A model generated the notes under the pieces. It worked only from the letters and a program-made list of their open reading frames with translations. It was not told where the DNA came from and ran no database searches. A stretch of 64,000 nucleotides of DNA, taken from an uncultured Tateyamaria sp. GTDB lineage: Bacteria; Pseudomonadota; Alphaproteobacteria; Rhodobacterales; Rhodobacteraceae. Location of the stretch: NCBI RefSeq assembly GCF_947488715.1, contig NZ_CANLAG010000006.1, positions 1-64,000 of the forward strand, written 5' to 3'. This document shows positions 1 to 64,000 of this stretch, piece by piece. The position numbers and the translations under genes were made by a program. Numbering within the stretch: position 1 is the stretch's first letter; each line of letters starts with the position of its first letter.

Positions 1-1
1 G

Positions 2-52
2 GCCGAGGTCCAGGCCCTCTGCGCACGCTTCCCGATGTATCCGAATTTGTGA
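2..52 (+). CDS. glyA: C-terminal end of a gene, probably serine hydroxymethyltransferase (partial)
   Basis: An open frame enters from the left edge and stops with TGA at 50-52. Its last 16 residues are AEVQALCARFPMYPNL. SHMT proteins usually end in an amphipathic segment of the type EV..LC..FP.Y, so the call is glyA, which converts serine and tetrahydrofolate to glycine and methylene-THF. Only the tail is visible, so the identification rests on this short match and is tentative. The GST gene beyond is convergent. Confidence 0.5.
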   Translation, partial: AEVQALCARFPMYPNL

Positions 53-84
53 GATAAAGACAAAAAGCCCGCGGCGTGTTCAGC

Positions 85-729
85 TCACGCCCCGGCCACC
101 CGCAACGGCTCAAAGGACACCATCACATGTTCCGCATAGGCCGGGCGATCACACAGTTGGTCATAGTACCGCCGCAGATGCGGATAATCCGCACGCTCAA
201 ATGGTAGCGTGAAATACCGATACAGGGATGTGCCAAACGCTATGTCCGCCAACGACATCTCTGGCCCCGCCAACCACCCATGTTGCGCAATCTGCGCCTC
301 TGCGACCTGCATCAGGGCTTTGGCCTCGGCCACACCTTCGGCAAGGGTCGCGTGGTCGCGGTCTGCCTTGGCAGTGCGCACAAGCTGCCAAAACACCTTG
401 TAGACCACCGCCGGGGCAACAGCCGTCTTGGCCCACTCCATCCACTGATCCACCGGTGCACGCGCCACGGCGCCCTCCGGCCAGAACGCCCCTGTGCCAT
501 AACGCGCCGCAACATATCGCAAGATCGCCTGGCTTTCGAACATCGTCACATCGCCGTCCTGCAACACCGGCACGCGGCCCATCGGGTTCATAGCCCGAAA
601 CGCATCTGTGTCCGTGCCGCCAAAGGCTCCGCCCACGTCGCGGCGTTCATGCGCCAGGCCCAGCTCTGCCACTGCCCACATCACCGCCTGCACATTGCTC
701 GACGTGGCCCGTCCATGGATTGTCAGCAC
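85..729 (-). CDS. Glutathione S-transferase family protein
   Basis: Cytosolic GST of 214 residues, the usual length. The N-terminal thioredoxin-like domain (about 1-80) has the GSH-site pattern NPMGRVPVLQDGD followed by ESQAILRYVA, in which the Glu-Ser pair binds the gamma-glutamyl group. The all-helical C-terminal domain fills 90-214 and includes the conserved WLAG..SLADIAFG segment that caps GSTs. The start is GTG at 729; Ser10/Ser11 in the first loop (RATSSN) are the likely activating residues, as in theta/beta-like bacterial GSTs. It probably conjugates or reduces electrophiles; the substrate cannot be told from sequence. It stands alone, convergent with the left-edge gene. Confidence 0.9.
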   Translation of the reverse strand: MLTIHGRATSSNVQAVMWAVAELGLAHERRDVGGAFGGTDTDAFRAMNPMGRVPVLQDGDVTMFESQAILRYVAARYGTGAFWPEGAVARAPVDQWMEWAKTAVAPAVVYKVFWQLVRTAKADRDHATLAEGVAEAKALMQVAEAQIAQHGWLAGPEMSLADIAFGTSLYRYFTLPFERADYPHLRRYYDQLCDRPAYAEHVMVSFEPLRVAGA

Positions 730-875
730 GCTTTGGTCCTCACCTCTGGGAAATCTGGCGCGACCTTACGACCGCCCGCAGCGACTGCAAACACAGATTT
801 TCTAAACGCACCTCAGACCATACAACAACGGCAGGGTGCCGCACCCAATCGCGTACGGCACCCCAAATGCTGGCG

Positions 876-1721
876 TCAGTTGATGTCCTGCACATCCATC
901 ACCAGATCACCCCACTTGCGCTGGTTCTCGATGTCGTGCTCCAGCCCCTGCTCATCCGCAATGGTGAACCGCTTGATCGCGGGCGTCTTGCTGGTCGCCT
1001 GATAGAGCCAATAGGCCTCGGCCTTCAGGGCATCCGCAATTGGCGTGTCGATCGATTCATAAACCATCTGCTTGCAGGCATTGATCGAGTCCGCCGGGAA
1101 TTGCGCAATCCGTTGCGCCAGCGCGTCCACATATGGCCCAATCTCATCAGGGTCCAACGCCTTGTTTATCGTACCCAACCGCTCCGCATCATCCGCGTCA
1201 TAGTCCTGCGCGCTCAGAATGATCTCCAGCGCCTTGCCCAACCCGGTCTGACGCGCCATCCGCGACGCACCGCCACCACAGGGCAGGATACCCATGCCGA
1301 CTTCCATCTGCATGAACTTGTACTTGCCCCGCGCCGCGAACCGCATGTCCAGCGCCAGCGCCAATTCATGCCCGCCGCCGCGCGCAAACCCTTCGAGCTT
1401 GGCAATCGTGGCCTGTGGCACCTTGCTGATCCGCTCGCACACGGCTTGCAGGTCCAGCAGCTGCGCCTCATCGCGCGACACCGCCTCTTGGGACATGTCC
1501 TTGAGCAACTCGGTGTCGTAGTGGCACACCCACACTTCGGGGTTGGCGGATTGGAACACCACAACCTTGACCGTCCGGTCACGTTCCAGCCGCATCGCAA
1601 GGCTGTTCAGATCCGCCAGCATTTCCTGGCCCTGCACATTCACAGTGCCAAAATCAAAAGTCACGGTTGCGATGGCACCCGCCACATCTACCGTAAACGT
1701 CTGGAAATTCTCATACTTCAT
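876..1721 (-). CDS. Enoyl-CoA hydratase/isomerase family protein
   Basis: Crotonase-fold protein of 281 residues. The segment ARGGGHELALALDMRFAA matches the family's GGG.ELA..CD signature, and the following EVGMGILPCGGGAS matches the second oxyanion-hole strand and catalytic loop. The C-terminal third is longer than in the minimal crotonase and contains a Trp/Tyr-rich helix (EAYWLYQATS). The family hydrates, isomerises or cleaves acyl-CoA thioesters; the exact reaction is not determinable here. The start ATG at 1721 is preceded by an AT-rich stretch (about 1800-1870) that likely carries the promoter. It is monocistronic, on the same strand as the SDR operon upstream but separated from it by a terminator. 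Confidence 0.88.
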   Translation of the reverse strand: MKYENFQTFTVDVAGAIATVTFDFGTVNVQGQEMLADLNSLAMRLERDRTVKVVVFQSANPEVWVCHYDTELLKDMSQEAVSRDEAQLLDLQAVCERISKVPQATIAKLEGFARGGGHELALALDMRFAARGKYKFMQMEVGMGILPCGGGASRMARQTGLGKALEIILSAQDYDADDAERLGTINKALDPDEIGPYVDALAQRIAQFPADSINACKQMVYESIDTPIADALKAEAYWLYQATSKTPAIKRFTIADEQGLEHDIENQRKWGDLVMDVQDIN

Positions 1722-1915
1722 CTTGCGTCCTCATTTAGGTCACCAACCCGTTTCAGGTGTGGTGAGGTTGAGTTAGGCCAGCGATCCCGCCGCTGGTGAC
1801 ACAAATATATTTGACGCTATTTCAGAATAAACATGCCGTTTTTGGATACAGTTTTCGGATTTTAAATCTAATCGAATGGCATAGCTCGAACCCACCACGC
1901 AATCACCGAGGCATA

Positions 1916-1977
1916 CAAAAAAACGGGCGCGGTCGGACGTGAGCCATTGGTTCGCTCACATCCCACCGCGCCCGTAA
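1916..1977 (-). terminator. Rho-independent terminator of the SDR operon
   Basis: Read on the minus strand, a long GC-rich stem closes over a short loop: ACGGGCGCGGT and GTGAGC on one arm pair with GCTCAC and ACCGCGCCCGT on the other. A run of seven T follows the stem. It begins about 25 bases after the SDR stop codon, so it should end the CmcJ-like/LLM/SDR transcript and insulate the hydratase gene. Confidence 0.85.
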
Positions 1978-2000
1978 AATGACGCACCTACAGGTTGCCC

Positions 2001-2792
2001 TCAGGCGCCCAATGGTCCGGCAAGGTCGGCCAACGCCTGCATCACCGCACGCACTTGCGCCGGATCGGACGCAGCACCATGCGGGGCTGCAAATTGTCCG
2101 CTGTCATTGTCAAAATACCGGCCAGAGGCCTGCGCAAACCTGTCACCAAGGGCCGCGTCGATCAGAACATCGGCACCGACGTTCAGATCACTGCCCGCAA
2201 CGCCAAACCCTTCCTTGACCATCTTCGACGCCAAAAGAGAGCCGGGGTTGACCGCGATGATCGCCGGGCCATCCGGCAGGGACTTGGCCATTTCCGCAGA
2301 CCAGATGGTGATCGCCAGTTTGCTCTGGGCATAGGCATCCATATCGCCCATCGCGCGGAAATCCGTCATGGCCGCAACTTCCACGGGCGCCTGCGCCGCC
2401 GACGACAGGTTCACAACACGGGCTTCGGGCGGCAGGATCGGCAGCAACCGCCGGGTCAGCACGTAGGGCGCGATGGTGTTCACATCAAACCGGATGTCCC
2501 GCCCTGCTTCGGTCTGTGTCTGTGCGGTTTTCAGAATGCCTGCGTTGTTGATCAGCACATCAAGACGGTTGTGATCGGCGCGGATTGCGTCGGCCATCGC
2601 CGTCACCTCACCCATCTTGCTCAGATCCGCCCGGTAGGTCTGCGGTGTGCCACCCACCTCGGCGGCGGCGGCCTCCAGCTTGGCCTCGCTGCGGCCGTGC
2701 AACAGAACCTGATGCCCCTCAGCCGCCAGTTTGCGGGCTGTCAAAAGGCCAATGCCATCTGTGGCACCGGTGATGAGAATGGTCTTGGTCAT
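2001..2792 (-). CDS. Short-chain dehydrogenase/reductase (SDR)
   Basis: Classical-type SDR of 263 residues. The Rossmann signature TGATDGIG is at residues 8-15, the NNAG motif is present (LINNAGIL), and YAQSK gives the catalytic Tyr and Lys; the serine of the triad is in VVNLSSAAQ. It oxidises or reduces a carbonyl/alcohol with NAD(P). It is the last gene of a three-gene operon, only 11 bases after the flavin monooxygenase, and is followed by a strong terminator. The context suggests action on a product of the two upstream oxidoreductases, but the substrate is unknown. Confidence 0.88.
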   Translation of the reverse strand: MTKTILITGATDGIGLLTARKLAAEGHQVLLHGRSEAKLEAAAAEVGGTPQTYRADLSKMGEVTAMADAIRADHNRLDVLINNAGILKTAQTQTEAGRDIRFDVNTIAPYVLTRRLLPILPPEARVVNLSSAAQAPVEVAAMTDFRAMGDMDAYAQSKLAITIWSAEMAKSLPDGPAIIAVNPGSLLASKMVKEGFGVAGSDLNVGADVLIDAALGDRFAQASGRYFDNDSGQFAAPHGAASDPAQVRAVMQALADLAGPLGA

Positions 2793-2803
2793 GTGTTCGT
2801 CCT

Positions 2804-3766
2804 CTACAAGGTGAAATCCGGCAACAGATCAACGGCGATCCGCTGCATCGTGTCTTCGACATCCGCGCCGTTGAACCGCAGGTTCAGCGCGACGTGGTTG
2901 ATCCCGAGATCCCGCACCTCAATCAGGTATTGGCGCAGGAATTTTGTGCCCGAGGCAAAACCCAGATGGATCGGGCGAGGTTCCGCATCTGCGTCGGCCA
3001 GCACATCCACATAGAGCGATTGCATCACCGGCTTGTTCTGCCCGCCCGCCGCCGCGATGCGCGCACGGTAATCGGCCACAACCCGGCCTTGGCTGGCAGG
3101 GTCACGCGGGTAGGTGATCCAACCGTCACTGCTTTGCGCGACCCAATCGGGGTCCTGTCGCGATCCGCCCGTCACCAACATCGGCAACCGCCCGCCCACG
3201 GGCTTGGGCAACATGTCCGCGCCACCGGTCAGCGTACCTTGGTCCGTTTGAACGCGGGGATAGTCGTCAGACATGGCGCGGATATAGGCCACGCTGTCGC
3301 GAAACCGGTCGCCGCGGCTGGCAAAGTCCATAGCCATCGCCGGATACTCTTCGGGCCGGTCACCCGATGCGACACCCAACAGCAACCGGCCGCCTGACAA
3401 CACATCCGCCGACGCGGCCTGTTTCGCCACATGGGCGGGGTGGCGCAGCGGCAGGATGACCGACGCCACACCCAACCCGATTGAGCGTGTCGCCCCCGAC
3501 AGCAGGCCCAGATACACAAACGGATCAAATGTCTGTCCCGCGTCACCAAAAGACGGCACATTGAACGGCACATCCCGCAGCCACAGCGCCGCAAATCCCA
3601 ACTGGTCCGCCAATTGAGCGCGCGCCACATGCCGCTCCAGCGTCGGCACAGCACTGTTGCGATGCGCCTCCAGCGGCACAACCAGTCCAAGTGTCAGCTC
3701 GCCCGGCTGGAACGCACCCGCATAGGCGCGGTTGATGCGGGGAAAGTCGGTGTGTGCAATGTCCAA
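2804..3766 (-). CDS. LLM-class flavin-dependent oxidoreductase
   Basis: Bacterial luciferase-like monooxygenase of 320 residues. Recognisable segments are ARAQLADQLGFAALWLRDVP, the SIGLGVASVILPLRHP strand, and LSGGRLLLGVASGDRPEE, which is typical of F420/FMN luciferase-fold enzymes. The open frame extends further upstream into the previous gene without any homology. A TTG at 3766 (LDIAHTDFPR) with AGGGG six bases before it is therefore the best start, giving a 10-base gap to the CmcJ-like gene. It likely inserts oxygen using reduced flavin supplied by a separate reductase. It is the middle gene of the operon. An ATT or another non-ATG start is possible. Confidence 0.85.
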   Translation of the reverse strand: MDIAHTDFPRINRAYAGAFQPGELTLGLVVPLEAHRNSAVPTLERHVARAQLADQLGFAALWLRDVPFNVPSFGDAGQTFDPFVYLGLLSGATRSIGLGVASVILPLRHPAHVAKQAASADVLSGGRLLLGVASGDRPEEYPAMAMDFASRGDRFRDSVAYIRAMSDDYPRVQTDQGTLTGGADMLPKPVGGRLPMLVTGGSRQDPDWVAQSSDGWITYPRDPASQGRVVADYRARIAAAGGQNKPVMQSLYVDVLADADAEPRPIHLGFASGTKFLRQYLIEVRDLGINHVALNLRFNGADVEDTMQRIAVDLLPDFTL

Positions 3767-3776
3767 TTCAGGCCCC

Positions 3777-4553
3777 TCAGTACCGCACCAATGTGCGGCT
3801 TTCGATGCTCTTGCGGATGCGCGTGATGCTGGCGTCTTCGACCCGGTCCACGGCACTGTGCGCCACCGACGCCAAGCCCTGGCTGTCATAGATGTTGAAA
3901 AACGCCACCTCGTCCGGTGTCATGTTTGACTGATACACCCACTCATGTTCCGCATTGGCCGCCAAACCCATGATATGCCCCCGCCGATCCGGGTAAATCA
4001 GGTCGATCAGGATCCAGTCCTCGGGCTTGACCGTCGCAGGGCGCACAAACCCAAGCGGCGCGGAGTTGATCGACGCACCCACAGGCCGCCACACATTGAT
4101 GAACCCATAATGCCCCTCGGCCCAGTCGGCCGCACGGTCCGCACCCAGAATGTCGACCACCCGCTTTTGCGCGCCCTCGGCACTGTAATCACTGTGGACG
4201 TTGCGCGCGGGCTTGCGATCCGAATTCGGGTCATCCTCGCGCACCGTGTGGTCGAACACCACAACCTCCTGCGCACCCACGGCCCGTGTCAACAGGACCG
4301 TCAACTCGGCGTCATACTGCGCCTGCCAGCCGTTACCCGCAAACCCCGTCACCGCACTTGGATTGGTCTCGAACGCCACACTGTCATCCGCAAATGACAC
4401 TGCCGTGTCACCCGCCCTTGTGTCATGCAAGGCAATCTCTGTCGGGATCAAATCGGGCGCGATAAGCCGCCCAACAACACCGCCCGCGTCAATCACAAAC
4501 GCTTGGCGCTCTGGCTTGTGAACATGGTAATTGACGGTTCCAACACGGCGCAT
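3777..4553 (-). CDS. CmcJ/NvfI-family oxidoreductase
   Basis: Protein of 258 residues starting at ATG 4553 (MRRVGTVNYH). It resembles the CmcJ/NvfI family, known from cephamycin C 7-alpha-methoxylation and fungal meroterpenoid clusters and common but poorly studied in bacteria. Family features seen are VVVFDHTVR, the VHSDYS segment whose His and Asp may bind metal, FINVWRPVG near residue 150, and the C-terminal EWVYQSNMTPDEVAFFNIYD. It is the first gene of an operon with a flavin monooxygenase and an SDR, and is divergent from a LysR regulator. The longer open frame upstream of 4553 is antisense to that regulator and was rejected. Confidence 0.8.
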   Translation of the reverse strand: MRRVGTVNYHVHKPERQAFVIDAGGVVGRLIAPDLIPTEIALHDTRAGDTAVSFADDSVAFETNPSAVTGFAGNGWQAQYDAELTVLLTRAVGAQEVVVFDHTVREDDPNSDRKPARNVHSDYSAEGAQKRVVDILGADRAADWAEGHYGFINVWRPVGASINSAPLGFVRPATVKPEDWILIDLIYPDRRGHIMGLAANAEHEWVYQSNMTPDEVAFFNIYDSQGLASVAHSAVDRVEDASITRIRKSIESRTLVRY

Positions 4554-4661
4554 AGCTCGGTCTCCAACTCTGGATCTTGTCTGCGCCGCAAGATAGCCAT
4601 TGCCCTTCACGCATAAATGCCGAAGAACTGGAATGATAATTCGGCTTTTGGATATAATACG

Positions 4662-5567
4662 ATGGACACCGACGCCCTCCGTCTCTTCGTGCTCGCCGCG
4701 GAAAAGCTGAACATCAGCGCCGCCGGGCGTGACCTCGGGCTGGCCCCCGCCGTTTCCAGCGCACGCCTGGCCAAGCTGGAACAGACCGTGGGCGCTGACC
4801 TGCTGCACCGCTCGACACGCAAGGTGTCGTTGTCCCTCGAAGGCTCCGATTTCCTGCCCTTCGCCCGCGAAATCCTGGCCCAGGAGGACGCGGCCCTCGC
4901 CGCCCTTGGCAAAGGCGACGCCGCTGCCACCGGCACCTTGCGCTTTACCGCGCCCAGCACCTTTGCCCAGCTCTATATCGCACCGCGCCTGCCCGAGTTT
5001 CTGGCACAGCAACCCGGCCTCACGCTTGACCTGCGCCTGTCCGATGCCGAATTCGACCTGATCGAAGGCAGCTTTGACCTCGCCCTGCGCAACATGGTCC
5101 TGCAAGACACCAGCCTGAAGGGCCGCAAACTCGCGGATGACACCCGCATCCTCTGCGCCACACCCGCCTATCTGGCCGAACACGGCACGCCATCTCACCC
5201 GGACGACCTGCAAAACCACCGGCTTGTCGCGTTCAAGGATCTGTCGCCCCGATCACTGGTACACGTGGACGGCCAGACTGCCACCTTTGACCCACGCAGC
5301 GCCAACAGCCGATTGATCGTCGATGACGGCCTCAGCCAAAAGATCACAACCCTGAACGGCGCAGGCATCTCAATCAATTCAGTCTGGAGCGTTCATTGCG
5401 AACTGTCCCAAGGCAGCCTCGTCCGCGTCCTGCCGGAATGGAGCGCCGAAGCCGTTTCCGCCCTTTGGCTGGTCTATCCCAAGGCAAACGTGATGTCGGT
5501 CAAGGTGCGCGTGTTCATGGATTTCCTTCTGGACCACTTTGGCGGCGGCAAGGCATGGCAGCGCTGA
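4662..5567 (+). CDS. LysR-family transcriptional regulator
   Basis: LTTR of 301 residues. The N-terminal winged helix-turn-helix (about 1-60) reads LRLFVLAAEKLNISAAGRDL ... SSARLAKLEQTVGADLLHRSTRKVSLS, the usual LTTR pattern. The effector domain begins near 90 with GTLRFTAPSTFAQLYIAPRLPEFL. The start at 4662 was chosen because an upstream ATG at 4617 adds 15 residues with no family similarity. It is divergent from the CmcJ-like/LLM/SDR operon with about 108 bases between starts, the classic LTTR arrangement, so it probably controls that operon and itself. The effector is unknown. Confidence 0.9.
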   Translation: MDTDALRLFVLAAEKLNISAAGRDLGLAPAVSSARLAKLEQTVGADLLHRSTRKVSLSLEGSDFLPFAREILAQEDAALAALGKGDAAATGTLRFTAPSTFAQLYIAPRLPEFLAQQPGLTLDLRLSDAEFDLIEGSFDLALRNMVLQDTSLKGRKLADDTRILCATPAYLAEHGTPSHPDDLQNHRLVAFKDLSPRSLVHVDGQTATFDPRSANSRLIVDDGLSQKITTLNGAGISINSVWSVHCELSQGSLVRVLPEWSAEAVSALWLVYPKANVMSVKVRVFMDFLLDHFGGGKAWQR

Positions 5568-5629
5568 CCACGTATCGGGTCACCGCAACAGCACAGCTTG
5601 AATTTGGAAAATCGGACCGACGGACCGGA

Positions 5630-5941
5630 TCAGTGTGTCCAGGCACCACGGCGGTTGGTGGCAAAGTTCTCGCCATATCCGCCGGGCCGCACATTGGCCT
5701 TGCGCTTGTTCGGCTCTTGCACCTGCGCGTCGATGCCGTGCTCTTTGGCATAATCCAGAGCGGCCTCTTTGCTGTCAAAGGACATGCGCACCTGCGCTTG
5801 TGTGTCCGACGAAGATGTCCAGCCCATCAAGGGATCCACCGACCGCGCCGACGCAGGTGCGAATTCCAGCACCCAATGCTTGGTCTTGGCGGTGCCGGAT
5901 GACATCGCCGTCTTGGCAGGTTGAAAGATACGTGCGCGCAT
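5630..5941 (-). CDS. NADH dehydrogenase accessory subunit, NDUFS4-like (ETC complex I family)
   Basis: Small protein of 103 residues. [20 protein letters not shown] near the N-terminus and the [11 protein letters not shown]...F..KEAA..YA segment match the ETC complex I subunit family (mitochondrial NDUFS4, 18 kDa), which binds the matrix/peripheral arm of complex I in alphaproteobacteria. The basic C-terminus [20 protein letters not shown] is also typical. The start at 5941 (MRARIF) is preferred; an ATG seven codons upstream is possible. It is transcribed alone and divergently from the nucleotide cyclase. Confidence 0.88.
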
Positions 5942-6092
5942 GACGGTTGGTTCCTGAATCAAACGCTGTCCTTATGCCAACCCCTCGCACCGCTGCCAAG
6001 CGGTCTTGATGTCTCAGGCCGCATTTGCACGGCGTTGCGATGGAAAACTGCCGCGCATTTGCTGAATTGCATCACCAAGCCGAACGGGCATA

Positions 6093-7241
6093 GTGCTGGA
6101 TATGCCCAACACCGCGTCACATATCGACTGGATCCTGCACACCGGCCGCATGCTGGACATGGAGGCGCTGACCCACGGCCTCGGCGACCGCCTGTTGACC
6201 GACGGTATGCCGCTGATGCGTCTGCGTTTTGGCATTCGCACGACGCATCCCCTCACCGGCGCCATCAGCGTAATCTGGGAGGCGCGCAGCGCACCGCAAA
6301 AACGGCAATCCGCACCGCTGGGATACGAGGCACGCTCAACCTATATCGGCAGCCCGATGGAGATCATCGCCAACACCCGCGCACCCTACCGCAAACGGCT
6401 GTCGGACCCGTTGACCGAGGCCGATCATCTGGTGCTACACGAACTCAAGGATCAGGGTGCCACCGACTATTACGGCATGCCCGTCCCCTTTCTGCGCGGC
6501 AATGGCGGCATGTTCATCGCGGTCAGCGACGGGCCGGACGGCTTTGCCGATGCGGATATAAAGGCGCTTGATCGCATCGGTGACGTGATGACCCTCGTGG
6601 CCGAGGCGCACAGCAATCGGCACCTCGCCGAGGCCATCGCAACCAGCTATCTGGGTGCGCGCACCGGCCAGCGGGTGCTGGACGGTCAGATCACGCGCGG
6701 CGACATTCAGACCATCGAAGCCGCGATCCTGTTCAGTGACATTCGCGGCTGGACGGCGCTGAACGCGACACATCCCGCGACCGAAACGCTGCACATTGCC
6801 AATCGGTATTTCGAGGTGATGTCGGACGCCGTCGACGACAATGGCGGCGAGATCCTCAAATTCATGGGCGACGGCGTGCTGGCGCTGTTTCCAACGGGCG
6901 ACAGCGGTGCAACCGCATGCGCCAACGCCATCGCGGCGGCAAATACCGCGCAGGCAATGGCCGAAACGGCCGATCTCGAGGCGCGGTTCGGCATCGGCAT
7001 CCACTACGGTCAGGTGCTTTATGGCAATATCGGCGCGCGCTCCCGCATCGACTTTACCGTTCTGGGTCAATCCGTGAACATTGCCGCCCGGATCGAGGCC
7101 TGTTGCGGCGCGCTGGATGCGCCGGTGCTGATGTCCGACACGGTTGCGCAACTGTGCGGCGCGCCAACGCGCCGTGTCGCGACCCAGACGCTCAAGGGTG
7201 TGGACCATCCGATGGACCTCCACGCTCCTGCCAGTTTTTGA
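6093..7241 (+). CDS. Class III adenylate/guanylate cyclase
   Basis: Protein of 382 residues. The N-terminal half (1-200) has no membrane segment and no clear domain, but has the sensor-like composition common before bacterial cyclase domains. The catalytic domain starts near residue 205: ILFSDIRGW carries the first metal Asp, EILKFMGDGVLALFP the second Asp and a purine-specifying Lys, and SRIDFTVLGQSVNIAARIEA ends with the transition-state Asn and Arg. All catalytic positions seem intact. The Lys/Asp pair favours ATP, so cAMP is the likely product. Single gene in front of uvrB; the N-terminal region presumably senses an unknown signal. Confidence 0.88.
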   Translation: MLDMPNTASHIDWILHTGRMLDMEALTHGLGDRLLTDGMPLMRLRFGIRTTHPLTGAISVIWEARSAPQKRQSAPLGYEARSTYIGSPMEIIANTRAPYRKRLSDPLTEADHLVLHELKDQGATDYYGMPVPFLRGNGGMFIAVSDGPDGFADADIKALDRIGDVMTLVAEAHSNRHLAEAIATSYLGARTGQRVLDGQITRGDIQTIEAAILFSDIRGWTALNATHPATETLHIANRYFEVMSDAVDDNGGEILKFMGDGVLALFPTGDSGATACANAIAAANTAQAMAETADLEARFGIGIHYGQVLYGNIGARSRIDFTVLGQSVNIAARIEACCGALDAPVLMSDTVAQLCGAPTRRVATQTLKGVDHPMDLHAPASF

Positions 7242-7295
7242 CAGCAATCGACGCGCGCCCCTTGCACCCGCAGTGCTTTGGGCCAAGTTAGCACC

Positions 7296-9494
7296 ATGCC
7301 CCATGCACACACCGATTCCGCCGTCACCTACCTCGCCAACCCTGCCGAGGACGTCCGCACCCGCCTCAAGCTTGAGGGCGGCAAGCAACTGGTCATGCAA
7401 ACCGAATTCCAGCCCGCAGGCGACCAGCCCACCGCGATCAAGGAACTGAGTGCCGGCGTTCTGGACGGCGACCGCGATCAGGTCCTGCTCGGGGCCACCG
7501 GCACGGGCAAGACCTACACCATGGCCAAGGTGATCGAGGAAACCCAACGCCCCGCGATCATCCTCGCGCCCAACAAGACGTTGGCGGCGCAATTGTACGG
7601 CGAATTCAAAGGGTTCTTCCCGGATAACGCGGTGGAATACTTCGTCAGCTACTACGACTACTACCAGCCCGAAGCCTATGTCGCGCGGTCGGACACCTAT
7701 ATCGAGAAAGAAAGCCAGATCAACGAGCAGATCGACCGAATGCGCCACTCGGCCACGCGGGCGCTGCTGGAACGCGACGACGTGATCATCGTGGCCTCCG
7801 TCTCCTGCATCTACGGCATCGGATCGGTCGAGACCTATGGCGCCATGACCCAGGACCTCAAGGTGGGCAAGGAATACGACCAGCGCCAGGTCATCGCCGA
7901 CCTCGTGGCCCAGCAATACAAACGCAATGACCACGCCTTCCAACGGGGCAGCTTCCGCGTCCGCGGCGACAGCCTCGAAATCTTCCCCGCCCACCTCGAA
8001 GACCGCGCCTGGAAACTCTCCTTCTTCGGCGAAGAACTCGAATCCATCACCGAATTCGACCCCCTCACGGGCGAAAAATGCGACACGCTCGAACACATCC
8101 GCGTCTACGCCAACTCGCACTACGTGACGCCCAAACCCACGATGAACCAGGCCATCATCGGCATCAAGAAAGAACTCAAAATCCGCCTCGACCAGCTGGT
8201 GAACGAGGGCAAACTGCTCGAGGCCCAGCGCCTCGAACAACGCACCAACTTCGACCTCGAAATGCTCGAAGCCACAGGCGTCTGCAACGGCATCGAAAAC
8301 TACTCGCGCTACCTCACGGGCCGCGCACCGGGCGAACCGCCCCCCACGCTTTTCGAGTTCATCCCCGACAACGCCATCGTCTTTGCCGACGAATCCCACG
8401 TCTCCGTCCCCCAGATCGGCGGCATGTACAAAGGCGACTACCGGCGTAAATTCACGCTGGCTGAACACGGGTTCAGGCTTCCAAGCTGCATGGACAACCG
8501 CCCCCTCAAGTTCGAGGAATGGGACGCCATGCGCCCGCAATCCGTCTTCGTCTCAGCCACCCCCGCCGCATGGGAAATCGAACAGACAGGCGGCGTGTTC
8601 ACCGAACAGGTCATCCGCCCCACCGGCCTCCTGGACCCGCCCGTCGAAATTCGCCCGGTCGAAATGCAGGTCGATGACCTGCTGGACGAGGTGCAAAAGG
8701 TCGCCAAACAAGGCATGCGCACCCTCTGCACCACGCTGACCAAACGCATGGCCGAAGACCTCACCGAATACATGCACGAACAGGGCATCCGTGTCCGCTA
8801 CATGCACTCCGACATCGACACGCTGGAACGCATCGAAATCCTGCGCGACCTGCGGCTGGGCGCCTTCGACGTGCTGATCGGCATCAACCTACTGCGCGAG
8901 GGGCTCGACATCCCCGAATGTGGGCTGGTGGCGATCCTCGACGCGGACAAGGAAGGGTTCCTGCGCTCAGAGACGTCGCTGGTGCAAACCATCGGCCGCG
9001 CCGCCCGGAACGCCGATGGCCGCGTGATCATGTACGCCGACAAGATCACGGGTTCGATGGAACGCGCGCTGGCCGAGACCAACCGCCGCCGCGCCAAACA
9101 AATGGCCTATAACGAAGAACACGGGATCACGCCCGAGACGGTGAAAAAGAACGTCGAGGATGTGCTGGCGGGCCTCTACAAGGGCGACACCGACCAATCC
9201 CGCGTCACCGCCAAGATCGACGCACCTCTTGCCGGCGGCAACCTGCAGGCCGTGCTGGACGGGCTGCGCAACGACATGCGCAAGGCTGCCGAGAACCTCG
9301 AATTCGAAGAGGCCGCCCGCTTGCGCGACGAGGTCAAACGCCTGGAAACCGTCGATCTGGTGGTGTCCGACGACCCCTTGGCCCGTCAATACGCGGTGGA
9401 AAAAGCCGTGGACGACGCCCACAAAGCATCCGGTCGGTCAACGGCGGGGCGTGCCGGTCAACGAGGCGGGAATGTGCAGCGGCGGAAGCGGTGA
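7296..9494 (+). CDS. uvrB: Excinuclease ABC subunit B
   Basis: UvrB, the helicase-like damage verifier of nucleotide excision repair, 732 residues. Walker A GATGTGKT is near residue 62, the beta-hairpin region [11 protein letters not shown] that clamps damaged DNA follows, and helicase motifs V/VI are visible ([19 protein letters not shown]). A C-terminal UVR domain ([21 protein letters not shown]) contacts UvrC. The start at 7296 (MPHAHTD) is preferred over an upstream alternative at 7278. The tail after the UVR domain is basic and low-complexity. No LexA-type site was clearly seen upstream. Confidence 0.97.
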
Positions 9495-9501
9495 ATTGAA
9501 G

Positions 9502-10116
9502 ATGAAAGAATTCGTTAACTTTGACGAATTTTACGATGTTCAGGCTTCACTAACGTCTTTGCTTCAGGCTCTGGAATCTGTGAATCAACAGCCACTTCTT
9601 TGGAAACAGGTCATCCTCTCAACGCACTCCGCGCTGCAGGGTTCGTGTGCGTGCATCTTAACGCGTACAGACGGAGGAGGAGCATTGGACAAAAATTCAG
9701 AAGAGAGGCTTTACTGGTACCACAAAAACCAAACTGATATTGCCATTGCCCAACAGAAGGGTGCAGAAACGCCAGAGGAAATGGTTTACCCGCAACTCGA
9801 AATGCAAGGCCTACCAGGTTTGCTACGTCGACTGCCAGACAACTTGACAGTAGACATACCTAAGAATTTTGAAAATTGTAGCGATGCCGACGTCCAGGAC
9901 TTCTGGCGTTTACACGATTGGAGAAATAGTTTTACTCATTTCCAAATTATCGACTGGAGCATCGAAATCGCGGGTTTGCCGAGGATCGTTCTAAACGCTC
10001 TGCAACTGATAGAAAAGATCATACTATCAGATAGTTATCATAGACGAAATCGCTTCTATGACACCGATGTTTCCGATCTTTTGCTAAGGTGCACCCGCGC
10101 GTGCGAAAAATTGTAA
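9502..10116 (+). CDS. HEPN-like hypothetical protein in AT-rich DNA
   Basis: Protein of 204 residues beginning seven bases after the uvrB stop. I do not recognise a named family with certainty. A conserved-looking segment near residue 140, LHDWRNSFTHFQIIDWSIE, contains R-N-x3-H, the R(x4)H signature of HEPN RNases, in a mostly helical protein. The N-terminal WKQVILSTHSALQGSCACIL also resembles helical bundles seen in HEPN-like hypothetical proteins. The DNA is clearly richer in A+T than uvrB or the following genes and uses codons such as AAA, TTT and TTA that neighbours avoid, which suggests recent acquisition. The role is unknown; a toxin or defence RNase is possible but unproven. Confidence 0.6.
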   Translation: MKEFVNFDEFYDVQASLTSLLQALESVNQQPLLWKQVILSTHSALQGSCACILTRTDGGGALDKNSEERLYWYHKNQTDIAIAQQKGAETPEEMVYPQLEMQGLPGLLRRLPDNLTVDIPKNFENCSDADVQDFWRLHDWRNSFTHFQIIDWSIEIAGLPRIVLNALQLIEKIILSDSYHRRNRFYDTDVSDLLLRCTRACEKL

Positions 10117-10245
10117 CCATGCGTGTAGTGTGAGCAGTCTGCCAACCAGATCGCATACCCTGTATTTCACAAACAGTCCGCTCTTTCCAAACTCCGCATA
10201 TTGCGTATCCTTTTGAGAAACACGGAAATCGACAGGACCACCACA

Positions 10246-10761
10246 ATGCCCATATTACTAGCAATTCTCGCTGCCGTCGGTGGTGCAATCTGGTGGTGGA
10301 TCCGCTCTAACCCACGCGAAGCCCTTGATACCGCTCAGGATTTGGCGACCACCGCCATCAACGCGCCCCGCCGATTGGCGTTCCGACGCCAGACCAATGC
10401 GCACCCGGTCGAAGGCATAGATGACGAGCGCATCGCAATTTGTGCCATTGCCCAGGCCTTTATCGAACTGGACGGCCTGCCCACCAGCGAACAGCGTGAC
10501 AAGCTACACGCGCTCATGTTGACCCACACAGACTGCACCGACGCCGAGGTGGGCGAGATGGAGGTGCTGGGCCGGTGGCTTTTGACCCAATGCAACGACG
10601 CATCGGATGCAGTACGCCGTCTGGCCCGGCGGTTGAAAAAGATCGACAAGGGCGCATCGTGGGATGCCCTTCAGGATGTGTTGTCAGGTTTGGTGACCGC
10701 CGATCTGTCCCGTGGGCAGCAAGACGCCATCGAGGATTTGAACAGCGCGTTTCGTCGTTGA
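10246..10761 (+). CDS. Membrane-anchored helical protein of unknown function (TerB-like)
   Basis: Protein of 171 residues. Residues 1-20 (MPILLAILAAVGGAIWWWIR) form an N-terminal membrane anchor. The rest is a helical domain: ERIAICAIAQAFIELDGLPT ... EVGEMEVLGRWLL, with acidic turns after short helices, a pattern reminiscent of the TerB/DjlA-type helical domain. No catalytic motif was seen. ATG at 10246 is preferred because the upstream 15 codons lack hydrophobic character. Alone between the HEPN-like gene and a secreted protein. Confidence 0.65.
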   Translation: MPILLAILAAVGGAIWWWIRSNPREALDTAQDLATTAINAPRRLAFRRQTNAHPVEGIDDERIAICAIAQAFIELDGLPTSEQRDKLHALMLTHTDCTDAEVGEMEVLGRWLLTQCNDASDAVRRLARRLKKIDKGASWDALQDVLSGLVTADLSRGQQDAIEDLNSAFRR

Positions 10762-10888
10762 TCGCCGTACAGACAGAGCCATGCCTGCAATGTCGGCTTT
10801 GCCGTCCGGTGCGTTCAGATTCCGTTAACCTTTTGATAACGAACGAGGTTTCGCGCGCGAAACGTCCCAAACTGGTCGCGCAATTTGC

Positions 10889-11326
10889 ATGCGCTATCTC
10901 TCCACCATGCGTTTTGCTCTGATGATCTGCCTCTTGCCCGGCGTGGCCCACGCGTGGGACTTTACGCCGACACCGGTCTGCAGCCTGAGCCATTCCGAAA
11001 ATGCCGCTGATGTGCGCGTGACCTACGATCACAGCTCTCGTCTCTACGCAATTTCCATAAAAGCTGCGGGGGGGTGGCCTGCGGCATCCGCCTTTTCCAT
11101 CCGGTTCGACGGCCCCGCCCCGAATGTGATCTCGACCACCCGGCACCAGTCGGATGGGCAGACTTTGACTGTCACGGATGCCGGATTTGGCAATGTTCTG
11201 AATGGGCTGGAATTCAACACCTCCGCCACGGCCTTTACCCAAACGGCGGCGGTCACAGTGTCTCTGGACGGCGCGCGCGCCCCGGTTCAAGCCTTCCGCG
11301 CCTGCGCCACCGCCCCCGTCGCCTAA
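10889..11326 (+). CDS. Small exported protein of unknown function
   Basis: Protein of 145 residues with a signal peptide ending in PGVAHA (cleavage after residue 22 by AxA). The mature part has only two cysteines (CSLSH near its start, RACAT near its end), which could form one disulphide, and repeated Thr/Ser-rich beta-strand-like segments (VISTTRHQSDGQTLTVTDAG). No family recognised. A second ATG at 10907 (MRFALMICLL) would give a more typical signal peptide. It overlaps the stop of the convergent zinc-finger gene by four bases. Confidence 0.7.
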   Translation: MRYLSTMRFALMICLLPGVAHAWDFTPTPVCSLSHSENAADVRVTYDHSSRLYAISIKAAGGWPAASAFSIRFDGPAPNVISTTRHQSDGQTLTVTDAGFGNVLNGLEFNTSATAFTQTAAVTVSLDGARAPVQAFRACATAPVA

Positions 11327-11595
11327 AAGTCGAAGATATCGCCCAACAGATCGCCAATACCGCTCTTGCGTCGTCCACGGCGCGAATCGTCCATGCGGTC
11401 ATCTGAATGGCGCGACATTTGCGGTTGCGATGCCGGAGGTGGGGGCGGCGGCGGCGCATAGGCCGTTGCACGCTCGATGATTTTGTCCAACTCACCACGG
11501 TCCAGCCAAACACCGCGACACTGCGGGCAATAGTCGATCTCGACCCCGCTTCGATCCGCGATCACCAGCGGGGTTCCGTCGATAGGGCATTGCAT
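11323..11595 (-). CDS. TFIIB-type zinc-ribbon protein
   Basis: Protein of 90 residues starting at ATG 11595. MQCPIDGTPL and YCPQCRGVWLDRGELDKIIER match the zf-TFIIB family: C-P-x-C-style zinc ligands followed by the invariant GVWLDRGEL. A linker with seven consecutive prolines (residues 48-54) and a basic stretch (RRGRRKSG) lead to an acidic/hydrophobic tail GDLLGDIFDF. The role of this family in bacteria is not settled; nucleic-acid or protein binding is likely. The much longer open frame upstream has no homology and was rejected. Confidence 0.85.
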   Translation of the reverse strand: MQCPIDGTPLVIADRSGVEIDYCPQCRGVWLDRGELDKIIERATAYAPPPPPPPASQPQMSRHSDDRMDDSRRGRRKSGIGDLLGDIFDF

Positions 11596-11751
11596 GAGCG
11601 TCTCCGTTCCAAAACTCTGTGCCTCAAACATGGGCCTTGCGGCACCAATTGCCAACTGTGCGATGCCGTCGCAACGCCTTGTCGCATCCACTAACGTCTT
11701 GTTAACCATGATCGGGCCTACTCGGGGTGACCCCGAGCCGGAGCGCATGGC

Positions 11752-12402
11752 ATGCGTCTGCCCCTGATCCTCGCCGCCCTCACTGTTCCCGATCCGTCGG
11801 ACGCGGGCGCGTGGATGCGTACCCAGGGCGAGGCATTTCTTTCGTACAGCGCAGTGTACGAAGAAACCGGGCGTCTCGATGGGTCTGTGTATTTCGAGTA
11901 CGGGTTCCGCCCGCGTTTGACCCTCGGCGCAAAGGTCGACATCGACATGACGAACGGCCGCACCGGTGATGGCACTGCTTTCCTGTTCGCCCGAAAACCC
12001 ATCGGACCAACCGATCGACCCGGCAAAATGGCCTTTGAGATCGGCCTTGGATCGACATTCGGCGACAGTTCTGACGCCCTCTTGCGCACAGGCCTCAGCT
12101 ACGGACGGGGCATCAAGCTGTGGGACAAATACGGCTGGGTGGCTATTGATGGGGCTGTCGAATGGGATCTGAGCGGCGGCCCTGAAACGTCCAAGCTGGA
12201 CACAACCGCCGGCCTCGCCCTCAACGACAGGTTCAAGGTGATGATGCAAGTGTTTGTCAGCCATACGGGATCCACCACCAGCACGACACTTGCCCCTTCC
12301 GTCATCTGGCAACCCAAAGAAAAGACCCCCAGCTATCAACTGGGGGTCGAGGCAGAAGACGGTGTCTTGGCGGTCAAACTGGGCGTCTGGCGCACTTTCT
12401 GA
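11752..12402 (+). CDS. Predicted outer-membrane beta-barrel-like protein, unknown function
   Basis: Protein of 216 residues. A short hydrophobic start (MRLPLILAALT) may be a weak signal peptide. The body alternates short amphipathic strands with turns (GSVYFEYGFRPRLTLGAKVDIDM, AFEIGLGSTFG, GLSYGRGI, LNDRFKVMMQVFVSH) and ends with VKLGVWRTF, with a terminal Phe, as expected of an outer-membrane barrel. No named family recognised. Convergent with the beta-helix protein with a 13-base gap. Confidence 0.7.
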   Translation: MRLPLILAALTVPDPSDAGAWMRTQGEAFLSYSAVYEETGRLDGSVYFEYGFRPRLTLGAKVDIDMTNGRTGDGTAFLFARKPIGPTDRPGKMAFEIGLGSTFGDSSDALLRTGLSYGRGIKLWDKYGWVAIDGAVEWDLSGGPETSKLDTTAGLALNDRFKVMMQVFVSHTGSTTSTTLAPSVIWQPKEKTPSYQLGVEAEDGVLAVKLGVWRTF

Positions 12403-12415
12403 CCGCCTCGACTAC

Positions 12416-14698
12416 CTACTTGTCCATGCGCACCGTGGCACGCACCTGTCCGCGCACGTCCGATCCGAATTCGAGCGTGAACGCGTCCTCGTTTGCGCCC
12501 GCCCGGCCCTTGCCGACAGGGGCTTGATAGACGCGCACGTTGCTGGTGTTGCGCAAATCCCCGGTCAGAGCGACGGCATCGACAAACTGGCAGAACCCTT
12601 CAAAGGGAAGCCGCTTGCTTGTCCCAACGGTCCAGGTCCGTTCGTTCGTGTTTTGCGTATGCAGAACAACCAACGGGTTTTGGGCGTGTTCTTCGACGTT
12701 GTGATAGGAATTGCCGTCATAGAACACCGACTGGTTCCGGTCATGGTTCAAATCAGCAAAGCTTGTGTCGACACGTTCTGCGCGGTCAATGGTGCCGTTG
12801 ATCGACCGGAAACGGTTGCCCTTGACCGTGAGGCCGTTCAGGAAATGCCCCGCGCCGTGCGGTTTCACCACCAGATAGCTGAACCAGGGCGCAACTGAAC
12901 TGCACAGGAATACGTTGTCCGTCAGGCTGAAGGAACTGAACGAGAAACCTGCGGTAAAGCCCGGCGTGGGGTCACGTTCATTGGTCCACTCGACGAAACA
13001 GTTGTCGATGTAGTTCCCCGAAATGACAGACGCGGTAAAGTTGTCCTGCAGGACAATGCCCGCAGTCCGCAAACCGCCAGACACGCCGTCACCCTGGAAG
13101 AAGTGATTGCCCATGACCAAATGGTTCTGCCCGGCCAGAATGGCGAAGTGGCGGAACTGTGTCGCACGGCAATCGCGCAGTTTGACGTCGTTGGAATTGA
13201 CGTTCAACGCAATGGTTGTGCGCTGGTCCACGGTTGCGCTTTCTTCGGTGGACAGGAACTGGCAGCGGTCGATCAACATGCCCTGGCAGCCACCACCGAT
13301 GGACGTGATCCCCCGGTCTTTTGGACGGCTGATGAAACATTCCTGTAACTCGAATGTCGGACCCGCAGGCGCCAACAGGATACCGGAACACTTGCCGTTA
13401 CACTGGAATTCAATGTTCGACATGTTGAACTTGGACAGCTTGGAAAAGCCGCTCAGGTCAACGAGGTATTGGAACCGCCGGAACGTGTAGTTCTGTGTGC
13501 CTTCCGCGTCATAAAGGGGTGCATTCAGCTCGATCTCGCCAGCGCCGACATTCTTGCTCCGCACATAGATCTCGCGGCCCACGCCGTTGCCGGTGACATA
13601 GGCGCCCACGGGGATGTTGGCGATGTTGGTCACATTGGTCAGACGACGCGCGTTGGACGCGCTATAGGTGGCCTGACTGGTGGCGACGATATCATCCCAG
13701 TTGTCTTCGGCGGCTTCCAACTGACCATTGCGGATCACACGGCGGGTATTGAACTGATCCCGGTTCGGCACAGCCGCCTGCATGTCCAGCGGCTCGGTGA
13801 TGCGCACGCGGCGACCACCCAGGTCCAGGCTTTCGTGGTCCGAGGAATTGAACAACGCCTGAAACGCCTTCTTGAACGCCAGCTCTTCGTCCTTGAACGC
13901 CTCGATATAGGTCGGCAGATCATAGGATTTGCGCAGCAGCAACATCTTGTCCGTCGGCATGCTCAGCGTGCCTTCGAACTTTACCTGCTCTTCGAATGCG
14001 ACATCCTTGGTCAGGCGGAACGTGCCTTCGGGCACCAGAACCGTCCGCCCATTGGCCGCCGCGATGGCCGCATCAAAGGCATCGCTGTCGTCGGTGACAC
14101 CGTCACCCACCGCGCCAAAGTCGCGCACATCGACCAGCGACACCAGATCGCGCAGGAACACCGATGTGACGTCCTCGATCTCGATGTCGTCAATGCGGAC
14201 AACACCGCCGTTGGGGCCAGTCAGGTCGATGCCAAAATGGCCGTAGACCGCTTCGGTCCCCCACACCAGGTCGACACCGCCACGATTGCCCGCACCCACG
14301 ATAGCCGACACTTCGAACACATCGCCATAGCTGGTCAGCGTGGTGCTGGACCCGGCCGTGACTACACCAGACACCGCACTGCCATTGGCCTTGGCCGCAT
14401 AACCGGCAACCCGCACCGACGGCAGGCTGCCGCTGATCGCTTTGACGCGCGCGGTGATGCGCAGATAACATCCGGGCAACAACGGCGTTTCGTTCATGTA
14501 ACGCAAGCGCGTGGTGTTGGACGTTTTCTGCAGCTCCAAAGCGCCGCCAAAGTCCTGATCCGCAGGCACGAACGCCGCATTGGGCGCATTGGCATAGGTG
14601 TCAGAGCCCGGCGTGCCGTCGCCGCTCGACCATATGCCCAGACCCAACGCAAATGCGCGCGGCATCAGCTCGATGCCATCAGTGATCGCCTTGTTCAT
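12416..14698 (-). CDS. Large right-handed beta-helix protein (pectate lyase-like superfamily)
   Basis: Protein of 760 residues from ATG 14698. The middle segment VRDFGAVGDGVTDDSDAFDAAIAAA...VLVPEGTFRL (about 195-245) is the hallmark of the Pectate_lyase_3/GH28-like superfamily, and the rest shows parallel-beta-helix traits (many N, G and V repeats such as GNHFFQGDGVSGGLR, ISGNYIDN). The first 190 residues look like a carbohydrate-binding-type jelly roll. No Sec signal peptide is seen. Such proteins are polysaccharide lyases/hydrolases, epimerases or phage tailspikes; which one is not decidable here. Monocistronic. Confidence 0.75.
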   Translation of the reverse strand: MNKAITDGIELMPRAFALGLGIWSSGDGTPGSDTYANAPNAAFVPADQDFGGALELQKTSNTTRLRYMNETPLLPGCYLRITARVKAISGSLPSVRVAGYAAKANGSAVSGVVTAGSSTTLTSYGDVFEVSAIVGAGNRGGVDLVWGTEAVYGHFGIDLTGPNGGVVRIDDIEIEDVTSVFLRDLVSLVDVRDFGAVGDGVTDDSDAFDAAIAAANGRTVLVPEGTFRLTKDVAFEEQVKFEGTLSMPTDKMLLLRKSYDLPTYIEAFKDEELAFKKAFQALFNSSDHESLDLGGRRVRITEPLDMQAAVPNRDQFNTRRVIRNGQLEAAEDNWDDIVATSQATYSASNARRLTNVTNIANIPVGAYVTGNGVGREIYVRSKNVGAGEIELNAPLYDAEGTQNYTFRRFQYLVDLSGFSKLSKFNMSNIEFQCNGKCSGILLAPAGPTFELQECFISRPKDRGITSIGGGCQGMLIDRCQFLSTEESATVDQRTTIALNVNSNDVKLRDCRATQFRHFAILAGQNHLVMGNHFFQGDGVSGGLRTAGIVLQDNFTASVISGNYIDNCFVEWTNERDPTPGFTAGFSFSSFSLTDNVFLCSSVAPWFSYLVVKPHGAGHFLNGLTVKGNRFRSINGTIDRAERVDTSFADLNHDRNQSVFYDGNSYHNVEEHAQNPLVVLHTQNTNERTWTVGTSKRLPFEGFCQFVDAVALTGDLRNTSNVRVYQAPVGKGRAGANEDAFTLEFGSDVRGQVRATVRMDK

Positions 14699-14832
14699 CC
14701 ATTCATCCCTTTTCACGCAAAGGCCGGGGGCTCCGGCCGGTTCGGGCGATGGAAGTATCAATGGATGGTTAACGGCAGGTCATGTGGGCGCGCGGTGCCG
14801 CCGCCCGTCGGGCAACGGCCAGCGCTCGGAAA

Positions 14833-15258
14833 TCATACCACCATGTGCCGTGCGCGCGACCCGCGTTCAATCGCTGCGGCGTGCAAACGGTCGATGTTCA
14901 GCTCGTACCGCATCTCTTCGAGAAGGCGCAGTTCCGCCTCTTCCAACGTGCCATCCGCCGCGGCCACGTCACATGCCAATGCGTAGGCCGTCTCGTACAA
15001 ACGTTCGGGCAATGCTTCACGCACGAGGCCAAACAGGGCGTCCAACCCGTCTTCTTGCTCGAACAAATCAAACACCATCTGCGACGTGACATTCATCCGG
15101 TCCAGATCGTAATCCGCAAACACCGGCAAATGGTTCACAGCCGAGTTGATCTTGACCAACTCCGCTGTGCGGATGTCCTCGTCCGACGCCGAAATCGCAA
15201 TCATCATCGCGACCAGCGCATCCTGCGGGGTCATCGAAAGCTGTTCTGTCTCTGACAT
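14833..15258 (-). CDS. TerB-family helical protein
   Basis: Protein of 141 residues. MTPQDALVAMMIAISASDEDIRTAEL and ACDVAAADGTLEEAELRLLEEM match TerB-like/DjlA N-terminal domains: two helical repeats each followed by an acidic D.....E metal-like loop. The function is unknown; relatives occur with tellurite resistance and other stress operons. The start at 15258 has AAAGGA ten bases upstream; an ATG at 15309 would add 17 residues. Divergent from lysS. Confidence 0.82.
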   Translation of the reverse strand: MSETEQLSMTPQDALVAMMIAISASDEDIRTAELVKINSAVNHLPVFADYDLDRMNVTSQMVFDLFEQEDGLDALFGLVREALPERLYETAYALACDVAAADGTLEEAELRLLEEMRYELNIDRLHAAAIERGSRARHMVV

Positions 15259-15336
15259 GGCCTGAGGTCCTTTGATCGCTGTTGTCTGACCCTCAATATT
15301 GACGCTCATGCCCACCCGCAATAGGTAGCGGCGGGA

Positions 15337-15360
15337 TGTCGCCCCTGTATCGGGGCGACA
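15337..15360. repeat. Perfect 9-bp stem palindrome in the terB-like/lysS intergenic region
   Basis: TGTCGCCCC, six unpaired bases (TGTATC), then GGGGCGACA. It sits 52 bases before the lysS start, between divergent genes, so it could be a 5'-leader hairpin or a dyad operator. No T-run follows, so it is not a normal terminator. Confidence 0.6.
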
Positions 15361-15411
15361 GCATGGGGCCTTGCGCATCGGGCGCGGGCCAAAACTGTAG
15401 GACAAAACCTG

Positions 15412-16989
15412 ATGTCGACGATGCGTGACGCCGCGATGACGAGCAAAGCCTGGCCGTTTGAAGAAGCGCGCAAGGTGCTCAAACGCTATCAGAACGCACC
15501 GCCGGAAAAAGGGTATGTCCTGTTCGAAACCGGCTACGGCCCCTCGGGCCTGCCGCATATCGGCACCTTTGGCGAGGTGGCGCGCACAACCATGGTGCGC
15601 CGCGCCTTTGAAATCCTGTCTGACATTCCGACGAAACTGATCTGTTTCTCCGACGATCTCGACGGCATGCGCAAAGTGCCCGGCAACGTCCCCGACCCAG
15701 ACAGCCTGCAAGAGCACCTGCAAAAGCCGCTGACCTCTGTTCCGGATCCCTTCGGTACACACCCCAGTTTTGGGCACCACAACAACGCGATGCTGCGCCG
15801 TTTCCTCGACACGTTCGGGTTTGAATACGAATTCATCTCGGCGACCGAATTCTATCGCTCGGGCCAGTTTGACGAAATCCTGCTGCGTGCCGCCGAACGC
15901 TATGACGACATCATGAAAGTGATGCTGAAATCCCTGCGCGAAGAGCGGCGTCAGACCTATTCGATCTTTCTGCCGATCCACCCGGATACAGGTCGCGTGA
16001 TGTACGTGCCGATGAAAAACGTAGATGCGGTAAACGGTACGGTCACCTTTGACGACGAGGACGGCACCGAAATGACCCTGCCCGTCACCGGCGGCAACGT
16101 GAAACTGCAATGGAAGCCCGACTTTGGCGCCCGCTGGGCCGCCCTTGGCGTCGATTTTGAGATGTATGGCAAAGACCATTCGACCAACACGCCGATCTAC
16201 GACCGCATCTGCGAAATCCTGGGGCAGAAAAAGCCCGAGCATTTCACCTATGAACTGTTCCTGGATGAAAATGGCCAGAAAATCTCCAAGACGTCGGGCA
16301 ATGGCGTCAGCATCGACGAATGGCTGACCTATGCCAGCGCCGAGTCTCTGGCCTATTTCATGTACCAAAAGCCCAAAACCGCCAAACGGATGTATTTCGA
16401 CGTGATCCCAAAGGCGGTGGACGAATACCACCAGCAACTGCGCGCCTATGCCGGGCAGGACGAAACCGCGCGCCTGAACAACCCCGTGTTCCACATTCAC
16501 GGCGGCGAGGTGCCGACATCGGATATGGTTGTGCCATTCGCAATGCTGCTCAACCTCGCCTCCGTCAGCAGCGCCGAGACCAAGGATACGCTTTGGGGCT
16601 TTATCCAGCGCTACGCCCCTGAGACCGGGCCGGAAACCCATCCCGGCATGGATCAGGCCGTGGGGTTCGCCGTGCGCTACTACAACGACTTCGTCAAACC
16701 GGCGAAAACCTACCGCCTGCCCACAGATGCAGAGCGTGAGGCCCTGACCGCACTGCGTGACGCACTGGCGGGTTATGACGGCGCAACCGATGACGAAGCT
16801 CTGCAATCGGTAGTCTATGCGATTGGTCGCGACCGGTTCGACCCGCTGCGCGGATGGTTCACCGCGCTTTACGAGGTGCTGCTCGGTGCCAGCCAAGGCC
16901 CACGTTTTGGCGGGTTCATCGCGCTCTACGGTGTGCCGGAAACGGTTGCGCTGATCGACAAGGGGCTGAATGGCGAACTGGTCTCCTGA
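15412..16989 (+). CDS. lysS: Lysyl-tRNA synthetase, class I
   Basis: Class I LysRS (LysK type) of 525 residues, charging tRNA-Lys. The HIGH motif appears as [10 protein letters not shown] near residue 47 and the KMSKS motif as KISKTSGNG near residue 297. The 525-residue length is normal, and alphaproteobacteria typically use this class I form rather than the class II enzyme of E. coli. ATG at 15412 is the first of three close Met codons (15412, 15421, 15436), so the exact start is uncertain by a few codons. Followed by a long palindrome. Confidence 0.95.
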
Positions 16990-17002
16990 CCGCGACACCT
17001 CC

Positions 17003-17026
17003 GGTCTGTCCCCGCGGGGACAGACC
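17003..17026. repeat. 24-nt perfect palindrome downstream of lysS
   Basis: GGTCTGTCCCCG followed by its exact inverse complement CGGGGACAGACC. The inner 18 bases (CTGTCCCCGCGGGGACAG) recur at 21711-21728 inside the mlaE-like gene. Only 14 bases after the lysS stop, it may serve as a terminator-like hairpin, though no T-run follows. Confidence 0.75.
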
Positions 17027-17090
17027 AACCGCACCCCTTGGAACAGGGCGCACGCACGCTAGGTCTTTCCTCAGACAGAGGAGATGACAG

Positions 17091-17492
17091 ATGCGGAAAT
17101 GGATGATGGGCGCGGTACTGGCCGCCAGCATGACCGGGGCGGCCTTTGCCCAAGGCACAGAAATTCAAGGCGTGATCGGCAACCAGATCGAAGCCTTCAA
17201 ATCCGACAATTTCGAAGAAGCGTTTTCCTTTGCCTCGCCCGGTATTCGCGGGATTTTTGGCACCCCCGAAAATTTCGGGCGCATGGTCACCCAAGGCTAT
17301 CCGATGGTCTGGCGCCCAGCAGAGGTCACGTATCTGGGCCTTGATGACGAAAACGGCGTCCTGTCGCAAACCGTGCGCATCGTCGACGCAGACGGCGCGA
17401 CCCACCTGCTGAAATACCGGATGCTGGAAACGGACGACGGTTGGAAAATCAACGGCGTCCAACTGCTCGAGGCACCGGGCGTCAGCGCCTAA
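17091..17492 (+). CDS. Exported DUF4864 protein
   Basis: Protein of 133 residues with a signal peptide cleaved after AAFAQ (about residue 21). The mature domain IQGVIGNQIEAFKSDNFEEAFSFASP...FGTPENFGRMV..GYPMVW matches DUF4864, a cystatin/NTF2-like periplasmic family of unknown function, and ends with WKINGVQLLEAPG. A good ribosome binding site (GAGGAG) precedes the ATG. It overlaps the stop of the convergent lipoprotein gene by four bases. Confidence 0.88.
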   Translation: MRKWMMGAVLAASMTGAAFAQGTEIQGVIGNQIEAFKSDNFEEAFSFASPGIRGIFGTPENFGRMVTQGYPMVWRPAEVTYLGLDDENGVLSQTVRIVDADGATHLLKYRMLETDDGWKINGVQLLEAPGVSA

Positions 17493-18130
17493 CCGGCATA
17501 CCGGGCGATTTGGCGAATGCTCCATTCGACCGAGTCGCGCATCGTGTCACCCAGCGCCTCGTCAAAGGCCTCGACGACGTCACGCGGCGCGTCCGACACC
17601 GCTGGCACAACCTCTTCGAAAGACCGGGACGCGATGATCCGGTCCTCGAACGCATCCACGATCTTGATGTTCAACCGCACATCGACATGCAATGGCGCGT
17701 TGGGGTCACCATCAGGCACAAACGCCTGAAATTCGCGAATGTCCGTCACAATCAGAAAATCGGCGCGCAGGCCAATGGTGGAACTGCCCACCGCAGGCAC
17801 TCGGTCACTGTTTTCAAAGCTCTCGATCAACAGCGCCTGCACAATCAACGGCGCCCGGTCGACCCAGCGCGCGTCGGCGAGGTACTGCACCTGTAGCGCA
17901 TCGGGTTGGACCGCGATGCGATCCGTATCGACAGAGGCCGTCGCAGTCGGTTGCTCAACCACGATCTGAAACTTCAGCTTGGGCAATCCACTGTCAAAGG
18001 TGCTCTTGGGTGTCAGCACATAGTTGTCGACCGGTTTGGTGACCTCGGTAAGGCTGGCAAGACCAGAACACCCGGCCAAAGCAATGGTCAAGGCGGCCAG
18101 TTGAACGGCTGTGAAAACGGTTTTGATCAT
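17489..18130 (-). CDS. ABC-type transport auxiliary lipoprotein (PqiC-like)
   Basis: Lipoprotein of 213 residues: the lipobox LAGC ends at Cys21. The mature part YVLTPKSTFD...QIVVEQPTATASVDTDRIAVQP..LQVQYLADARWVDRAPLIVQ matches the ABC_trans_aux/PqiC family, outer-membrane lipoproteins that cap MCE transport systems. Its start overlaps the MCE gene stop as ATGA (18127-18130), so the two are translationally coupled. It is the last gene of the four-gene MCE operon and likely receives or delivers lipid at the outer membrane. Confidence 0.88.
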   Translation of the reverse strand: MIKTVFTAVQLAALTIALAGCSGLASLTEVTKPVDNYVLTPKSTFDSGLPKLKFQIVVEQPTATASVDTDRIAVQPDALQVQYLADARWVDRAPLIVQALLIESFENSDRVPAVGSSTIGLRADFLIVTDIREFQAFVPDGDPNAPLHVDVRLNIKIVDAFEDRIIASRSFEEVVPAVSDAPRDVVEAFDEALGDTMRDSVEWSIRQIARYAG

Positions 18131-19929
18131 CTGCGGAACCTTGAATTCTGCGTACCCAGCAGGAACCGGCCGGGGTCGCGTTCGATTTTGTTGACCAACC
18201 GTTCGAGGTTAACAGTCAGACTGCGCGCCTCTTCGGTGAACTTGAGGAATTCCGGCAGGCCAAGGCGCAGGAATTCAGAGATTTGACGCTCGTTTCCGGT
18301 CACCACATCGTCGAGTGTGTCCGCAAAACTGGCCGCTGAACGTGACGCCGACAAAACCTCGCCCGAGATCTGTTCGATGTTTTGCGACGCCACTTCGACC
18401 GTGTTGGTAAAGGTGGACGCCGCCCGCCGCAGATCACCGATCACACCGTCCTCGGAGTTGCTGAACGTCGACGCGAAATTGGATGCGGCTGTGCGCAGAT
18501 CGCCCAGGATGCCGCCGATGTCTTCTTCGATCACCCTGTTGGCGCTGGCAAAGGTTTTGGCCGCAACGTCCAGCGTTTCGTTCGCGTTGGTCATCGCCGT
18601 GGACACCCAGCCAAGCGTTGTGTTGGCGTTGTTGAACGTGGTGGTGAATGTTGCGATTGCGCCCGACGCCTCACCGGAAAGTGTGTCCAGCCGCGTGGCC
18701 AGCGCCGCCGTGCGGGTGCCCACATCGTCAATCACCCGCGTCGCCGTCTGAGACGTCGTGCGCAGGTCATCCGCAAGCGGCGACAGTTGGTCCGTCATCA
18801 AACGGTCAAAGCCGGTTGCCGCCTGATCCACCGATTTCATCGTGGTCTGCGCGTCACCAAGCGCGAGGATCGCGCTGTCTGCAACCGCGTCAAAGCGGCC
18901 CACAACCCGCGCTGCCTCACCACCTACATCGTCCAGAACACGAGTCGCGGTTTGCGCGGTTGTGCGCAGGTCACTCGCCAGCGGCGTCAACTGCGTGTCG
19001 GTAAACTCAGTGATCCCGGCCATCGCACCATTTGCGCTGTCCAGGGTTGTGCTTGCGCGGTCCAACACTGTGCCGCCCTGCACCGCCAGCGCGTCCAAAC
19101 GGCCCGCAATCCGGGTGACTTCTCCACCTGCGCTGGCCAAGACGTCGGTGGCGGTTTGCGATGTCGTGCGCAGGTCTTCGGCCAGCGGACCGATCCGGTC
19201 ATTGGCCAGCGCGCTGATATCCGTCAACGTGGTGTTCGCCGTCGTTAACGTGCCCGTTGCCGTGGCAAGCGTCGTTTCCGCCGTGTCCGAAAGCTGCTCA
19301 AGCCGCCCGGTGAAATCCGCGATTTCCCGCGCGGCATTGCCCAGGTCATCAGACAGCGTTTCGAAATTCGCCAGCACACCGTCCAGCCGTTCGGAAGACG
19401 TGGCAAGGTTGCCGACGAGTGCCCCGACCGCCGCCTTGTTGTCGTCGTTGAACACGTCATTCACGTTTTCCAACAGGGTGATCGCCCGGTCCAACACCTG
19501 CGGCGCGCCTTCGAACACCGATTGCAAGGCGGTGCGTTCTGACGGGATCGTGGTGCCTTCGGGCAAGGGCGCAGACGCATCAGACCCGCCGCGTAAGCCG
19601 ACAAAGCTGACGCCCGTGACACCTTGGGATTGCAACTGGGCCTTGGTCTCTGAATTGACTGGCGCATCCGCTGCGACCTCGATCCTGACACGCACCTTGG
19701 ACGGGTCATCGGGGTCAAGGTTCAGGTCCACAACCTGTCCAACAGGCAACCCGTTATAGCGCACGTCGCTGGCCGCGCCCAAGCCGGACACATCATCAAA
19801 AAGGATGTCGTAATACGCGTATTGGCGGTCTACCTCGACCTTGGCCAGCCACAGCAACAGGCCCAGCGCCCCCAGGATTCCCCCCAGCGTAAACAGCCCG
19901 ATCAGCGCATAATTGGCTTTGGTTTCCAT
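18127..19929 (-). CDS. MlaD-family MCE lipid-transport protein with internal repeats
   Basis: Protein of 600 residues from ATG 19929. Residues 8-29 are a membrane anchor (LIGLFTLGGILGALGLLLWL); the MCE domain at about 38-115 has DVSGLGAASDVRYNGLPVGQV and GVTGVSFVGLRGG. The remaining 480 residues are a long Ala/Thr-rich helical region resembling apolipoprotein-like coiled coils. It includes three repeats of PLAxDLRTTxQTATxV spaced exactly 68 residues apart. MCE proteins form hexameric tunnels that move phospholipids between membranes. It lies between the ATPase and the auxiliary lipoprotein in the operon. Confidence 0.9.
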   Translation of the reverse strand: METKANYALIGLFTLGGILGALGLLLWLAKVEVDRQYAYYDILFDDVSGLGAASDVRYNGLPVGQVVDLNLDPDDPSKVRVRIEVAADAPVNSETKAQLQSQGVTGVSFVGLRGGSDASAPLPEGTTIPSERTALQSVFEGAPQVLDRAITLLENVNDVFNDDNKAAVGALVGNLATSSERLDGVLANFETLSDDLGNAAREIADFTGRLEQLSDTAETTLATATGTLTTANTTLTDISALANDRIGPLAEDLRTTSQTATDVLASAGGEVTRIAGRLDALAVQGGTVLDRASTTLDSANGAMAGITEFTDTQLTPLASDLRTTAQTATRVLDDVGGEAARVVGRFDAVADSAILALGDAQTTMKSVDQAATGFDRLMTDQLSPLADDLRTTSQTATRVIDDVGTRTAALATRLDTLSGEASGAIATFTTTFNNANTTLGWVSTAMTNANETLDVAAKTFASANRVIEEDIGGILGDLRTAASNFASTFSNSEDGVIGDLRRAASTFTNTVEVASQNIEQISGEVLSASRSAASFADTLDDVVTGNERQISEFLRLGLPEFLKFTEEARSLTVNLERLVNKIERDPGRFLLGTQNSRFRR

Positions 19930-19948
19930 GGTGGCGGCAGCCTTTGGT

Positions 19949-20716
19949 CTATGTCTTGGCCTGCGCGGCACGTGCGCGCGGCCCGGTAAAATATTCCTGC
20001 ACCCAGGGGTGGTCCACGTCCGTCATCCCCTCAATCGGGCCGGTGACCAGCACGCGCTTTTCAGCAAGCACCGCAATTCTGTCGCAGATCGCGTAAAGAG
20101 AGTCGAGGTCATGCGTGACCATGAACACGGTCAGCCCAAGCGAGCGTTTCAATTCGCCAATCAGATCATCATAGGCCGCCGCCCCGATGGGATCGAGCCC
20201 GGCGGTCGGTTCGTCCAGAAACACGATCTCGGGATCCAGCGCCAGCGCGCGCGCCAGAGAGGCGCGTTTACGCATCCCACCCGACAGTTCCGAGGGCAGT
20301 TTCCCGCAGGCCAGAGGCGGCAGGCCCACGAGGCTGATCTTGAGCTGGCCGAGGCTGCGCATCAGCGCGGGGCTGAGGTTGAGGTGTTCGCGCATGGGCG
20401 CCATCACGTTTTGCAGCACCGACAGCGAGGAAAAGAGCGCGCCGTCCTGAAAGGCGACACCCCAGCGTTTTTCGGCCGTCAGACGTTCCTCGCGGCTGCC
20501 GTTCAGCACATCCGCGCCCAGCACTTCGATGGACCCGGCAGCAGGCCGGTTCAGGCCAACGATGGTGCGCAGCAGCACGGACTTGCCAGTGCCCGACCCA
20601 CCGACAATGCCCAGCACCTCGCCGCGCCAGACATCGAGATCCAGATTGTCATGCACGACCTGGCGGCCAAACTGGTTGCGCAGGCCGCGCACCTTGATGA
20701 TCGCGTCGCGGGTCAC
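19949..20716 (-). CDS. ABC transporter ATPase of an MCE/Mla lipid system
   Basis: ATPase of 255 residues. Walker A is GGSGTGKSVLL (an MlaF hallmark), the signature is LSGGMRKRASLARALA, and Walker B is IVFLDEPTAGLD, with the switch His in MVTHD. The best start is GTG at 20716 (VTRDAIIKVRGL), which overlaps the permease stop as GTGA; the longer frame is antisense-like read-through of the permease. It energises phospholipid movement through the MCE protein encoded 19 bases downstream. Confidence 0.9.
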   Translation of the reverse strand: MTRDAIIKVRGLRNQFGRQVVHDNLDLDVWRGEVLGIVGGSGTGKSVLLRTIVGLNRPAAGSIEVLGADVLNGSREERLTAEKRWGVAFQDGALFSSLSVLQNVMAPMREHLNLSPALMRSLGQLKISLVGLPPLACGKLPSELSGGMRKRASLARALALDPEIVFLDEPTAGLDPIGAAAYDDLIGELKRSLGLTVFMVTHDLDSLYAICDRIAVLAEKRVLVTGPIEGMTDVDHPWVQEYFTGPRARAAQAKT

Positions 20717-21837
20717 AGGCCCAGCTCCGCAAAGAAGATGGAGAACACCGCGTCGGCCACGATCACCAGAAAGATCGACTGCACCACCGAGATCGTGGTG
20801 TGACGCCCGACGCTGTCGGCGGAGGATTGCACCTGCATCGCCTGCCAACAAGCCACGGTGGCGATGATCGCGGCAAAGACCGGCGCCTTGATCATGCCGA
20901 TGATCAGGTGCCAGACATCCGTGTTTTCCTGCAACCGCGTGATGAACATCGACGGGCTCACGCCCAGTTCGATCCAGCTCATGATTGCGCCGCCCAGCAG
21001 GCCCGAGACATTGGCGATAAAGCCGAGGATGGGCAGCATGATCACCAGCGCGATGACGCGCGGCAGCACAAGGACTTCGATCGGGTCGAGGCCAAGGGTG
21101 CGCATCGCGTCCAGTTCCTCGCGGACCTTCATGGACCCGATGGACGCGGTAAATGCCGAACCGGACCGCCCCGCTACGATGATGGCGGTCAGGAGGATGC
21201 CCAGTTCGCGCAGGATCGAGATGGCAATGAGGTCGACCACAAACACCTCGGCCCCGAACTGGCGCAGTTGCGAGGCCCCCTGGAACGACAGAACCACCCC
21301 GATCAGAAAGCTCATCAGCACCACGATGGGAATGGCGTTAAAGCCGGTCTCTTCCATCTGGCTGACCAGTGCCGCCGTCCGCCAACGGCGCGGACGGAAG
21401 AGGCAGGTGACGAGGCTCGCCAGCGTCTGACCCACAAAGCTCATCAGCGACATGGCGGATGCGCCCACACCGGCCGTTTTCTCACCAATCCCCGCCAGCC
21501 ATGGCACAAGGCCGCTCGGAGGTGCCTCAACGCCTTCCTCGGCGGGCATTGCGGCGACCACTGCGTGGATCAGTTCCAGGCGGGTCTGTGTGCTGTCCGT
21601 GATTTCGACTTGCGCGCCTGATGCCTCGAGGCGGGATTTGAGGTCGGACACCATCCACGCGCCGCCCGTGTCCAACGCCTCGAGCCCGTCGAGATCGATG
21701 TTCATGGTGCCTGTCCCCGCGGGGACAGAGGCGAAATCGCGCTCAACATGGCTGAGATGTTCGGTCACCAACCGCCCCGACAAACGGATCACGGGCGCGG
21801 GGCCGCTGTCATCAATGATCACGGTCGGAGCAGGCAT
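20713..21837 (-). CDS. MlaE-family permease with N-terminal STAS domain
   Basis: Protein of 374 residues. Residues 1-95 form a STAS domain (VIRLSGRLV, MNIDLDGLEALDTGGAWMV), and the C-terminal 250 residues form an MlaE permease with about five membrane segments and the conserved REELDAMRTLGLDPIEVLVLPR loop. In E. coli the STAS part is a separate protein (MlaB); here it is fused, as in many alphaproteobacteria. First gene of the operon. The start is given as 21837; a Met 11 codons upstream is possible. The gene carries the 18-nt palindrome at 21711-21728. Confidence 0.9.
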   Translation of the reverse strand: MPAPTVIIDDSGPAPVIRLSGRLVTEHLSHVERDFASVPAGTGTMNIDLDGLEALDTGGAWMVSDLKSRLEASGAQVEITDSTQTRLELIHAVVAAMPAEEGVEAPPSGLVPWLAGIGEKTAGVGASAMSLMSFVGQTLASLVTCLFRPRRWRTAALVSQMEETGFNAIPIVVLMSFLIGVVLSFQGASQLRQFGAEVFVVDLIAISILRELGILLTAIIVAGRSGSAFTASIGSMKVREELDAMRTLGLDPIEVLVLPRVIALVIMLPILGFIANVSGLLGGAIMSWIELGVSPSMFITRLQENTDVWHLIIGMIKAPVFAAIIATVACWQAMQVQSSADSVGRHTTISVVQSIFLVIVADAVFSIFFAELGL

Positions 21838-22039
21838 AGGGACTTTCGAAGCGCAGCAGACCGGAGGCATTTCCCCCCGATATCAGCAGACTAGACCAAA
21901 GCCCCAGACAGGGAAAGGCGGTCGGAAACGCCCGAAAAACAAGGGGTGGCGCGTTCACGAAAGCAAAGGCCCGCCGTGAGAACAATTCATTTGCACGACT
22001 CACCTCATGGCCCCTATATCCATCTCAGTCGCCAAGGCC

Positions 22040-22245
22040 GACATGGGAGAGCGCGGGACACCCCGCCGCCGAAGGAGCAACGCCCCGGAAACTCTCAGGC
22101 ACAATGAACCGTGTTGGCCGCGCCTGAGGACAGGCATGACGACGATCTGGAGAGCGGTCAGGGCTGACGTGCCTGATCCACCGAAGGAGAAAGCGCCGAC
22201 CGTTTCGGCGTCAAACTCTCAGGTCACGCGACAGATGGGGACGCG
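22040..22245 (+). ncRNA. Tandem glycine riboswitch
   Basis: Two glycine aptamers in series. The first runs from GGGAGAG near 22045 through CCGCCGAAGGAGCAA to AAACTCTCAGGC near 22100. The second runs from CTGGAGAG near 22147 through CCACCGAAGGAGAAAG to CAAACTCTCAGGTC near 22224. These match the conserved core of the gcvT/glycine riboswitch family in both modules. It ends about 60 bases before the DadA-like gene, whose expression it should switch on with glycine. Confidence 0.9.
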
Positions 22246-22302
22246 AACCGGCATGGTGCCGGACGTGTCCGTATCCCTCGCGTCACTTTGGGAGGACATC
22301 AC

Positions 22303-23535
22303 ATGTCCCATATCGCCGTGATAGGTGCCGGTATCACTGGCATCACAACTGCCTACGCCCTTGCCCGCCGTGGCTATGACGTCAGCGTCTTTGACCGCAA
22401 CCGCTATGCCGCGATGGAGACATCCTTTGCCAATGGCGGGCAGCTTTCGGCATCGAACGCCGAGGTCTGGACCCGTTGGGGCACGATCTTCAAGGGGCTC
22501 AAGTGGATGCTGAAATCGGATGCGCCCTTGCTGGTGAACCCGCGCCCCAGCTGGCACAAGCTGTCGTGGATGGCCGAGTTCATGGGCAACATCCCACACT
22601 ACGAGGCGCACACGGTCGAGACTACGCGGCTGGCCATTGCCGCGCGGGAACACCTGCTGGATTTCGCAGCAGAGGTCGGCGTCGATTTCGACTGTGAACA
22701 GCGCGGTATTCTGCACGTCTACAAGAAACAGTCAGAATTTGATCACGCCCGCCGGGTTAACACGCTGCTGGCCAAGGCCGGCCTAGACCGCCGCGAGGTG
22801 ACGGCGGACGAGGTGCAGCGGCTGGAGCCCGCGCTCAAGACCGACACGCTGGGCGGGTTCTATACAGAGAGCGATTTCACCGGTGACATCCACCGCTATG
22901 CCCGCGCGCTGAGCGATGGGTGCGCGCGGATGGGTGTCACGTTCCACTACAAGGCGGACGTGTCCGACATTCACCACACCGGCACTGGCGTGCGCATCGA
23001 CTGGCACAGCAGCGACGGCGACCAGCAGCAGCATTTCGACGGTATCGTCGTCTGTGCGGGCGTGGGCAGCCGTGCCATTGCGGCCAAGCTGGGCGACAGG
23101 GTCAACATCTATCCGGTCAAGGGCTATTCGATCACCGTCAATCTGGATGATGAGACCAGCCAGGCCGCTGCCCCTTGGGTCAGCCTGTTGGATGACGAGG
23201 CCAAGATCGTGACGTCCCGTCTGGGCAAAGGGCGTTTCCGCATTGCGGGTACTGCCGAGTTCAACGGCTACAACCTCGACATTCGGGACGACCGCGTGCG
23301 CCCGTTGCGGGAGTGGTGCGAGGCGTTTTTTCCTGACGTATCCACCGAACACTGTGTGCCATGGGCCGGGCTGCGCCCCATGTTGCCATCCATGATGCCC
23401 AAGGTGGGTCCGGGGTCGAAACCGGGTGTCTACTACAACACCGGCCACGGGCATCTGGGTTGGACCCTATCGGCGGCCACCGCACAGGCCACCGCCGATG
23501 TCGTGGACGTTGCGCGGATGAAAAACGCCGCCTGA
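22303..23535 (+). CDS. dadA: D-amino acid dehydrogenase / glycine oxidase-like flavoenzyme
   Basis: FAD-dependent DAO-family enzyme of 410 residues from ATG 22303 (MSHIAVIG), which has a GGAGG ribosome site. The dinucleotide fold GAGITGITTAYALARRGYDV..FDR is at 7-35, and SFANGGQLSASNAEVWTRW is diagnostic of DadA rather than other DAO proteins. The C-terminus GVYYNTGHGHLGWTLS closes the FAD site. The family oxidises D-amino acids to keto acids, passing electrons to the quinone pool. The glycine riboswitch in front suggests that glycine, or an amino acid linked to it, is a real substrate or inducer. The symbol indicates the family. Confidence 0.85.
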   Translation: MSHIAVIGAGITGITTAYALARRGYDVSVFDRNRYAAMETSFANGGQLSASNAEVWTRWGTIFKGLKWMLKSDAPLLVNPRPSWHKLSWMAEFMGNIPHYEAHTVETTRLAIAAREHLLDFAAEVGVDFDCEQRGILHVYKKQSEFDHARRVNTLLAKAGLDRREVTADEVQRLEPALKTDTLGGFYTESDFTGDIHRYARALSDGCARMGVTFHYKADVSDIHHTGTGVRIDWHSSDGDQQQHFDGIVVCAGVGSRAIAAKLGDRVNIYPVKGYSITVNLDDETSQAAAPWVSLLDDEAKIVTSRLGKGRFRIAGTAEFNGYNLDIRDDRVRPLREWCEAFFPDVSTEHCVPWAGLRPMLPSMMPKVGPGSKPGVYYNTGHGHLGWTLSAATAQATADVVDVARMKNAA

Positions 23536-23543
23536 GGCGATAC

Positions 23544-23575
23544 GCCAGAGCCGCGTTACCGTACCCGGCTCTGGC
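23544..23575. terminator. Bidirectional hairpin between dadA and dacB
   Basis: GCCAGAGCCG and CGGCTCTGGC form a perfect 10-bp stem around a 12-base loop, directly between two convergent stop codons (23535 and 23576). No strong T-run is present on either side, so termination strength is uncertain. Confidence 0.6.
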
Positions 23576-25066
23576 TCAACTGCCGTAAAGAGACCCCCAG
23601 CGTTCGATCAGCTTTTGCTGCATCGCCTTGGCGCGCCGGTTCCAACTGCGCGCGCCGCGCGGGGCCTCGCGATTGGCCTTGGAGATGCGGCCCCGCGTGG
23701 CCTCGTCCGCAGCAAAGATGGCAAAGGCCATTTCGGTCCCGTTCTTGGCCGTCATATACCCCGCCAACCCGGACACAAAGTTCAGCGTGCCGGTTTTGGC
23801 GTGCACGTCGATGGGGTGGTTCTTGATCGCGCGGCGCTTTTCATCGAGCATCGCAATGGGTTTGAGGATGGGCCGCAATGTCCGGGACTGGTGTGCCTTG
23901 ACCAACGCCTGCACCATATCATCGGCCGTCATTTTACTGGCGTCACCAAGGCCTGAATGATCCACCAGTCGCATCGACGCAGTGCCAAGCGTGGCACCCG
24001 CCCAGCGGTTCATCTCGGTTGCGGATGCCTTCAGGCTGTTGACCCGCCCCTTGCGTTTGGCTGTCGCCGCGAGCCCAACCATCTCTGCCGTCAGGTTGGT
24101 CGAAAACCGCAGCATCGCGCGCAGGATGGTGCGCAAGTCATCGCTCTGACGCGACGCCAGCAATGTTCCGTTGGGTGCGCGGCCCACAACCACGGGGTTC
24201 TTGAGCACGATGCCATGGGCGCGCGCCAATGTCTGAAAGACGTCGCCGGCATAAAGCGCAGGCTTGCGCACCGGCAACCAACGCGCGCCGCCATTGCCCA
24301 AAGCGCCCTTGGCGACGGACCAATTGTCGGTCCGCCCCCCGTCCTTGTAGGTATAGACTGGCAAGTCACGCGACACGATCTGCATCCGCGACATGGCCAC
24401 GTCCGGGCGGTATCGGTCGGACCGCGCGTCCATGGTGACGCCGTACGCACCGCCAGACCGACGCCATTCGAAATGAACCCGGTTGAAATTCAGCGCAATG
24501 CCACTGATCGCAGGACTGTATCCGACATGATCGGGTTGACCCGGATCAATGGTCTTGATGAACGGCAAGGCTCCGTCGGCCACTTTGAACGCGCCGCGCA
24601 CCTCGCGGATGCCGCGGGCCTTGAGCGCCTCGGCCATCGCCGCCAGCGCATTGGTGTCGAGCGTCGGATCGCCGCCGCCCACAAGGATCAGATCCCCCTG
24701 CACCACCCCCGCCGACACGCCGCCAGTGGCAACGAGTTGCGTCGTAAACCGGTATCCTGCGCCCAGCACGTCCAGCGCATAAAGCGCGGTCACCGCCTTG
24801 GCGACGCTGGCGGGTGGTGTGCCGACACTGGCATTGCCCCCCTCGAGCCGCAGACCCGTGCGGGCATCCGCCACCGCATAGGTTACCCGGCCATTCAGCT
24901 TGGCCGCGTTGATAATCGCCTGCGGATCGGCGATGGATTTCTTGAAATGATCTGCGCCGCGTGACACCGGGCGCAAGGACGCCGTGGGCGGGGTAGCAAC
25001 AGCCGTAGATGCAGCAGAACCTGCAACCATGGCCAGGAAAAATCGTCTCGAAACAGCGCGCAACAT
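23576..25066 (-). CDS. dacB: D-alanyl-D-alanine carboxypeptidase (PBP4/DacB family) with Tat-like signal
   Basis: S13-family peptidase of 496 residues from ATG 25066. The SxxK motif is in PPASVAKAVTALYALD (about residue 74), the SxN-type motif is in FSTNLTAEMVG, and KTGTLNFVSGLAG is the KTG box. It trims D-Ala from peptidoglycan and may act as an endopeptidase. The N-terminus SRRFFLAMVAGSAAS has a twin-arginine motif, so export may be by Tat. It lies 47 bases after nadD in the same operon. Confidence 0.9.
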   Translation of the reverse strand: MLRAVSRRFFLAMVAGSAASTAVATPPTASLRPVSRGADHFKKSIADPQAIINAAKLNGRVTYAVADARTGLRLEGGNASVGTPPASVAKAVTALYALDVLGAGYRFTTQLVATGGVSAGVVQGDLILVGGGDPTLDTNALAAMAEALKARGIREVRGAFKVADGALPFIKTIDPGQPDHVGYSPAISGIALNFNRVHFEWRRSGGAYGVTMDARSDRYRPDVAMSRMQIVSRDLPVYTYKDGGRTDNWSVAKGALGNGGARWLPVRKPALYAGDVFQTLARAHGIVLKNPVVVGRAPNGTLLASRQSDDLRTILRAMLRFSTNLTAEMVGLAATAKRKGRVNSLKASATEMNRWAGATLGTASMRLVDHSGLGDASKMTADDMVQALVKAHQSRTLRPILKPIAMLDEKRRAIKNHPIDVHAKTGTLNFVSGLAGYMTAKNGTEMAFAIFAADEATRGRISKANREAPRGARSWNRRAKAMQQKLIERWGSLYGS

Positions 25067-25113
25067 GTGGGCATCTAACCCCAGCCGCCCGGCGCAAACA
25101 AGCGCCCGCAGCA

Positions 25114-25731
25114 TCACGTTTGCGGTGATGTGTCCCAGTTGCCAGCCGCGCGGATGGCCGAGGATGATTGTGGCGACATGGCGACGTTCACAAAGCACCA
25201 CGCGGGCGCGTCTGCGCGGGCCAGCATCTGGCTCGCCTTGGCCGAAATGCGATGGTCGCGATAGACCCGCGCCGCCCGACTCATCCGGGCGGAAATACGG
25301 TCTCCCGGACGGGCCAGAACCCCCAGCGGCACGTTTTCCGTGATCCATGTCCAGTCTTGCCAGCGGTGAAACTGAGCAAGGTTATCGGCCCCCATCAGCC
25401 AGACAAACCGCACACCCGGATAGACGTTCATCAAAGCCGCCAGCGTTTGCGCCGTATAGCGCGTGCCAAGACGCGCCTCGATGTCGGTGATGGTCACGCG
25501 CGGGTCCTGCATGACAGATTGCGCACGCGCCACACGTTTGTCCAAGGGCGCGGGACCGTGGGATTTGAGCGGATTGCCCGGACTGACCAGCCACCACACC
25601 CGGCTCAGGCCAAACCGTTTCATCGCCTCGCGGGTGATGTGGACATGTCCGTCATGCGCAGGGTCAAAAGACCCCCCCAGCAGGCCCACAACCTGTCCCG
25701 GCCGTGCCATCGGAAAACTGTGGCGCATCAT
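25114..25731 (-). CDS. nadD: Nicotinate-nucleotide adenylyltransferase
   Basis: NadD of 205 residues: makes deamido-NAD from nicotinate mononucleotide and [27 protein letters not shown] carries the GxFxPxHxGH nucleotidyltransferase motif; [17 protein letters not shown] holds the conserved GADNL, and the C-terminal SSSAIRAAG matches the ISSTxIR-type motif. Two ATG codons are adjacent at 25731 and 25728. Flanked by the MOSC gene upstream and dacB downstream; the usual rsfS partner is not adjacent here. Confidence 0.95.
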
Positions 25732-25797
25732 GGATGTCGTCCCTGTCCCGGCGCCCGATGCGCCCAGGCCAGACGGGACCGCAGCGCGCGTCGATTG

Positions 25798-26286
25798 TCA
25801 ATCAAGTGGCCGGACCGCCGCACCCAGCGTCACTTCGCCGGGGGTCACCACTTCGGCACACCAACCGCCATGGCCTCGCATCGCGGCATAGCCGCCATAG
25901 CCCAGAAACCGCTCCATCAGACTGCACGGTGCGCAGATCGTGGTAAATTTGACGACTGCCGAACCGATCTCGATGGACCGCCCCTTGAGACCGGCAAGGT
26001 TGATGCCCCGCACAACGAGGTTGCGTCGAAACAGAGACGGATCAATGTGGTCACGGCCCAGATAGGATGCGATTGCGGGCAAATGCTCTGCCTGGATCAG
26101 GGTCACCGCACGTTTGCCCGCCCGCCCCCTGTCGCCGTCCAACCCGGACATCAACACCGACGCCCGGTCCAACACCGCGATGTCTGCGGCACGGGCGGGC
26201 CGCACGCCGATCCACTCGACGTGTCCCGGCTGCGCCCAGCGGGCGATCATGTCGTGCAGTGGCCGCACCTCGGTACGGTCTGTCAT
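25798..26286 (-). CDS. MOSC-domain protein
   Basis: Protein of 162 residues. The MOSC pattern is clear: VEWIGVRPARAADI, the hinge GLDGDRGRAGKRAVTLIQAEHLPAIAS, FRRNLVVRGINL, and the conserved cysteine in TICAPCSLMER. MOSC proteins bind molybdenum cofactor and move sulfur or reduce N-hydroxylated substrates. Its start overlaps the upstream hydrolase stop as ATGA, and nadD follows 66 bases later. Confidence 0.9.
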   Translation of the reverse strand: MTDRTEVRPLHDMIARWAQPGHVEWIGVRPARAADIAVLDRASVLMSGLDGDRGRAGKRAVTLIQAEHLPAIASYLGRDHIDPSLFRRNLVVRGINLAGLKGRSIEIGSAVVKFTTICAPCSLMERFLGYGGYAAMRGHGGWCAEVVTPGEVTLGAAVRPLD

Positions 26287-27578
26287 CGTTCGTCACGCGC
26301 CTGCGCGCGCCGTTCGATGATGTCGAGGTCGGGCAGACGGTCCAGCGGGTAGTTCGGGTGCAGCACCCACACCCCGCCCTCGTCCTGTTCCAGAGGTCGC
26401 AATGTGCCGCCGGGAAACGCGCGTGTCCGCAAGGCCAATACAACATCCGATAGCACCGCTGGGTTGTCCCTGAAATACGCGTGGCCAAACCCACCCCGCA
26501 CGTTCTCTACCCTGATGAAATGCACCAGCGATTGCTTGCCCAGAATTTCCAGCTCTCCGGGTTGAAAGTCCGAATTCTTGAGCGCGCCCAAACGGGTCGA
26601 GCGGGTTAGGTAGGCGGACAAGCGCAAGGCCCCATCGTCGGGGTTGATATACAGGTTCACCTGTTCGAACGCCTCGGCGAACCGTTCGGCCTGCAGGCGT
26701 TGGCGTACGATGTCCACGTCCAGATCGGGGGCCGCCATGATCAAAGTCCCGGTCTTGAGCGCCAGTTTGGGATGCCGGTTGCCACCACGCGCCTCGATGA
26801 TCAACTCGCGCAGCGCCGTTGTGGCGACATCGGTGCCCCGCGAATGGGCCACAATGTCGATCTGATCAACTTCGGGCATCTGCGCCAGCATGCGCAGAAA
26901 CTCCTTGGCGTGGTGCACTGAAAACGTACCCGCATCCCGGTCGCGGAAATAGCCCAAGGGGCCAATCCCGTTGCCCGCTGGCCAGGTAAAGGAGATCGGG
27001 ACGGATTCGCGCCCGGCAAAGTGCCAGATATTCGCCAGCGCTGTCAGGCTGTCGTCAAAGTCGTTGTTGAACCCATGCAAATAAACCAACACGGTGCTGT
27101 TGCCGGTGCGGGCAATCTCGGCCGCGACTTCGGCCTGAAACTTGCGCGCCTGCCCGTCGTAGATATCGCGGATATCCCTGCGGTGTCCCAAACGACCATC
27201 GCGTCGCTCAACGGGCAGCGGTGTGGATTCGAAGCGGACCAGTTCCGTCACCTCGGGCACCCAGAGGGTCGAGATATTATCATCAGAATCGGCACGCGTG
27301 CGGCGCAGCAACTCATCCCAATTCAGATCACGGCCAAACTTTACCGTGGCGGCACCAAATGCCATGGATTGCGACCGGTCCGATCCATACCTGTCCCCCT
27401 GGGGCGCGCGGTCTGTCATGTAGAAAATGCGCGGTTGAGCCGTGCGCAGCGATTGCGCCACGCGCGCTTCGGGATAGTTGGTGCCTGAACGATACAGGTT
27501 GGGCGGTGGCGCCAGACCGATCCCGGCGGCACATGCGCTCAACATCAGGCAGGTGGCAAACAGGACGAACCGCCTCAT
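26283..27578 (-). CDS. Lipoprotein alpha/beta hydrolase (DUF900-type esterase)
   Basis: Protein of 431 residues from ATG 27578. The lipobox LSAC places the lipidated Cys at about residue 15. The domain has STVLVYLHGFNNDFDDSLTALANI (oxyanion strand), the nucleophile elbow IDIVAHSRGTDV with Ser in GHSxG-like HSRGT, and a later His in NVRGGFGHAYF. This matches the DUF900 alpha/beta hydrolase family. It probably sits on the periplasmic face of a membrane. First gene of the operon that continues with MOSC, nadD and dacB. The substrate is unknown. Confidence 0.88.
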   Translation of the reverse strand: MRRFVLFATCLMLSACAAGIGLAPPPNLYRSGTNYPEARVAQSLRTAQPRIFYMTDRAPQGDRYGSDRSQSMAFGAATVKFGRDLNWDELLRRTRADSDDNISTLWVPEVTELVRFESTPLPVERRDGRLGHRRDIRDIYDGQARKFQAEVAAEIARTGNSTVLVYLHGFNNDFDDSLTALANIWHFAGRESVPISFTWPAGNGIGPLGYFRDRDAGTFSVHHAKEFLRMLAQMPEVDQIDIVAHSRGTDVATTALRELIIEARGGNRHPKLALKTGTLIMAAPDLDVDIVRQRLQAERFAEAFEQVNLYINPDDGALRLSAYLTRSTRLGALKNSDFQPGELEILGKQSLVHFIRVENVRGGFGHAYFRDNPAVLSDVVLALRTRAFPGGTLRPLEQDEGGVWVLHPNYPLDRLPDLDIIERRAQARDER

Positions 27579-27738
27579 GTCGCACGCTTTCTTGGATGTG
27601 GTGGTGGTATCGCTAGCACAGGTTTGGCCGCATCGCCAAAGAGCTTTTGCACGCGGTGCCGTATGGGCGGTGTTGCGCATTGCCCTTTGGCGTTGGGGTG
27701 GCTAGATGATGCTGTCCTAGCCGCAACAGGAGTGTCCC

Positions 27739-29394
27739 ATGGCCGCCTATCAATACGTCTATCATATGTCCGGTGTGTCCAAGACCTATCCGGGCGGCAA
27801 GAAGTGCTTTGAAAACATTCACCTGAACTTTCTGCCCGGCGTGAAAATCGGTGTGGTTGGTGTGAACGGCGCAGGTAAATCCACGCTGATGAAGATCATG
27901 GCCGGGATGGACAAGGATTTCTCGGGCGAGGCGTGGGTCGCGGAAGGGGCCAAGGTGGGATACCTGCCGCAGGAGCCGCAGCTGGACCCGGCCCTGTCGG
28001 TGCGCGAGAACGTGATGTTGGGCGTGGCCGAGAAGAAGGCCGTGCTGGACCGCTATAACGACCTGGCGATGAACTATTCCGACGAGACCGCGGACGAGAT
28101 GGCCGCGTTGCAGGACCAGATCGACGCCGAAAACCTGTGGGATCTGGACAGCCAGATCGACGTGTCGATGGAGGCGCTGCGCTGTCCGCCGGATGATGCG
28201 GATGTGACGACCCTGTCGGGCGGTGAGGCGCGCCGTGTGGCACTGTGCAAGCTGCTGCTCGAGGCGCCCGAGATGCTGCTCTTGGACGAGCCGACCAACC
28301 ACCTTGATGCCGAGACGATTGCCTGGCTGCAACAGCACCTGATCGACTACAAGGGCACGATCCTGATCGTCACCCACGACCGCTATTTCCTCGACGACAT
28401 CACCGGCTGGATCCTCGAATTGGACCGCGGCAAGGGTGTGCCGTGGGAGGGCAACTATTCCTCTTGGCTGGAGCAGAAGGCCAAGCGGCTGGAGCAGGAA
28501 GCCCGCGAAGACAAGAGCCGCCAGAAGACGCTGGAGCGCGAATTGCAATGGATGCGGCAGGGTGCCAAGGCACGCCAGGCCAAGTCCAAGGCACGGATCA
28601 ACGCCTATAACGAGCTGGCAGACCAGTCCGAGCGCGAAAAGCTGGCCTATGCCCAGATCGTCATCCCGAATGGTCAGCGGCTGGGATCAAAGGTGATCGA
28701 CGTCGAAGGGCTATCCAAGGCCATGGGCGACAAGCTGCTGGTTGAGGGGCTCGATTTCTCCCTACCGCCCGGCGGAATTGTCGGCGTGATCGGCCCCAAC
28801 GGCGCGGGCAAGTCCACGCTTTTCAAGATGCTGACCGGGCAGGAAACGCCCGATGCCGGCACGGTCGAGATCGGGGACACGGTGCAATTGTCCTATGTCG
28901 ATCAGTCACGCGATGACCTGAACGCGGAGGACAACGTCTGGCAGGCAATCTCGGGTGGTGCGGAACTGATCCAGCTGGGCGATGCCGAGGTGAACAGCCG
29001 CGCCTATTGCTCGTCGTTCAACTTCAAGGGCGGCGATCAGCAAAAGAAGGTTGGCCTGCTGTCAGGCGGTGAGCGCAACCGCGTGCACATGGCCCGCCTG
29101 CTGAAATCAGGCGGCAACGTGCTACTGCTTGACGAGCCGACCAACGACCTGGACGTGGAGACGCTGCGCGCGCTGGAAGACGCATTGGTGGATTTTGCCG
29201 GGTGTGCTGTGGTGATCAGCCACGACCGTTTCTTCCTCGACCGGATCTGCACGCATATCCTGGCCTTTGAAGGGGATGCACATGTGGAGTGGTTCGAGGG
29301 GAACTTCGAGGACTACGAAGAGGACAAGAAGCGACGGTTGGGGCCAGACGCGCTGGAGCCGAAGCGGTTGAAGCACAAGAAGTTTGTGCGGTGA
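27739..29394 (+). CDS. ettA: Energy-dependent translational throttle protein EttA (ABC-F)
   Basis: ABC-F protein of 551 residues with two nucleotide-binding domains and no membrane segments. The first Walker A is GVNGAGKSTLM and the second GPNGAGKSTLF; signatures are LSGGEARRVALCKLLL and LSGGERNRVHMARLLK; Walker B is LLLDEPTNHLD and LLLDEPTNDLD. The charged linker between domains (about 245-310) matches the EttA P-site tRNA interaction motif. EttA gates the first translation step according to ATP/ADP ratio. CAGGAG precedes the start. Divergent from the lipoprotein hydrolase. Confidence 0.95.
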   Translation: MAAYQYVYHMSGVSKTYPGGKKCFENIHLNFLPGVKIGVVGVNGAGKSTLMKIMAGMDKDFSGEAWVAEGAKVGYLPQEPQLDPALSVRENVMLGVAEKKAVLDRYNDLAMNYSDETADEMAALQDQIDAENLWDLDSQIDVSMEALRCPPDDADVTTLSGGEARRVALCKLLLEAPEMLLLDEPTNHLDAETIAWLQQHLIDYKGTILIVTHDRYFLDDITGWILELDRGKGVPWEGNYSSWLEQKAKRLEQEAREDKSRQKTLERELQWMRQGAKARQAKSKARINAYNELADQSEREKLAYAQIVIPNGQRLGSKVIDVEGLSKAMGDKLLVEGLDFSLPPGGIVGVIGPNGAGKSTLFKMLTGQETPDAGTVEIGDTVQLSYVDQSRDDLNAEDNVWQAISGGAELIQLGDAEVNSRAYCSSFNFKGGDQQKKVGLLSGGERNRVHMARLLKSGGNVLLLDEPTNDLDVETLRALEDALVDFAGCAVVISHDRFFLDRICTHILAFEGDAHVEWFEGNFEDYEEDKKRRLGPDALEPKRLKHKKFVR

Positions 29395-29438
29395 CACGGC
29401 CTTAGGCCAGCCAACAAGTTCGTGTGATGCTTACAGGG

Positions 29439-29464
29439 TAGGGTGCGCAGTTTCGCGCTCCCTA
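29439..29464. repeat. TAGGGTGCGC-type imperfect palindrome downstream of ettA
   Basis: TAGGGTGCGC and GCGCTCCCTA surround AGTTTC. The same TAGGGTGCGC core recurs near 39417 and 62294, so this is a dispersed intergenic element. Confidence 0.6.
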
Positions 29465-29491
29465 AATAACTCTGACCAAAAGTGCTTTGGA

Positions 29492-29755
29492 CTACAGCAA
29501 AACCCACCACACCAGAAACGGCGGCACAGCGCACCCGAATGCGATCATGAAGAGTTTCGCGGCATGGCTTGTCTTGGCAAACAAGCCGTCGCCCAGCGCA
29601 CCTTCGCCGTAGTTCATGGCGCCGCCGATCACGACATATCCCTGACGCTCCGTCTCGCGGCGGGACGCGGCAAGCGACTGCATCGCGGCTTGGTACACGG
29701 CATCCTGGCGGGTCTGTTCGTCCAGATCGGGCTGCAAATCTTCCATACGTGTCAT
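29492..29755 (-). CDS. Small protein with C-terminal membrane segment
   Basis: Protein of 87 residues from ATG 29755 (MTRMEDLQPD). The N-terminal half is helical and charged (LDEQTRQDAVYQAAMQSLAA), a Gly-rich segment follows, and the last 20 residues (FMIAFGCAVPPFLVWWVLL) form a single membrane helix. No family recognised; it looks like a tail-anchored protein. The longer frame upstream of 29755 is not supported. Confidence 0.6.
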   Translation of the reverse strand: MTRMEDLQPDLDEQTRQDAVYQAAMQSLAASRRETERQGYVVIGGAMNYGEGALGDGLFAKTSHAAKLFMIAFGCAVPPFLVWWVLL

Positions 29756-29821
29756 GTGGTGCGCTCCTGTGTCAGCGTCAAGAAATGGAGCGGCGCGTGG
29801 CAAAGTCCAGCCCAACAGGCA

Positions 29822-29854
29822 CAAAAAAGGCCAGCCCGAAGGCCGGCCTTTTCC
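29822..29854 (-). terminator. Rho-independent terminator after the ABC binding-protein gene
   Basis: On the minus strand, AAAAGGCCGGCC, a TTCG-type loop region and GGCTGGCCTTTTTT form a GC-rich stem with a terminal T-run, 20 bases beyond the substrate-binding-protein stop. It ends the long pyrimidine operon. Confidence 0.85.
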
Positions 29855-29873
29855 AATTTCCGGAAATGCGGGC

Positions 29874-30863
29874 TTAGTTCAACGCCTTGTCCGTGATCGC
29901 ATGCGTCCAGGCCCCTTCAGGTGCCTTGGAAATCACCGGGTCCGACCCACCGGACAGCAACGATGCCACCGTGCGTTCGTAGTCGGCGGGATCCAGCGAT
30001 CCGTTCGACCCTGCGGTCAGCTTGGCAATCTCGCCCATCATCCGCTTTTGGTGCTTTTCGGTCTGTGCGCCAGAGGCGTCATTGTCCAACACAATCTCTG
30101 CCGCTTCATCCGGATTTTCCTCGGCGTATTTCCAGCCTTTCATCGAGGCACGTACGAACCGCACCATCTTGTCTTCGAATTCCGGGTCGGCGAGGTTTTC
30201 CTCGAGCGCATAGAGGCCGTCCTCGAGCGTGGCGACGCCCTGGTCCTCATATTTGAACACCTGCAATTCCTCGGGCGTGAGGCCTGCATCGATGATCTGC
30301 CAGTATTCGTTGTAGGTCATCGTCGACACGCAGGCCGCTTGGTTTTGCAGGATCGGATCCACGTTGAACCCTTGTTTCAGCACGGTCACACCCGCATCAG
30401 AGCCATCTGTTGGGATCCCCAGCTGGCTCATCCACGACAGGAACGGGAACTCGTTGCCAAAGAACCAGACGCCCAGCGTCTTGCCGGGGAAGTCGTCCGT
30501 GCTGGTCACACCCGCATCCTTGCGGCAGGTCAGCATCATGCCCGAAGATTTGAACGGTTGCGCGATGTTGACCATCGAAAGGCCCTTTTCCCGTGCGGCC
30601 AGGGCTGCAGGCATCCATTCGACGGTCACATCCGCGCCGCCCCCGGCCAGAACCTGCGTGGGTGCGATGTCGGGGCCACCGGGCTTGATGGTGACGTTCA
30701 GGTCTTCTTCCTCATAGAACCCCTTGTCGAGCGCCACGTAGTAGCCTGCAAATTGCGCCTGCGTGACCCACTTGAGTTGCAGCGTGACATCGTCTGCGGC
30801 TTGCGCAGCCATGGCCGACAGCCCGAGTGCTGCGCTGGCGGCGAAGGCGGTAATGATTTTCAT
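29874..30863 (-). CDS. ABC transporter substrate-binding protein, NMT1/SsuA type (likely pyrimidine uptake)
   Basis: Periplasmic binding protein of 329 residues with a signal peptide cleaved after AAQA (residue 22). VTLQLKWVTQAQFAGYYVALDKGFYEEEDLNV and IKPGGPDIAPTQVLAGGGADV are typical of the NMT1/THI5-like family that binds pyrimidine precursors, riboflavin or nucleobases. It is the last gene of an operon encoding dihydropyrimidinase and related enzymes, so uracil/thymine or a hydantoin-like compound is the likely ligand; this is inferred from context. GGAGAG precedes ATG 30863. Confidence 0.85.
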   Translation of the reverse strand: MKIITAFAASAALGLSAMAAQAADDVTLQLKWVTQAQFAGYYVALDKGFYEEEDLNVTIKPGGPDIAPTQVLAGGGADVTVEWMPAALAAREKGLSMVNIAQPFKSSGMMLTCRKDAGVTSTDDFPGKTLGVWFFGNEFPFLSWMSQLGIPTDGSDAGVTVLKQGFNVDPILQNQAACVSTMTYNEYWQIIDAGLTPEELQVFKYEDQGVATLEDGLYALEENLADPEFEDKMVRFVRASMKGWKYAEENPDEAAEIVLDNDASGAQTEKHQKRMMGEIAKLTAGSNGSLDPADYERTVASLLSGGSDPVISKAPEGAWTHAITDKALN

Positions 30864-30897
30864 GTGTACTCTCCTTGTTGATGGTAAAGTCGGGCCT

Positions 30898-31743
30898 CTA
30901 GGATCGGGCCCGTTGGGATGGATGCCAGAATGTCACGGCCCGCTCGATCAGGGCAACACCGCCATAAGCGGCCGACCCCACGAGGGCAGCGACGACAATT
31001 TCGGCCCAGACAAGGTCCAGCGCAAGCTGCCCCACCGAGACCGAGATGCGAAAGCCCATGCCACGGATGGGCGAGCCGAAAAATTCGGCAACAATTGCGC
31101 CGATCAGGGCCAGCGTGGTCGCGATCTTAAGCCCGTTGAAGATGAACGGCATCGCCATGGGCAGCCGCAGTTTCAAGAGCGTCGTGGCCGAGGACGCCGC
31201 ATAGGTGCGCATCAAGTCGCGCTGCATGGCACTGGCGGCCTGCAACCCTTCGACCGTGTTCACGAGCACCGGGAAGAACACCATGACCACAACCACGGCG
31301 GCCTTGGACTGCCAGTCGAACCCGAACCACATCACCAGGATCGGCGCCATGCCGACAATGGGCAGTGCGGCCACGAAGTTGCCCACCGGCATGAGCCCGC
31401 GGCGCAGGAAATCCGACCGGTCGATGGCAATCGCGGTCAACACGGCACTGCCGCACCCGATGATATAGCCAGTCAACGCGCCCTTGATGACCGTCTGCAC
31501 AAAATCCTCCCACAGGATCGAGGTGGACGCAGCAAAGGTCTTGGCGATCACCGACGGGGCGGGCAACAGAACCGCCGAGACGTCAAAGCCGCGCACGACC
31601 CCTTCCCAGATCGCGATGATCGTCAAACCAAAAAGGACAGGCATCGCCAGTCGCACGGCCCGTGAGGGCACAAGCCGGGCCAACCGGACGTTCAACGCCC
31701 AGCCCACAATCCACGCACCCAGGGCAAAAAGGATCCATCCCAT
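30898..31743 (-). CDS. ABC transporter permease, SsuC/ThiX type
   Basis: Membrane protein of 281 residues with about six membrane helices and the EAA-type loop VEGLQAASAMQRDLMRTYAASSATTLLKLRLPMAMPFIFNGLKIA, typical of BPD_transp_1 permeases of the SsuC family. It starts at ATG 31743, overlapping by one base the stop of the other permease (a GTG at 31746 is an alternative). The two permeases probably form a heterodimer. The substrate is inferred from the operon to be a pyrimidine-type compound. Confidence 0.88.
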   Translation of the reverse strand: MGWILFALGAWIVGWALNVRLARLVPSRAVRLAMPVLFGLTIIAIWEGVVRGFDVSAVLLPAPSVIAKTFAASTSILWEDFVQTVIKGALTGYIIGCGSAVLTAIAIDRSDFLRRGLMPVGNFVAALPIVGMAPILVMWFGFDWQSKAAVVVVMVFFPVLVNTVEGLQAASAMQRDLMRTYAASSATTLLKLRLPMAMPFIFNGLKIATTLALIGAIVAEFFGSPIRGMGFRISVSVGQLALDLVWAEIVVAALVGSAAYGGVALIERAVTFWHPSQRARS

Positions 31744-32615
31744 CACGCCATCCCCATCCGCGACAGGGTCACCCGCTGAATGACACCGATGATGGCGACC
31801 AGAACGGCCGCTAAAGCCGCCGCCATGATCAGAGCCGACCAGATCTGGATCGTCTGGCCGTAATAGCTGCCCGCGAGCAGACGCGCACCAAGACCCGCTA
31901 CCGCACCCGTCGGCAACTCACCGACAATGGCCCCCACAAGGCTCGCCGCCATGCCGACCTTGAGCGACGCAAAGAGGTAAGGCATCGAGGCCGGCAGCCG
32001 CAGCCGCCAAAACGTCTGGGACGCACTCGCGTTCCATGTGCGCATCTGGTCCAGCTGCATCACTTCCGGACTGCGCAGCCCTTTGACCATACCGACCACA
32101 ACCGGAAAGAACGACAGATACATCGAGATCATTGCCTTGGGCAGCAAGCCGGAAATCCCGACCGCATTCAGAACAACGATGATCATCGGTGCCAATGCAA
32201 GGATCGGTATCGTCTGACTGGTGATCACCCAAGGCATGACCGACCGATCCATGACTGTGTTGTAAACGATGCCCACCGCCAACAGGATCCCAAGCCCGGT
32301 GCCCAAGGCAAAGCCCAAAAGCGTCGCACTCAACGTGATCCAGGAATGGTAAATCAATGATCGCTTGGAGAAAGCGCGCCCTTTGGCCACCATCGCCCCG
32401 GTGGTCTTCCATATCTCTGCCCCAACCTGATGCGGGGCGGGCAGCCGCGGCTTCTCCTGGGCCCAGGTGTCGGCCACCAACGCGCTTGTGCTCAACGTGA
32501 CATCGGCGCGCTTGGCCTTGTCATAGGCCCAAGCCGCGTTCAGCCAGATCGCGGCCGCGTACCACAGGGCAAAGATCACCCCTACCACGGTCAACACTGG
32601 CACTATGCTACGCAT
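31743..32615 (-). CDS. ABC transporter permease, SsuC/ThiX type
   Basis: Permease of 290 residues from ATG 32615, chosen because GGAGGG lies seven bases upstream. An N-terminal membrane helix (VLTVVGVIFALWYAAAIWL) is followed by a periplasmic segment of about 50 residues and the usual five-helix core. Its EAA-loop is MVKGLRSPEVMQLDQMRTWNASASQTFWRLRLPASMPYLFASLKVG. The periplasmic insert distinguishes it from its partner permease. It follows the ATPase gene after an unusual 239-base gap that contains an inverted pair of a repeated motif. Confidence 0.88.
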   Translation of the reverse strand: MRSIVPVLTVVGVIFALWYAAAIWLNAAWAYDKAKRADVTLSTSALVADTWAQEKPRLPAPHQVGAEIWKTTGAMVAKGRAFSKRSLIYHSWITLSATLLGFALGTGLGILLAVGIVYNTVMDRSVMPWVITSQTIPILALAPMIIVVLNAVGISGLLPKAMISMYLSFFPVVVGMVKGLRSPEVMQLDQMRTWNASASQTFWRLRLPASMPYLFASLKVGMAASLVGAIVGELPTGAVAGLGARLLAGSYYGQTIQIWSALIMAAALAAVLVAIIGVIQRVTLSRMGMA

Positions 32616-32633
32616 GGCAGCGCCCTCCGCAGG

Positions 32634-32710
32634 CTTCATTGTTCCACAAATATGCAAAACCCTGCGCCAGCAACCAGCCGGGCTTTTTGCATATTTTAAG
32701 AACAATGAAA
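32634..32710. repeat. Inverted pair of the GCATATTT..GAACAATGAA motif
   Basis: On the minus strand 32657-32634 reads TTGCATATTTGTGG followed by AACAATGAAG. On the plus strand 32687-32710 reads TTGCATATTTTAAG followed by AACAATGAAA, 20 of 24 bases identical. The two copies point away from each other and could fold into a large hairpin whose loop is rich in GC. The minus-strand copy ends 19 bases before the permease ATG. A third copy lies at 60463-60486. Confidence 0.7.
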
Positions 32711-32854
32711 GGATTACGTGCAGAATTGGCCCCACGGTACAGGCAGGCATGCCGATGACCGTGAACGATGAAGCGGGTGGCCGCGCCTTCACCCAAACAG
32801 CGGTTCGGTGGCAGGGTCCGGGCGAATGTCCGGCCCTGCGCCGGTGATGTAACC

Positions 32855-33670
32855 CTAGACATGCGCATGCCCTGCCCGCAGCCCTTCTCGCACGCGGTGC
32901 GCCACTTCCAGAAAGGCCGGGCTTTCGCGAATGTCGAGCGGGCGTTCCTTGGGCAGCGGGCTTTCGATGACGTCTGTGATCCGACCCGGACGGGGTGACA
33001 TGACAACAATCTTCGTGCTGAGGTACACCGCTTCGGGGATCGAGTGGGTCACAAAGGCGATGGTCTTTTCCGTGCGCGCCCATAGATGCAGCAGCTGTTC
33101 GTTCAGGTGATCCCTGACAATTTCGTCCAACGCGCCAAAGGGTTCGTCCATGAGCAGGATATCCGCGTCAAAAGCCAGCGCCCGAGCGATCGACGCACGT
33201 TGCTGCATGCCACCGGACAACTGCCAAGGAAACTTCTTCTCAAACCCCGAAAGCTCGACCAGCTCCAGAACACGGGCCACACGCTCCGCCTGCTCGGCCT
33301 TGTTGTAGCCCATGATCTCCAGCGGCAGCGAAATGTTGCGCCCAATGGTACGCCATGGGTAAAGCCCTGCGGCCTGAAACACATAACCATACGCCCGCGC
33401 CATACGCGCCTGCTCTGGCGTCACCCCATTCACGACAATCGACCCACCTGTCGGCTGCTCCAGATCAGCCATGCAACGCAGAAAGGTCGTCTTGCCACAG
33501 CCCGAAGGGCCAATGAAGGACACAAAGTCCCCCTTCTCAATGTCCAGCGACACGCCCTTGAGCGCATGGACCGGACCATCATTGGTCTGGAAGGTCAGGT
33601 CTAGATTCTGCGCCGAAACAACCGGTGCTGTGGATGCGACCGCGGCCGCAACCGTAGTGCCATGTGCCAT
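32855..33670 (-). CDS. ABC transporter ATP-binding protein, SsuB/NitD type
   Basis: ATPase of 271 residues. Walker A GPSGCGKTTFLRCMADLEQP, Q-loop YVFQAAGLYPWRT, signature LSGGMQQRASIARALA, Walker B ILLMDEPFGALD and the switch His in FVTHSIPEAVYL are all intact and typical of nitrate/sulfonate/thiamine-type importers. Its ATG at 33670 overlaps the dihydropyrimidinase stop by one base (TGATG), so import and catabolism are translationally coupled. Confidence 0.9.
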   Translation of the reverse strand: MAHGTTVAAAVASTAPVVSAQNLDLTFQTNDGPVHALKGVSLDIEKGDFVSFIGPSGCGKTTFLRCMADLEQPTGGSIVVNGVTPEQARMARAYGYVFQAAGLYPWRTIGRNISLPLEIMGYNKAEQAERVARVLELVELSGFEKKFPWQLSGGMQQRASIARALAFDADILLMDEPFGALDEIVRDHLNEQLLHLWARTEKTIAFVTHSIPEAVYLSTKIVVMSPRPGRITDVIESPLPKERPLDIRESPAFLEVAHRVREGLRAGHAHV

Positions 33671-35130
33671 CAAATCCCCGCCGGAATATTCAAAGGATCA
33701 CGCTCGATCATCTTGGGTGCGGTCAACGCCTTCCACTTGCTCAGCGCCTGAGACGCCGACGAAAACGCGGGGCGCGGTACGAACTTGCCCCGCCCAGGCG
33801 AAGGCTGTGAATTCTGCCCCCAGGCCCAGATCACTTCACCACGGCTGAGGGTATAGCGCGACTGCGCCTTCACCTCGAACCCTTCGAACACGTTGTAATC
33901 CAACACCGAATGATGGTTCGCAGGCGAAATCGTCTTGGTGATCTTGGGATCCCACACGACGATGTCGGCATCCGCCCCTTCGACTATCGCGCCTTTCTTG
34001 GGGTAGATGTTCAGGATCTTCGCCACATTGGTCGAGGTTGCAGCGACAAACTCGTTGGGTGTCAGCCGCCCCGTCTCCACCCCTTCGGTCCAGAGCACGG
34101 CAAGGCGTTCCTCCAGCCCGTTTGACCCGTTGGGGATGATGCGGAAATCGTCACGGCCTGCGCGCTTCTGTTCTGTGTTGAAGGCTGCGTGATCCGTGGC
34201 CACCACCTGCAACGATCCGGACTGCAAGCCAGCCCAAAGCGAGTCCTGATGGTCTTTGGATCGGAAGGGCGGCGACATCACGCGCCGTGCCGCATAGTCC
34301 CAATCGGTGTCGAAATACACGCTCTCATCCAGCGTCAGGAACTGGATCAGCGGCTCGCCGTAGACGCGCATGCCCTTCTGACGGGCGCGCCGGATGGCCT
34401 CATGCGCCTGCTCGCAGGACACATGCACAATGTACAAAGGCACACCCGCCGCATCTGCAATGGTGATAGCGCGGTTTGCCGCCTCACCTTCAAACTCGGG
34501 CGGACGGCTATACGCATGCCCCTCAGGTCCCGTAATCCCCTGGTCGAAATACTTCTGCTGCATCTCGGCCACCAGATCGCCGTTCTCGGCATGGACCATG
34601 GGCAGCGCACCCAACTCGGCGCAGCGCTTGAACGACGCGAACATCTCGTCATCCTCGATCATCAGCGCGCCCTTGTAGGCCATGAAATGCTTGAAGGAAT
34701 TGACGCCCATATCGACGGCATCCTTCATCTCGTTGAACACATCCTCGTTCCAGCCGGTGATCGCCATGTGATAGCCGACATCCGAACAGATCTGCGGCGC
34801 CGACTTGCGGTGCCACTCGTTGATCGCGTTCTTGATCGACCCATCCGCACCGGGCAGGCAGAAATCCACGATCATCGTGGTGCCGCCCACCGCGGCGGCC
34901 CAGGTGCCGGACTCAAACGTCTCGGCGGCTGTTGTGCCCATGAACGGCATCTCGAGATGGGTGTGCGGATCGATCCCGCCCGGAATGACATAGGCCCCCT
35001 CGGCGTCGATGTATTCATCGCCCACCAGGTCTTCGCCGATGGCCTTGATCACTTCGCCTTCGATCAGCACGTCCGCTTTCCACGTCCGATCGGCGGTGCA
35101 CACCATGCCACCCTTGATCACTTTGCTCAT
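33670..35130 (-). CDS. hydA: Dihydropyrimidinase (D-hydantoinase)
   Basis: Zn-dependent cyclic amidohydrolase of 486 residues, opening dihydrouracil or dihydrothymine to N-carbamoyl-beta-amino acid. GGIDPHTHLEMPFMG gives the first two metal His, FKHFMAYKG has the carboxylated bridging Lys near residue 151, VHAENGD and IVHVSCEQ give further His ligands, and VVATDHAAFN gives the Asp. The C-terminal tail GKFVPRPAF is the usual tetramer swap region. The gene sits between a small unknown gene and the ABC ATPase. It is the second step of reductive pyrimidine breakdown. Confidence 0.93.
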   Translation of the reverse strand: MSKVIKGGMVCTADRTWKADVLIEGEVIKAIGEDLVGDEYIDAEGAYVIPGGIDPHTHLEMPFMGTTAAETFESGTWAAAVGGTTMIVDFCLPGADGSIKNAINEWHRKSAPQICSDVGYHMAITGWNEDVFNEMKDAVDMGVNSFKHFMAYKGALMIEDDEMFASFKRCAELGALPMVHAENGDLVAEMQQKYFDQGITGPEGHAYSRPPEFEGEAANRAITIADAAGVPLYIVHVSCEQAHEAIRRARQKGMRVYGEPLIQFLTLDESVYFDTDWDYAARRVMSPPFRSKDHQDSLWAGLQSGSLQVVATDHAAFNTEQKRAGRDDFRIIPNGSNGLEERLAVLWTEGVETGRLTPNEFVAATSTNVAKILNIYPKKGAIVEGADADIVVWDPKITKTISPANHHSVLDYNVFEGFEVKAQSRYTLSRGEVIWAWGQNSQPSPGRGKFVPRPAFSSASQALSKWKALTAPKMIERDPLNIPAGI

Positions 35131-35168
35131 CTCAATCCTCCTTCATCTTGCCAGATAAACTCCGGGGT

Positions 35169-35185
35169 CCGGGGCAGAGCCCCGG
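35169..35185. repeat. Short GC hairpin between operon genes
   Basis: CCGGGGC, a 3-base loop AGA, and GCCCCGG form a 7-bp stem just after the stop of the 106-residue protein gene and 39 bases before the dihydropyrimidinase start. It may attenuate or stabilise the polycistronic message. Confidence 0.5.
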
Positions 35186-35187
35186 TG

Positions 35188-35508
35188 TCACACGCTTGCA
35201 AAACACCCCAGAGCTGGCCCATGCACCCCAATGTCGAGGGGTCCGAAATCGCTCTCTGCGCAGAGCGAGAAATATCCCGCCCGCGGCAAGTATACCACGC
35301 GGTATGCGCCGTCGCTGCGCGTGACAGTCCAGCATCGTTGCGTGATGCCGCCGCTAAAGTTCACTGTGGTTTCAAACGGTTGGATCAGCGCATCCTCGAA
35401 GGCGCGCACGGTCGCGCGCTCGGCGGCGCTGGTCCGTGGCGCATCCAGCGCCTCAGCTGCGACCAGATCCGCAATACGGTCCGCCAGGCTCAAGTCGGGG
35501 TCAATCAC
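35188..35508 (-). CDS. Uncharacterised 106-residue protein in the pyrimidine operon
   Basis: Small cytoplasmic protein with no signal peptide. GTG at 35508 overlaps the stop of the amidase gene as GTGA, so the frame is coupled to its neighbour and is unlikely to be spurious. The N-terminal half is helical (SLADRIADLVAAEALDAPRTSAAERATVRAFEDALIQ), and the C-terminal half looks like a small beta-sheet (TTVNFSGGITQRCWTVTRSDGAYRVVYLPRAGYFSLC). It ends GPALGCFASV. No family recognised. Its place between steps 3 and 2 of the pathway suggests a regulatory or assembly role. Confidence 0.75.
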   Translation of the reverse strand: MIDPDLSLADRIADLVAAEALDAPRTSAAERATVRAFEDALIQPFETTVNFSGGITQRCWTVTRSDGAYRVVYLPRAGYFSLCAESDFGPLDIGVHGPALGCFASV

Positions 35509-36755
35509 GCGACAATCTCCGCCGTTTCGACCACTGCATGCATCAGCACATCCGCCCCGGCTGCGGCCCACTCTTTGGAAATCTCTTCCGCCTCATTGTG
35601 GCTCAGCCCATCGACGCAAGGGCACATCACCATCGCCGTCGGGGCCACCTGGTTGATCCAGCACGCATCGTGACCGGCGCCCGAGATGATGTTCTGGTGG
35701 CTGTATCCCAGCCGTTCTGCCGCTGACCGCACCGCGCTGACGCAGCCGTCGTCAAAGGCCACGGGGTCAAAGCCGCCAACCTTTTCAAAGGCAATTGTCA
35801 GCCCCATGTCGTCGGCGATCTTCTGGCCCTCGACGCGCAGGCGCGCCTCCATATCCTCGACCACGCTGAGGTCCGGCGAGCGGAAATCGACCGTGAACAC
35901 GACCTTGCCGGGGATCACGTTGCGCGAGTTTGGATAGACGTCGATATGGCCCGCAGCGCCCACAGCATGGGGCGCGTGGGACCACGCAATCTCATCGACT
36001 TTCTCAAGCACCCGCGCCATGCCCAGTCCGGCATTCTTGCGCATGGGCATCGGCGTCGATCCGGTGTGGCTGTCCTTGCCCTCAATCGTCACCTGCGTCC
36101 ACGACAAGCCCTGCCCGTGCGTGACCACGCCAATATCCTTGCCCTCAGCCTCCAGGATCGGGCCCTGTTCGATATGCAGCTCAAAGAACGCATGCATCTT
36201 GCGCGCGCCCACGTCCTCATCACCGCGCCAGCCGATGCGCGTCAGCTCATCACCAAATTTCTTCCCATCCGCGTCGACCCGGTCATAAGCCCAGTCTTGC
36301 GTATGGATGCCCGCAAACACGCCCGAAGACAGCATCGCGGGCGCGTAGCGCGTGCCTTCCTCGTTGGTGAAGTTTGTCACCACGATGGGGTGTTTCGTCT
36401 TTACGTCCAGATCGTTGAGCGTGCGGATGATCTCAAGCCCGCCCAAAACCCCCAGCACGCCGTCATATTTTCCACCCGTAGGCTGTGTGTCGAGGTGGCT
36501 GCCCACATAGACGGGCAGCGCATCGGGATCGGTGCCAGGACGCTGCGCAAACATGTTGCCCATCTGGTCCAATCCCATGGTGCAACCCGCCGCCTCGCAC
36601 CACGACTGGAATAGAGCGCGGCCTTCTGCGTCTTCGTCGGTCAGTGTCTGGCGGTTGTTGCCGCCTGCCACGCCGGGGCCGATCTTGGCCATCTCCATCA
36701 GACTATCCCACAGCCGCTCACCATTGATCCGAAGGTTTTCGCCCGGTGCCGCCAT
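35505..36755 (-). CDS. Beta-ureidopropionase-like Zn amidase (hydantoinase/carbamoylase family)
   Basis: M20-fold amidase of 416 residues from ATG 36755. VYVGSHLDTQPTGGKYDGVLGVLGGLE carries the metal His and bridging Asp, NFTNEEGTRYAP has the catalytic Glu pair, ELHIEQGPILE has a third ligand site, and SGAGHDACWINQ the C-terminal His. The family removes a carbamoyl group from N-carbamoyl amino acids. With dihydropyrimidinase beside it, hydrolysis of N-carbamoyl-beta-alanine to beta-alanine, CO2 and ammonia is the likely role. First gene of the long operon, behind the RutR-type operator. The extended frame upstream of 36755 was rejected. Confidence 0.9.
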   Translation of the reverse strand: MAAPGENLRINGERLWDSLMEMAKIGPGVAGGNNRQTLTDEDAEGRALFQSWCEAAGCTMGLDQMGNMFAQRPGTDPDALPVYVGSHLDTQPTGGKYDGVLGVLGGLEIIRTLNDLDVKTKHPIVVTNFTNEEGTRYAPAMLSSGVFAGIHTQDWAYDRVDADGKKFGDELTRIGWRGDEDVGARKMHAFFELHIEQGPILEAEGKDIGVVTHGQGLSWTQVTIEGKDSHTGSTPMPMRKNAGLGMARVLEKVDEIAWSHAPHAVGAAGHIDVYPNSRNVIPGKVVFTVDFRSPDLSVVEDMEARLRVEGQKIADDMGLTIAFEKVGGFDPVAFDDGCVSAVRSAAERLGYSHQNIISGAGHDACWINQVAPTAMVMCPCVDGLSHNEAEEISKEWAAAGADVLMHAVVETAEIVA

Positions 36756-36790
36756 GTGATGTCCCCTTGTTGCCGATGGTCGATTGCTTT

Positions 36791-36806
36791 TTGACCAATT
36801 GGTAAA
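36791..36806. promoter_or_regulatory. RutR-type operator
   Basis: TTGACCAATTGGTAAA fits the E. coli RutR palindrome TTGACCAnnTGGTCAA at 13 of 14 defined bases. It lies 36 bases upstream of the amidase start and between it and the divergent TetR gene, so it can control both. Confidence 0.8.
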
Positions 36807-36915
36807 GCCACGATTGCCAGCCAGCTCTTTTCTGTCAAGAACTGCTTTGATGTGAATTGCCCAACAGGGGTGCATTTGCCTAGTGTTGCAGCATCCTACC
36901 AGAACAGGACCACTG

Positions 36916-37539
36916 ATGGCCGCCGGGACCGACAAAAAACCAAGCCGCATCCAGATGCGCAACCGCAGCCTGATCCTGGATGCGGCGCTGGACGTGTTCT
37001 CGGTTCACGGGTTTCGCGGTGCCACTCTGGATCAGATCGCCGAAGCGGCGGGGCTGTCGAAACCGAATATCCTCTACTACTTTTCCGGCAAAGAAGAGAT
37101 CCACGTCACGCTGTTGAGCCAGTTGATGGAAACGTGGCTGGACCCGCTGGTCGAGATGGACGCAGACGGTGATCCGATGACCGAACTGCTGGCCTATGTA
37201 CAGCGCAAGCTGGACATGTCCCGTGAATTGCCGCGCGAAAGCCGGTTGTTCGCCGGTGAAATATTGCAAGGCGCGCCCCGCATGCGGCCACATCTGGAGT
37301 CGGACCTAAAGCCCCTGTTCGACGAGAAATGCGCCGTCATCCAGCGGTGGATCGAAGTTGGCAAACTGGCACCCGTCAATCCGCAACACCTCGTATTTTC
37401 GATTTGGGCGACCACGCAACACTATGCTGACTTTGCGGCGCAGATCGGTGTTTTGCTGGAAACGGACGAACCCGCACCGATGGCGGATGCGTTCCTGCGC
37501 GACCTCTTTACCAAGCTTCTGGCGCCAACGATTCCTTAA
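36916..37539 (+). CDS. rutR: TetR-family regulator, RutR-like
   Basis: Protein of 207 residues from ATG 36916. The N-terminal helix-turn-helix ATLDQIAEAAGLSKPNILYYFSGKEEIHVTLL is a canonical TetR domain. The C-terminal domain (ETWLDPLVEMDADGDPMTELLAYVQRKLDMSRELPRESRLFAGEILQGAPR) closely follows the RutR pattern, including RLFAxEILxGAP. RutR binds uracil/thymine and then releases its operator. It is divergent from the pyrimidine operon, with a RutR-type palindrome between them, so it most likely represses the operon until pyrimidines appear. Confidence 0.9.
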   Translation: MAAGTDKKPSRIQMRNRSLILDAALDVFSVHGFRGATLDQIAEAAGLSKPNILYYFSGKEEIHVTLLSQLMETWLDPLVEMDADGDPMTELLAYVQRKLDMSRELPRESRLFAGEILQGAPRMRPHLESDLKPLFDEKCAVIQRWIEVGKLAPVNPQHLVFSIWATTQHYADFAAQIGVLLETDEPAPMADAFLRDLFTKLLAPTIP

Positions 37540-37635
37540 CCTTCATAAACGAAACCCACCCGATTTAACCTTTCGTTCATGCGGTGAGGGCAATTTGTCT
37601 GTGGGTGAGCGGGCGTAAAGTTAAGTGAGTGAGCA

Positions 37636-38094
37636 ATGAATATTCTACCAATCCTCGGGGCAGGTGCCACACCTGCGTCGCAACCAAACGTGTCAGAGCA
37701 ACCGACCGAAACCGAGCAATCCAATCCACAGCCCGCGGCGGCGGAAACCGAAGACACCGCGCCACCGGCACCCGCATCTCAGGCGGCAGAGACGGCGACA
37801 CAGACAACAACGCGTCCCTCAGATCCGCAAAACGAACCGGATAAAGTCGCAGCATTCGCCACATCTGATCGTGGGTCCGCCGTGCAATCTGCCGTCGAAT
37901 CCGCATTGCTGGAAGCGCCAGAAACCTCCGAGGACCAAGCCCGCCGCTTTGCCGAAGCAGCGCAAAGCCGCCAGCGGCTCGAACAACTGATTGAAGCGGT
38001 CAACACGCCGGTGCAATCACCCACGACCTTGTCCGCAGCAACGGCTAATCAAGCCGCCGCCGGACCGACTGAAACGGATGGCGTTCCGGTCTAG
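37636..38094 (+). CDS. Low-complexity protein of unknown function
   Basis: Protein of 152 residues, Pro/Thr/Ala/Glu-rich and probably disordered over residues 10-75. The only ordered-looking segment is RGSAVQSAVESALLEAPETSEDQARRFAEAAQSRQRLEQLIEA (about 80-125), which is helical. No signal peptide or known domain was seen. It lies behind rutR on the same strand with its own AT-rich upstream region (37540-37620), and converges on preA with a four-base gap. Confidence 0.6.
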   Translation: MNILPILGAGATPASQPNVSEQPTETEQSNPQPAAAETEDTAPPAPASQAAETATQTTTRPSDPQNEPDKVAAFATSDRGSAVQSAVESALLEAPETSEDQARRFAEAAQSRQRLEQLIEAVNTPVQSPTTLSAATANQAAAGPTETDGVPV

Positions 38095-38098
38095 CGTG

Positions 38099-39406
38099 TC
38101 ACTCGGCGGCTTTGACCGCTGCCGGATTGTTGGGGTGCGTGGTCCAGTTGGCATAGTCCGCTGCGACCTCGCGCCCTGTCCGCGGATCGGTCAGGCCCGG
38201 CTCCATCGCTTCCATCGTAATGCAGTTTTCCACCGGACAGACGTTGACGCACAAATTGCATGCCACACATTCCGCGTCGATCACTTCGAACACGCGGTCT
38301 GCCGACATTGAAATGGCCTGGTGCGACGTGTCTTCGCACGCGGCATAGCACCGCCCGCAAGAGATGCACGACTCCTGATCTATTTTGGCTTTGCTGACAT
38401 AGTTCAGGTTCAGATATTGCCAGTCGGTCACGTTCGGCACGGCGGCACCGGAAAAGTCCGCGATGCTGCTGTGTCCCTTTTCGTCCATCCAGTCAGACAG
38501 ACCGCTGATCATCTCTTGGACGATCTTGAAGCCATAGGTCATCGCCGCCGTGCAGACCTGTACGTTGCCGCACCCCAGCGTGATGAACTCTGCCGCATCG
38601 CGCCAGGTTGTGACCCCGCCGATGCCCGAAATGGGCAGGCCACGTGTGTCCGCCCCGCGCGCGATTTCCGACACCATCGACATCGCGATGGGTTTCACTG
38701 CTGGACCGCAATAGCCGCCATGCGACCCCTTGCCGTCAATGGACGGCTCGGGCGACATCGTATCCAGGTTCACGGACGTGATCGAATTGATCGTATTGAT
38801 CAGGCTGACAGCATCCGCACCACCCGCCTTGGCCGCTGCGGCAGGTTTGCGAATATCGGTGATGTTGGGCGTCAGTTTCACGATGACTGGCTTGGAATAG
38901 TACTGCTTGCACCACCGCGTCACCATTTCAATGTATTCAGGCACCTGCCCCACGGCAGCACCCATCCCACGCTCTGACATCCCATGTGGACAGCCAAAGT
39001 TCAGCTCGATCCCATCCGCGCCAGTGTCCTCGACCAGCGGCAGAATGGCTTTCCACGCTTCTTCCTCACAGGGCACCATGATGGACACGACCACCGCCCG
39101 GTCGGGATAGTCGGCCTTGACCCGCTTGATCTCTTCGAGGTTGGTGTACAGGTCGCGGTCGGTGATCAATTCGATGTTGTTCAGACCCAGCAACCGCCGG
39201 TCCGCCCCATAGATCGCGCCATAACGCGGCCCGTTCACATTGACGACGGGCGGCCCTTCGGACCCCAGGGTCTTCCAGACGACACCGCCCCACCCCGCCT
39301 CGAACGCGCGGCGGACATTGTATTCCTTGTCCGTGGGTGGCGCGGATGCCAGCCAGAACGGATTGGGGGATTTGATCCCGACGAAATCGCTTTGCAAATT
39401 TGCCAT
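38099..39406 (-). CDS. preA: NAD-dependent dihydropyrimidine dehydrogenase subunit PreA
   Basis: FMN-barrel subunit of 435 residues from ATG 39406 (MANLQSDFVG). DFVGIKSPNPFWLASAPPTDKEYNVRRAF and GADGIELNFGCPHGMSERGMG match PreA/DPYD. Two 4Fe-4S clusters at the C-terminus are seen as CISCGRCYAAC and CVACNLCVNVCPVENC. It reduces uracil and thymine to the dihydro forms in a heterodimer with PreT. It follows preT after a 23-base spacer that carries a dispersed repeat. Confidence 0.95.
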   Translation of the reverse strand: MANLQSDFVGIKSPNPFWLASAPPTDKEYNVRRAFEAGWGGVVWKTLGSEGPPVVNVNGPRYGAIYGADRRLLGLNNIELITDRDLYTNLEEIKRVKADYPDRAVVVSIMVPCEEEAWKAILPLVEDTGADGIELNFGCPHGMSERGMGAAVGQVPEYIEMVTRWCKQYYSKPVIVKLTPNITDIRKPAAAAKAGGADAVSLINTINSITSVNLDTMSPEPSIDGKGSHGGYCGPAVKPIAMSMVSEIARGADTRGLPISGIGGVTTWRDAAEFITLGCGNVQVCTAAMTYGFKIVQEMISGLSDWMDEKGHSSIADFSGAAVPNVTDWQYLNLNYVSKAKIDQESCISCGRCYAACEDTSHQAISMSADRVFEVIDAECVACNLCVNVCPVENCITMEAMEPGLTDPRTGREVAADYANWTTHPNNPAAVKAAE

Positions 39407-39416
39407 TACATCCTCC

Positions 39417-39440
39417 GTAGGGTGCGCATTTACTGCGCAG
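39417..39440. repeat. GTAGGGTGCGCA repeat at the preT/preA junction
   Basis: GTAGGGTGCGCATTTACTGCGCAG overlaps the last codons and stop of preT. GTGCGCA and TGCGCAG form short inverted arms. It is the same element family as at 29439 and 62258. Confidence 0.6.
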
Positions 39441-40761
39441 CGCCCGTCAGGGCTTCGTGAATATCCATCGCCGCATCGCGGCCCTCGGCCACAGCAGTTA
39501 CCGTCAGGTCGTCGCCGCCCGTGGCACAATCGCCACCGGCCCAGACACCGTCAACCGACGTGCGGCCCGCGCCAGTGACCGCGATCTTGCCCCGTTCCAG
39601 GGCCGGCAATCCGTCCCCTTCAAGCGTTTGGCCAATCGCGCGCAGCACCTGATCCGCAGCAACACGCACCGTTTGCCCGGTGCCCGACATCTCGTCGTTG
39701 ACGTATTCAAACTCGATTTCGCGGACCGACCCGTTGCCATGCACGGCCTTGGGCACAACATGAGTCATGATCCGCACACCCTTTGATGACGCCAGATCCT
39801 GCTCAAACACGCTGGCGTTCATCCGGTCGCGCCCGCGCCGATAGGCCAGCGTCACATTCAGCGCACCCAACAGCTTGGACTGCACCGCAGCGTCCACCGC
39901 TGTCATGCCGCCGCCAATCACCACCACATCGCGTCCAACTGGCAATGCCGTCAAATCCCCTGCCTGACGCAGGTCAGCGATGAAATCCACCGCGTCCAGA
40001 ACACCAGCCTTGTCGCCGCCTTCGACGCCCAGGGCGTTCACACCGCCCAGCCCCATGCCCAGGAACACCGCATCATACTGCGCCGACAACTGCTCCAGTG
40101 TCACATCGGTGCCCAAAGCGGTGTCATGGGTCAACGTGATACCCCCAACCTGCATCAGCCAATCCACTTCAGCCTGTGCGAACCCTTCGGGCGTTTTGTA
40201 TGCCGCAATGCCATATTCATTCAGCCCACCGGGTTTCGGCTGCGCATCAAACACAGTCACATCATGCCCCAAAACCGCCAACCGGTGCGCACAGGACAGG
40301 CCCGCCGGTCCCGCTCCCACCACGGCCACCGTTTTACCAGTGACCGCAGCGCGGGAGAACGGATGAATGCCCTGACCCTGCAAATGGTCGGTGGCATAGC
40401 GTTGCAATTGCCCAATCAGCACGGGTTTGCCCTCGGCAACCTCGCGGACGCAAACCTCTTCGCAGAGCGTCTCGGTGGGACAGACACGGGCGCACATACC
40501 CCCCATGATGTTCTGGCTCAGGATGGTCTTGGCCGCCGCATCAGGTGTGCCTGTCGCAATCTGGCGAATGAAAAGCGGGATATCGATGTCAGTGGGACAG
40601 GCCGTCACACAGGGCGCATCATGGCAAAAATAGCACCGATCCGCCGCCACAAGCGCCTCATGCGCGTCCAGTGCGGGATGCAGGTCAGAAAAATTTTCAC
40701 GCAGTGCCGCATCGTCCAAACGGCCCGCCGTCACGCCCGGTGAGAAAGGAGATTGCGTCAT
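39430..40761 (-). CDS. preT: NAD-dependent dihydropyrimidine dehydrogenase subunit PreT
   Basis: Flavin/FeS oxidoreductase of 443 residues from ATG 40761. The N-terminal cysteine cluster CYFCHDAPCVTACPTDIDIP and GGMCARVCPTETLCEEVC matches the GltD-like FeS domain. KTVAVVGAGPAGLSCAHRLAVLGHDVTVFD binds FAD, and DVVVIGGGMTAVDAAVQ binds NAD. It passes electrons between NAD and PreA. The upstream extension to 40938 lacks similarity and was dropped. A RutR-like site is 56 bases upstream, so this pair may share regulation with the catabolic operon. Confidence 0.95.
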   Translation of the reverse strand: MTQSPFSPGVTAGRLDDAALRENFSDLHPALDAHEALVAADRCYFCHDAPCVTACPTDIDIPLFIRQIATGTPDAAAKTILSQNIMGGMCARVCPTETLCEEVCVREVAEGKPVLIGQLQRYATDHLQGQGIHPFSRAAVTGKTVAVVGAGPAGLSCAHRLAVLGHDVTVFDAQPKPGGLNEYGIAAYKTPEGFAQAEVDWLMQVGGITLTHDTALGTDVTLEQLSAQYDAVFLGMGLGGVNALGVEGGDKAGVLDAVDFIADLRQAGDLTALPVGRDVVVIGGGMTAVDAAVQSKLLGALNVTLAYRRGRDRMNASVFEQDLASSKGVRIMTHVVPKAVHGNGSVREIEFEYVNDEMSGTGQTVRVAADQVLRAIGQTLEGDGLPALERGKIAVTGAGRTSVDGVWAGGDCATGGDDLTVTAVAEGRDAAMDIHEALTGAAQ

Positions 40762-40816
40762 ATCCGCTCCGTTGCATCTATCATTACGTAAACAAACGCT
40801 TTCACAGCTCATTATT

Positions 40817-40832
40817 TTTATCAACTGGTAAA
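40817..40832. promoter_or_regulatory. Possible second RutR-type operator upstream of preT
   Basis: TTTATCAACTGGTAAA matches TTGACCAnnTGGTCAA at 11 of 14 positions. It is weaker than the site at 36791 but is placed as expected for repression of preT-preA. The wider 294-base region also holds the promoter of the divergent cold-shock gene. Confidence 0.55.
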
Positions 40833-41055
40833 AAATGTTCGCATACGCAAAATCAGCCACGCTGCCCAAAGAAGCAGCAACCTGCCGCAATCGTCCATAG
40901 GTTGTCGAATGACTTGCAAAACAGCCAACTTGCGCCATATGTGACCATGCTACCTCATCTATCGACCTACTGCTCCTATCGGCTCAGTCATTCGATCTTT
41001 TGACAACGCCACGCTGCCGCATAGTGCGGGCAGGTTTATTTCAGGAGTAACGACG

Positions 41056-41262
41056 ATGGCCAACGGCACCGTCAAATGGTTCAACACCACCAAAGGCTAC
41101 GGCTTCATTGCACCCGAATCGGGCGGCAAGGACGTATTCGTGCACATTTCTGCAGTCGAGCGTTCGGGCCTCACCGGTCTGGCCGACAACCAGAAAGTCA
41201 CCTTTGACCTCGAAGCAGGCCGTGATGGCCGCGAGAGCGCGGTGAACATCGCACTCGCCTAA
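41056..41262 (+). CDS. cspA: Cold-shock domain protein
   Basis: Cold-shock OB-fold protein of 68 residues binding single-stranded nucleic acid. RNP1 and RNP2 are both present: KGYGFIAPES and DVFVHISAVE. The starting MANGTVKWFNTTKGYGFI is the family's most conserved stretch. CAGGAG precedes the ATG. The long leader (from about 40960) is typical of csp messages. Followed by a clear terminator. Confidence 0.95.
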   Translation: MANGTVKWFNTTKGYGFIAPESGGKDVFVHISAVERSGLTGLADNQKVTFDLEAGRDGRESAVNIALA

Positions 41263-41286
41263 CGGCTTTGCGATGACATGGTTTTG

Positions 41287-41320
41287 GGCGGCGCACGGGT
41301 TCGGGCGCCGCTTTTATTTT
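41287..41320 (+). terminator. Rho-independent terminator of the cold-shock gene
   Basis: GCGGCGC and GCGCCGC form a 7-bp stem with a 10-base loop, followed by CTTTTATTTT. It lies about 25 bases after the stop codon. Confidence 0.85.
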
Positions 41321-41435
41321 GTCCGATGATGATCGGACGAGCGCACCACCCGTCCCAGATGTCTCCGGGGGGAGTCGCGCCAGCGACGGGGCGCAGCCCC
41401 TGAAACATCGCGTCGCGCACCGCGCGGCCTTTGGA

Positions 41436-42050
41436 TCACGGCCCGTCCCAGTTCACGCCGTGGGCTTTTTCGATGTGCAACCTTCCGTCAGGCCACGGCA
41501 CCATCAGCGCCTTGGCGGCCTCCAGATCCGCACCCATCCAAACCGCGATATCCGATTGCTCCAGCAACACACCCATGCGGTGATGGATCGGGGCGACATC
41601 ACCATTGGGCGCACATGTCACCGCCGCCACCTGCGGCACCTCCAACCCACCCGGCGCTGTCCAGACGTCCGTGATCGCGGCAAAATACAACACGCCGCCG
41701 CCCTTGGGGCCAATCCGCCACGCCGTCTTTTTGCGCGTTTCGCCCGTCCACTCGTACCATCCGTTGACCGGGATCACCGCACGCCCCACCCCATCAAAGG
41801 CGCTCTTGTCAAACACAGTTTCCGAGCGTGCATTGATGATCTGCTCCATCACCGGACGCCCGCGCGCATTCACGCGCCCAACCGGGACGATGCCCCAACG
41901 CATGCGTAGCAACCCGCCATCAAACACCACAATCTCTTGGCCCGGAGCGATGTTCTCGCGCGCTGGCTCGTTGGACACGACACCCGGCGCGACTCCTAGT
42001 GCGTCGGCCAACGCCGCCACAGGATCGGTCAGAAAGAACCGGCCCGGCAT
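41436..42050 (-). CDS. SRAP-domain (YedK/HMCES-like) protein with Cys2 replaced by Pro
   Basis: SOS response-associated peptidase-family protein of 204 residues. Conserved segments are MRWGIVPVG, IINARSETV (Asn), IPVNGWYEW (Glu), PIHHRMGVLL (His), and a C-terminal HIEKAHGVN. In YedK and HMCES the residue after Met is Cys, which forms a stable crosslink with abasic sites in ssDNA. Here the protein starts MPGRFF: position 2 is Pro. No alternative start upstream is possible, since the previous gene's stop is two bases away. The other catalytic residues are present, so it may be a variant with changed activity. Translationally coupled to the SGNH hydrolase. Confidence 0.85.
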   Translation of the reverse strand: MPGRFFLTDPVAALADALGVAPGVVSNEPARENIAPGQEIVVFDGGLLRMRWGIVPVGRVNARGRPVMEQIINARSETVFDKSAFDGVGRAVIPVNGWYEWTGETRKKTAWRIGPKGGGVLYFAAITDVWTAPGGLEVPQVAAVTCAPNGDVAPIHHRMGVLLEQSDIAVWMGADLEAAKALMVPWPDGRLHIEKAHGVNWDGP

Positions 42051-42052
42051 AC

Positions 42053-42688
42053 CTATTGAACCCGCACAATCAACGCCTGGACGCTGGGTCCGATCCCGCC
42101 CACGATCCGCGTCACACCATCTGCGTTGGGATGTACCCCATCCGCCTGCATGAACGCCTGCACTTCCGCAGGATCAATGCCCACGCCGCCCAAACCCGCG
42201 AAAAAGCTGTCGAGATACAGCGCGCCATAGGCCTCTGCGATCTCGGGGTACATGGCGTCAAACGCGGCCTTGTAGTCCGGGCCATAATTGCCCGGCGCCT
42301 GCATGCCGATCACAAGCACTGCAACCCCCGCCGCCTCTGCGGCCTGGACAATGCCCTCAAGGTTTGCGCGGCTGACCTCTGGGCTGATCCCCCGCAAGAG
42401 GTCATTGCCACCCAGTGTCACGATCAAGGCATCCACATCCGGCGTCAGCGTCCAGCCCACACGCGACAGCCCGCCCTGTGTCGTGTCACCGGACACACCG
42501 GCATTGATAACCGTCACGTCCTCGCCCTGCGCCCGCAACCAGCCTTCAAGCTGCGGCACAAACCCCTGTTCAACGGGTAATCCGTACCCTTGGGTCAAAC
42601 TGTCACCCAACGCCGCAATGGTAACCCGGTCAGCCCAAGCAAAACCGGACCATAAAATCAGGACAATCGCGCCCATTACCTTGCCCAT
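42053..42688 (-). CDS. tesA: Arylesterase/lysophospholipase, TesA-like SGNH hydrolase
   Basis: Protein of 211 residues with a signal peptide ending near GFAWA. Block I is ALGDSLTQGYGL with the Ser nucleophile, block II the conserved Gly in NAGVSGDTTQGG, block III LGGNDLLRG, and block V DGVHPNADG. It hydrolyses short esters or lysophospholipids in the periplasm. Divergent from a LolD-like ATPase and FtsX-type permease, an arrangement seen widely around tesA in proteobacteria (ybbA-ybbP). Confidence 0.92.
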   Translation of the reverse strand: MGKVMGAIVLILWSGFAWADRVTIAALGDSLTQGYGLPVEQGFVPQLEGWLRAQGEDVTVINAGVSGDTTQGGLSRVGWTLTPDVDALIVTLGGNDLLRGISPEVSRANLEGIVQAAEAAGVAVLVIGMQAPGNYGPDYKAAFDAMYPEIAEAYGALYLDSFFAGLGGVGIDPAEVQAFMQADGVHPNADGVTRIVGGIGPSVQALIVRVQ

Positions 42689-42762
42689 GTTGATCTGATC
42701 TCCATATGACCACGTAAGCGTCGCATAGCGACGTGTCCTAGTGACAATAAAGGCGATGCTTC

Positions 42763-43455
42763 ATGTCCGATCCAGTCCTGTCCCTCAAAAATGCGGCGCT
42801 GAGCCTGGATGGCAATGCCGGGCGGGTCGATATCCTGCACGGCGTGACGCTGGACGTGGCGCGCGGTGAGACGGTCGGACTGGTCGGGCCCTCCGGGTCG
42901 GGCAAGTCATCGCTGCTGATGGTGATGGGCGGGCTCGAACGCGCAACTGGTGGTCAAATCACCGCCCTGGGCCAGGACCTGACGGCCATGAACGAGGACG
43001 CGCTGGCCCGTTTTCGGCGCGCACACATGGGCGTTGTGTTCCAGTCCTTTCACCTGATCCCGACGATGACCGCACTCGAAAATGTCGCCACGCCGCTCGA
43101 GTTGTCCGGCGCGCGCGATGCCTTTGACCGGGCCTCCGCAGAACTGGAAGCGGTTGGGCTGGGCCACAGATCCGGGCACTACCCCAGCCAGATGTCCGGC
43201 GGTGAACAACAACGCGTTGCACTGGCACGCGCGTCCGTCACCCGCCCCGACATCCTGTTGGCCGACGAACCCACCGGCAATCTGGACGGCACCAACGGGG
43301 CCGCGATCATGGACCTGCTCTTTGGCTTGCGGGACCGTCACGGGGCGACCCTTGTTCTGGTCACGCACGCCCCGGACCTGGCCGCACGATGCGACCGGGT
43401 GATCCGCCTTGCCGATGGCAATATCGCACCCGACAACCGGGCCGCCGCCGAATGA
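42763..43455 (+). CDS. ybbA: ABC transporter ATPase, YbbA/LolD-like
   Basis: ATPase of 230 residues. Walker [20 protein letters not shown]-loop [18 protein letters not shown], signature [16 protein letters not shown], Walker [13 protein letters not shown] and switch VTHAPDLA are all present, giving the MacB/LolD subfamily. Its stop overlaps the permease start as ATGA. With the large FtsX-type permease it probably extracts or exports an envelope component. Confidence 0.92.
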
Positions 43456-45980
43456 GCCTGCGCACCTCTGCCCGTTTCGCCCGCCGCGAGTTGCGCGGAG
43501 GCCTGCGCGGCTTTCGCATCTTTCTGGCCTGTCTGGCCCTTGGTGTTGCGGCCATCGCCGCTGTGGGTTCAGTCCGCTCAGCCATTGAGGCGGGGCTGCA
43601 ACGCGAGGGCGCGGCCCTACTGGGCGGCGACGCCGAACTCGACTTTACCTACCGCTTTGCCACACCCGAAGAACGCGCGTGGATGGAAGGCATCGCGGAC
43701 GGTCTGTCAGAGATTGCCGATTTCCGCTCCATGGCCGTGGTTGACCGCAACGGTCAGGCCGAGCGTGGCCTGACCCAGATCAAGGCCGTCGACACCGCCT
43801 ATCCGCTCGTCGGAGACGTCGCATTGACGCCGGATATGCCGTTGGCCACCGCTCTGGCAGGCAACGGCGACCTGCCCGGTGCCGTGATGGAACGTGCGCT
43901 GATCGACCGGCTGGGCCTCAACCTTGGTGACACGTTTCGCCTCGGCACACAGGACTTTGTACTGTCCGCGACACTCGCGCGGGAACCCGACAGCGCCGCG
44001 GGTGGCTTTGGCCTAGGCCCTCGCACCATTGTCTATCGCGATAGTCTGGCAAATGCGCAACTGCTGGCCCCCGGTACGCTCTACAACTCGAAATACCGGC
44101 TGGATTTGCCGGATGGCACCGACCTCGCGGCGCTCGAAACCGAGGCTCGTCAGCAATTTGAAAACAGCGGCATGCGCTGGACGGATGCGCGCAATGGTGC
44201 CCCCGGCGTGGCCGAATTTGTCAACCGGCTGGGTGCTTTTCTCGTTCTGGTCGGGCTGTCCGGCCTCGCAGTGGGCGGGGTGGGCGTATCCGCCGCTGTC
44301 CGCGCCTATCTTGCTGACAAAACAAGCGTGATTGCGACCCTGCGCACTTTGGGCGCAGAGCGGCGCACCATTTTCCAGACGTATTTCCTGCAAATCGGCG
44401 CTTTGTCAGTGCTGGGGATTGCCATTGGGTTGGCCTTGGGGGCCGTGGTGCCAGTGTTGCTCGCCCCATTGATCGAAGCGCGACTGCCCATTCCGGCCCA
44501 ATTCGCGATCTTTCCCGCCCCCTTGGCAGAGGCGGCAGTCTACGGGGTCCTGACTGCGTTTGTATTCACCCTGTGGCCACTGGCCCGCGCCGAGGACGTG
44601 CGCGCTGCTACTCTGTTCCGCGACGCGCTGGACAAGGCACGCCTGCTGCCCGCACCGCGCTACCTCTTCTGGATTGGCCTTGGGTTGGCCGCGTTGATCG
44701 GCACAGCGGGGCTGTTTTCCGGCACATGGCGCCTGACACTCTGGACCGCGGGCGGCATCGCCTTTGCGCTTGGGCTGCTGGCACTGGCGGCGACGCTGGT
44801 GCGTTGGGTGTCACGCCTGTCCGCGCCGCGCGCACGCGGACGCCCGGCCCTGCGTTGGGCGTTGGGTGCCATTTCCGGTACGCGTGAAGGTGCGGCATCC
44901 GTAGTCCTGTCGCTGGGTCTGGGCCTGTCCGTGCTGGCCGCCGTGGGCCAGATCGACGGCAACCTGCGCAACGCGATTTCGGGCAACCTGCCTGACGTCG
45001 CCCCCAGCTATTTCTTTGTCGACATCCAACGCGACCAAATGCCCGGCTATATCGAGCGACTGGAAAACGACCCCGCCGTCAGCCGGATCGACAGCGCGCC
45101 GATGCTGCGCGGCATCCTCACCCAGATCAACGGCAAACCCGCCCGCGAGGTGGCAGGCGACCATTGGGTGATCTCGGGGGACCGTGGCATCACCTATTCG
45201 GCTACGCCGTCTGAAAACACCCGCATCACCGCTGGTGAATGGTGGCCCGAAGACTACACCGGATCGCCACAGATCAGTTTCGCCGCCGAAGAAGCCGAAG
45301 AGATGGGCCTGTCGTTGGGCGACACCCTCACCCTCAACATCCTCGGGCGCGACATCACCGGCACCATCACATCATTCCGCGAGGTTGACTTTTCGACGGC
45401 GGGCATCGGCTTTATACTATCAATGAACCCCGCCGCGCTGCAGGGCGCGCCGCACACGTTCATTTCCACCGTCTACGCCGAGGAAACCGCCGAAGCGCAG
45501 ATCCTGCGCGACCTTGCAAACGCCTATCCGAACATCACCGCGATCCGTGTCCGCGACGCCATCGACCGGGTCAGCGACGTACTGGCCGGACTGGCCGCCG
45601 CCACATCCTATGGTGCCGCGGCCACGCTGCTGACCGGGTTCCTGGTGTTGATCGGGGCCGCTGCTGCCGGAACGCAGGCCCGCACCTACGAGGCTGCGGT
45701 CCTCAAGACCCTGGGCGCCACCCGCCGCCGTATCCTCCTCAGCTTTGCCACCCGTGCTGCCCTTTTGGGCCTCAGCGCAGGCGCAGTAGCGCTGGCCGCC
45801 GGGATTGCAGGCGGCTGGGCTGTCAGCCGGTTCGTCATGGATACGGATTTCACGGTGATCTGGCCTTCTGCACTGGCCATTGTCATCGGCGGCGTGTTTG
45901 CAACGCTCCTGGCGGGCCTCGCCTTTGCCTGGGGTCCATTGGCGGCGCGGCCCGCCCAGGTCCTGCGGGGGCGCGAATAA
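43452..45980 (+). CDS. ybbP: FtsX-type ABC permease, YbbP-like
   Basis: Membrane protein of 842 residues. There is one N-terminal membrane helix, a large periplasmic domain, three helices (about 255-400), a second set of helices and periplasmic domain, and three more helices at the C-terminus. FtsX-type loops are LADKTSVIATLRTLGAERRTIFQTYFLQIG and ARTYEAAVLKTLGATRRRILLSF. The duplicated core matches YbbP-like permeases. The start at 43452 is fixed by overlap with the ATPase gene. The role in this family is still poorly known. Confidence 0.9.
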   Translation: MSLRTSARFARRELRGGLRGFRIFLACLALGVAAIAAVGSVRSAIEAGLQREGAALLGGDAELDFTYRFATPEERAWMEGIADGLSEIADFRSMAVVDRNGQAERGLTQIKAVDTAYPLVGDVALTPDMPLATALAGNGDLPGAVMERALIDRLGLNLGDTFRLGTQDFVLSATLAREPDSAAGGFGLGPRTIVYRDSLANAQLLAPGTLYNSKYRLDLPDGTDLAALETEARQQFENSGMRWTDARNGAPGVAEFVNRLGAFLVLVGLSGLAVGGVGVSAAVRAYLADKTSVIATLRTLGAERRTIFQTYFLQIGALSVLGIAIGLALGAVVPVLLAPLIEARLPIPAQFAIFPAPLAEAAVYGVLTAFVFTLWPLARAEDVRAATLFRDALDKARLLPAPRYLFWIGLGLAALIGTAGLFSGTWRLTLWTAGGIAFALGLLALAATLVRWVSRLSAPRARGRPALRWALGAISGTREGAASVVLSLGLGLSVLAAVGQIDGNLRNAISGNLPDVAPSYFFVDIQRDQMPGYIERLENDPAVSRIDSAPMLRGILTQINGKPAREVAGDHWVISGDRGITYSATPSENTRITAGEWWPEDYTGSPQISFAAEEAEEMGLSLGDTLTLNILGRDITGTITSFREVDFSTAGIGFILSMNPAALQGAPHTFISTVYAEETAEAQILRDLANAYPNITAIRVRDAIDRVSDVLAGLAAATSYGAAATLLTGFLVLIGAAAAGTQARTYEAAVLKTLGATRRRILLSFATRAALLGLSAGAVALAAGIAGGWAVSRFVMDTDFTVIWPSALAIVIGGVFATLLAGLAFAWGPLAARPAQVLRGRE

Positions 45981-46051
45981 GCCGCGTTGCGGCCATCGCC
46001 CCGCCGTGCCACACCCGGTCCAAGCACCCGGAATCAAGGATAGACACCCCC

Positions 46052-46921
46052 ATGACTGACCAGTTGCCCATGCCCGTGACGGCCCCATTGTCGCCCGCTC
46101 AGAAGTCCCAACTTCTGAACCTGGTGCGACGCGCCGCCAAGGCCGAAATCATGCCACGCTTTCGCCAACTGGATGCCGGTGACATCGATCAAAAGAAAGA
46201 CGAAAACGATCTGGTGACACAGGCCGACATCGCCGCCGAGGCGATGATCACCCGTGGCTTGCAGATGGCCTTTCCTCACGCGCTTGTCGTCGGAGAAGAA
46301 GCGGTAGCGACCAATCCCGACTTGCTGAACGGGATCGGCGAGGCAGAGCTGTGCTTTATCATCGACCCGGTCGACGGCACCTGGAATTTTGCCAAGGGCA
46401 TGCCGCTCTTTGGGACGATGGTGTCTGTGTGCCGGTTCGGGCAGCCGGTGCTGGGCCTGATCTATGATCCCGTGGGCGATGATGTGATCCTGGCCGACAA
46501 CACGTCGCCCGCGATCTGGCAAACCCGGTCCGGGCGGCAAAAACCGATCCACACCGGCGCCACAAAACCGCTGGACCAGTTGGCAGGGTATTTGCACATC
46601 CGTCTGATGCCGCCAGAGGACCGCGCGCTGATGTGGACCAAAGTGGGTGCCATTGCCTTTGCCGGTGCGCTGCGGTGTTCGGCACATGAATACCGGCTGC
46701 TTGCCACCGGGGCCGTCGACTTTGTCCTGTCGGGCCACCTCAACAGTTGGGATCACGCCGCAGGCGCGCTGATCTGCCAACAGGCCGGCGGCAAAGTCGC
46801 GATGCTGGACGGGACCCCCTATGACGCAACGGTGTCGACCGGTTACCTGCTCAGCGCCTCAACTCCCGAAGTCTGGGACACGCTGGCCACCCACTTTGCC
46901 GATCTGATGTCCGATACATGA
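46052..46921 (+). CDS. Inositol monophosphatase family phosphatase
   Basis: Lithium-sensitive-type phosphatase of 289 residues. KKDENDLVTQADIAAEAMI gives the first metal motif, VVGEEAVA the Glu, IIDPVDGTWNFAKGMPLFG the signature D-P-x-D-G-T, and LNSWDHAAGALICQQAGGKV the C-terminal WDxA motif. It may act on histidinol phosphate, inositol phosphates or phosphoadenosine phosphate; the sequence does not decide. Its stop overlaps the next gene's start (ATGA). Confidence 0.9.
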   Translation: MTDQLPMPVTAPLSPAQKSQLLNLVRRAAKAEIMPRFRQLDAGDIDQKKDENDLVTQADIAAEAMITRGLQMAFPHALVVGEEAVATNPDLLNGIGEAELCFIIDPVDGTWNFAKGMPLFGTMVSVCRFGQPVLGLIYDPVGDDVILADNTSPAIWQTRSGRQKPIHTGATKPLDQLAGYLHIRLMPPEDRALMWTKVGAIAFAGALRCSAHEYRLLATGAVDFVLSGHLNSWDHAAGALICQQAGGKVAMLDGTPYDATVSTGYLLSASTPEVWDTLATHFADLMSDT

Positions 46922-47466
46922 CGCCTTGGTTCTTTGGCTACGGCAGCCTGGTCAATCGCGCGACACAGGACTACCCCTCGGCCCAAACGGCGACTCTGCA
47001 CAACTGGCGGCGCGTGTGGGTGCGGACGGAACTGCGTGACGTTGTGTTCCTGTCGATCCACCCTGCACCCGGTCATCAGATCGACGGGCTGATCGCGGCA
47101 GTTCCTGATGCGGACTGGGCCGCATTGGACCTGCGGGAAACCGGCTATCAACGCATCGACGCGACGGCCTCTGTGACGCACAAATCCGACGCCACGACCA
47201 TCGCCGCCTATCAAGTCCCGACGGGCGCGCAGCGCACGGGTGGTGATCACCACATCCTGCTCAGCTATCTCGACGTGGTTGTGCAGGGGTTCCTGCAGGA
47301 ATTTGGCCCCGACGGCGCGCGCGCCTTCTTTGAGACCACGGATGGTTGGGACACGCCCGTACGCAATGACCGCGCAGCACCTCTCTATCCGCGCGCCCAA
47401 TGCCTGACCACAGAGGAAATGGCCGTGACCGACGCGCTACTTGCGCAGGTTCAACAGCGACAATAG
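46918..47466 (+). CDS. Gamma-glutamylcyclotransferase-like protein
   Basis: Protein of 182 residues. WFFGYGSLVNRATQ holds the YGSL substrate loop of the GGCT fold, and the core continues with WRRVWVRT and a DLRETGYQRIDA strand containing the catalytic Glu position. It likely releases 5-oxoproline or pyroglutamyl groups from a gamma-glutamyl compound. Coupled to the phosphatase gene by ATGA. The C-terminus overlaps the convergent MATE gene by 30 bases. Confidence 0.85.
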   Translation: MTPWFFGYGSLVNRATQDYPSAQTATLHNWRRVWVRTELRDVVFLSIHPAPGHQIDGLIAAVPDADWAALDLRETGYQRIDATASVTHKSDATTIAAYQVPTGAQRTGGDHHILLSYLDVVVQGFLQEFGPDGARAFFETTDGWDTPVRNDRAAPLYPRAQCLTTEEMAVTDALLAQVQQRQ

Positions 47467-48828
47467 GCGACCCTCGCGGGCAAAACTGTCGCGGGCAGAC
47501 GCGGTACCACCTTCGGCAATGACACGCCGCGCCAGCACCCACGCCAGACCACCAAACAGCACGCCCGCCAAGGATTGCCCAATCAGGACGCCCGGCGCCC
47601 CAAACAAATGCGCGCCCAGCCACACCAGCGGTATCATCGCCACGGTGTTGCGCCCCCAGTTCATCCAGGTGGAATAAAACGGATGGCCAAGGTTGTTGAA
47701 CGCCGCATTGGACACGAACAACACGCCGTTGAAAAAGAACAGCAAGGCCAGCGGGCCGCAAAACAGAAACACAAGATCTCGCGTGATACCTGTCGCATCA
47801 AACAATTGCGCAATCACGCCCCGCAGGCCGAACAGTACGCAAGCGATCAAGACAATGACAGCCGCGGCAAAGATCAGCGCCGCATTGAACCCCCGCCGCA
47901 CCCGATCGCTCTGACCTGCACCAAAGTTCTGGCCAAGGATCGGGCCAACTGCCCCCGACAGGGCAAAGATCACGGCAAAGGACACCGGCATCAATCGGCC
48001 CACAATGGCCATGCCCGCCACCGCCTCGAGCCCGTATTGCGCCATCGACCGCGTAACAATCGCCTGTCCAACCGGTGTGGCAAGCTGGGTCAGAATGGCG
48101 GGAAACCCAATGGTGACAAGCGGGCGGAAATCGCGGGCCATGCCGCTCATGTCGGGGCGCGGCAGGCTCCCGTGATGCCGTACAATCGGCACCAAGGCGG
48201 TCACACCAATGACCACCCGCGCCGCAACCGATGCCAACGCTGCACCGGTCAGATCAAGGCCCAGACCAAAGATCAGGATGGGATCAAGCACGGCGTTCAC
48301 GCCGCCACCATAGATCGTCGCCATCATCGCGCGCCGCGCATCCCCATGCGCCCGCAGAATACCGCCGCCCATCATCCCGACCACCAGAAACGGCAGCGAC
48401 GGGACAATGATCCGCAGGTAGGTCTGCGCCAACGCCGCTGTCTCGCCTTCGGCACCGATCCAGCGCACAAAGACCGGCACATTCAGCCACACAAACAACG
48501 CAACAACAGACCCCAGTGCGACACCGTAGATCAAGCCATGACTGCTGCGCGCACGCGCCGCGTCAACATCACCCGCCCCCAATGATCGCGCGACCAGCGC
48601 ACCCACGGCAATGGCCATGCCGATGGAAAAGGACGTGGTGAAAAACAGGATCGATCCGGCATAGCCCACCGCCGCCGCCAATTCGGCCTTGCCCAGCATC
48701 GAGATGAAAACCATGTCGATGAAATCGACAAGAAACACAGCCATGATGCCCACGCTCGACGTGAGCGACATAACCGTCACATGCCGCATGAGCGATCCGC
48801 TCAGGAACTTGGCCTGCGCCTCAGCCAC
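47437..48828 (-). CDS. MATE-family efflux transporter
   Basis: Membrane protein of 463 residues with twelve predicted helices and the MATE pattern: VDFIDMVFISMLGKAELAAAVGYAGSILFF in the first half and SFAVIFALSGAVGPILGQNFGAGQ in the second. GTG at 48828 starts the frame. Such carriers expel cationic drugs or metabolites by Na+ or H+ antiport. Convergent with the gamma-glutamylcyclotransferase-like gene. Confidence 0.9.
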   Translation of the reverse strand: MAEAQAKFLSGSLMRHVTVMSLTSSVGIMAVFLVDFIDMVFISMLGKAELAAAVGYAGSILFFTTSFSIGMAIAVGALVARSLGAGDVDAARARSSHGLIYGVALGSVVALFVWLNVPVFVRWIGAEGETAALAQTYLRIIVPSLPFLVVGMMGGGILRAHGDARRAMMATIYGGGVNAVLDPILIFGLGLDLTGAALASVAARVVIGVTALVPIVRHHGSLPRPDMSGMARDFRPLVTIGFPAILTQLATPVGQAIVTRSMAQYGLEAVAGMAIVGRLMPVSFAVIFALSGAVGPILGQNFGAGQSDRVRRGFNAALIFAAAVIVLIACVLFGLRGVIAQLFDATGITRDLVFLFCGPLALLFFFNGVLFVSNAAFNNLGHPFYSTWMNWGRNTVAMIPLVWLGAHLFGAPGVLIGQSLAGVLFGGLAWVLARRVIAEGGTASARDSFAREGRLLSLLNLRK

Positions 48829-48901
48829 GCGGGGTCACCGCGGTCGGGTGGGTCAAACACTGCCCAACGGGCCGATCTGCCATCTGCCCCCCTTGCGTGC
48901 C

Positions 48902-50224
48902 TCAGCGCGCCTTGACCACTTGCAACAACGGCATCAACGCGGCCATGTCCGGCCCATGCGCCTGCCCCGTCAGGGCCTTGCGCAACGGCATGAACAGGCC
49001 CCGGCCCTTGCGGCCCGTCGCGTCCTTGACCGCCGCCGTCCACGCACCCCATGTACCGCCGTCAAACGGCGCATCCGGCAACAGCGCCATGGCCTCGGCC
49101 ACAAAGTCGCGGTCCTCGTCCTCGATCACAGGGTCGGCACCGTCGCGGCACAGGTCCCACCAACCCTGCAAATCGTGCAGTGTCTCGATGTTCTCGCGGG
49201 TCACGGTCCAGAACGGTTCGGCCAACGCATCAGGCACGCCCAGTTCTGCAATCTGATCCGCAACCGCCGACAGCGGCAGGCCTTGCAGATACCGCCCCGT
49301 CAACGGGAACAGATCGGCCTCGTCAAATTTGGTCGGCGCGGAACCAAAACGCCCGATATCAAAACCGTCGATCAGCTCGGCCATATCCGAGCGCAGCTCA
49401 ACCGGGTCAGAGGACCCAAGCCGTGCCATCAGCGACAACAGCGCCATCGGCTCGACCCCGCGTTCGCGCAGGTCGCGCAGCGCCAGCGTCCCCAGCCGTT
49501 TGGACAGCGCCTCACCCTGCGGTCCAGTCAGCAGAGAATGGTGCGCAAAGCGTGGCGCTGTGCCGCCCAACGCCTCGATAATCTGAATTTGTGTGGCCGT
49601 GTTGGTCACGTGATCCGAACCACGCACCACATCCGTCACGCCCATTTCGGTGTCATCCACAACCGACGCAATCGTATAGAGAACCTGACCATCCTGGCGG
49701 ATCAGAACGGGGTCAGACACGCTGGCCGCATCAATGCTGATGTCACCCAGAATACCGTCCGCCCACTCAATCCGCGCATGGTCCAGCTTGAACCGCCAGA
49801 CGCCTTGGCCACGCTCGGCCCGCAACGCTGCGCGCTCATCGTCACTCAGCGCCAGCGCGGCACGGTCATAGACCGGCGGCTTGCCCATGTTCAGCTGCTT
49901 TTTGCGCTTGAGGTCCAGCTCGACCGGCGTCTCAAACGCCTCATAGAACCGACCGGCGTCGCGAAGGGCATCCGCCGCAGCCGCATAACGGTCAAGCCGC
50001 TCGGACTGGCGTTCCACCCGGTCCCAATGCAGGCCCAGCCATTCCAAATCCCGCTTGATTGCGTCGACGTATTCTTCCTTCGACCGCTCGGGGTCGGTGT
50101 CATCAATCCGCAGGATGAACGTCCCCCCCGCTTTGCGCGCAATGAGATAGTTCATCAGCGCAGTGCGCAGGTTGCCAACATGGATGTAACCAGTGGGCGA
50201 CGGGGCGAAACGGGTGGTGGTCAT
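48902..50224 (-). CDS. gltX: Glutamyl-tRNA synthetase
   Basis: Class I GluRS of 440 residues. The HIGH-like motif is RFAPSPTGYIHVGNLRTA at the N-terminus, and the KMSKS-like motif is EALSKRLG near residue 240. IRQDGQVLYTIASVVDDTEMGVTDVVRGSDHV is the anticodon-reading side of the catalytic core. At 440 residues it is slightly shorter than E. coli GltX; alphaproteobacteria often carry two paralogues, so this may be one of two. Confidence 0.92.
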   Translation of the reverse strand: MTTTRFAPSPTGYIHVGNLRTALMNYLIARKAGGTFILRIDDTDPERSKEEYVDAIKRDLEWLGLHWDRVERQSERLDRYAAAADALRDAGRFYEAFETPVELDLKRKKQLNMGKPPVYDRAALALSDDERAALRAERGQGVWRFKLDHARIEWADGILGDISIDAASVSDPVLIRQDGQVLYTIASVVDDTEMGVTDVVRGSDHVTNTATQIQIIEALGGTAPRFAHHSLLTGPQGEALSKRLGTLALRDLRERGVEPMALLSLMARLGSSDPVELRSDMAELIDGFDIGRFGSAPTKFDEADLFPLTGRYLQGLPLSAVADQIAELGVPDALAEPFWTVTRENIETLHDLQGWWDLCRDGADPVIEDEDRDFVAEAMALLPDAPFDGGTWGAWTAAVKDATGRKGRGLFMPLRKALTGQAHGPDMAALMPLLQVVKAR

Positions 50225-50429
50225 AATGCTCTCCGGGCTCTCACGCCTGCCTTGTCACAGGGGCGGCACCTTGTCCAGTTTTTGCCCAACCCGCGCGGCT
50301 GCAACGCGCTCACCGGGCGGCGCAAAAGTTTGAACCCGATCACCTTCGCAGGATGATTTTTTTGTGATCCCGCGTGACATTCAAACTGGGATACTACCTT
50401 GAGTGTATCTGACAGGAAGGATCACACCC

Positions 50430-51359
50430 ATGTCCCAATCTCCCAAATTTTCCCGCCGTTCCGCGTTGATGGCCGCAGCCGCTTTGCCCTTGGCGGCAGC
50501 CGGCGCCAAAACCGCGCGCGCAGGCGCACCCATGCTCGGCGTTGCGCAATCCAACTTTCGCCGGGTCAAGGTCGGCAATTTCGAGGTCACAACACTGCTC
50601 GCAGGGACCCGTGCCGTCGAAAATCCGCACGGCATCTTTGGCCTGAATGTCGATGATGACACGTTCAACAGCGTCTCCGCCGACGCGGGTCTGTCCACCG
50701 ACGCGGCCCAGTTCTTCTTTACGCCCACACTGGTGAACAACGGCTCGGAACTGGTGCTGTTTGACACCGGCCTGCAAGGCGCGGCCACAGTCGCGGCGAT
50801 CGAGGCCGCGGGCTACACCGCCGATCAGGTCGACAAGGTTGTGATCACGCACATGCACGGCGACCACATCGGCGGCCTGTCCACCGATGGCACGCCCACT
50901 TTCGCCAATGCGGCCTATATGACTGGCTCGGCTGAATTTGACGCATGGGCCAAGGCCGACAACGAAAACTTCGAGGGCAAGGTACGCCCGCTCGCCGAAC
51001 AGATGACCATGCTGGATGATGGCGGTGCGGCCGCGTCGGGCATCACGGCAATGGCCGCCTTTGGGCACACACCCGGCCACATGACCTACATGGTTGAGGA
51101 TGGCGGCACCCAACTGGTGATCGGCGCGGATTTTGCCAACCACTATGTGTGGTCTCTGGCCCACCCCGATTGGGAAGTCCGCTTTGACATGGACAAGGCC
51201 GCAGCAGCCGCGACGCGCAAACGCCTGCTGGATATGATGGCGGCGGACAAGACGGCGTTCATCGGCTACCACATGCCGTGGCCCGGTATTGGCTATGTCG
51301 AGACAAACGGCGAGGGCGGTTACCGCTATGTCGCGCACAGCTATCAATTGATGCTGTGA
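50430..51359 (+). CDS. Tat-exported MBL-fold metallo-hydrolase
   Basis: Metallo-beta-lactamase-fold protein of 309 residues from ATG 50430. SRRSALMAAAALPLAAAG is a Tat signal. Metal ligands are THMHGDHIGG, the His in GHTPGHM, the Asp in IGADFANHY, and GYHMPWPGIG at the C-terminus. This arrangement matches the quorum-quenching lactonase/arylsulfatase-like MBL subgroup; the substrate is unknown. Divergent from gltX, with about 200 bases between starts. Confidence 0.9.
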   Translation: MSQSPKFSRRSALMAAAALPLAAAGAKTARAGAPMLGVAQSNFRRVKVGNFEVTTLLAGTRAVENPHGIFGLNVDDDTFNSVSADAGLSTDAAQFFFTPTLVNNGSELVLFDTGLQGAATVAAIEAAGYTADQVDKVVITHMHGDHIGGLSTDGTPTFANAAYMTGSAEFDAWAKADNENFEGKVRPLAEQMTMLDDGGAAASGITAMAAFGHTPGHMTYMVEDGGTQLVIGADFANHYVWSLAHPDWEVRFDMDKAAAAATRKRLLDMMAADKTAFIGYHMPWPGIGYVETNGEGGYRYVAHSYQLML

Positions 51360-51412
51360 ACAGATGCGCGGCGGGACATCCCCGCCGCTCCTTCTAAGCC
51401 GTCGAGGCGGGT

Positions 51413-52228
51413 TCAGACCTGCCCGGCGGCGACCATCCGGTCCCACGCATAGCTGAGAAAACTGCGCCGGAACGAATGCCCACCCTCAAAGGTGCAGAAC
51501 TCGAGGATGTCGCCCTGCGGGTTGCTCTGACGGGCGCAGGACAAATCGCCCGCGTTCGCCGTGCTCTGCGGCGCAAAGGCGCCGTGGCTCTGGTACATGT
51601 CCAGCACCTGCATCACGTCACCTTGTTTGGTCTGTGCGATCCTGCGTCCCGCCAGCGGAACTGTGCTGTCCTGGGTGCCGTGAATATGTACGACGCTCGC
51701 AGGCGTTTCGCATGTCTCGGGTGGGCCTTGCCAGAACGTACCGGCCACCGGCGCAAACCCGGCAAACAGATCAGGACGATGGCAGGCCAATTCCCACGTC
51801 ACCATCCCCCCGGCGGAAAAGCCGGACATCATGATCCTGTCCGGATCTATGGCGAACCGGTCCGTCGCATCCGCGATCACCGCGTCGAAATAGGCCATTT
51901 CCTCGGTGCCCGTGCTGTCGACATTGCTGGGCACACCGGGGATGTTCCAATCCGGACCGGCGGATTTCACCGCTATCAGGGCCAGCCCCATGTCCGACAC
52001 CATGCGGCGCAGGTTCATGTTGCGCATCGTGCCACGCGCGGTCCCGCGATATCCGTGGGCAAACACAATCGCCCCCACAGGCTGCGCCGCATCGGCACCG
52101 TCTGGCATTGCAATGCGGTAGAAACGGTCGCCGATGGTGCAATCCGTATCCGGCCCACAGGCCATGGCGGGTGCAGCTCCAAAGCTGGCACAAAACAGAA
52201 GGGCAGTGGCGAACATGCGTGACGTCAT
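51413..52228 (-). CDS. Exported alpha/beta hydrolase, PHB depolymerase/LpqC family
   Basis: Protein of 271 residues from ATG 52228 with a signal peptide ending at PAMA. GAIVFAHGYRGTARG gives the oxyanion loop, RIMMSGFSAGGMVTWEL the GxSxG nucleophile, GTQDSTVPL the Asp, and EGGHSFRR the His. The family includes poly(3-hydroxybutyrate) depolymerase-like and feruloyl esterase-like enzymes. Convergent with the MBL gene upstream on the map; monocistronic. Confidence 0.88.
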   Translation of the reverse strand: MTSRMFATALLFCASFGAAPAMACGPDTDCTIGDRFYRIAMPDGADAAQPVGAIVFAHGYRGTARGTMRNMNLRRMVSDMGLALIAVKSAGPDWNIPGVPSNVDSTGTEEMAYFDAVIADATDRFAIDPDRIMMSGFSAGGMVTWELACHRPDLFAGFAPVAGTFWQGPPETCETPASVVHIHGTQDSTVPLAGRRIAQTKQGDVMQVLDMYQSHGAFAPQSTANAGDLSCARQSNPQGDILEFCTFEGGHSFRRSFLSYAWDRMVAAGQV

Positions 52229-52356
52229 GATGGTCCTCGGGCTTGGTTGTGTCGACGCGACAATGCCCGCGAAACCCCGCACAACAAGTCACAAACCCGT
52301 GTCGGCAAAGTCACGCCATCCGCACCAGTTCCGGCCTGCGACCCCCGCGCGAAAGG

Positions 52357-53388
52357 CTACGCCGCGAACAGGAAACCGGGCGCTTTGACAGAGCTGTCCG
52401 ACGCGCCCAAGCCCAGGATTGTCCGCACGAGTGGCGCTTCGTGACGGCGCAAGATGCGGCGCGCCGGTTTGGCCGCACGCTTTTTCGGAAATTCTGCGCC
52501 AAACGTCGCCTCGAAATCATCGTGGGCGGGTTTGGACATGATGCCCCGCATGTCGTCCCCAAGCAAAAGCGTCTCGCTATAGACACCTTGCGTCCGCACG
52601 ATCTCGTGCCGCTCGAACAGCAGGTGGTGATAGGTCGTCATGCCCGTATTGCGCCGCACAATGGCATCGCCGTCCACGATATGACCCGCCGCGACCAGAA
52701 CCTCGTTTGTCCCAAAAAATGGCTCGCAGCGCGGGTCCGACACCAGCAAACGGTGCTGCGCCGACACCTGCACATCGTCGCGCGCGCCAAGCAACCCGGC
52801 ACTGATTGTCACTGGCGCGCCACGGCCCATGCCCGGCACCTCGGATTTGGCAGCCCATAGAACCGGTTCGGCATCGCTGTCGCGGGTGTGGACCAGATCG
52901 CCTTGGCGGATGTCCTCGACCGGCTTGGGGCCATCGACGGTATCAATCAGCGTCCCGGTCATGAAACACGAGAAACGATAGTCCTCGGCATTGCGGTCGT
53001 AATTGTAGAACCCCGGCGACTGGCCGTTGTTGAAATTGTCGTAGTACCACTGTTCCAGATCAAAGTTCGGCGACCAGACCACCTGCACCAAATCGCCTTG
53101 CGGATTTGTCCCTTCGAACACAATTGCACCCTTGTTCCCGCCAATCGGGTCGCTTCGGATCACCACCGCGTTTTCCAGCGAGGTGCCGCCGTTGCCGACA
53201 AAGGACAACGACACCTGATCCCCTACCTCGAAATGGCGCGGGTCGTCGTCATCCGGGTGCGTCGTGATCTGAAGGTCACGGGTCGTCGTCGGTGGATAGT
53301 CGAACGAACTGGTCCCATTGCCGTTGTTCACGTTGCTGCCCGTGGACGCGGCGAATTCGTTGTTTTCTGCGTAGAATGTGAATGACAT
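52357..53388 (-). CDS. Hint-domain protein
   Basis: Protein of 343 residues. The C-terminal Hint domain begins at SCFMTGTLIDTVDGPKPVEDIRQGDLVHTRD (about residue 140) with the nucleophilic Cys, continues through VQVSAQHRLLV (the TxxH-type His) and MTTYHHLLFERHEIVRTQGVYSETLLLGD. It is a Hint_2-type module common in Roseobacter exoproteins. The N-terminal 140 residues are acidic, Asn/Asp-rich and beta-like (DDDDPRHFEVGDQVSLSF), and no signal peptide is seen, so type I secretion is possible. No intein-like C-extein was found. Confidence 0.82.
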   Translation of the reverse strand: MSFTFYAENNEFAASTGSNVNNGNGTSSFDYPPTTTRDLQITTHPDDDDPRHFEVGDQVSLSFVGNGGTSLENAVVIRSDPIGGNKGAIVFEGTNPQGDLVQVVWSPNFDLEQWYYDNFNNGQSPGFYNYDRNAEDYRFSCFMTGTLIDTVDGPKPVEDIRQGDLVHTRDSDAEPVLWAAKSEVPGMGRGAPVTISAGLLGARDDVQVSAQHRLLVSDPRCEPFFGTNEVLVAAGHIVDGDAIVRRNTGMTTYHHLLFERHEIVRTQGVYSETLLLGDDMRGIMSKPAHDDFEATFGAEFPKKRAAKPARRILRRHEAPLVRTILGLGASDSSVKAPGFLFAA

Positions 53389-53489
53389 GCCTGTGCTCTC
53401 TGTTCAGCACAATGCATCTCTGAGAAATCCTCATTTTCCGTAAAAAGCCAACGGCTTAACGGAGATTAATAGCGAGAGTTTTCCTTAAA

Positions 53490-55148
53490 TCAGCTTGGAT
53501 CGCGCCAGCCGTTCACGATGGGATAGCGCCGGTCCAGCCAAAACGCCCGCTTGGTCAGGCGCGCGCCCGGTGCGGACTGGAACCGTTTGTATTCGCTGAG
53601 ATAGATCAGCCGCTCGATCTTGCGTGCAACATCCGCGTCGAACCCGGCGGCCACGCAATCGGCAATCGATCCGTCCTGATCCACCAGAATGTCCAGCAAC
53701 GCATCCAACTCGGGATAATCAGGCAGGCTGTCGCTGTCCTTCTGATCGTCGCGCAACTCGGCGCTGGGTGGCTTGGTGATGATCCGGTCAGGGATCACTT
53801 CGCCCGCATTGCCCATCATCCAGTCGCGGTGATTACCATTGCGCCAGCGGCACGTTTCGAACACCCGCGTTTTGTAGAGATCCTTGATCGGGTTGTACCC
53901 GCCCGCCATGTCGCCATAGATCGTGGCATAGCCCACTGCGACCTCGGATTTGTTGCCTGTGGTCAACAGCATCTCGCCGAACTTGTTCGACATGGCCATC
54001 AACAAAAGCCCTCTGATCCGGCTCTGGATGTTCTCTTCGGTCAGGCCCGCGTCCAACCCTTCGAACAAGGGCGCAAGGGTGGACGTCACCGCCGCCCGCG
54101 TTTCAGCAATCGGAACGTAGTCATAGCTGCAGCCCAGCGCGTTGGCGCAGGCTTCGGCGTCTTCCAACGAATGTGGCGACGTATACTCGGACGGCAGCAT
54201 AACACAGCGCACATTCTCCGGGCCCAGCGCATCGGCGGCAATGGTCGCAACCAGCGCGCTGTCCACACCGCCAGACATGCCCAGCAGCACCTTCTTGAAC
54301 CCGGTCTTGCCGCAATAGTCGCGCAGGCTGGTTACCATCACGCGGTAATCCTGCTCCCACACGTCGGGATGGCTTGCAATCTCACCGGTCTTCACCCGCC
54401 AGCCGTCGGGACCGCGCTCCAGATCCACATGGGATATCATTTCGTCAAATGTGGGCAGTTGCAGCGCCAGCGCACCACCGGGGTTCAGTGCAAAACTGCC
54501 CCCGTCGAACACCTGATCGTCCTGTCCACCCACCATGTTGAGGTAAATCAACGGCAAACCCGTCTCGACAACCCGCGCAACCATGTGGTTCAGACGGGTC
54601 TCAAACTTGCCCCTGTAATAGGGCGACCCATTCGGGACCAAGAGGAACTCTGCACCCGTCTCTTGCAGTGTCTCAGACACCTCGGGGTGCCAGGCATCTT
54701 CGCAAATGGGGCTGCCCACCCGCGTGTTGCCCACCGAATAGGGACCACCCAAGGGGCCTGCATCGAAAATGCGCACCTCGTCGAACACTGTCTCATTGGG
54801 CAGGTTGTGCTTGAGCAACCGGCTCACGATCTTGCCGTCGCGGCAAATCAGGTAGGCGTTGAACAGCTCGGCCCCTTCCGTCCACGGACACCCGATGGCC
54901 AGCGCAGGCCCATCCGCGCAGTCCCGCGCCAACGCCTCGACCGCCTGCATCGCAGCGGTGTGAAAGGCGGGCTTCATCACCAAATCCTGCGCATTGTAGC
55001 CCGCGACAAACATCTCAGGCAGCGCCACAAGGTCAGCGCCAGCGTCGCGCCCCGCCTCCCATGCGGCACGCGCCTTGGCCACGTTGCCGGGAATGTCGCC
55101 AACGGTCGGGTTCAACTGCCCCAGGGTGATGCGGAATGTGTCGGCCAT
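53490..55148 (-). CDS. nadE: Glutamine-dependent NAD synthetase
   Basis: NadE of 552 residues from ATG 55148. The N-terminal nitrilase-like amidase domain (1-265) has the catalytic Glu in ALPEMFVAGY, the Lys in LLKHNLPNE and the Cys in GSPICEDAW. The C-terminal synthetase domain has the P-loop LLGMSGGVDSALVATIAADALG and later TTGNKSEVAVGYATIYGD. It amidates deamido-NAD, the product of NadD encoded elsewhere in this window. The extended frame upstream was rejected. Confidence 0.96.
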   Translation of the reverse strand: MADTFRITLGQLNPTVGDIPGNVAKARAAWEAGRDAGADLVALPEMFVAGYNAQDLVMKPAFHTAAMQAVEALARDCADGPALAIGCPWTEGAELFNAYLICRDGKIVSRLLKHNLPNETVFDEVRIFDAGPLGGPYSVGNTRVGSPICEDAWHPEVSETLQETGAEFLLVPNGSPYYRGKFETRLNHMVARVVETGLPLIYLNMVGGQDDQVFDGGSFALNPGGALALQLPTFDEMISHVDLERGPDGWRVKTGEIASHPDVWEQDYRVMVTSLRDYCGKTGFKKVLLGMSGGVDSALVATIAADALGPENVRCVMLPSEYTSPHSLEDAEACANALGCSYDYVPIAETRAAVTSTLAPLFEGLDAGLTEENIQSRIRGLLLMAMSNKFGEMLLTTGNKSEVAVGYATIYGDMAGGYNPIKDLYKTRVFETCRWRNGNHRDWMMGNAGEVIPDRIITKPPSAELRDDQKDSDSLPDYPELDALLDILVDQDGSIADCVAAGFDADVARKIERLIYLSEYKRFQSAPGARLTKRAFWLDRRYPIVNGWRDPS

Positions 55149-55327
55149 GCGGGTCCCCTTCAACGTCCTGTGCTGATGTAGCAGAAAGGACCGCAGAGGA
55201 AACCCACCACCGCCCGCTCTCGCACGGCTCACGATTGCGCAACCCCATTGCCCCGCGCGCAGGGCTGTCTTACCCTCACACCGCTTCCCCCGCGACCGGG
55301 TGGGCCAACGAATCTGAGGGATGAGCC

Positions 55328-56716
55328 ATGACCGTGCGCAGTTTGATCTTCTGCCTTGCCTTGATGCCGGGTGCCGCCTTTGCCCAGTCGGGCAATGTGC
55401 AGACCAAGCAATACGACGACGGGGGCATCTACGAGGGCACGTTCCGCGGCGGTCTCCAGCATGGTCAGGGGACGTACCGCCTGCCCAATGGCTACGAATA
55501 TACCGGCGATTGGGTGGACGGCGAAATTCGCGGCGAAGGCACCGCACGCTTCCCCAACGGCTCGGTCTACGAGGGCGGCTTTTCCAAGGGCAAACCCGAT
55601 GGGTTCGGCAAGATCACCTTTGCAGATGGCGGCACCTATGAGGGCGAATGGCAGGGCGGCGCGATCATGGGAGAAGGTGTCCGCATCTATCCCAATGGCG
55701 ACCGGATCGAAGGCGCGTTCCGCAATGGCAAGGCCAACGGCAAGGCGATCATGCACACATCGGGTGGGTATGAATACAAAGGTGACTGGGTCGATGGTGC
55801 CAAAACGGGCATCGCCACGATCACCTATCCAGACGGCGAACTCTATGACGGCCAGGTCAGCGCGGGCATCCGCACCGGTCAAGGCACGCTGACCACCGCC
55901 GACGGCCTGATCCTCGAGGGGACATGGACCGACAACCAACTCAACGGCGTGGGCAAGGTGACCCAACCCAATGGCGACGTCTATGAAGGCAACCTGGTCG
56001 ACGGTCGCCGCGACGGTGCCGCACGGGTCACCCACGCCAATGGCGACATCTACGAGGGTGAATTCAAAGACGACCAACGCCACGGCCAAGGCACCTATAC
56101 GGGCAGCGACGGTTTCCAGTATGTCGGCACATTCGTCGAGGGCCAGATCGAAGGCACCGGCCAGATCACACACCCCGACGGCGCGATCTATGTCGGGGCC
56201 GTGTCCGGCGGTCAGCCCAACGGCGTGGGCAAGATGACCTACACCGATGGTGCCTCCTACGAAGGGGACTGGGTCGAAGGCCTGATGCAGGGTCAGGGCC
56301 GCGCGGTTCTGCCCAGCGGAACAGTCTATGTCGGTGCCTTCAGCGGCGCGGCCAAGAACGGCAAGGGCAAAGTCACCACCGCCGACGGCTATACCTATGA
56401 TGGCGATTGGGTAAACGACCAGCACGCTGGCACCGGCACCTCCACCTATCCTGACGGATCGGTCTATACCGGCACCTTCAAAGACGGCAAACGCCACGGC
56501 ACCGGCAAGGTCGTCGTGCCCAGCGGCTTTACCTACGAAGGCGATTGGGACAACGGCGAAATCACCGGCGAAGGCATCGCCACCTACAGCTCTGGCGCAG
56601 TCTACGAGGGCAGCTTCAAAAACGGCAAACGCGACGGGTTTGGCACGCTGCGCTACGCCACCGGCGAGGAAACGACAGGCGAATGGGAAAGCGGCACGCT
56701 GAACGAAGACAGCTGA
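55328..56716 (+). CDS. Exported MORN-repeat protein with 18 repeats
   Basis: Protein of 462 residues. A signal peptide ends at AAFAQ. From residue 34 to the C-terminus the sequence consists of 18 complete 23-residue MORN units, consensus GxxYEGxFxxGxxxGxGxxxxxD/N, plus a partial nineteenth. This makes an elongated beta-ladder. In bacteria such proteins are usually periplasmic or outer-membrane with unclear roles. Its TGA overlaps the ATG of the following gene (56716), coupling the two. Confidence 0.88.
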   Translation: MTVRSLIFCLALMPGAAFAQSGNVQTKQYDDGGIYEGTFRGGLQHGQGTYRLPNGYEYTGDWVDGEIRGEGTARFPNGSVYEGGFSKGKPDGFGKITFADGGTYEGEWQGGAIMGEGVRIYPNGDRIEGAFRNGKANGKAIMHTSGGYEYKGDWVDGAKTGIATITYPDGELYDGQVSAGIRTGQGTLTTADGLILEGTWTDNQLNGVGKVTQPNGDVYEGNLVDGRRDGAARVTHANGDIYEGEFKDDQRHGQGTYTGSDGFQYVGTFVEGQIEGTGQITHPDGAIYVGAVSGGQPNGVGKMTYTDGASYEGDWVEGLMQGQGRAVLPSGTVYVGAFSGAAKNGKGKVTTADGYTYDGDWVNDQHAGTGTSTYPDGSVYTGTFKDGKRHGTGKVVVPSGFTYEGDWDNGEITGEGIATYSSGAVYEGSFKNGKRDGFGTLRYATGEETTGEWESGTLNEDS

Positions 56717-57402
56717 TGCGCGCCGCAGCCACGGCCCTTTTGTGTATCCTCGCGGGCCCCGCACTGGCCGAGTGGGCCTATCTGCCCAGTTGGACCGACC
56801 CCGTGGACGGCTTTGACACGCGCGCGGCCACGACGACAAACGCCGACGGCGCGACGCTGCACCTCTACCGCAACCCCATCGGAAGGGTCTATGCGCTGTT
56901 CACCCTGCCCGACACGGCGGGCGACGTGGTCACCACTGGCACCGTGATGACCCTCACACCGCAAGGGTTCGAACCCAAAACGGTCGAGGCCCGCGCCGAA
57001 CGTGGGCGCGTGGTGGAATACGCAATCAGCACAGGCCGGCAGGTCCGCAACCGCCTCTGGCACGGCGAGGGACAGGCCCCGGCCTTTGGCACCTTTCACG
57101 ACATGCTCGAAGCCTCGGACATAGAGGCCACATTCACCCTGACCGATGGCACCACTCTGGACACATCCTGGTCTACCCAAGGCGCAGCTACTCCCATCGC
57201 CCAGGCCATCGGCGTGTCCATGGACGGCATACCCGCAGGCGCCGAATGGGAAGAAACCGCTGCTCAGGCCCTGCTGGCCGCCATGACTGCCTGCCAGTTT
57301 CCGAAACTGGATGTGATGTGCGTGCAACACGTCACCGCGTGCAGCACGCACATCAGCGACACCCGCGACATCGACGGTTTTGAGGCCTGCGTAGCCGACT
57401 AG
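56716..57402 (+). CDS. Exported protein of unknown function coupled to the MORN protein
   Basis: Protein of 228 residues starting at ATG 56716, inside the MORN stop codon (TGATG). A signal peptide ends at GPALA. The mature protein is beta-rich (GATLHLYRNPIGRVYALFTLPDTAGDVVTTGTVMTL) with three or four Cys at the C-terminus (CQFPKLDVMCVQHVTACSTH), likely disulphide-bonded. No family recognised. Translational coupling suggests a complex or shared process with the MORN protein in the periplasm. It overlaps the convergent nucleotidyltransferase gene by four bases. Confidence 0.78.
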   Translation: MRAAATALLCILAGPALAEWAYLPSWTDPVDGFDTRAATTTNADGATLHLYRNPIGRVYALFTLPDTAGDVVTTGTVMTLTPQGFEPKTVEARAERGRVVEYAISTGRQVRNRLWHGEGQAPAFGTFHDMLEASDIEATFTLTDGTTLDTSWSTQGAATPIAQAIGVSMDGIPAGAEWEETAAQALLAAMTACQFPKLDVMCVQHVTACSTHISDTRDIDGFEACVAD

Positions 57403-58211
57403 GCTGCGTCCGGATCGTATGGGCGCGCGATGGACAGCGCGTCGTGCAACTTGGCCCAGGTTACCTCTTCGAACCGCTCCGGCCAGTCCAGATCAAGCCG
57501 CTTTGCCATCGCCCGCGCGCGGGGCAAATAGGCGGCGGCATAGGCCAGATGCGTGTCGATCATGGCCTCACGATTGGGTGCCGCCAGCGGAAGCCCGGTC
57601 AGCAGTGCCTTGTGCTCATCCGTGATCAAGCGGTTGAGGTGCAGCACACCTCCACGGTCCGGCGCGCCGGTCTCCTCGATCAGCAGATCAACCAGCAGAT
57701 TGCGCAAGTGAAACACCCCCAGCACACCGTTGATGTACTCACCGCGCCCTTCAGCCAGATGCAGCAGGCCAAGAACGCGAATGAACTCTTCGAACTGATA
57801 GGCGAGCCGCCGGGGGTTGGGGGCGGTGTGGGCCGACCCTTCGGCCAAGCCGTCATAGAGCCCGTCGTGATCGAAAACAGGCCTCAGGGAATGACGCGTC
57901 TGCGCGCCCAACTGATCGGGGCGCAAAACGATGACATCGGTGCGCGTCCAGTCGGCTGTGATCGCATTGATCAACACCGGCACGGTGGTCCGATCCCACC
58001 ACAGCACGATCTCACCGGTGCGCGCGACGGCCTCGCGCCAGATCTGCGCAACCTCGTCGCTGATACCGTCCTGCGTCACGAGGACAAAGTCGATGTCGCT
58101 ATAGGCATCGGCGCGCCCGTTGCCATGGCTGCCGCTCAGAAACAGGGCGCGCACGGTGGGTTGGTCGCGCAACGCCTCTGCAATGGTATCGATCACGTGC
58201 TGATGTGTCAT
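57399..58211 (-). CDS. Nucleotidyltransferase-domain protein
   Basis: Protein of 270 residues. The Pol-beta-like signature is ALFLSGSHGNGRADAYSDIDFVLV, G-S then the Asp pair in DIDF; a third acidic position is in DVIVLRPDQ. The C-terminal 150 residues are helical (FEEFIRVLGLLHLAEGRGEYINGVLGVFHLRNLLVDLLIEE). It resembles aminoglycoside adenylyltransferase-like or kanamycin nucleotidyltransferase-like proteins; the target is unknown. Overlaps the upstream map neighbour's stop by four bases. Confidence 0.85.
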   Translation of the reverse strand: MTHQHVIDTIAEALRDQPTVRALFLSGSHGNGRADAYSDIDFVLVTQDGISDEVAQIWREAVARTGEIVLWWDRTTVPVLINAITADWTRTDVIVLRPDQLGAQTRHSLRPVFDHDGLYDGLAEGSAHTAPNPRRLAYQFEEFIRVLGLLHLAEGRGEYINGVLGVFHLRNLLVDLLIEETGAPDRGGVLHLNRLITDEHKALLTGLPLAAPNREAMIDTHLAYAAAYLPRARAMAKRLDLDWPERFEEVTWAKLHDALSIARPYDPDAA

Positions 58212-58240
58212 GTGTGCCCCTCGGTACGGGTCGGCGACGC

Positions 58241-59767
58241 TCAGACCAGCTTGCCTTGCGACATCCGCTCCAGAAAGGCGTCAGCCTCTTCTATCACGGT
58301 CGCGCGCTTGGTGTCATCCATCCGGTCCCACGTCCGGTACATGTTGCCCATCCGGGCATTGTTCGAAAACCGGTCGCGGTGCCGGTCCAGGAAATGCCAA
58401 TAAAGCAGGTTGAACGGGCACGCCCCCGCGCCCGTCTTGACGCTCACCTTGTAATGGCACCCTTTGCAGTAGTCCGACATCCGGTTGATGTAAGCCCCTG
58501 AACTCACATAAGGTTTCGACGCAATCACGCCCCCGTCGGCAAATTGCGACATGCCCACGACATTGGGCGCTTCGACCCATTCAAACGCATCCGCATAAAC
58601 GGCCAGATACCACTCCGACACCTCTCCCGGATCCAGCCCCGCCAACAGCGCAAAGTTCCCCGTGACCATCAACCGCTGGATATGGTGGGCATAGGCTTCG
58701 GCCCCCGTCTGCTCGACCGCCTTCGACACACACCGCATCCGCGTCTCGGCCCCCCAAAAGAAATCCGGCAACTTGCGTTGATGGTTCAACCCGTTGCGCC
58801 GCGGATACTCCGGCCCCTCGTGGAAATAGATGCCCCGCACATATTCCCGCCAGCCGATGATCTGCCGGATGAACCCTTCGGCGGCGTTGATCGGCGCATC
58901 GCCGTCCTTCCACGCCTGCTCCACCGCGCGGCAAACCTCCAAAGGGTCCAGCAGACCGACGTTGATATAAAGGCCAATGACCGCGTGATAGAGAAACCGG
59001 TTATCGGCCAGCATCGCATCCTGAAAATCCCCGAACTTCGGCAGTGCATGGGCCACAAAATGCGCCAGCGCCCGCCGCGCCTGCCCCTGATCTGTGGCAA
59101 ACCAGAACGGGCGCAAGTCCCCGAAATGATTGCCAAACCGCCGCTCGACCAGGTCCAGAACCGCTTCCACCTCCTCATCCGGCGTAAACTGCATCGGTCC
59201 GCCAAAATCCACGTCATCCGGCGCAGGCTTGCGGTTGTCGTGGTCATAGTTCCACTTGTCCCCCGCAGGCTTGTCGCCCTCCATCAGCAGGCCCGTCTTG
59301 CGCCGCATCTCGCGATAGAAATACTCCATCCGCAACGCCTTGCGCCCCTTGGCCCAGGCCTCGAACTCCTTGTGCGACGCGATAAACCGGTCATCCTCCA
59401 ACAGGCGCACGGTCAACGGACACTCCTCCAACGCCGCGATCAACCGATACTCACCGGGCCGCGTCGCAATCACCTCCGACGCCCCGTGCTGATCCGCCCG
59501 CCGCAACAACTCACCCACAATCGACTGGCTGTTGTCGGTGTCGTCCAACTCGGAATAGGCAACGGTCCAGCCATCCGCCCGCAAACGCGCCGCGAACTTG
59601 CGCATCGCGGCAAGGATAAAGGCAATCTTCTTGGGATGGTGCGGCACATAGGACCCCTCCTCGGCCACCTCCGCCATCACCACCACGTCGCGCGCCTTGT
59701 CCGCCGCCTTCAGCGCCGCAACGCCCGTGCTCAACTGGTCCCCAAGGACCAAAATCAACCGGCTCAC
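58241..59767 (-). CDS. phrB: Iron-sulfur cryptochrome/photolyase (PhrB family)
   Basis: Photolyase-like protein of 508 residues. LILVLGDQLSTGVAALKAADKARDVVVMAEV at the N-terminus and WREYVRGIYFHEGPEYPRRNGLNHQRKLPDFFW fit the FeS bacterial cryptochrome/photolyase (FeS-BCP) family, which repairs (6-4) photoproducts. The four Cys that hold the 4Fe-4S cluster are C in RMRCVSKAV, the pair in YCKGCHYK and one in GACPFNL. The start is GTG at 59767, overlapping the SDR stop as GTGA. It is co-transcribed with the SDR. Confidence 0.9.
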   Translation of the reverse strand: MSRLILVLGDQLSTGVAALKAADKARDVVVMAEVAEEGSYVPHHPKKIAFILAAMRKFAARLRADGWTVAYSELDDTDNSQSIVGELLRRADQHGASEVIATRPGEYRLIAALEECPLTVRLLEDDRFIASHKEFEAWAKGRKALRMEYFYREMRRKTGLLMEGDKPAGDKWNYDHDNRKPAPDDVDFGGPMQFTPDEEVEAVLDLVERRFGNHFGDLRPFWFATDQGQARRALAHFVAHALPKFGDFQDAMLADNRFLYHAVIGLYINVGLLDPLEVCRAVEQAWKDGDAPINAAEGFIRQIIGWREYVRGIYFHEGPEYPRRNGLNHQRKLPDFFWGAETRMRCVSKAVEQTGAEAYAHHIQRLMVTGNFALLAGLDPGEVSEWYLAVYADAFEWVEAPNVVGMSQFADGGVIASKPYVSSGAYINRMSDYCKGCHYKVSVKTGAGACPFNLLYWHFLDRHRDRFSNNARMGNMYRTWDRMDDTKRATVIEEADAFLERMSQGKLV

Positions 59768-60426
59768 CACGGCACCTCCGCACCGGAACAATCAAAAAAG
59801 CCGCCGGTCTGCGCTGGCCCCAACCCGTCCATAACCGCGATCAACTCCGCCGCCGCCTGACCCGGCTCCACCGCCGGATGCCGCCCCAGGTACTTCTCGG
59901 TAAAGGCTGTCTTCACCGTGCCGGGATGCAGCGCCACAATCGCCGCCTGCTTGTGCGTGCGCGCCAGTTCCACAGACGCCGTGCGCACCACCTGGTTCAC
60001 CGCTGCCTTGGCCGCTCGATAGGAAATCCAACCGCCGATCCGGTTGTCGCCAATCGACCCCACACGCGCCGACAACACCGCCAGAACACCCGGCGCATCC
60101 CGGTCCAACAACCCATGCGCATGGCGCAACACCAACGCAGGCCCCACCGCATTGAGCGCGAACTGATCCATCATCGCAACCGCATCCAAACTCTTGATGG
60201 TCTTCTCCGGCGCTGCCCCACCAATTTCCAACGCGCCCGTGCCCACGACCACCCGCGCATAAGGCCCCCGGTCCGACAGATGCGCGGCCACAGACCCCGC
60301 ATCGGTGATGTCAAACCCATCCACAGACCGCGACAGCCGATCCACACGCACGCCCCGCGCCTCAAACCCGTCCGCCAGCGCCGATCCGATCCCGCCCGAC
60401 GCACCTATGATCAATACCTTTTCCAT
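59764..60426 (-). CDS. Short-chain dehydrogenase co-transcribed with photolyase
   Basis: SDR of 220 residues. VLIIGASGGIGSAL is the Rossmann motif at 4-17, and WISYRAAKAAVNQVVRTASVELAR carries the YxxxK pair. The downstream GTVKTAFTEKY is typical of C-factor-like SDRs. The ATG at 60426 starts 37 bases after one copy of the GCATATTTG..GAACAATGAAG motif (60463-60486). Coupled to phrB by GTGA overlap, a pairing that occurs in other Rhodobacteraceae, so it may act in the same light/DNA-damage response. Confidence 0.85.
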   Translation of the reverse strand: MEKVLIIGASGGIGSALADGFEARGVRVDRLSRSVDGFDITDAGSVAAHLSDRGPYARVVVGTGALEIGGAAPEKTIKSLDAVAMMDQFALNAVGPALVLRHAHGLLDRDAPGVLAVLSARVGSIGDNRIGGWISYRAAKAAVNQVVRTASVELARTHKQAAIVALHPGTVKTAFTEKYLGRHPAVEPGQAAAELIAVMDGLGPAQTGGFFDCSGAEVPW

Positions 60427-60462
60427 CAGCGGCGACCTAGGCCATCCGCCGCGCCCTTCCAC

Positions 60463-60486
60463 CTTCATTGTTCCCCAAATATGCAA
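60463..60486 (-). repeat. Third copy of the GCATATTT..GAACAATGAA motif
   Basis: On the minus strand TTGCATATTTGGGG followed by AACAATGAAG, 23 of 24 bases identical to the copy at 32634-32657. It sits 37 bases before the SDR start, in the same orientation relative to its gene as the other copy. Possible promoter or leader element. Confidence 0.65.
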
Positions 60487-60545
60487 TCCAGCGTCGACGC
60501 ATTTCCGCCCTTCCCATTTCAGGCGCAGCGCGTATAGTCCCGCCC

Positions 60546-60626
60546 ATGACACACGCCACGCATATCCCGACCACACGCCGTTCCGGCGCGTCGCTGCGTG
60601 GCCTCCTGCTCCTAATCCGCCTCTGA
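60546..60626 (+). CDS. leuL: Leucine-rich leader peptide of leuA
   Basis: ATG at 60546 opens a 26-residue frame ending MTHATHIP...SLRGLLLLIRL. Codons 20-23 are four consecutive Leu codons (CTC CTG CTC CTA), followed by Ile, Arg, Leu and TGA at 60624. This is the form of a transcription-attenuation leader for branched-chain synthesis genes: ribosome stalling on scarce Leu-tRNA would change folding of the RNA that follows. It lies 74 bases before leuA and is too short for automatic calling. Confidence 0.8.
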   Translation: MTHATHIPTTRRSGASLRGLLLLIRL

Positions 60627-60669
60627 GCGTGCCCATCGGCGCGACCGCTCAGAGGATGGCTTTCGCGCC
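60620..60669 (+). promoter_or_regulatory. Attenuator stem-loops upstream of leuA
   Basis: CCTCTGAGCG (60620-60629, overlapping the leader stop) pairs perfectly with CGCTCAGAGG (60646-60655). In addition GGCGCGA (60638-60644) can pair with TCGCGCC (60663-60669); because it lies in the first loop, the two structures compete. No strong T-run was seen, so whether one form is a true terminator is uncertain. Confidence 0.6.
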
Positions 60670-60700
60670 AAGGCTTTAGGACAGAAAAAGAGATACGCAC

Positions 60701-62257
60701 ATGACCCAAGACAAAGTTGTCATTTTCGACACAACCCTCCGCGACGGCGAACAATCCCCCGGCGCGACCATGACGCACGCAGAAAAGCTCGAAATCGCGG
60801 GCCTGCTGGACGACATGGGCGTCGACATCATCGAGGCCGGATTTCCCATCGCCTCCGAGGGTGATTTCAACGCCGTCTCCGAAATCGCCAAGAATGCGAC
60901 CAATTCGGTGATCTGCGGCTTGGCCCGCGCGCAATTGCCCGACATCGACCGCTGCTGGGAGGCGGTGAAACACGCCGAACGCCCCCGCATCCACACCTTT
61001 ATCGGCACCTCGCCCCTGCACCGCGCCATTCCGAACCTCACGCAGGACGAAATGGCCGAACGCATCGAACAGACGGTGACCCACGCCCGCAACCTTTGCG
61101 ACAACGTGCAATGGTCGCCCATGGACGCCACGCGCACGGAACTCGACTACCTCTACCGGGTCGTCGAAATCGCGATCAAGGCAGGTGCCACGACCATCAA
61201 CATCCCCGACACGGTCGGCTACACCGCCCCACGCGAAAGCGCGGATCTCATCGCCAAGCTGATCGAAAACGTGCCCGGCGCGGATGAGATCGTCTTTGCC
61301 ACCCACTGCCACAACGACCTCGGCATGGCGACGGCCAACTCCCTCGCCGCGGTTGAGGCGGGCGCACGCCAGATCGAATGCACGATCAACGGTCTTGGCG
61401 AACGCGCAGGCAACACGGCGCTCGAAGAAGTCGTGATGGCCCTCAAGGTCCGCAACGACATCATGCCGTTCCAGACCGGCATCGACACCCGCAAGATCAT
61501 GAACATCTCGCGCCGCGTCGCCACCGTCTCGGGCTTCCCGGTTCAGTTCAACAAGGCGATCGTGGGCAAGAACGCCTTTGCCCACGAATCCGGCATCCAC
61601 CAGGACGGCATGCTCAAGAACGCCGAAACATTCGAGATCATGCGCCCCGAGGATGTGGGCCTCGCCGGGACGTCCCTGCCGCTTGGCAAACACTCCGGCC
61701 GCGCCGCCCTGCGCGCCAAGCTCGAAGAGATGGGTTTTGACGTCGGAGACAATCAGCTCAAAGACGTGTTCGTGCGGTTCAAGGACCTCGCCGACCGCAA
61801 AAAAGAGGTGTTCGACGACGATCTCATCGCCCTTATGCGCACCTCAACCGACACCGAGGATGAGCGCCTCAAGATCGAGAAGCTCGCCGTGCGCTGCGGC
61901 ACCGAAGGGCCACAAGTGGCGGATCTGGTGATGGACATCGACGGCACGCGCCACATGACCACCCAAACCGGCGACGGGCCTGTCGACGCGACTTTCAACG
62001 CGGTCAAGGCGCTGTTCCCACATGAGGCACGCCTGCAACTCTATCAGGTCCACGCCGTGACCGAAGGCACAGACGCCCAGGCCACCGTATCCGTCCGCAT
62101 GGAAGAAGACGGGCGCATCGTGACCGGCCAATCCGCCGACACAGACACCGTTGTCGCCAGCGCCAAGGCTTACGTACACGCGCTCAACCGCTTGCTGGTC
62201 CGCCGCGAAAAGGGTGGTTCTGACAAACGCGAAGTCAGCTACAAGGACGCCACCTGA
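60701..62257 (+). CDS. leuA: 2-isopropylmalate synthase
   Basis: LeuA of 518 residues, condensing acetyl-CoA with 2-oxoisovalerate, the first step of leucine synthesis. FDTTLRDGEQSPGATMTHAEK carries the HMGL-family metal site, THCHNDLGMATANSLAAVEAGA the two later metal His, and ESGIHQDGMLKN the subdomain helix. The regulatory C-terminal domain (about 385-510) that binds leucine is present (FPHEARLQLYQVHAVTEGTDAQATVSVRM). It is preceded by a leader peptide and alternative stem-loops, so it is likely controlled both by leucine binding and by attenuation. Confidence 0.95.
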   Translation: MTQDKVVIFDTTLRDGEQSPGATMTHAEKLEIAGLLDDMGVDIIEAGFPIASEGDFNAVSEIAKNATNSVICGLARAQLPDIDRCWEAVKHAERPRIHTFIGTSPLHRAIPNLTQDEMAERIEQTVTHARNLCDNVQWSPMDATRTELDYLYRVVEIAIKAGATTINIPDTVGYTAPRESADLIAKLIENVPGADEIVFATHCHNDLGMATANSLAAVEAGARQIECTINGLGERAGNTALEEVVMALKVRNDIMPFQTGIDTRKIMNISRRVATVSGFPVQFNKAIVGKNAFAHESGIHQDGMLKNAETFEIMRPEDVGLAGTSLPLGKHSGRAALRAKLEEMGFDVGDNQLKDVFVRFKDLADRKKEVFDDDLIALMRTSTDTEDERLKIEKLAVRCGTEGPQVADLVMDIDGTRHMTTQTGDGPVDATFNAVKALFPHEARLQLYQVHAVTEGTDAQATVSVRMEEDGRIVTGQSADTDTVVASAKAYVHALNRLLVRREKGGSDKREVSYKDAT

Positions 62258-62321
62258 GGTGCGCGATGAACGCGCACCCTACCATCACGCGTAGGGTGCG
62301 TACTTACTGCGCACCGCTACA
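62258..62321. repeat. Pair of GGTGCGC/TAGGGTGCG hairpins between leuA and yceI
   Basis: GGTGCGCGATGAACGCGCACC (62258-62278) is followed by CTAC..GTAGGGTGCG and TGCGCACC. Two adjacent hairpins fill the whole gap between convergent genes. The core is shared with elements at 29439 and 39417. It could end both transcripts. Confidence 0.65.
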
Positions 62322-62326
62322 CGACG

Positions 62327-62920
62327 TCAGCCGCTGGTGCCGTCCGCTTCAAACATCAGGCGCAGTGTCACCGGCACTGCACGCACGATGTTGGGCAAGC
62401 TCGCCAGCTCCATCAACTTGTCCACGCCGGGGTCAATCTCTGCATCCGCTGTCGACAGGAAAATCATGCTGTCGGTCGTGACCATGACCTTGTCCTCGGC
62501 CAGGCGCATGATGAACAGATCACCATAAAGCGGCACTTCGACGCCCAGCAGTTCCAGGTTTCCGTCCACTTCCATCACGGTGCTGTCGCCCACCGCCACT
62601 GCGTCCAGTACCGCCATGTCGATTTGCGCGTCAATCGCGGCACGCGGCGCGTTCTTGAACACATATTCGATCATCCGCTCATTGCGGATATCGATGTTCG
62701 TCTCGACGGAACTGAGGTCGATGCCCAATGCAACCGCACCGTCCGCACCCACTGTGCCGTCGATGGACTTAAAGCTGTGAACCTCACCCAAATCGTTGAA
62801 TTTGATCGACCCAAAGGCCAGCTTGGATGCGGCCCCATCCAGGGTCCAGCTGTCGGCCTGCGCGGCCCCTGCTGTCAGTGCCAGAGCCAGCCCGAAACAG
62901 GCAGTGCGAAACGAAGTCAT
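62327..62920 (-). CDS. YceI-family exported protein
   Basis: Lipocalin-like YceI protein of 197 residues with a signal peptide ending at AAQA (residue 22). SWTLDGAASKLAFGSIKFNDLGEVHSF and the paired strands VALGIDLSSVETNIDIRNERMIEYVF match the family, which binds polyisoprenoids or amphiphilic molecules in the periplasm. Divergent from mreB with a 310-base intergenic region holding a hairpin and tandem repeats. Confidence 0.9.
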   Translation of the reverse strand: MTSFRTACFGLALALTAGAAQADSWTLDGAASKLAFGSIKFNDLGEVHSFKSIDGTVGADGAVALGIDLSSVETNIDIRNERMIEYVFKNAPRAAIDAQIDMAVLDAVAVGDSTVMEVDGNLELLGVEVPLYGDLFIMRLAEDKVMVTTDSMIFLSTADAEIDPGVDKLMELASLPNIVRAVPVTLRLMFEADGTSG

Positions 62921-63104
62921 GTGATCCTCCCGAAATCCTATGTGGTCCCGGCTGCAATGGCCAGGGCATGACGGAAACAGCGCAGGCGGGCCATTTATTC
63001 ATCCACGACCGAAAATAATTTCTAGACGGAACCGCAGGTTGGCAAAAGACCGCCGACAATGCCCCGTTTTCGGCCCTTTCACCCCACCCCTCACAGCCCT
63101 ATAA

Positions 63105-64000
<896 letters not shown>

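Follow-up and report, generated by a model that had tools for sequence, protein, structure and literature searches.

A RutR-related TetR regulator and two putative operators at the reductive pyrimidine pathway genes of a Tateyamaria genome

A TetR-family repressor related to RutR, encoded divergently among the genes of the reductive pyrimidine pathway, very probably acts as a uracil-type sensor that switches pyrimidine uptake and breakdown by way of two operators. The genes are located in a 64,000-nucleotide stretch (the window) of contig NZ_CANLAG010000006.1 from an uncultured Tateyamaria sp. In a large group of alphaproteobacteria, the reductive breakdown of uracil and thymine would thereby gain a named regulator with two operators and a probable inducer.

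Genes of the locus and lineage of the regulator

The locus contains the following genes (positions in the window):

29874..30863, minus strand: ABC transporter substrate-binding protein, NMT1/THI5-like (PF09084)
30898..31746, minus strand: ABC transporter permease (PF00528)
31743..32612, minus strand: ABC transporter permease, start codon uncertain (PF00528)
32855..33673, minus strand: ABC transporter ATPase (profile match; homologous transporter near rut genes in locus L215)
33670..35130, minus strand: hydA, dihydropyrimidinase (TIGR02033, 584.2 bits, cut-off 393.25)
35505..36755, minus strand: hyuC, M20 amidase (TIGR01879, 394.6 bits, cut-off 204)
36916..37539, plus strand: TetR-family regulator, RutR-sister lineage (A) (PF08362, 158.1 bits, cut-off 25)
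38099..39406, minus strand: preA, dihydropyrimidine dehydrogenase (NF006183, 720.8 bits, cut-off 335)
39430..40761, minus strand: preT, NAD(P)H/FAD subunit of dihydropyrimidine dehydrogenase (PF14691 and PF07992)

The name preT rests on the position of the gene beside preA, and in the profile search its product passed no NCBIfam cut-off among the 25 families listed. To judge from its context, the hyuC product is probably an N-carbamoyl-beta-alanine amidohydrolase. The substrate-binding protein is probably for a pyrimidine base; it is found together with the reductive genes and in one locus accompanies rut genes. In L215, the homologous ABC transporter adjoins both rut genes and a regulator of the RutR clade.

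E. coli RutR is the regulator of rutABCDEFG and carAB. The window TetR protein is 43% identical to it and contains the YcdC-like C-terminal domain PF08362. The residues W77, Y97, W167, Q171 and Q179 are given as the uracil contacts of RutR in passages of PMC10891134. All five are kept in the window protein (WYWQQ) and in 112 of 113 aligned proteins, the window protein included. The divergent TetR gene was rightly described as RutR-like in the initial annotation. Common to E. coli RutR and the window protein are PF08362, the five contacts, a similar operator and the divergent placement beside the controlled operon, whereas the neighbouring genes differ, E. coli RutR standing beside the rut operon and the window regulator beside preA/preT and hyuC/hydA.

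It is nevertheless highly improbable that the gene is simply an orthologue of RutR taken over without change. A homologue on pSymB of Sinorhizobium meliloti is annotated as rutR (CP090106.1), but the window protein falls below both RutR equivalog cut-offs (TIGR03613, 231.8 of 368 bits; NF011584, 199.6 of 230 bits). In a tree rooted at the midpoint only, it belongs to a clade that is sister to, and outside, the one uniting E. coli RutR with the rut-linked regulators, with support of 100/96 for the joint branch and 100/98 for the RutR clade. RutA was not found in the genome by profile search, the best match reaching 49.2 of 498.3 bits. Judged by its scores, by its place in the tree and by the lack of a RutA match above cut-off, the regulator is not RutR proper and is assigned to a RutR-sister lineage. 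The initial annotation had seen the same regulator as RutR placed over the reductive pathway. A RutR-like TetR gene with preT-preA, hyuC-hydA-transporter and two conserved putative operators is what was found, but calling it the same regulator was too strong.

Two putative operators and their promoters

The sites and promoter-like boxes are the following:

36791..36806, minus strand: putative operator 1, in the hyuC-TetR intergenic region, read as TTTACCAATTGGTCAA on the hyuC strand
36810..36815, minus strand: putative hyuC -10 box AATCGT, preceding operator 1 by 3 nt
36833..36838, minus strand: putative hyuC-hydA-ABC -35 box TTGACA
40796..40801, minus strand: putative preT -10 box AAGCGT, 17 nt after TTGATA, with TGA before the box
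40817..40832, minus strand: putative operator 2, upstream of preT, asymmetric, TTTACCAGTTGATAAA on the preT strand
40819..40824, minus strand: putative preT-preA -35 box TTGATA, within operator 2

The RutR consensus TTGACCANNTGGTCAA used for comparison has the letters given in the initial annotation; TTGACCA has no occurrence in the text of PMC10891134, and the upstream region of E. coli rutR has itself a best match of 11/14. Operator 1 (TTGACCAATTGGTAAA), which adjoins the TetR gene, agrees with the consensus at 13 of 14 defined bases and operator 2 (TTTATCAACTGGTAAA) at 11 of 14, so that the positions and scores first reported for the two palindromes were correct. When up to three mismatches were allowed, nine matches were obtained in the 64-kb window (mean 2.32 and maximum 7 in 100 shuffles). 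Genome-wide, at up to two mismatches, 52 were counted against 35 for the reversed control, and the E. coli consensus alone therefore does not pick out operators; this count, which the initial annotation had suggested as a check, is a weak test, and conservation settles the matter instead. Besides operator 1, the genome contains two further sites with one mismatch, of which C5:338177 was dropped, lying inside a mechanically predicted ORF of 491 aa. The degenerate motif TTKAYCRNNYGRTMAA, taken from relatives, has three sites in 4.13 Mb (one in the control), two being operators 1 and 2 and the third (C5:179445) lying inside an ORF of 316 aa. Since this motif was chosen after the sites were known, the cluster counts are descriptive, and it is the shuffles and the other genomes that carry weight.

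On the hyuC side, 71 of 91 homologous regions hold a site that matches the RutR consensus at 12/14 or better, compared to at most one in any of 50 shuffle sets. In 16 of the 20 regions below this score, no regulator gene starts within 700 nt. Where the regulator does not adjoin hyuC, a site of at least 12/14 lies upstream of the regulator in 12 of 16 such loci, and the regulator's own upstream region has kept such a site in 90 of 112 cases; the regulator may also control its own gene. The arrangement of TTGAC, a spacer of 15-18 nt and NANNNT right before the operator is found in 52 of 67 hyuC regions (80 of 1820 random positions), with a gap of 3-4 nt between -10 box and operator in 49 of the 52. 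Among the A-type hyuC sites, 18 of 55 start with TTTACC and not with TTGACC. The regulators that go with double-TTT hyuC sites all have Gly at RutR position 61 (8/8, a count from which the kinship of the eight is not removed).

On the preT side, TTTACCRNTTGATAAA is present in 55 of 67 regions and in no shuffle set, always in a single orientation (0 in the opposite one); the exact motif is missing from 12 of the 67. Across 149 genomes of the family it has 100 sites in 99 genomes, compared to nine for the reversed control. The departure of operator 2 from a palindrome is a conserved and directional feature, and the site, although it does score lower as initially described, is not simply a weaker copy of the RutR site. 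It may be lopsided because its inner half also serves as the -35 box. In 52 of 57 loci, an extended -10 sequence (TGnNANNNT) comes 15-17 nt after the -35 box; the other spacings between 8 and 29 gave none, and random offsets gave 24 of 1340. The fixed geometry at both preT and hyuC suggests that these boxes act as promoters.

Since the preT motif is asymmetric, agrees with the RutR consensus at only 11/14 and overlaps the -35/-10-like boxes, it might be taken for a promoter element or for the site of another transcription factor, the TetR protein then owning the hyuC site only. We consider this very unlikely, as the outer half TTTACC[AG] lies beyond both boxes, yet is nearly invariant and equals a half-site found at hyuC. 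The motif and the regulator also co-occur: among genomes at least 90% complete, 91 of the 117 that have a PF08362 regulator carry the motif, versus 0 of the 15 that lack one (Fisher p 3e-9), an association to which the loss of preT itself may contribute. When incomplete genomes are included, the figures are 96 of 128 with a PF08362 match versus 3 of 21 without, those three genomes all being less than 87% complete. All 14 genomes of the genus that are among the matches listed have both sites, 3.5-4.4 kb apart, and site pairs are also found in S. meliloti pSymB and Qingshengfaniella. Marked by conservation beyond chance, both palindromes are therefore regarded as operators, putative as to binding.

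Proposed control by pyrimidine bases

According to the repressor model that we favour, one regulator dimer would occupy each of the two operators when no ligand is present. At 40817-40832, the inner half-site coincides with the -35 box of preT-preA, so that the repressor would keep RNA polymerase off this box. At 36791-36806, the dimer would lie directly downstream of the -10 box of hyuC-hydA-ABC and cover the start site. Uracil, or thymine as a possible second ligand, would enter the cell and bind the conserved pocket, upon which the dimer would release the DNA, and import would be turned on together with the entire three-step reductive pathway. An activator could also use such sites.

The reductive pathway is unlike Rut, and the alignment to RutR stops at residue 179 of 207, both of which would suit a ligand other than the free base, such as dihydrouracil, N-carbamoyl-beta-alanine or beta-alanine. 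Such a ligand appears unlikely, however, as the five uracil contacts are all kept, also in the PydR-like B lineage.

PydR and the division of the pathway between regulators

RutR-like control of the reductive pathway is already in print (Hidese et al. 2012, on Pseudomonas putida PydR), and the window is a further case rather than a new kind of control. Like PydR, the window regulator is RutR-like and linked to genes of the reductive pathway (preA/preT and hyuC/hydA). The regulator beside preT/preA in Pseudomonas (L179; 80 named Pseudomonas loci, 90-99% identical), a proxy from species other than P. putida, groups with the B lineage (100/96), apart from the window protein, which by this proxy is not its orthologue. 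This indicates that no fewer than two distinct RutR-like lineages control the reductive pathway, and the label RutR on such genes therefore says little about their targets.

Passages of PMC5343134 describe RutR regulons for pyrimidine catabolism that RegPrecise predicts in 13 proteobacterial taxa (68 genomes), with motifs that change by taxon. No alphaproteobacterial gene lists or motifs are given in those passages, and RegPrecise may already cover the case of the window. For the Rhodobacterales, the top entries of searches of the open literature included no paper that treats this regulator or site. The sole RutR passage located in PMC4344238 concerns E. coli, and the regulator is not treated in the passages found in PMC3687685 and PMC7142369.

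In 16 of 100 related loci, a PydR-like (B) regulator is present besides the A type, and it seems to have taken over hyuC there while the A type keeps preT. There is about an even chance that, in some alphaproteobacteria, two uracil-sensing repressors of different ancestry split the pathway and that, in some genomes, the RutR-sister regulon also reaches Bmp-type nucleoside/nucleobase transporters. The RutR-sister regulator would then hold preT-preA via one operator merged with the -35 box, and the PydR-lineage regulator would hold hyuC-hydA-ABC, i.e. import and the last two steps, via two operators spaced by about three helical turns. Genomes with both regulators are natural material for asking how two repressors that seemingly sense the same molecule share out a regulon. 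In an operator search of 81 Pseudomonas loci, no TTGACC-type site was among the twelve commonest palindromes listed per gene; the same search detected CTGTCACCGATGACAG in 36 of 76 hydA regions.

Gene cluster and conservation of the operators

The stretch (contig C6, 1-64000, of a 4.13 Mb genome) carries a pyrimidine gene cluster around a divergent TetR-family gene, the only PF08362 regulator found by genome search:

36791-36806: operator, hyuC side
36916-37539, plus strand: divergent regulator gene
40817-40832: operator, preT side
Minus strand, on one side of the regulator gene: preT and preA (dihydropyrimidine dehydrogenase)
Minus strand, beyond the regulator gene from preT-preA: hyuC (amidase), hydA (dihydropyrimidinase) and ABC transporter

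In profile searches, preA (NF006183), hydA (TIGR02033) and hyuC (TIGR01879) passed curated cut-offs, while preT is named from its position and encodes domains that fit (PF14691 and PF07992). RutA is absent according to the profile search of the genome (best score 49.2 vs a cut-off of 498.3 bits). The same cluster is found in a Qingshengfaniella plasmid record (Rhodobacterales, Paracoccaceae). Two ORFs have no family match: a 106-aa ORF between hyuC and hydA (35188-35508), with tblastn matches in 14 of 100 family loci, and a 152-aa ORF between the regulator gene and preA (37636-38094), in which Ala, Thr, Gln, Glu and Pro are abundant.

The initial annotation had placed RutR-like palindromes at both sites, and they were found there with the scores claimed against the 14 defined bases of the E. 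coli RutR consensus (13/14 at hyuC, 11/14 at preT). The genome-wide consensus search that it proposed was run and did not discriminate here (52 matches vs 35 in the control at up to 2 mismatches). A motif derived from the sites of relatives, TTKAYCRNNYGRTMAA, hit the genome three times (control, 1), and two of the hits are these operators. It matched in all 20 genus genomes searched, and both sites occurred together, 3.5-4.4 kb apart, in 14/14 genus genomes among the matches listed.

PF08362 was present in 128 of 149 family genomes searched, 97 of which yielded 100 locus stretches. The upstream regions of hyuC (90/100) and preT (66/100) were cut and the window was added to each, giving 91 and 67 regions. 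Sites of at least 12/14 were found in 71/91 hyuC regions, and never in more than one region in 50 shuffle sets. Among the 20 lower-scoring hyuC regions, 16 had no regulator start within 700 nt, and in 12 of these 16 loci the regulator's own upstream region contained a site of at least 12/14, as did 90/112 regulator upstream regions overall. The preT-side motif TTTACCRNTTGATAAA was present in 55/67 regions, with no match in shuffles or in the opposite orientation. Over the 149 whole genomes it gave 100 sites in 99 genomes (reversed control, 9), 55 of which are known to lie at preT. It occurred in 96/128 genomes with PF08362 vs 3/21 without, one of these 21 being assigned by elimination, and in 91/117 vs 0/15 genomes at least 90% complete, both comparisons being uncorrected for kinship; the three exceptions are all less than 87% complete. 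The preT gene itself may be missing from some of the genomes compared.

Predicted promoters

The preT site reads TTTACC[AG]N followed by TTGATAAA, in one direction only, and its inner half begins with TTGATA. An extended -10 element (TGnNANNNT) follows this TTGATA in 52/57 loci, compared to 24/1340 random offsets, at spacings of 15, 16 and 17 nt in 1, 32 and 19 loci, respectively, and at no other spacing within 8-29 nt. This fixed spacing argues that the inner half-site probably also serves as the -35 box, a double role that would account for the site's departure from a palindrome. No mention of an operator fused to a -35 box was found in open-literature searches at the level of listings. At hyuC, the order TTGAC, 15-18-nt spacer, -10 box and operator was found in 52/67 regions (random positions, 80/1820), with a gap of 3-4 nt between -10 box and operator in 49 of the 52. 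The boxes predicted from the sequence are:

40824-40819 (TTGATA) and 40801-40796, minus strand: preT promoter
36838-36833 and 36815-36810, minus strand: hyuC promoter

From these positions, a bound repressor would mask the -35 box at preT and the start site at hyuC.

Lineage of the regulator and a second regulator at hyuC

The regulator shares 43% identity with E. coli RutR and scored under both RutR equivalog cut-offs. The five residues contacting uracil in the RutR structure (W77, Y97, W167, Q171 and Q179; PMC10891134) are kept in it, and 112 of 113 aligned proteins keep all five. A further 60 stretches around PF08362 genes were taken from outside the family (107 of 299 phylum genomes searched matched). 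A midpoint-rooted tree was built from 111 proteins, a set trimmed of some family members to limit its size. In it, E. coli RutR and 14 further proteins, eight of them encoded next to rut genes (L188, L190, L193, L208, L214, L215, L223 and L231), form a clade (support 100/98), and the window's lineage (A) is the sister group of that clade, the branch uniting the two having 100/96 support. A Pseudomonas regulator beside preT/preA (L179) groups not with A but with a second, PydR-like lineage (B), as do those of two further reductive clusters (L204 and L205; support 100/96). The 80 best named loci for the L179 regulator are all from Pseudomonas (90-99% identical), and preA adjoins preT in 78/81 Pseudomonas-type loci. 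These placements indicate that the RutR-like regulators of the reductive pathway stem from two sides of the family. Such control is already known, and the window case joins it, since PydR was named as a RutR-like protein that represses the P. putida dihydropyrimidine dehydrogenase gene (Hidese et al. 2012), RutR regulons for pyrimidine catabolism are predicted in 68 genomes of 13 taxa with taxon-specific motif changes (PMC5343134), and the S. meliloti homologue is already named rutR in public annotation.

A B-type protein was found in 16/100 family loci (L055, L066, L071, L074, L075, L084, L088, L106, L111, L113, L115, L119, L122, L127, L131 and L138), and at 15 of these loci its gene diverges from hyuC at the hyuC promoter. 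Fourteen of the 16 genomes additionally encode an A protein; the other two have a second PF08362 hit of unassigned type. Seven loci combine A, B and preT in one stretch, and all have the A-type site at preT, either exact (L055, L074, L084, L115 and L122) or as a one- or two-base variant (L088 and L111); their hyuC side has [CT]TGACC....GGTCA[AG]-like sites. Paired hyuC-side operators, 29-34 bp apart, occur in 10/16 B loci, and a 33-bp pair also outside the family (L216, L217 and L225). B-type regulators accompany 14 of the 15 hyuC regions lacking the common promoter geometry and two of the 52 that have it (L055 and L075). Position and motif thus suggest that B took over hyuC. Some sites speak against a strict division: near preT, L115 has CTGACCAAATGATCAG as well and L111 a second RutR-like match, TATACCAGATGGTCAA, and L088 has a B-like site before the A gene. 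Open-literature searches, at listings level, returned no mention of this two-regulator arrangement.

In eight loci (L079, L091, L105, L108, L112, L116, L118 and L137) TTTACC replaces TTGACC in both hyuC half-sites. The regulators of these loci all carry Gly at RutR position 61 and possibly form one clade with shifted specificity.

Transport and a possible wider regulon

In L215 (424-9000), from another alphaproteobacterium, an ABC transporter homologous to the NMT1-type one of the window (57-73% identity over four parts) adjoins rutA-D, rutF and a RutR-clade regulator. This linkage to two unrelated uracil pathways, seen at one locus, supports import of a pyrimidine base.

Outside the cluster, the window's genome and two more of its genus, G150 and G157, have a 13/14 site 200-204 bp ahead of the matched segment of a Bmp (PnrA-like) transporter gene:

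L001 1501-1516 (G000:C1:788075-788090): RutR-type site upstream of Bmp

In five other genus genomes (G149, G152, G158, G163 and G165) the same search pattern gave a match outside the cluster that was not near a Bmp gene. Most sampled genomes lack the Bmp-upstream site, and patterns differed between searches. Extension of the regulon to Bmp transporters is a possible lead. In G152 and G154, among the matches listed, a site lies 212-277 bp ahead of the matched segment of other Bmp genes, and likewise in 3/40 other family genomes (G026, G036 and G046). In the L154 stretch the site is ~40 bp before the Bmp start codon, and the encoded protein is closest, among solved structures, to 6pi5 (atrazine-binding protein) and 3s99 (basic membrane lipoprotein).
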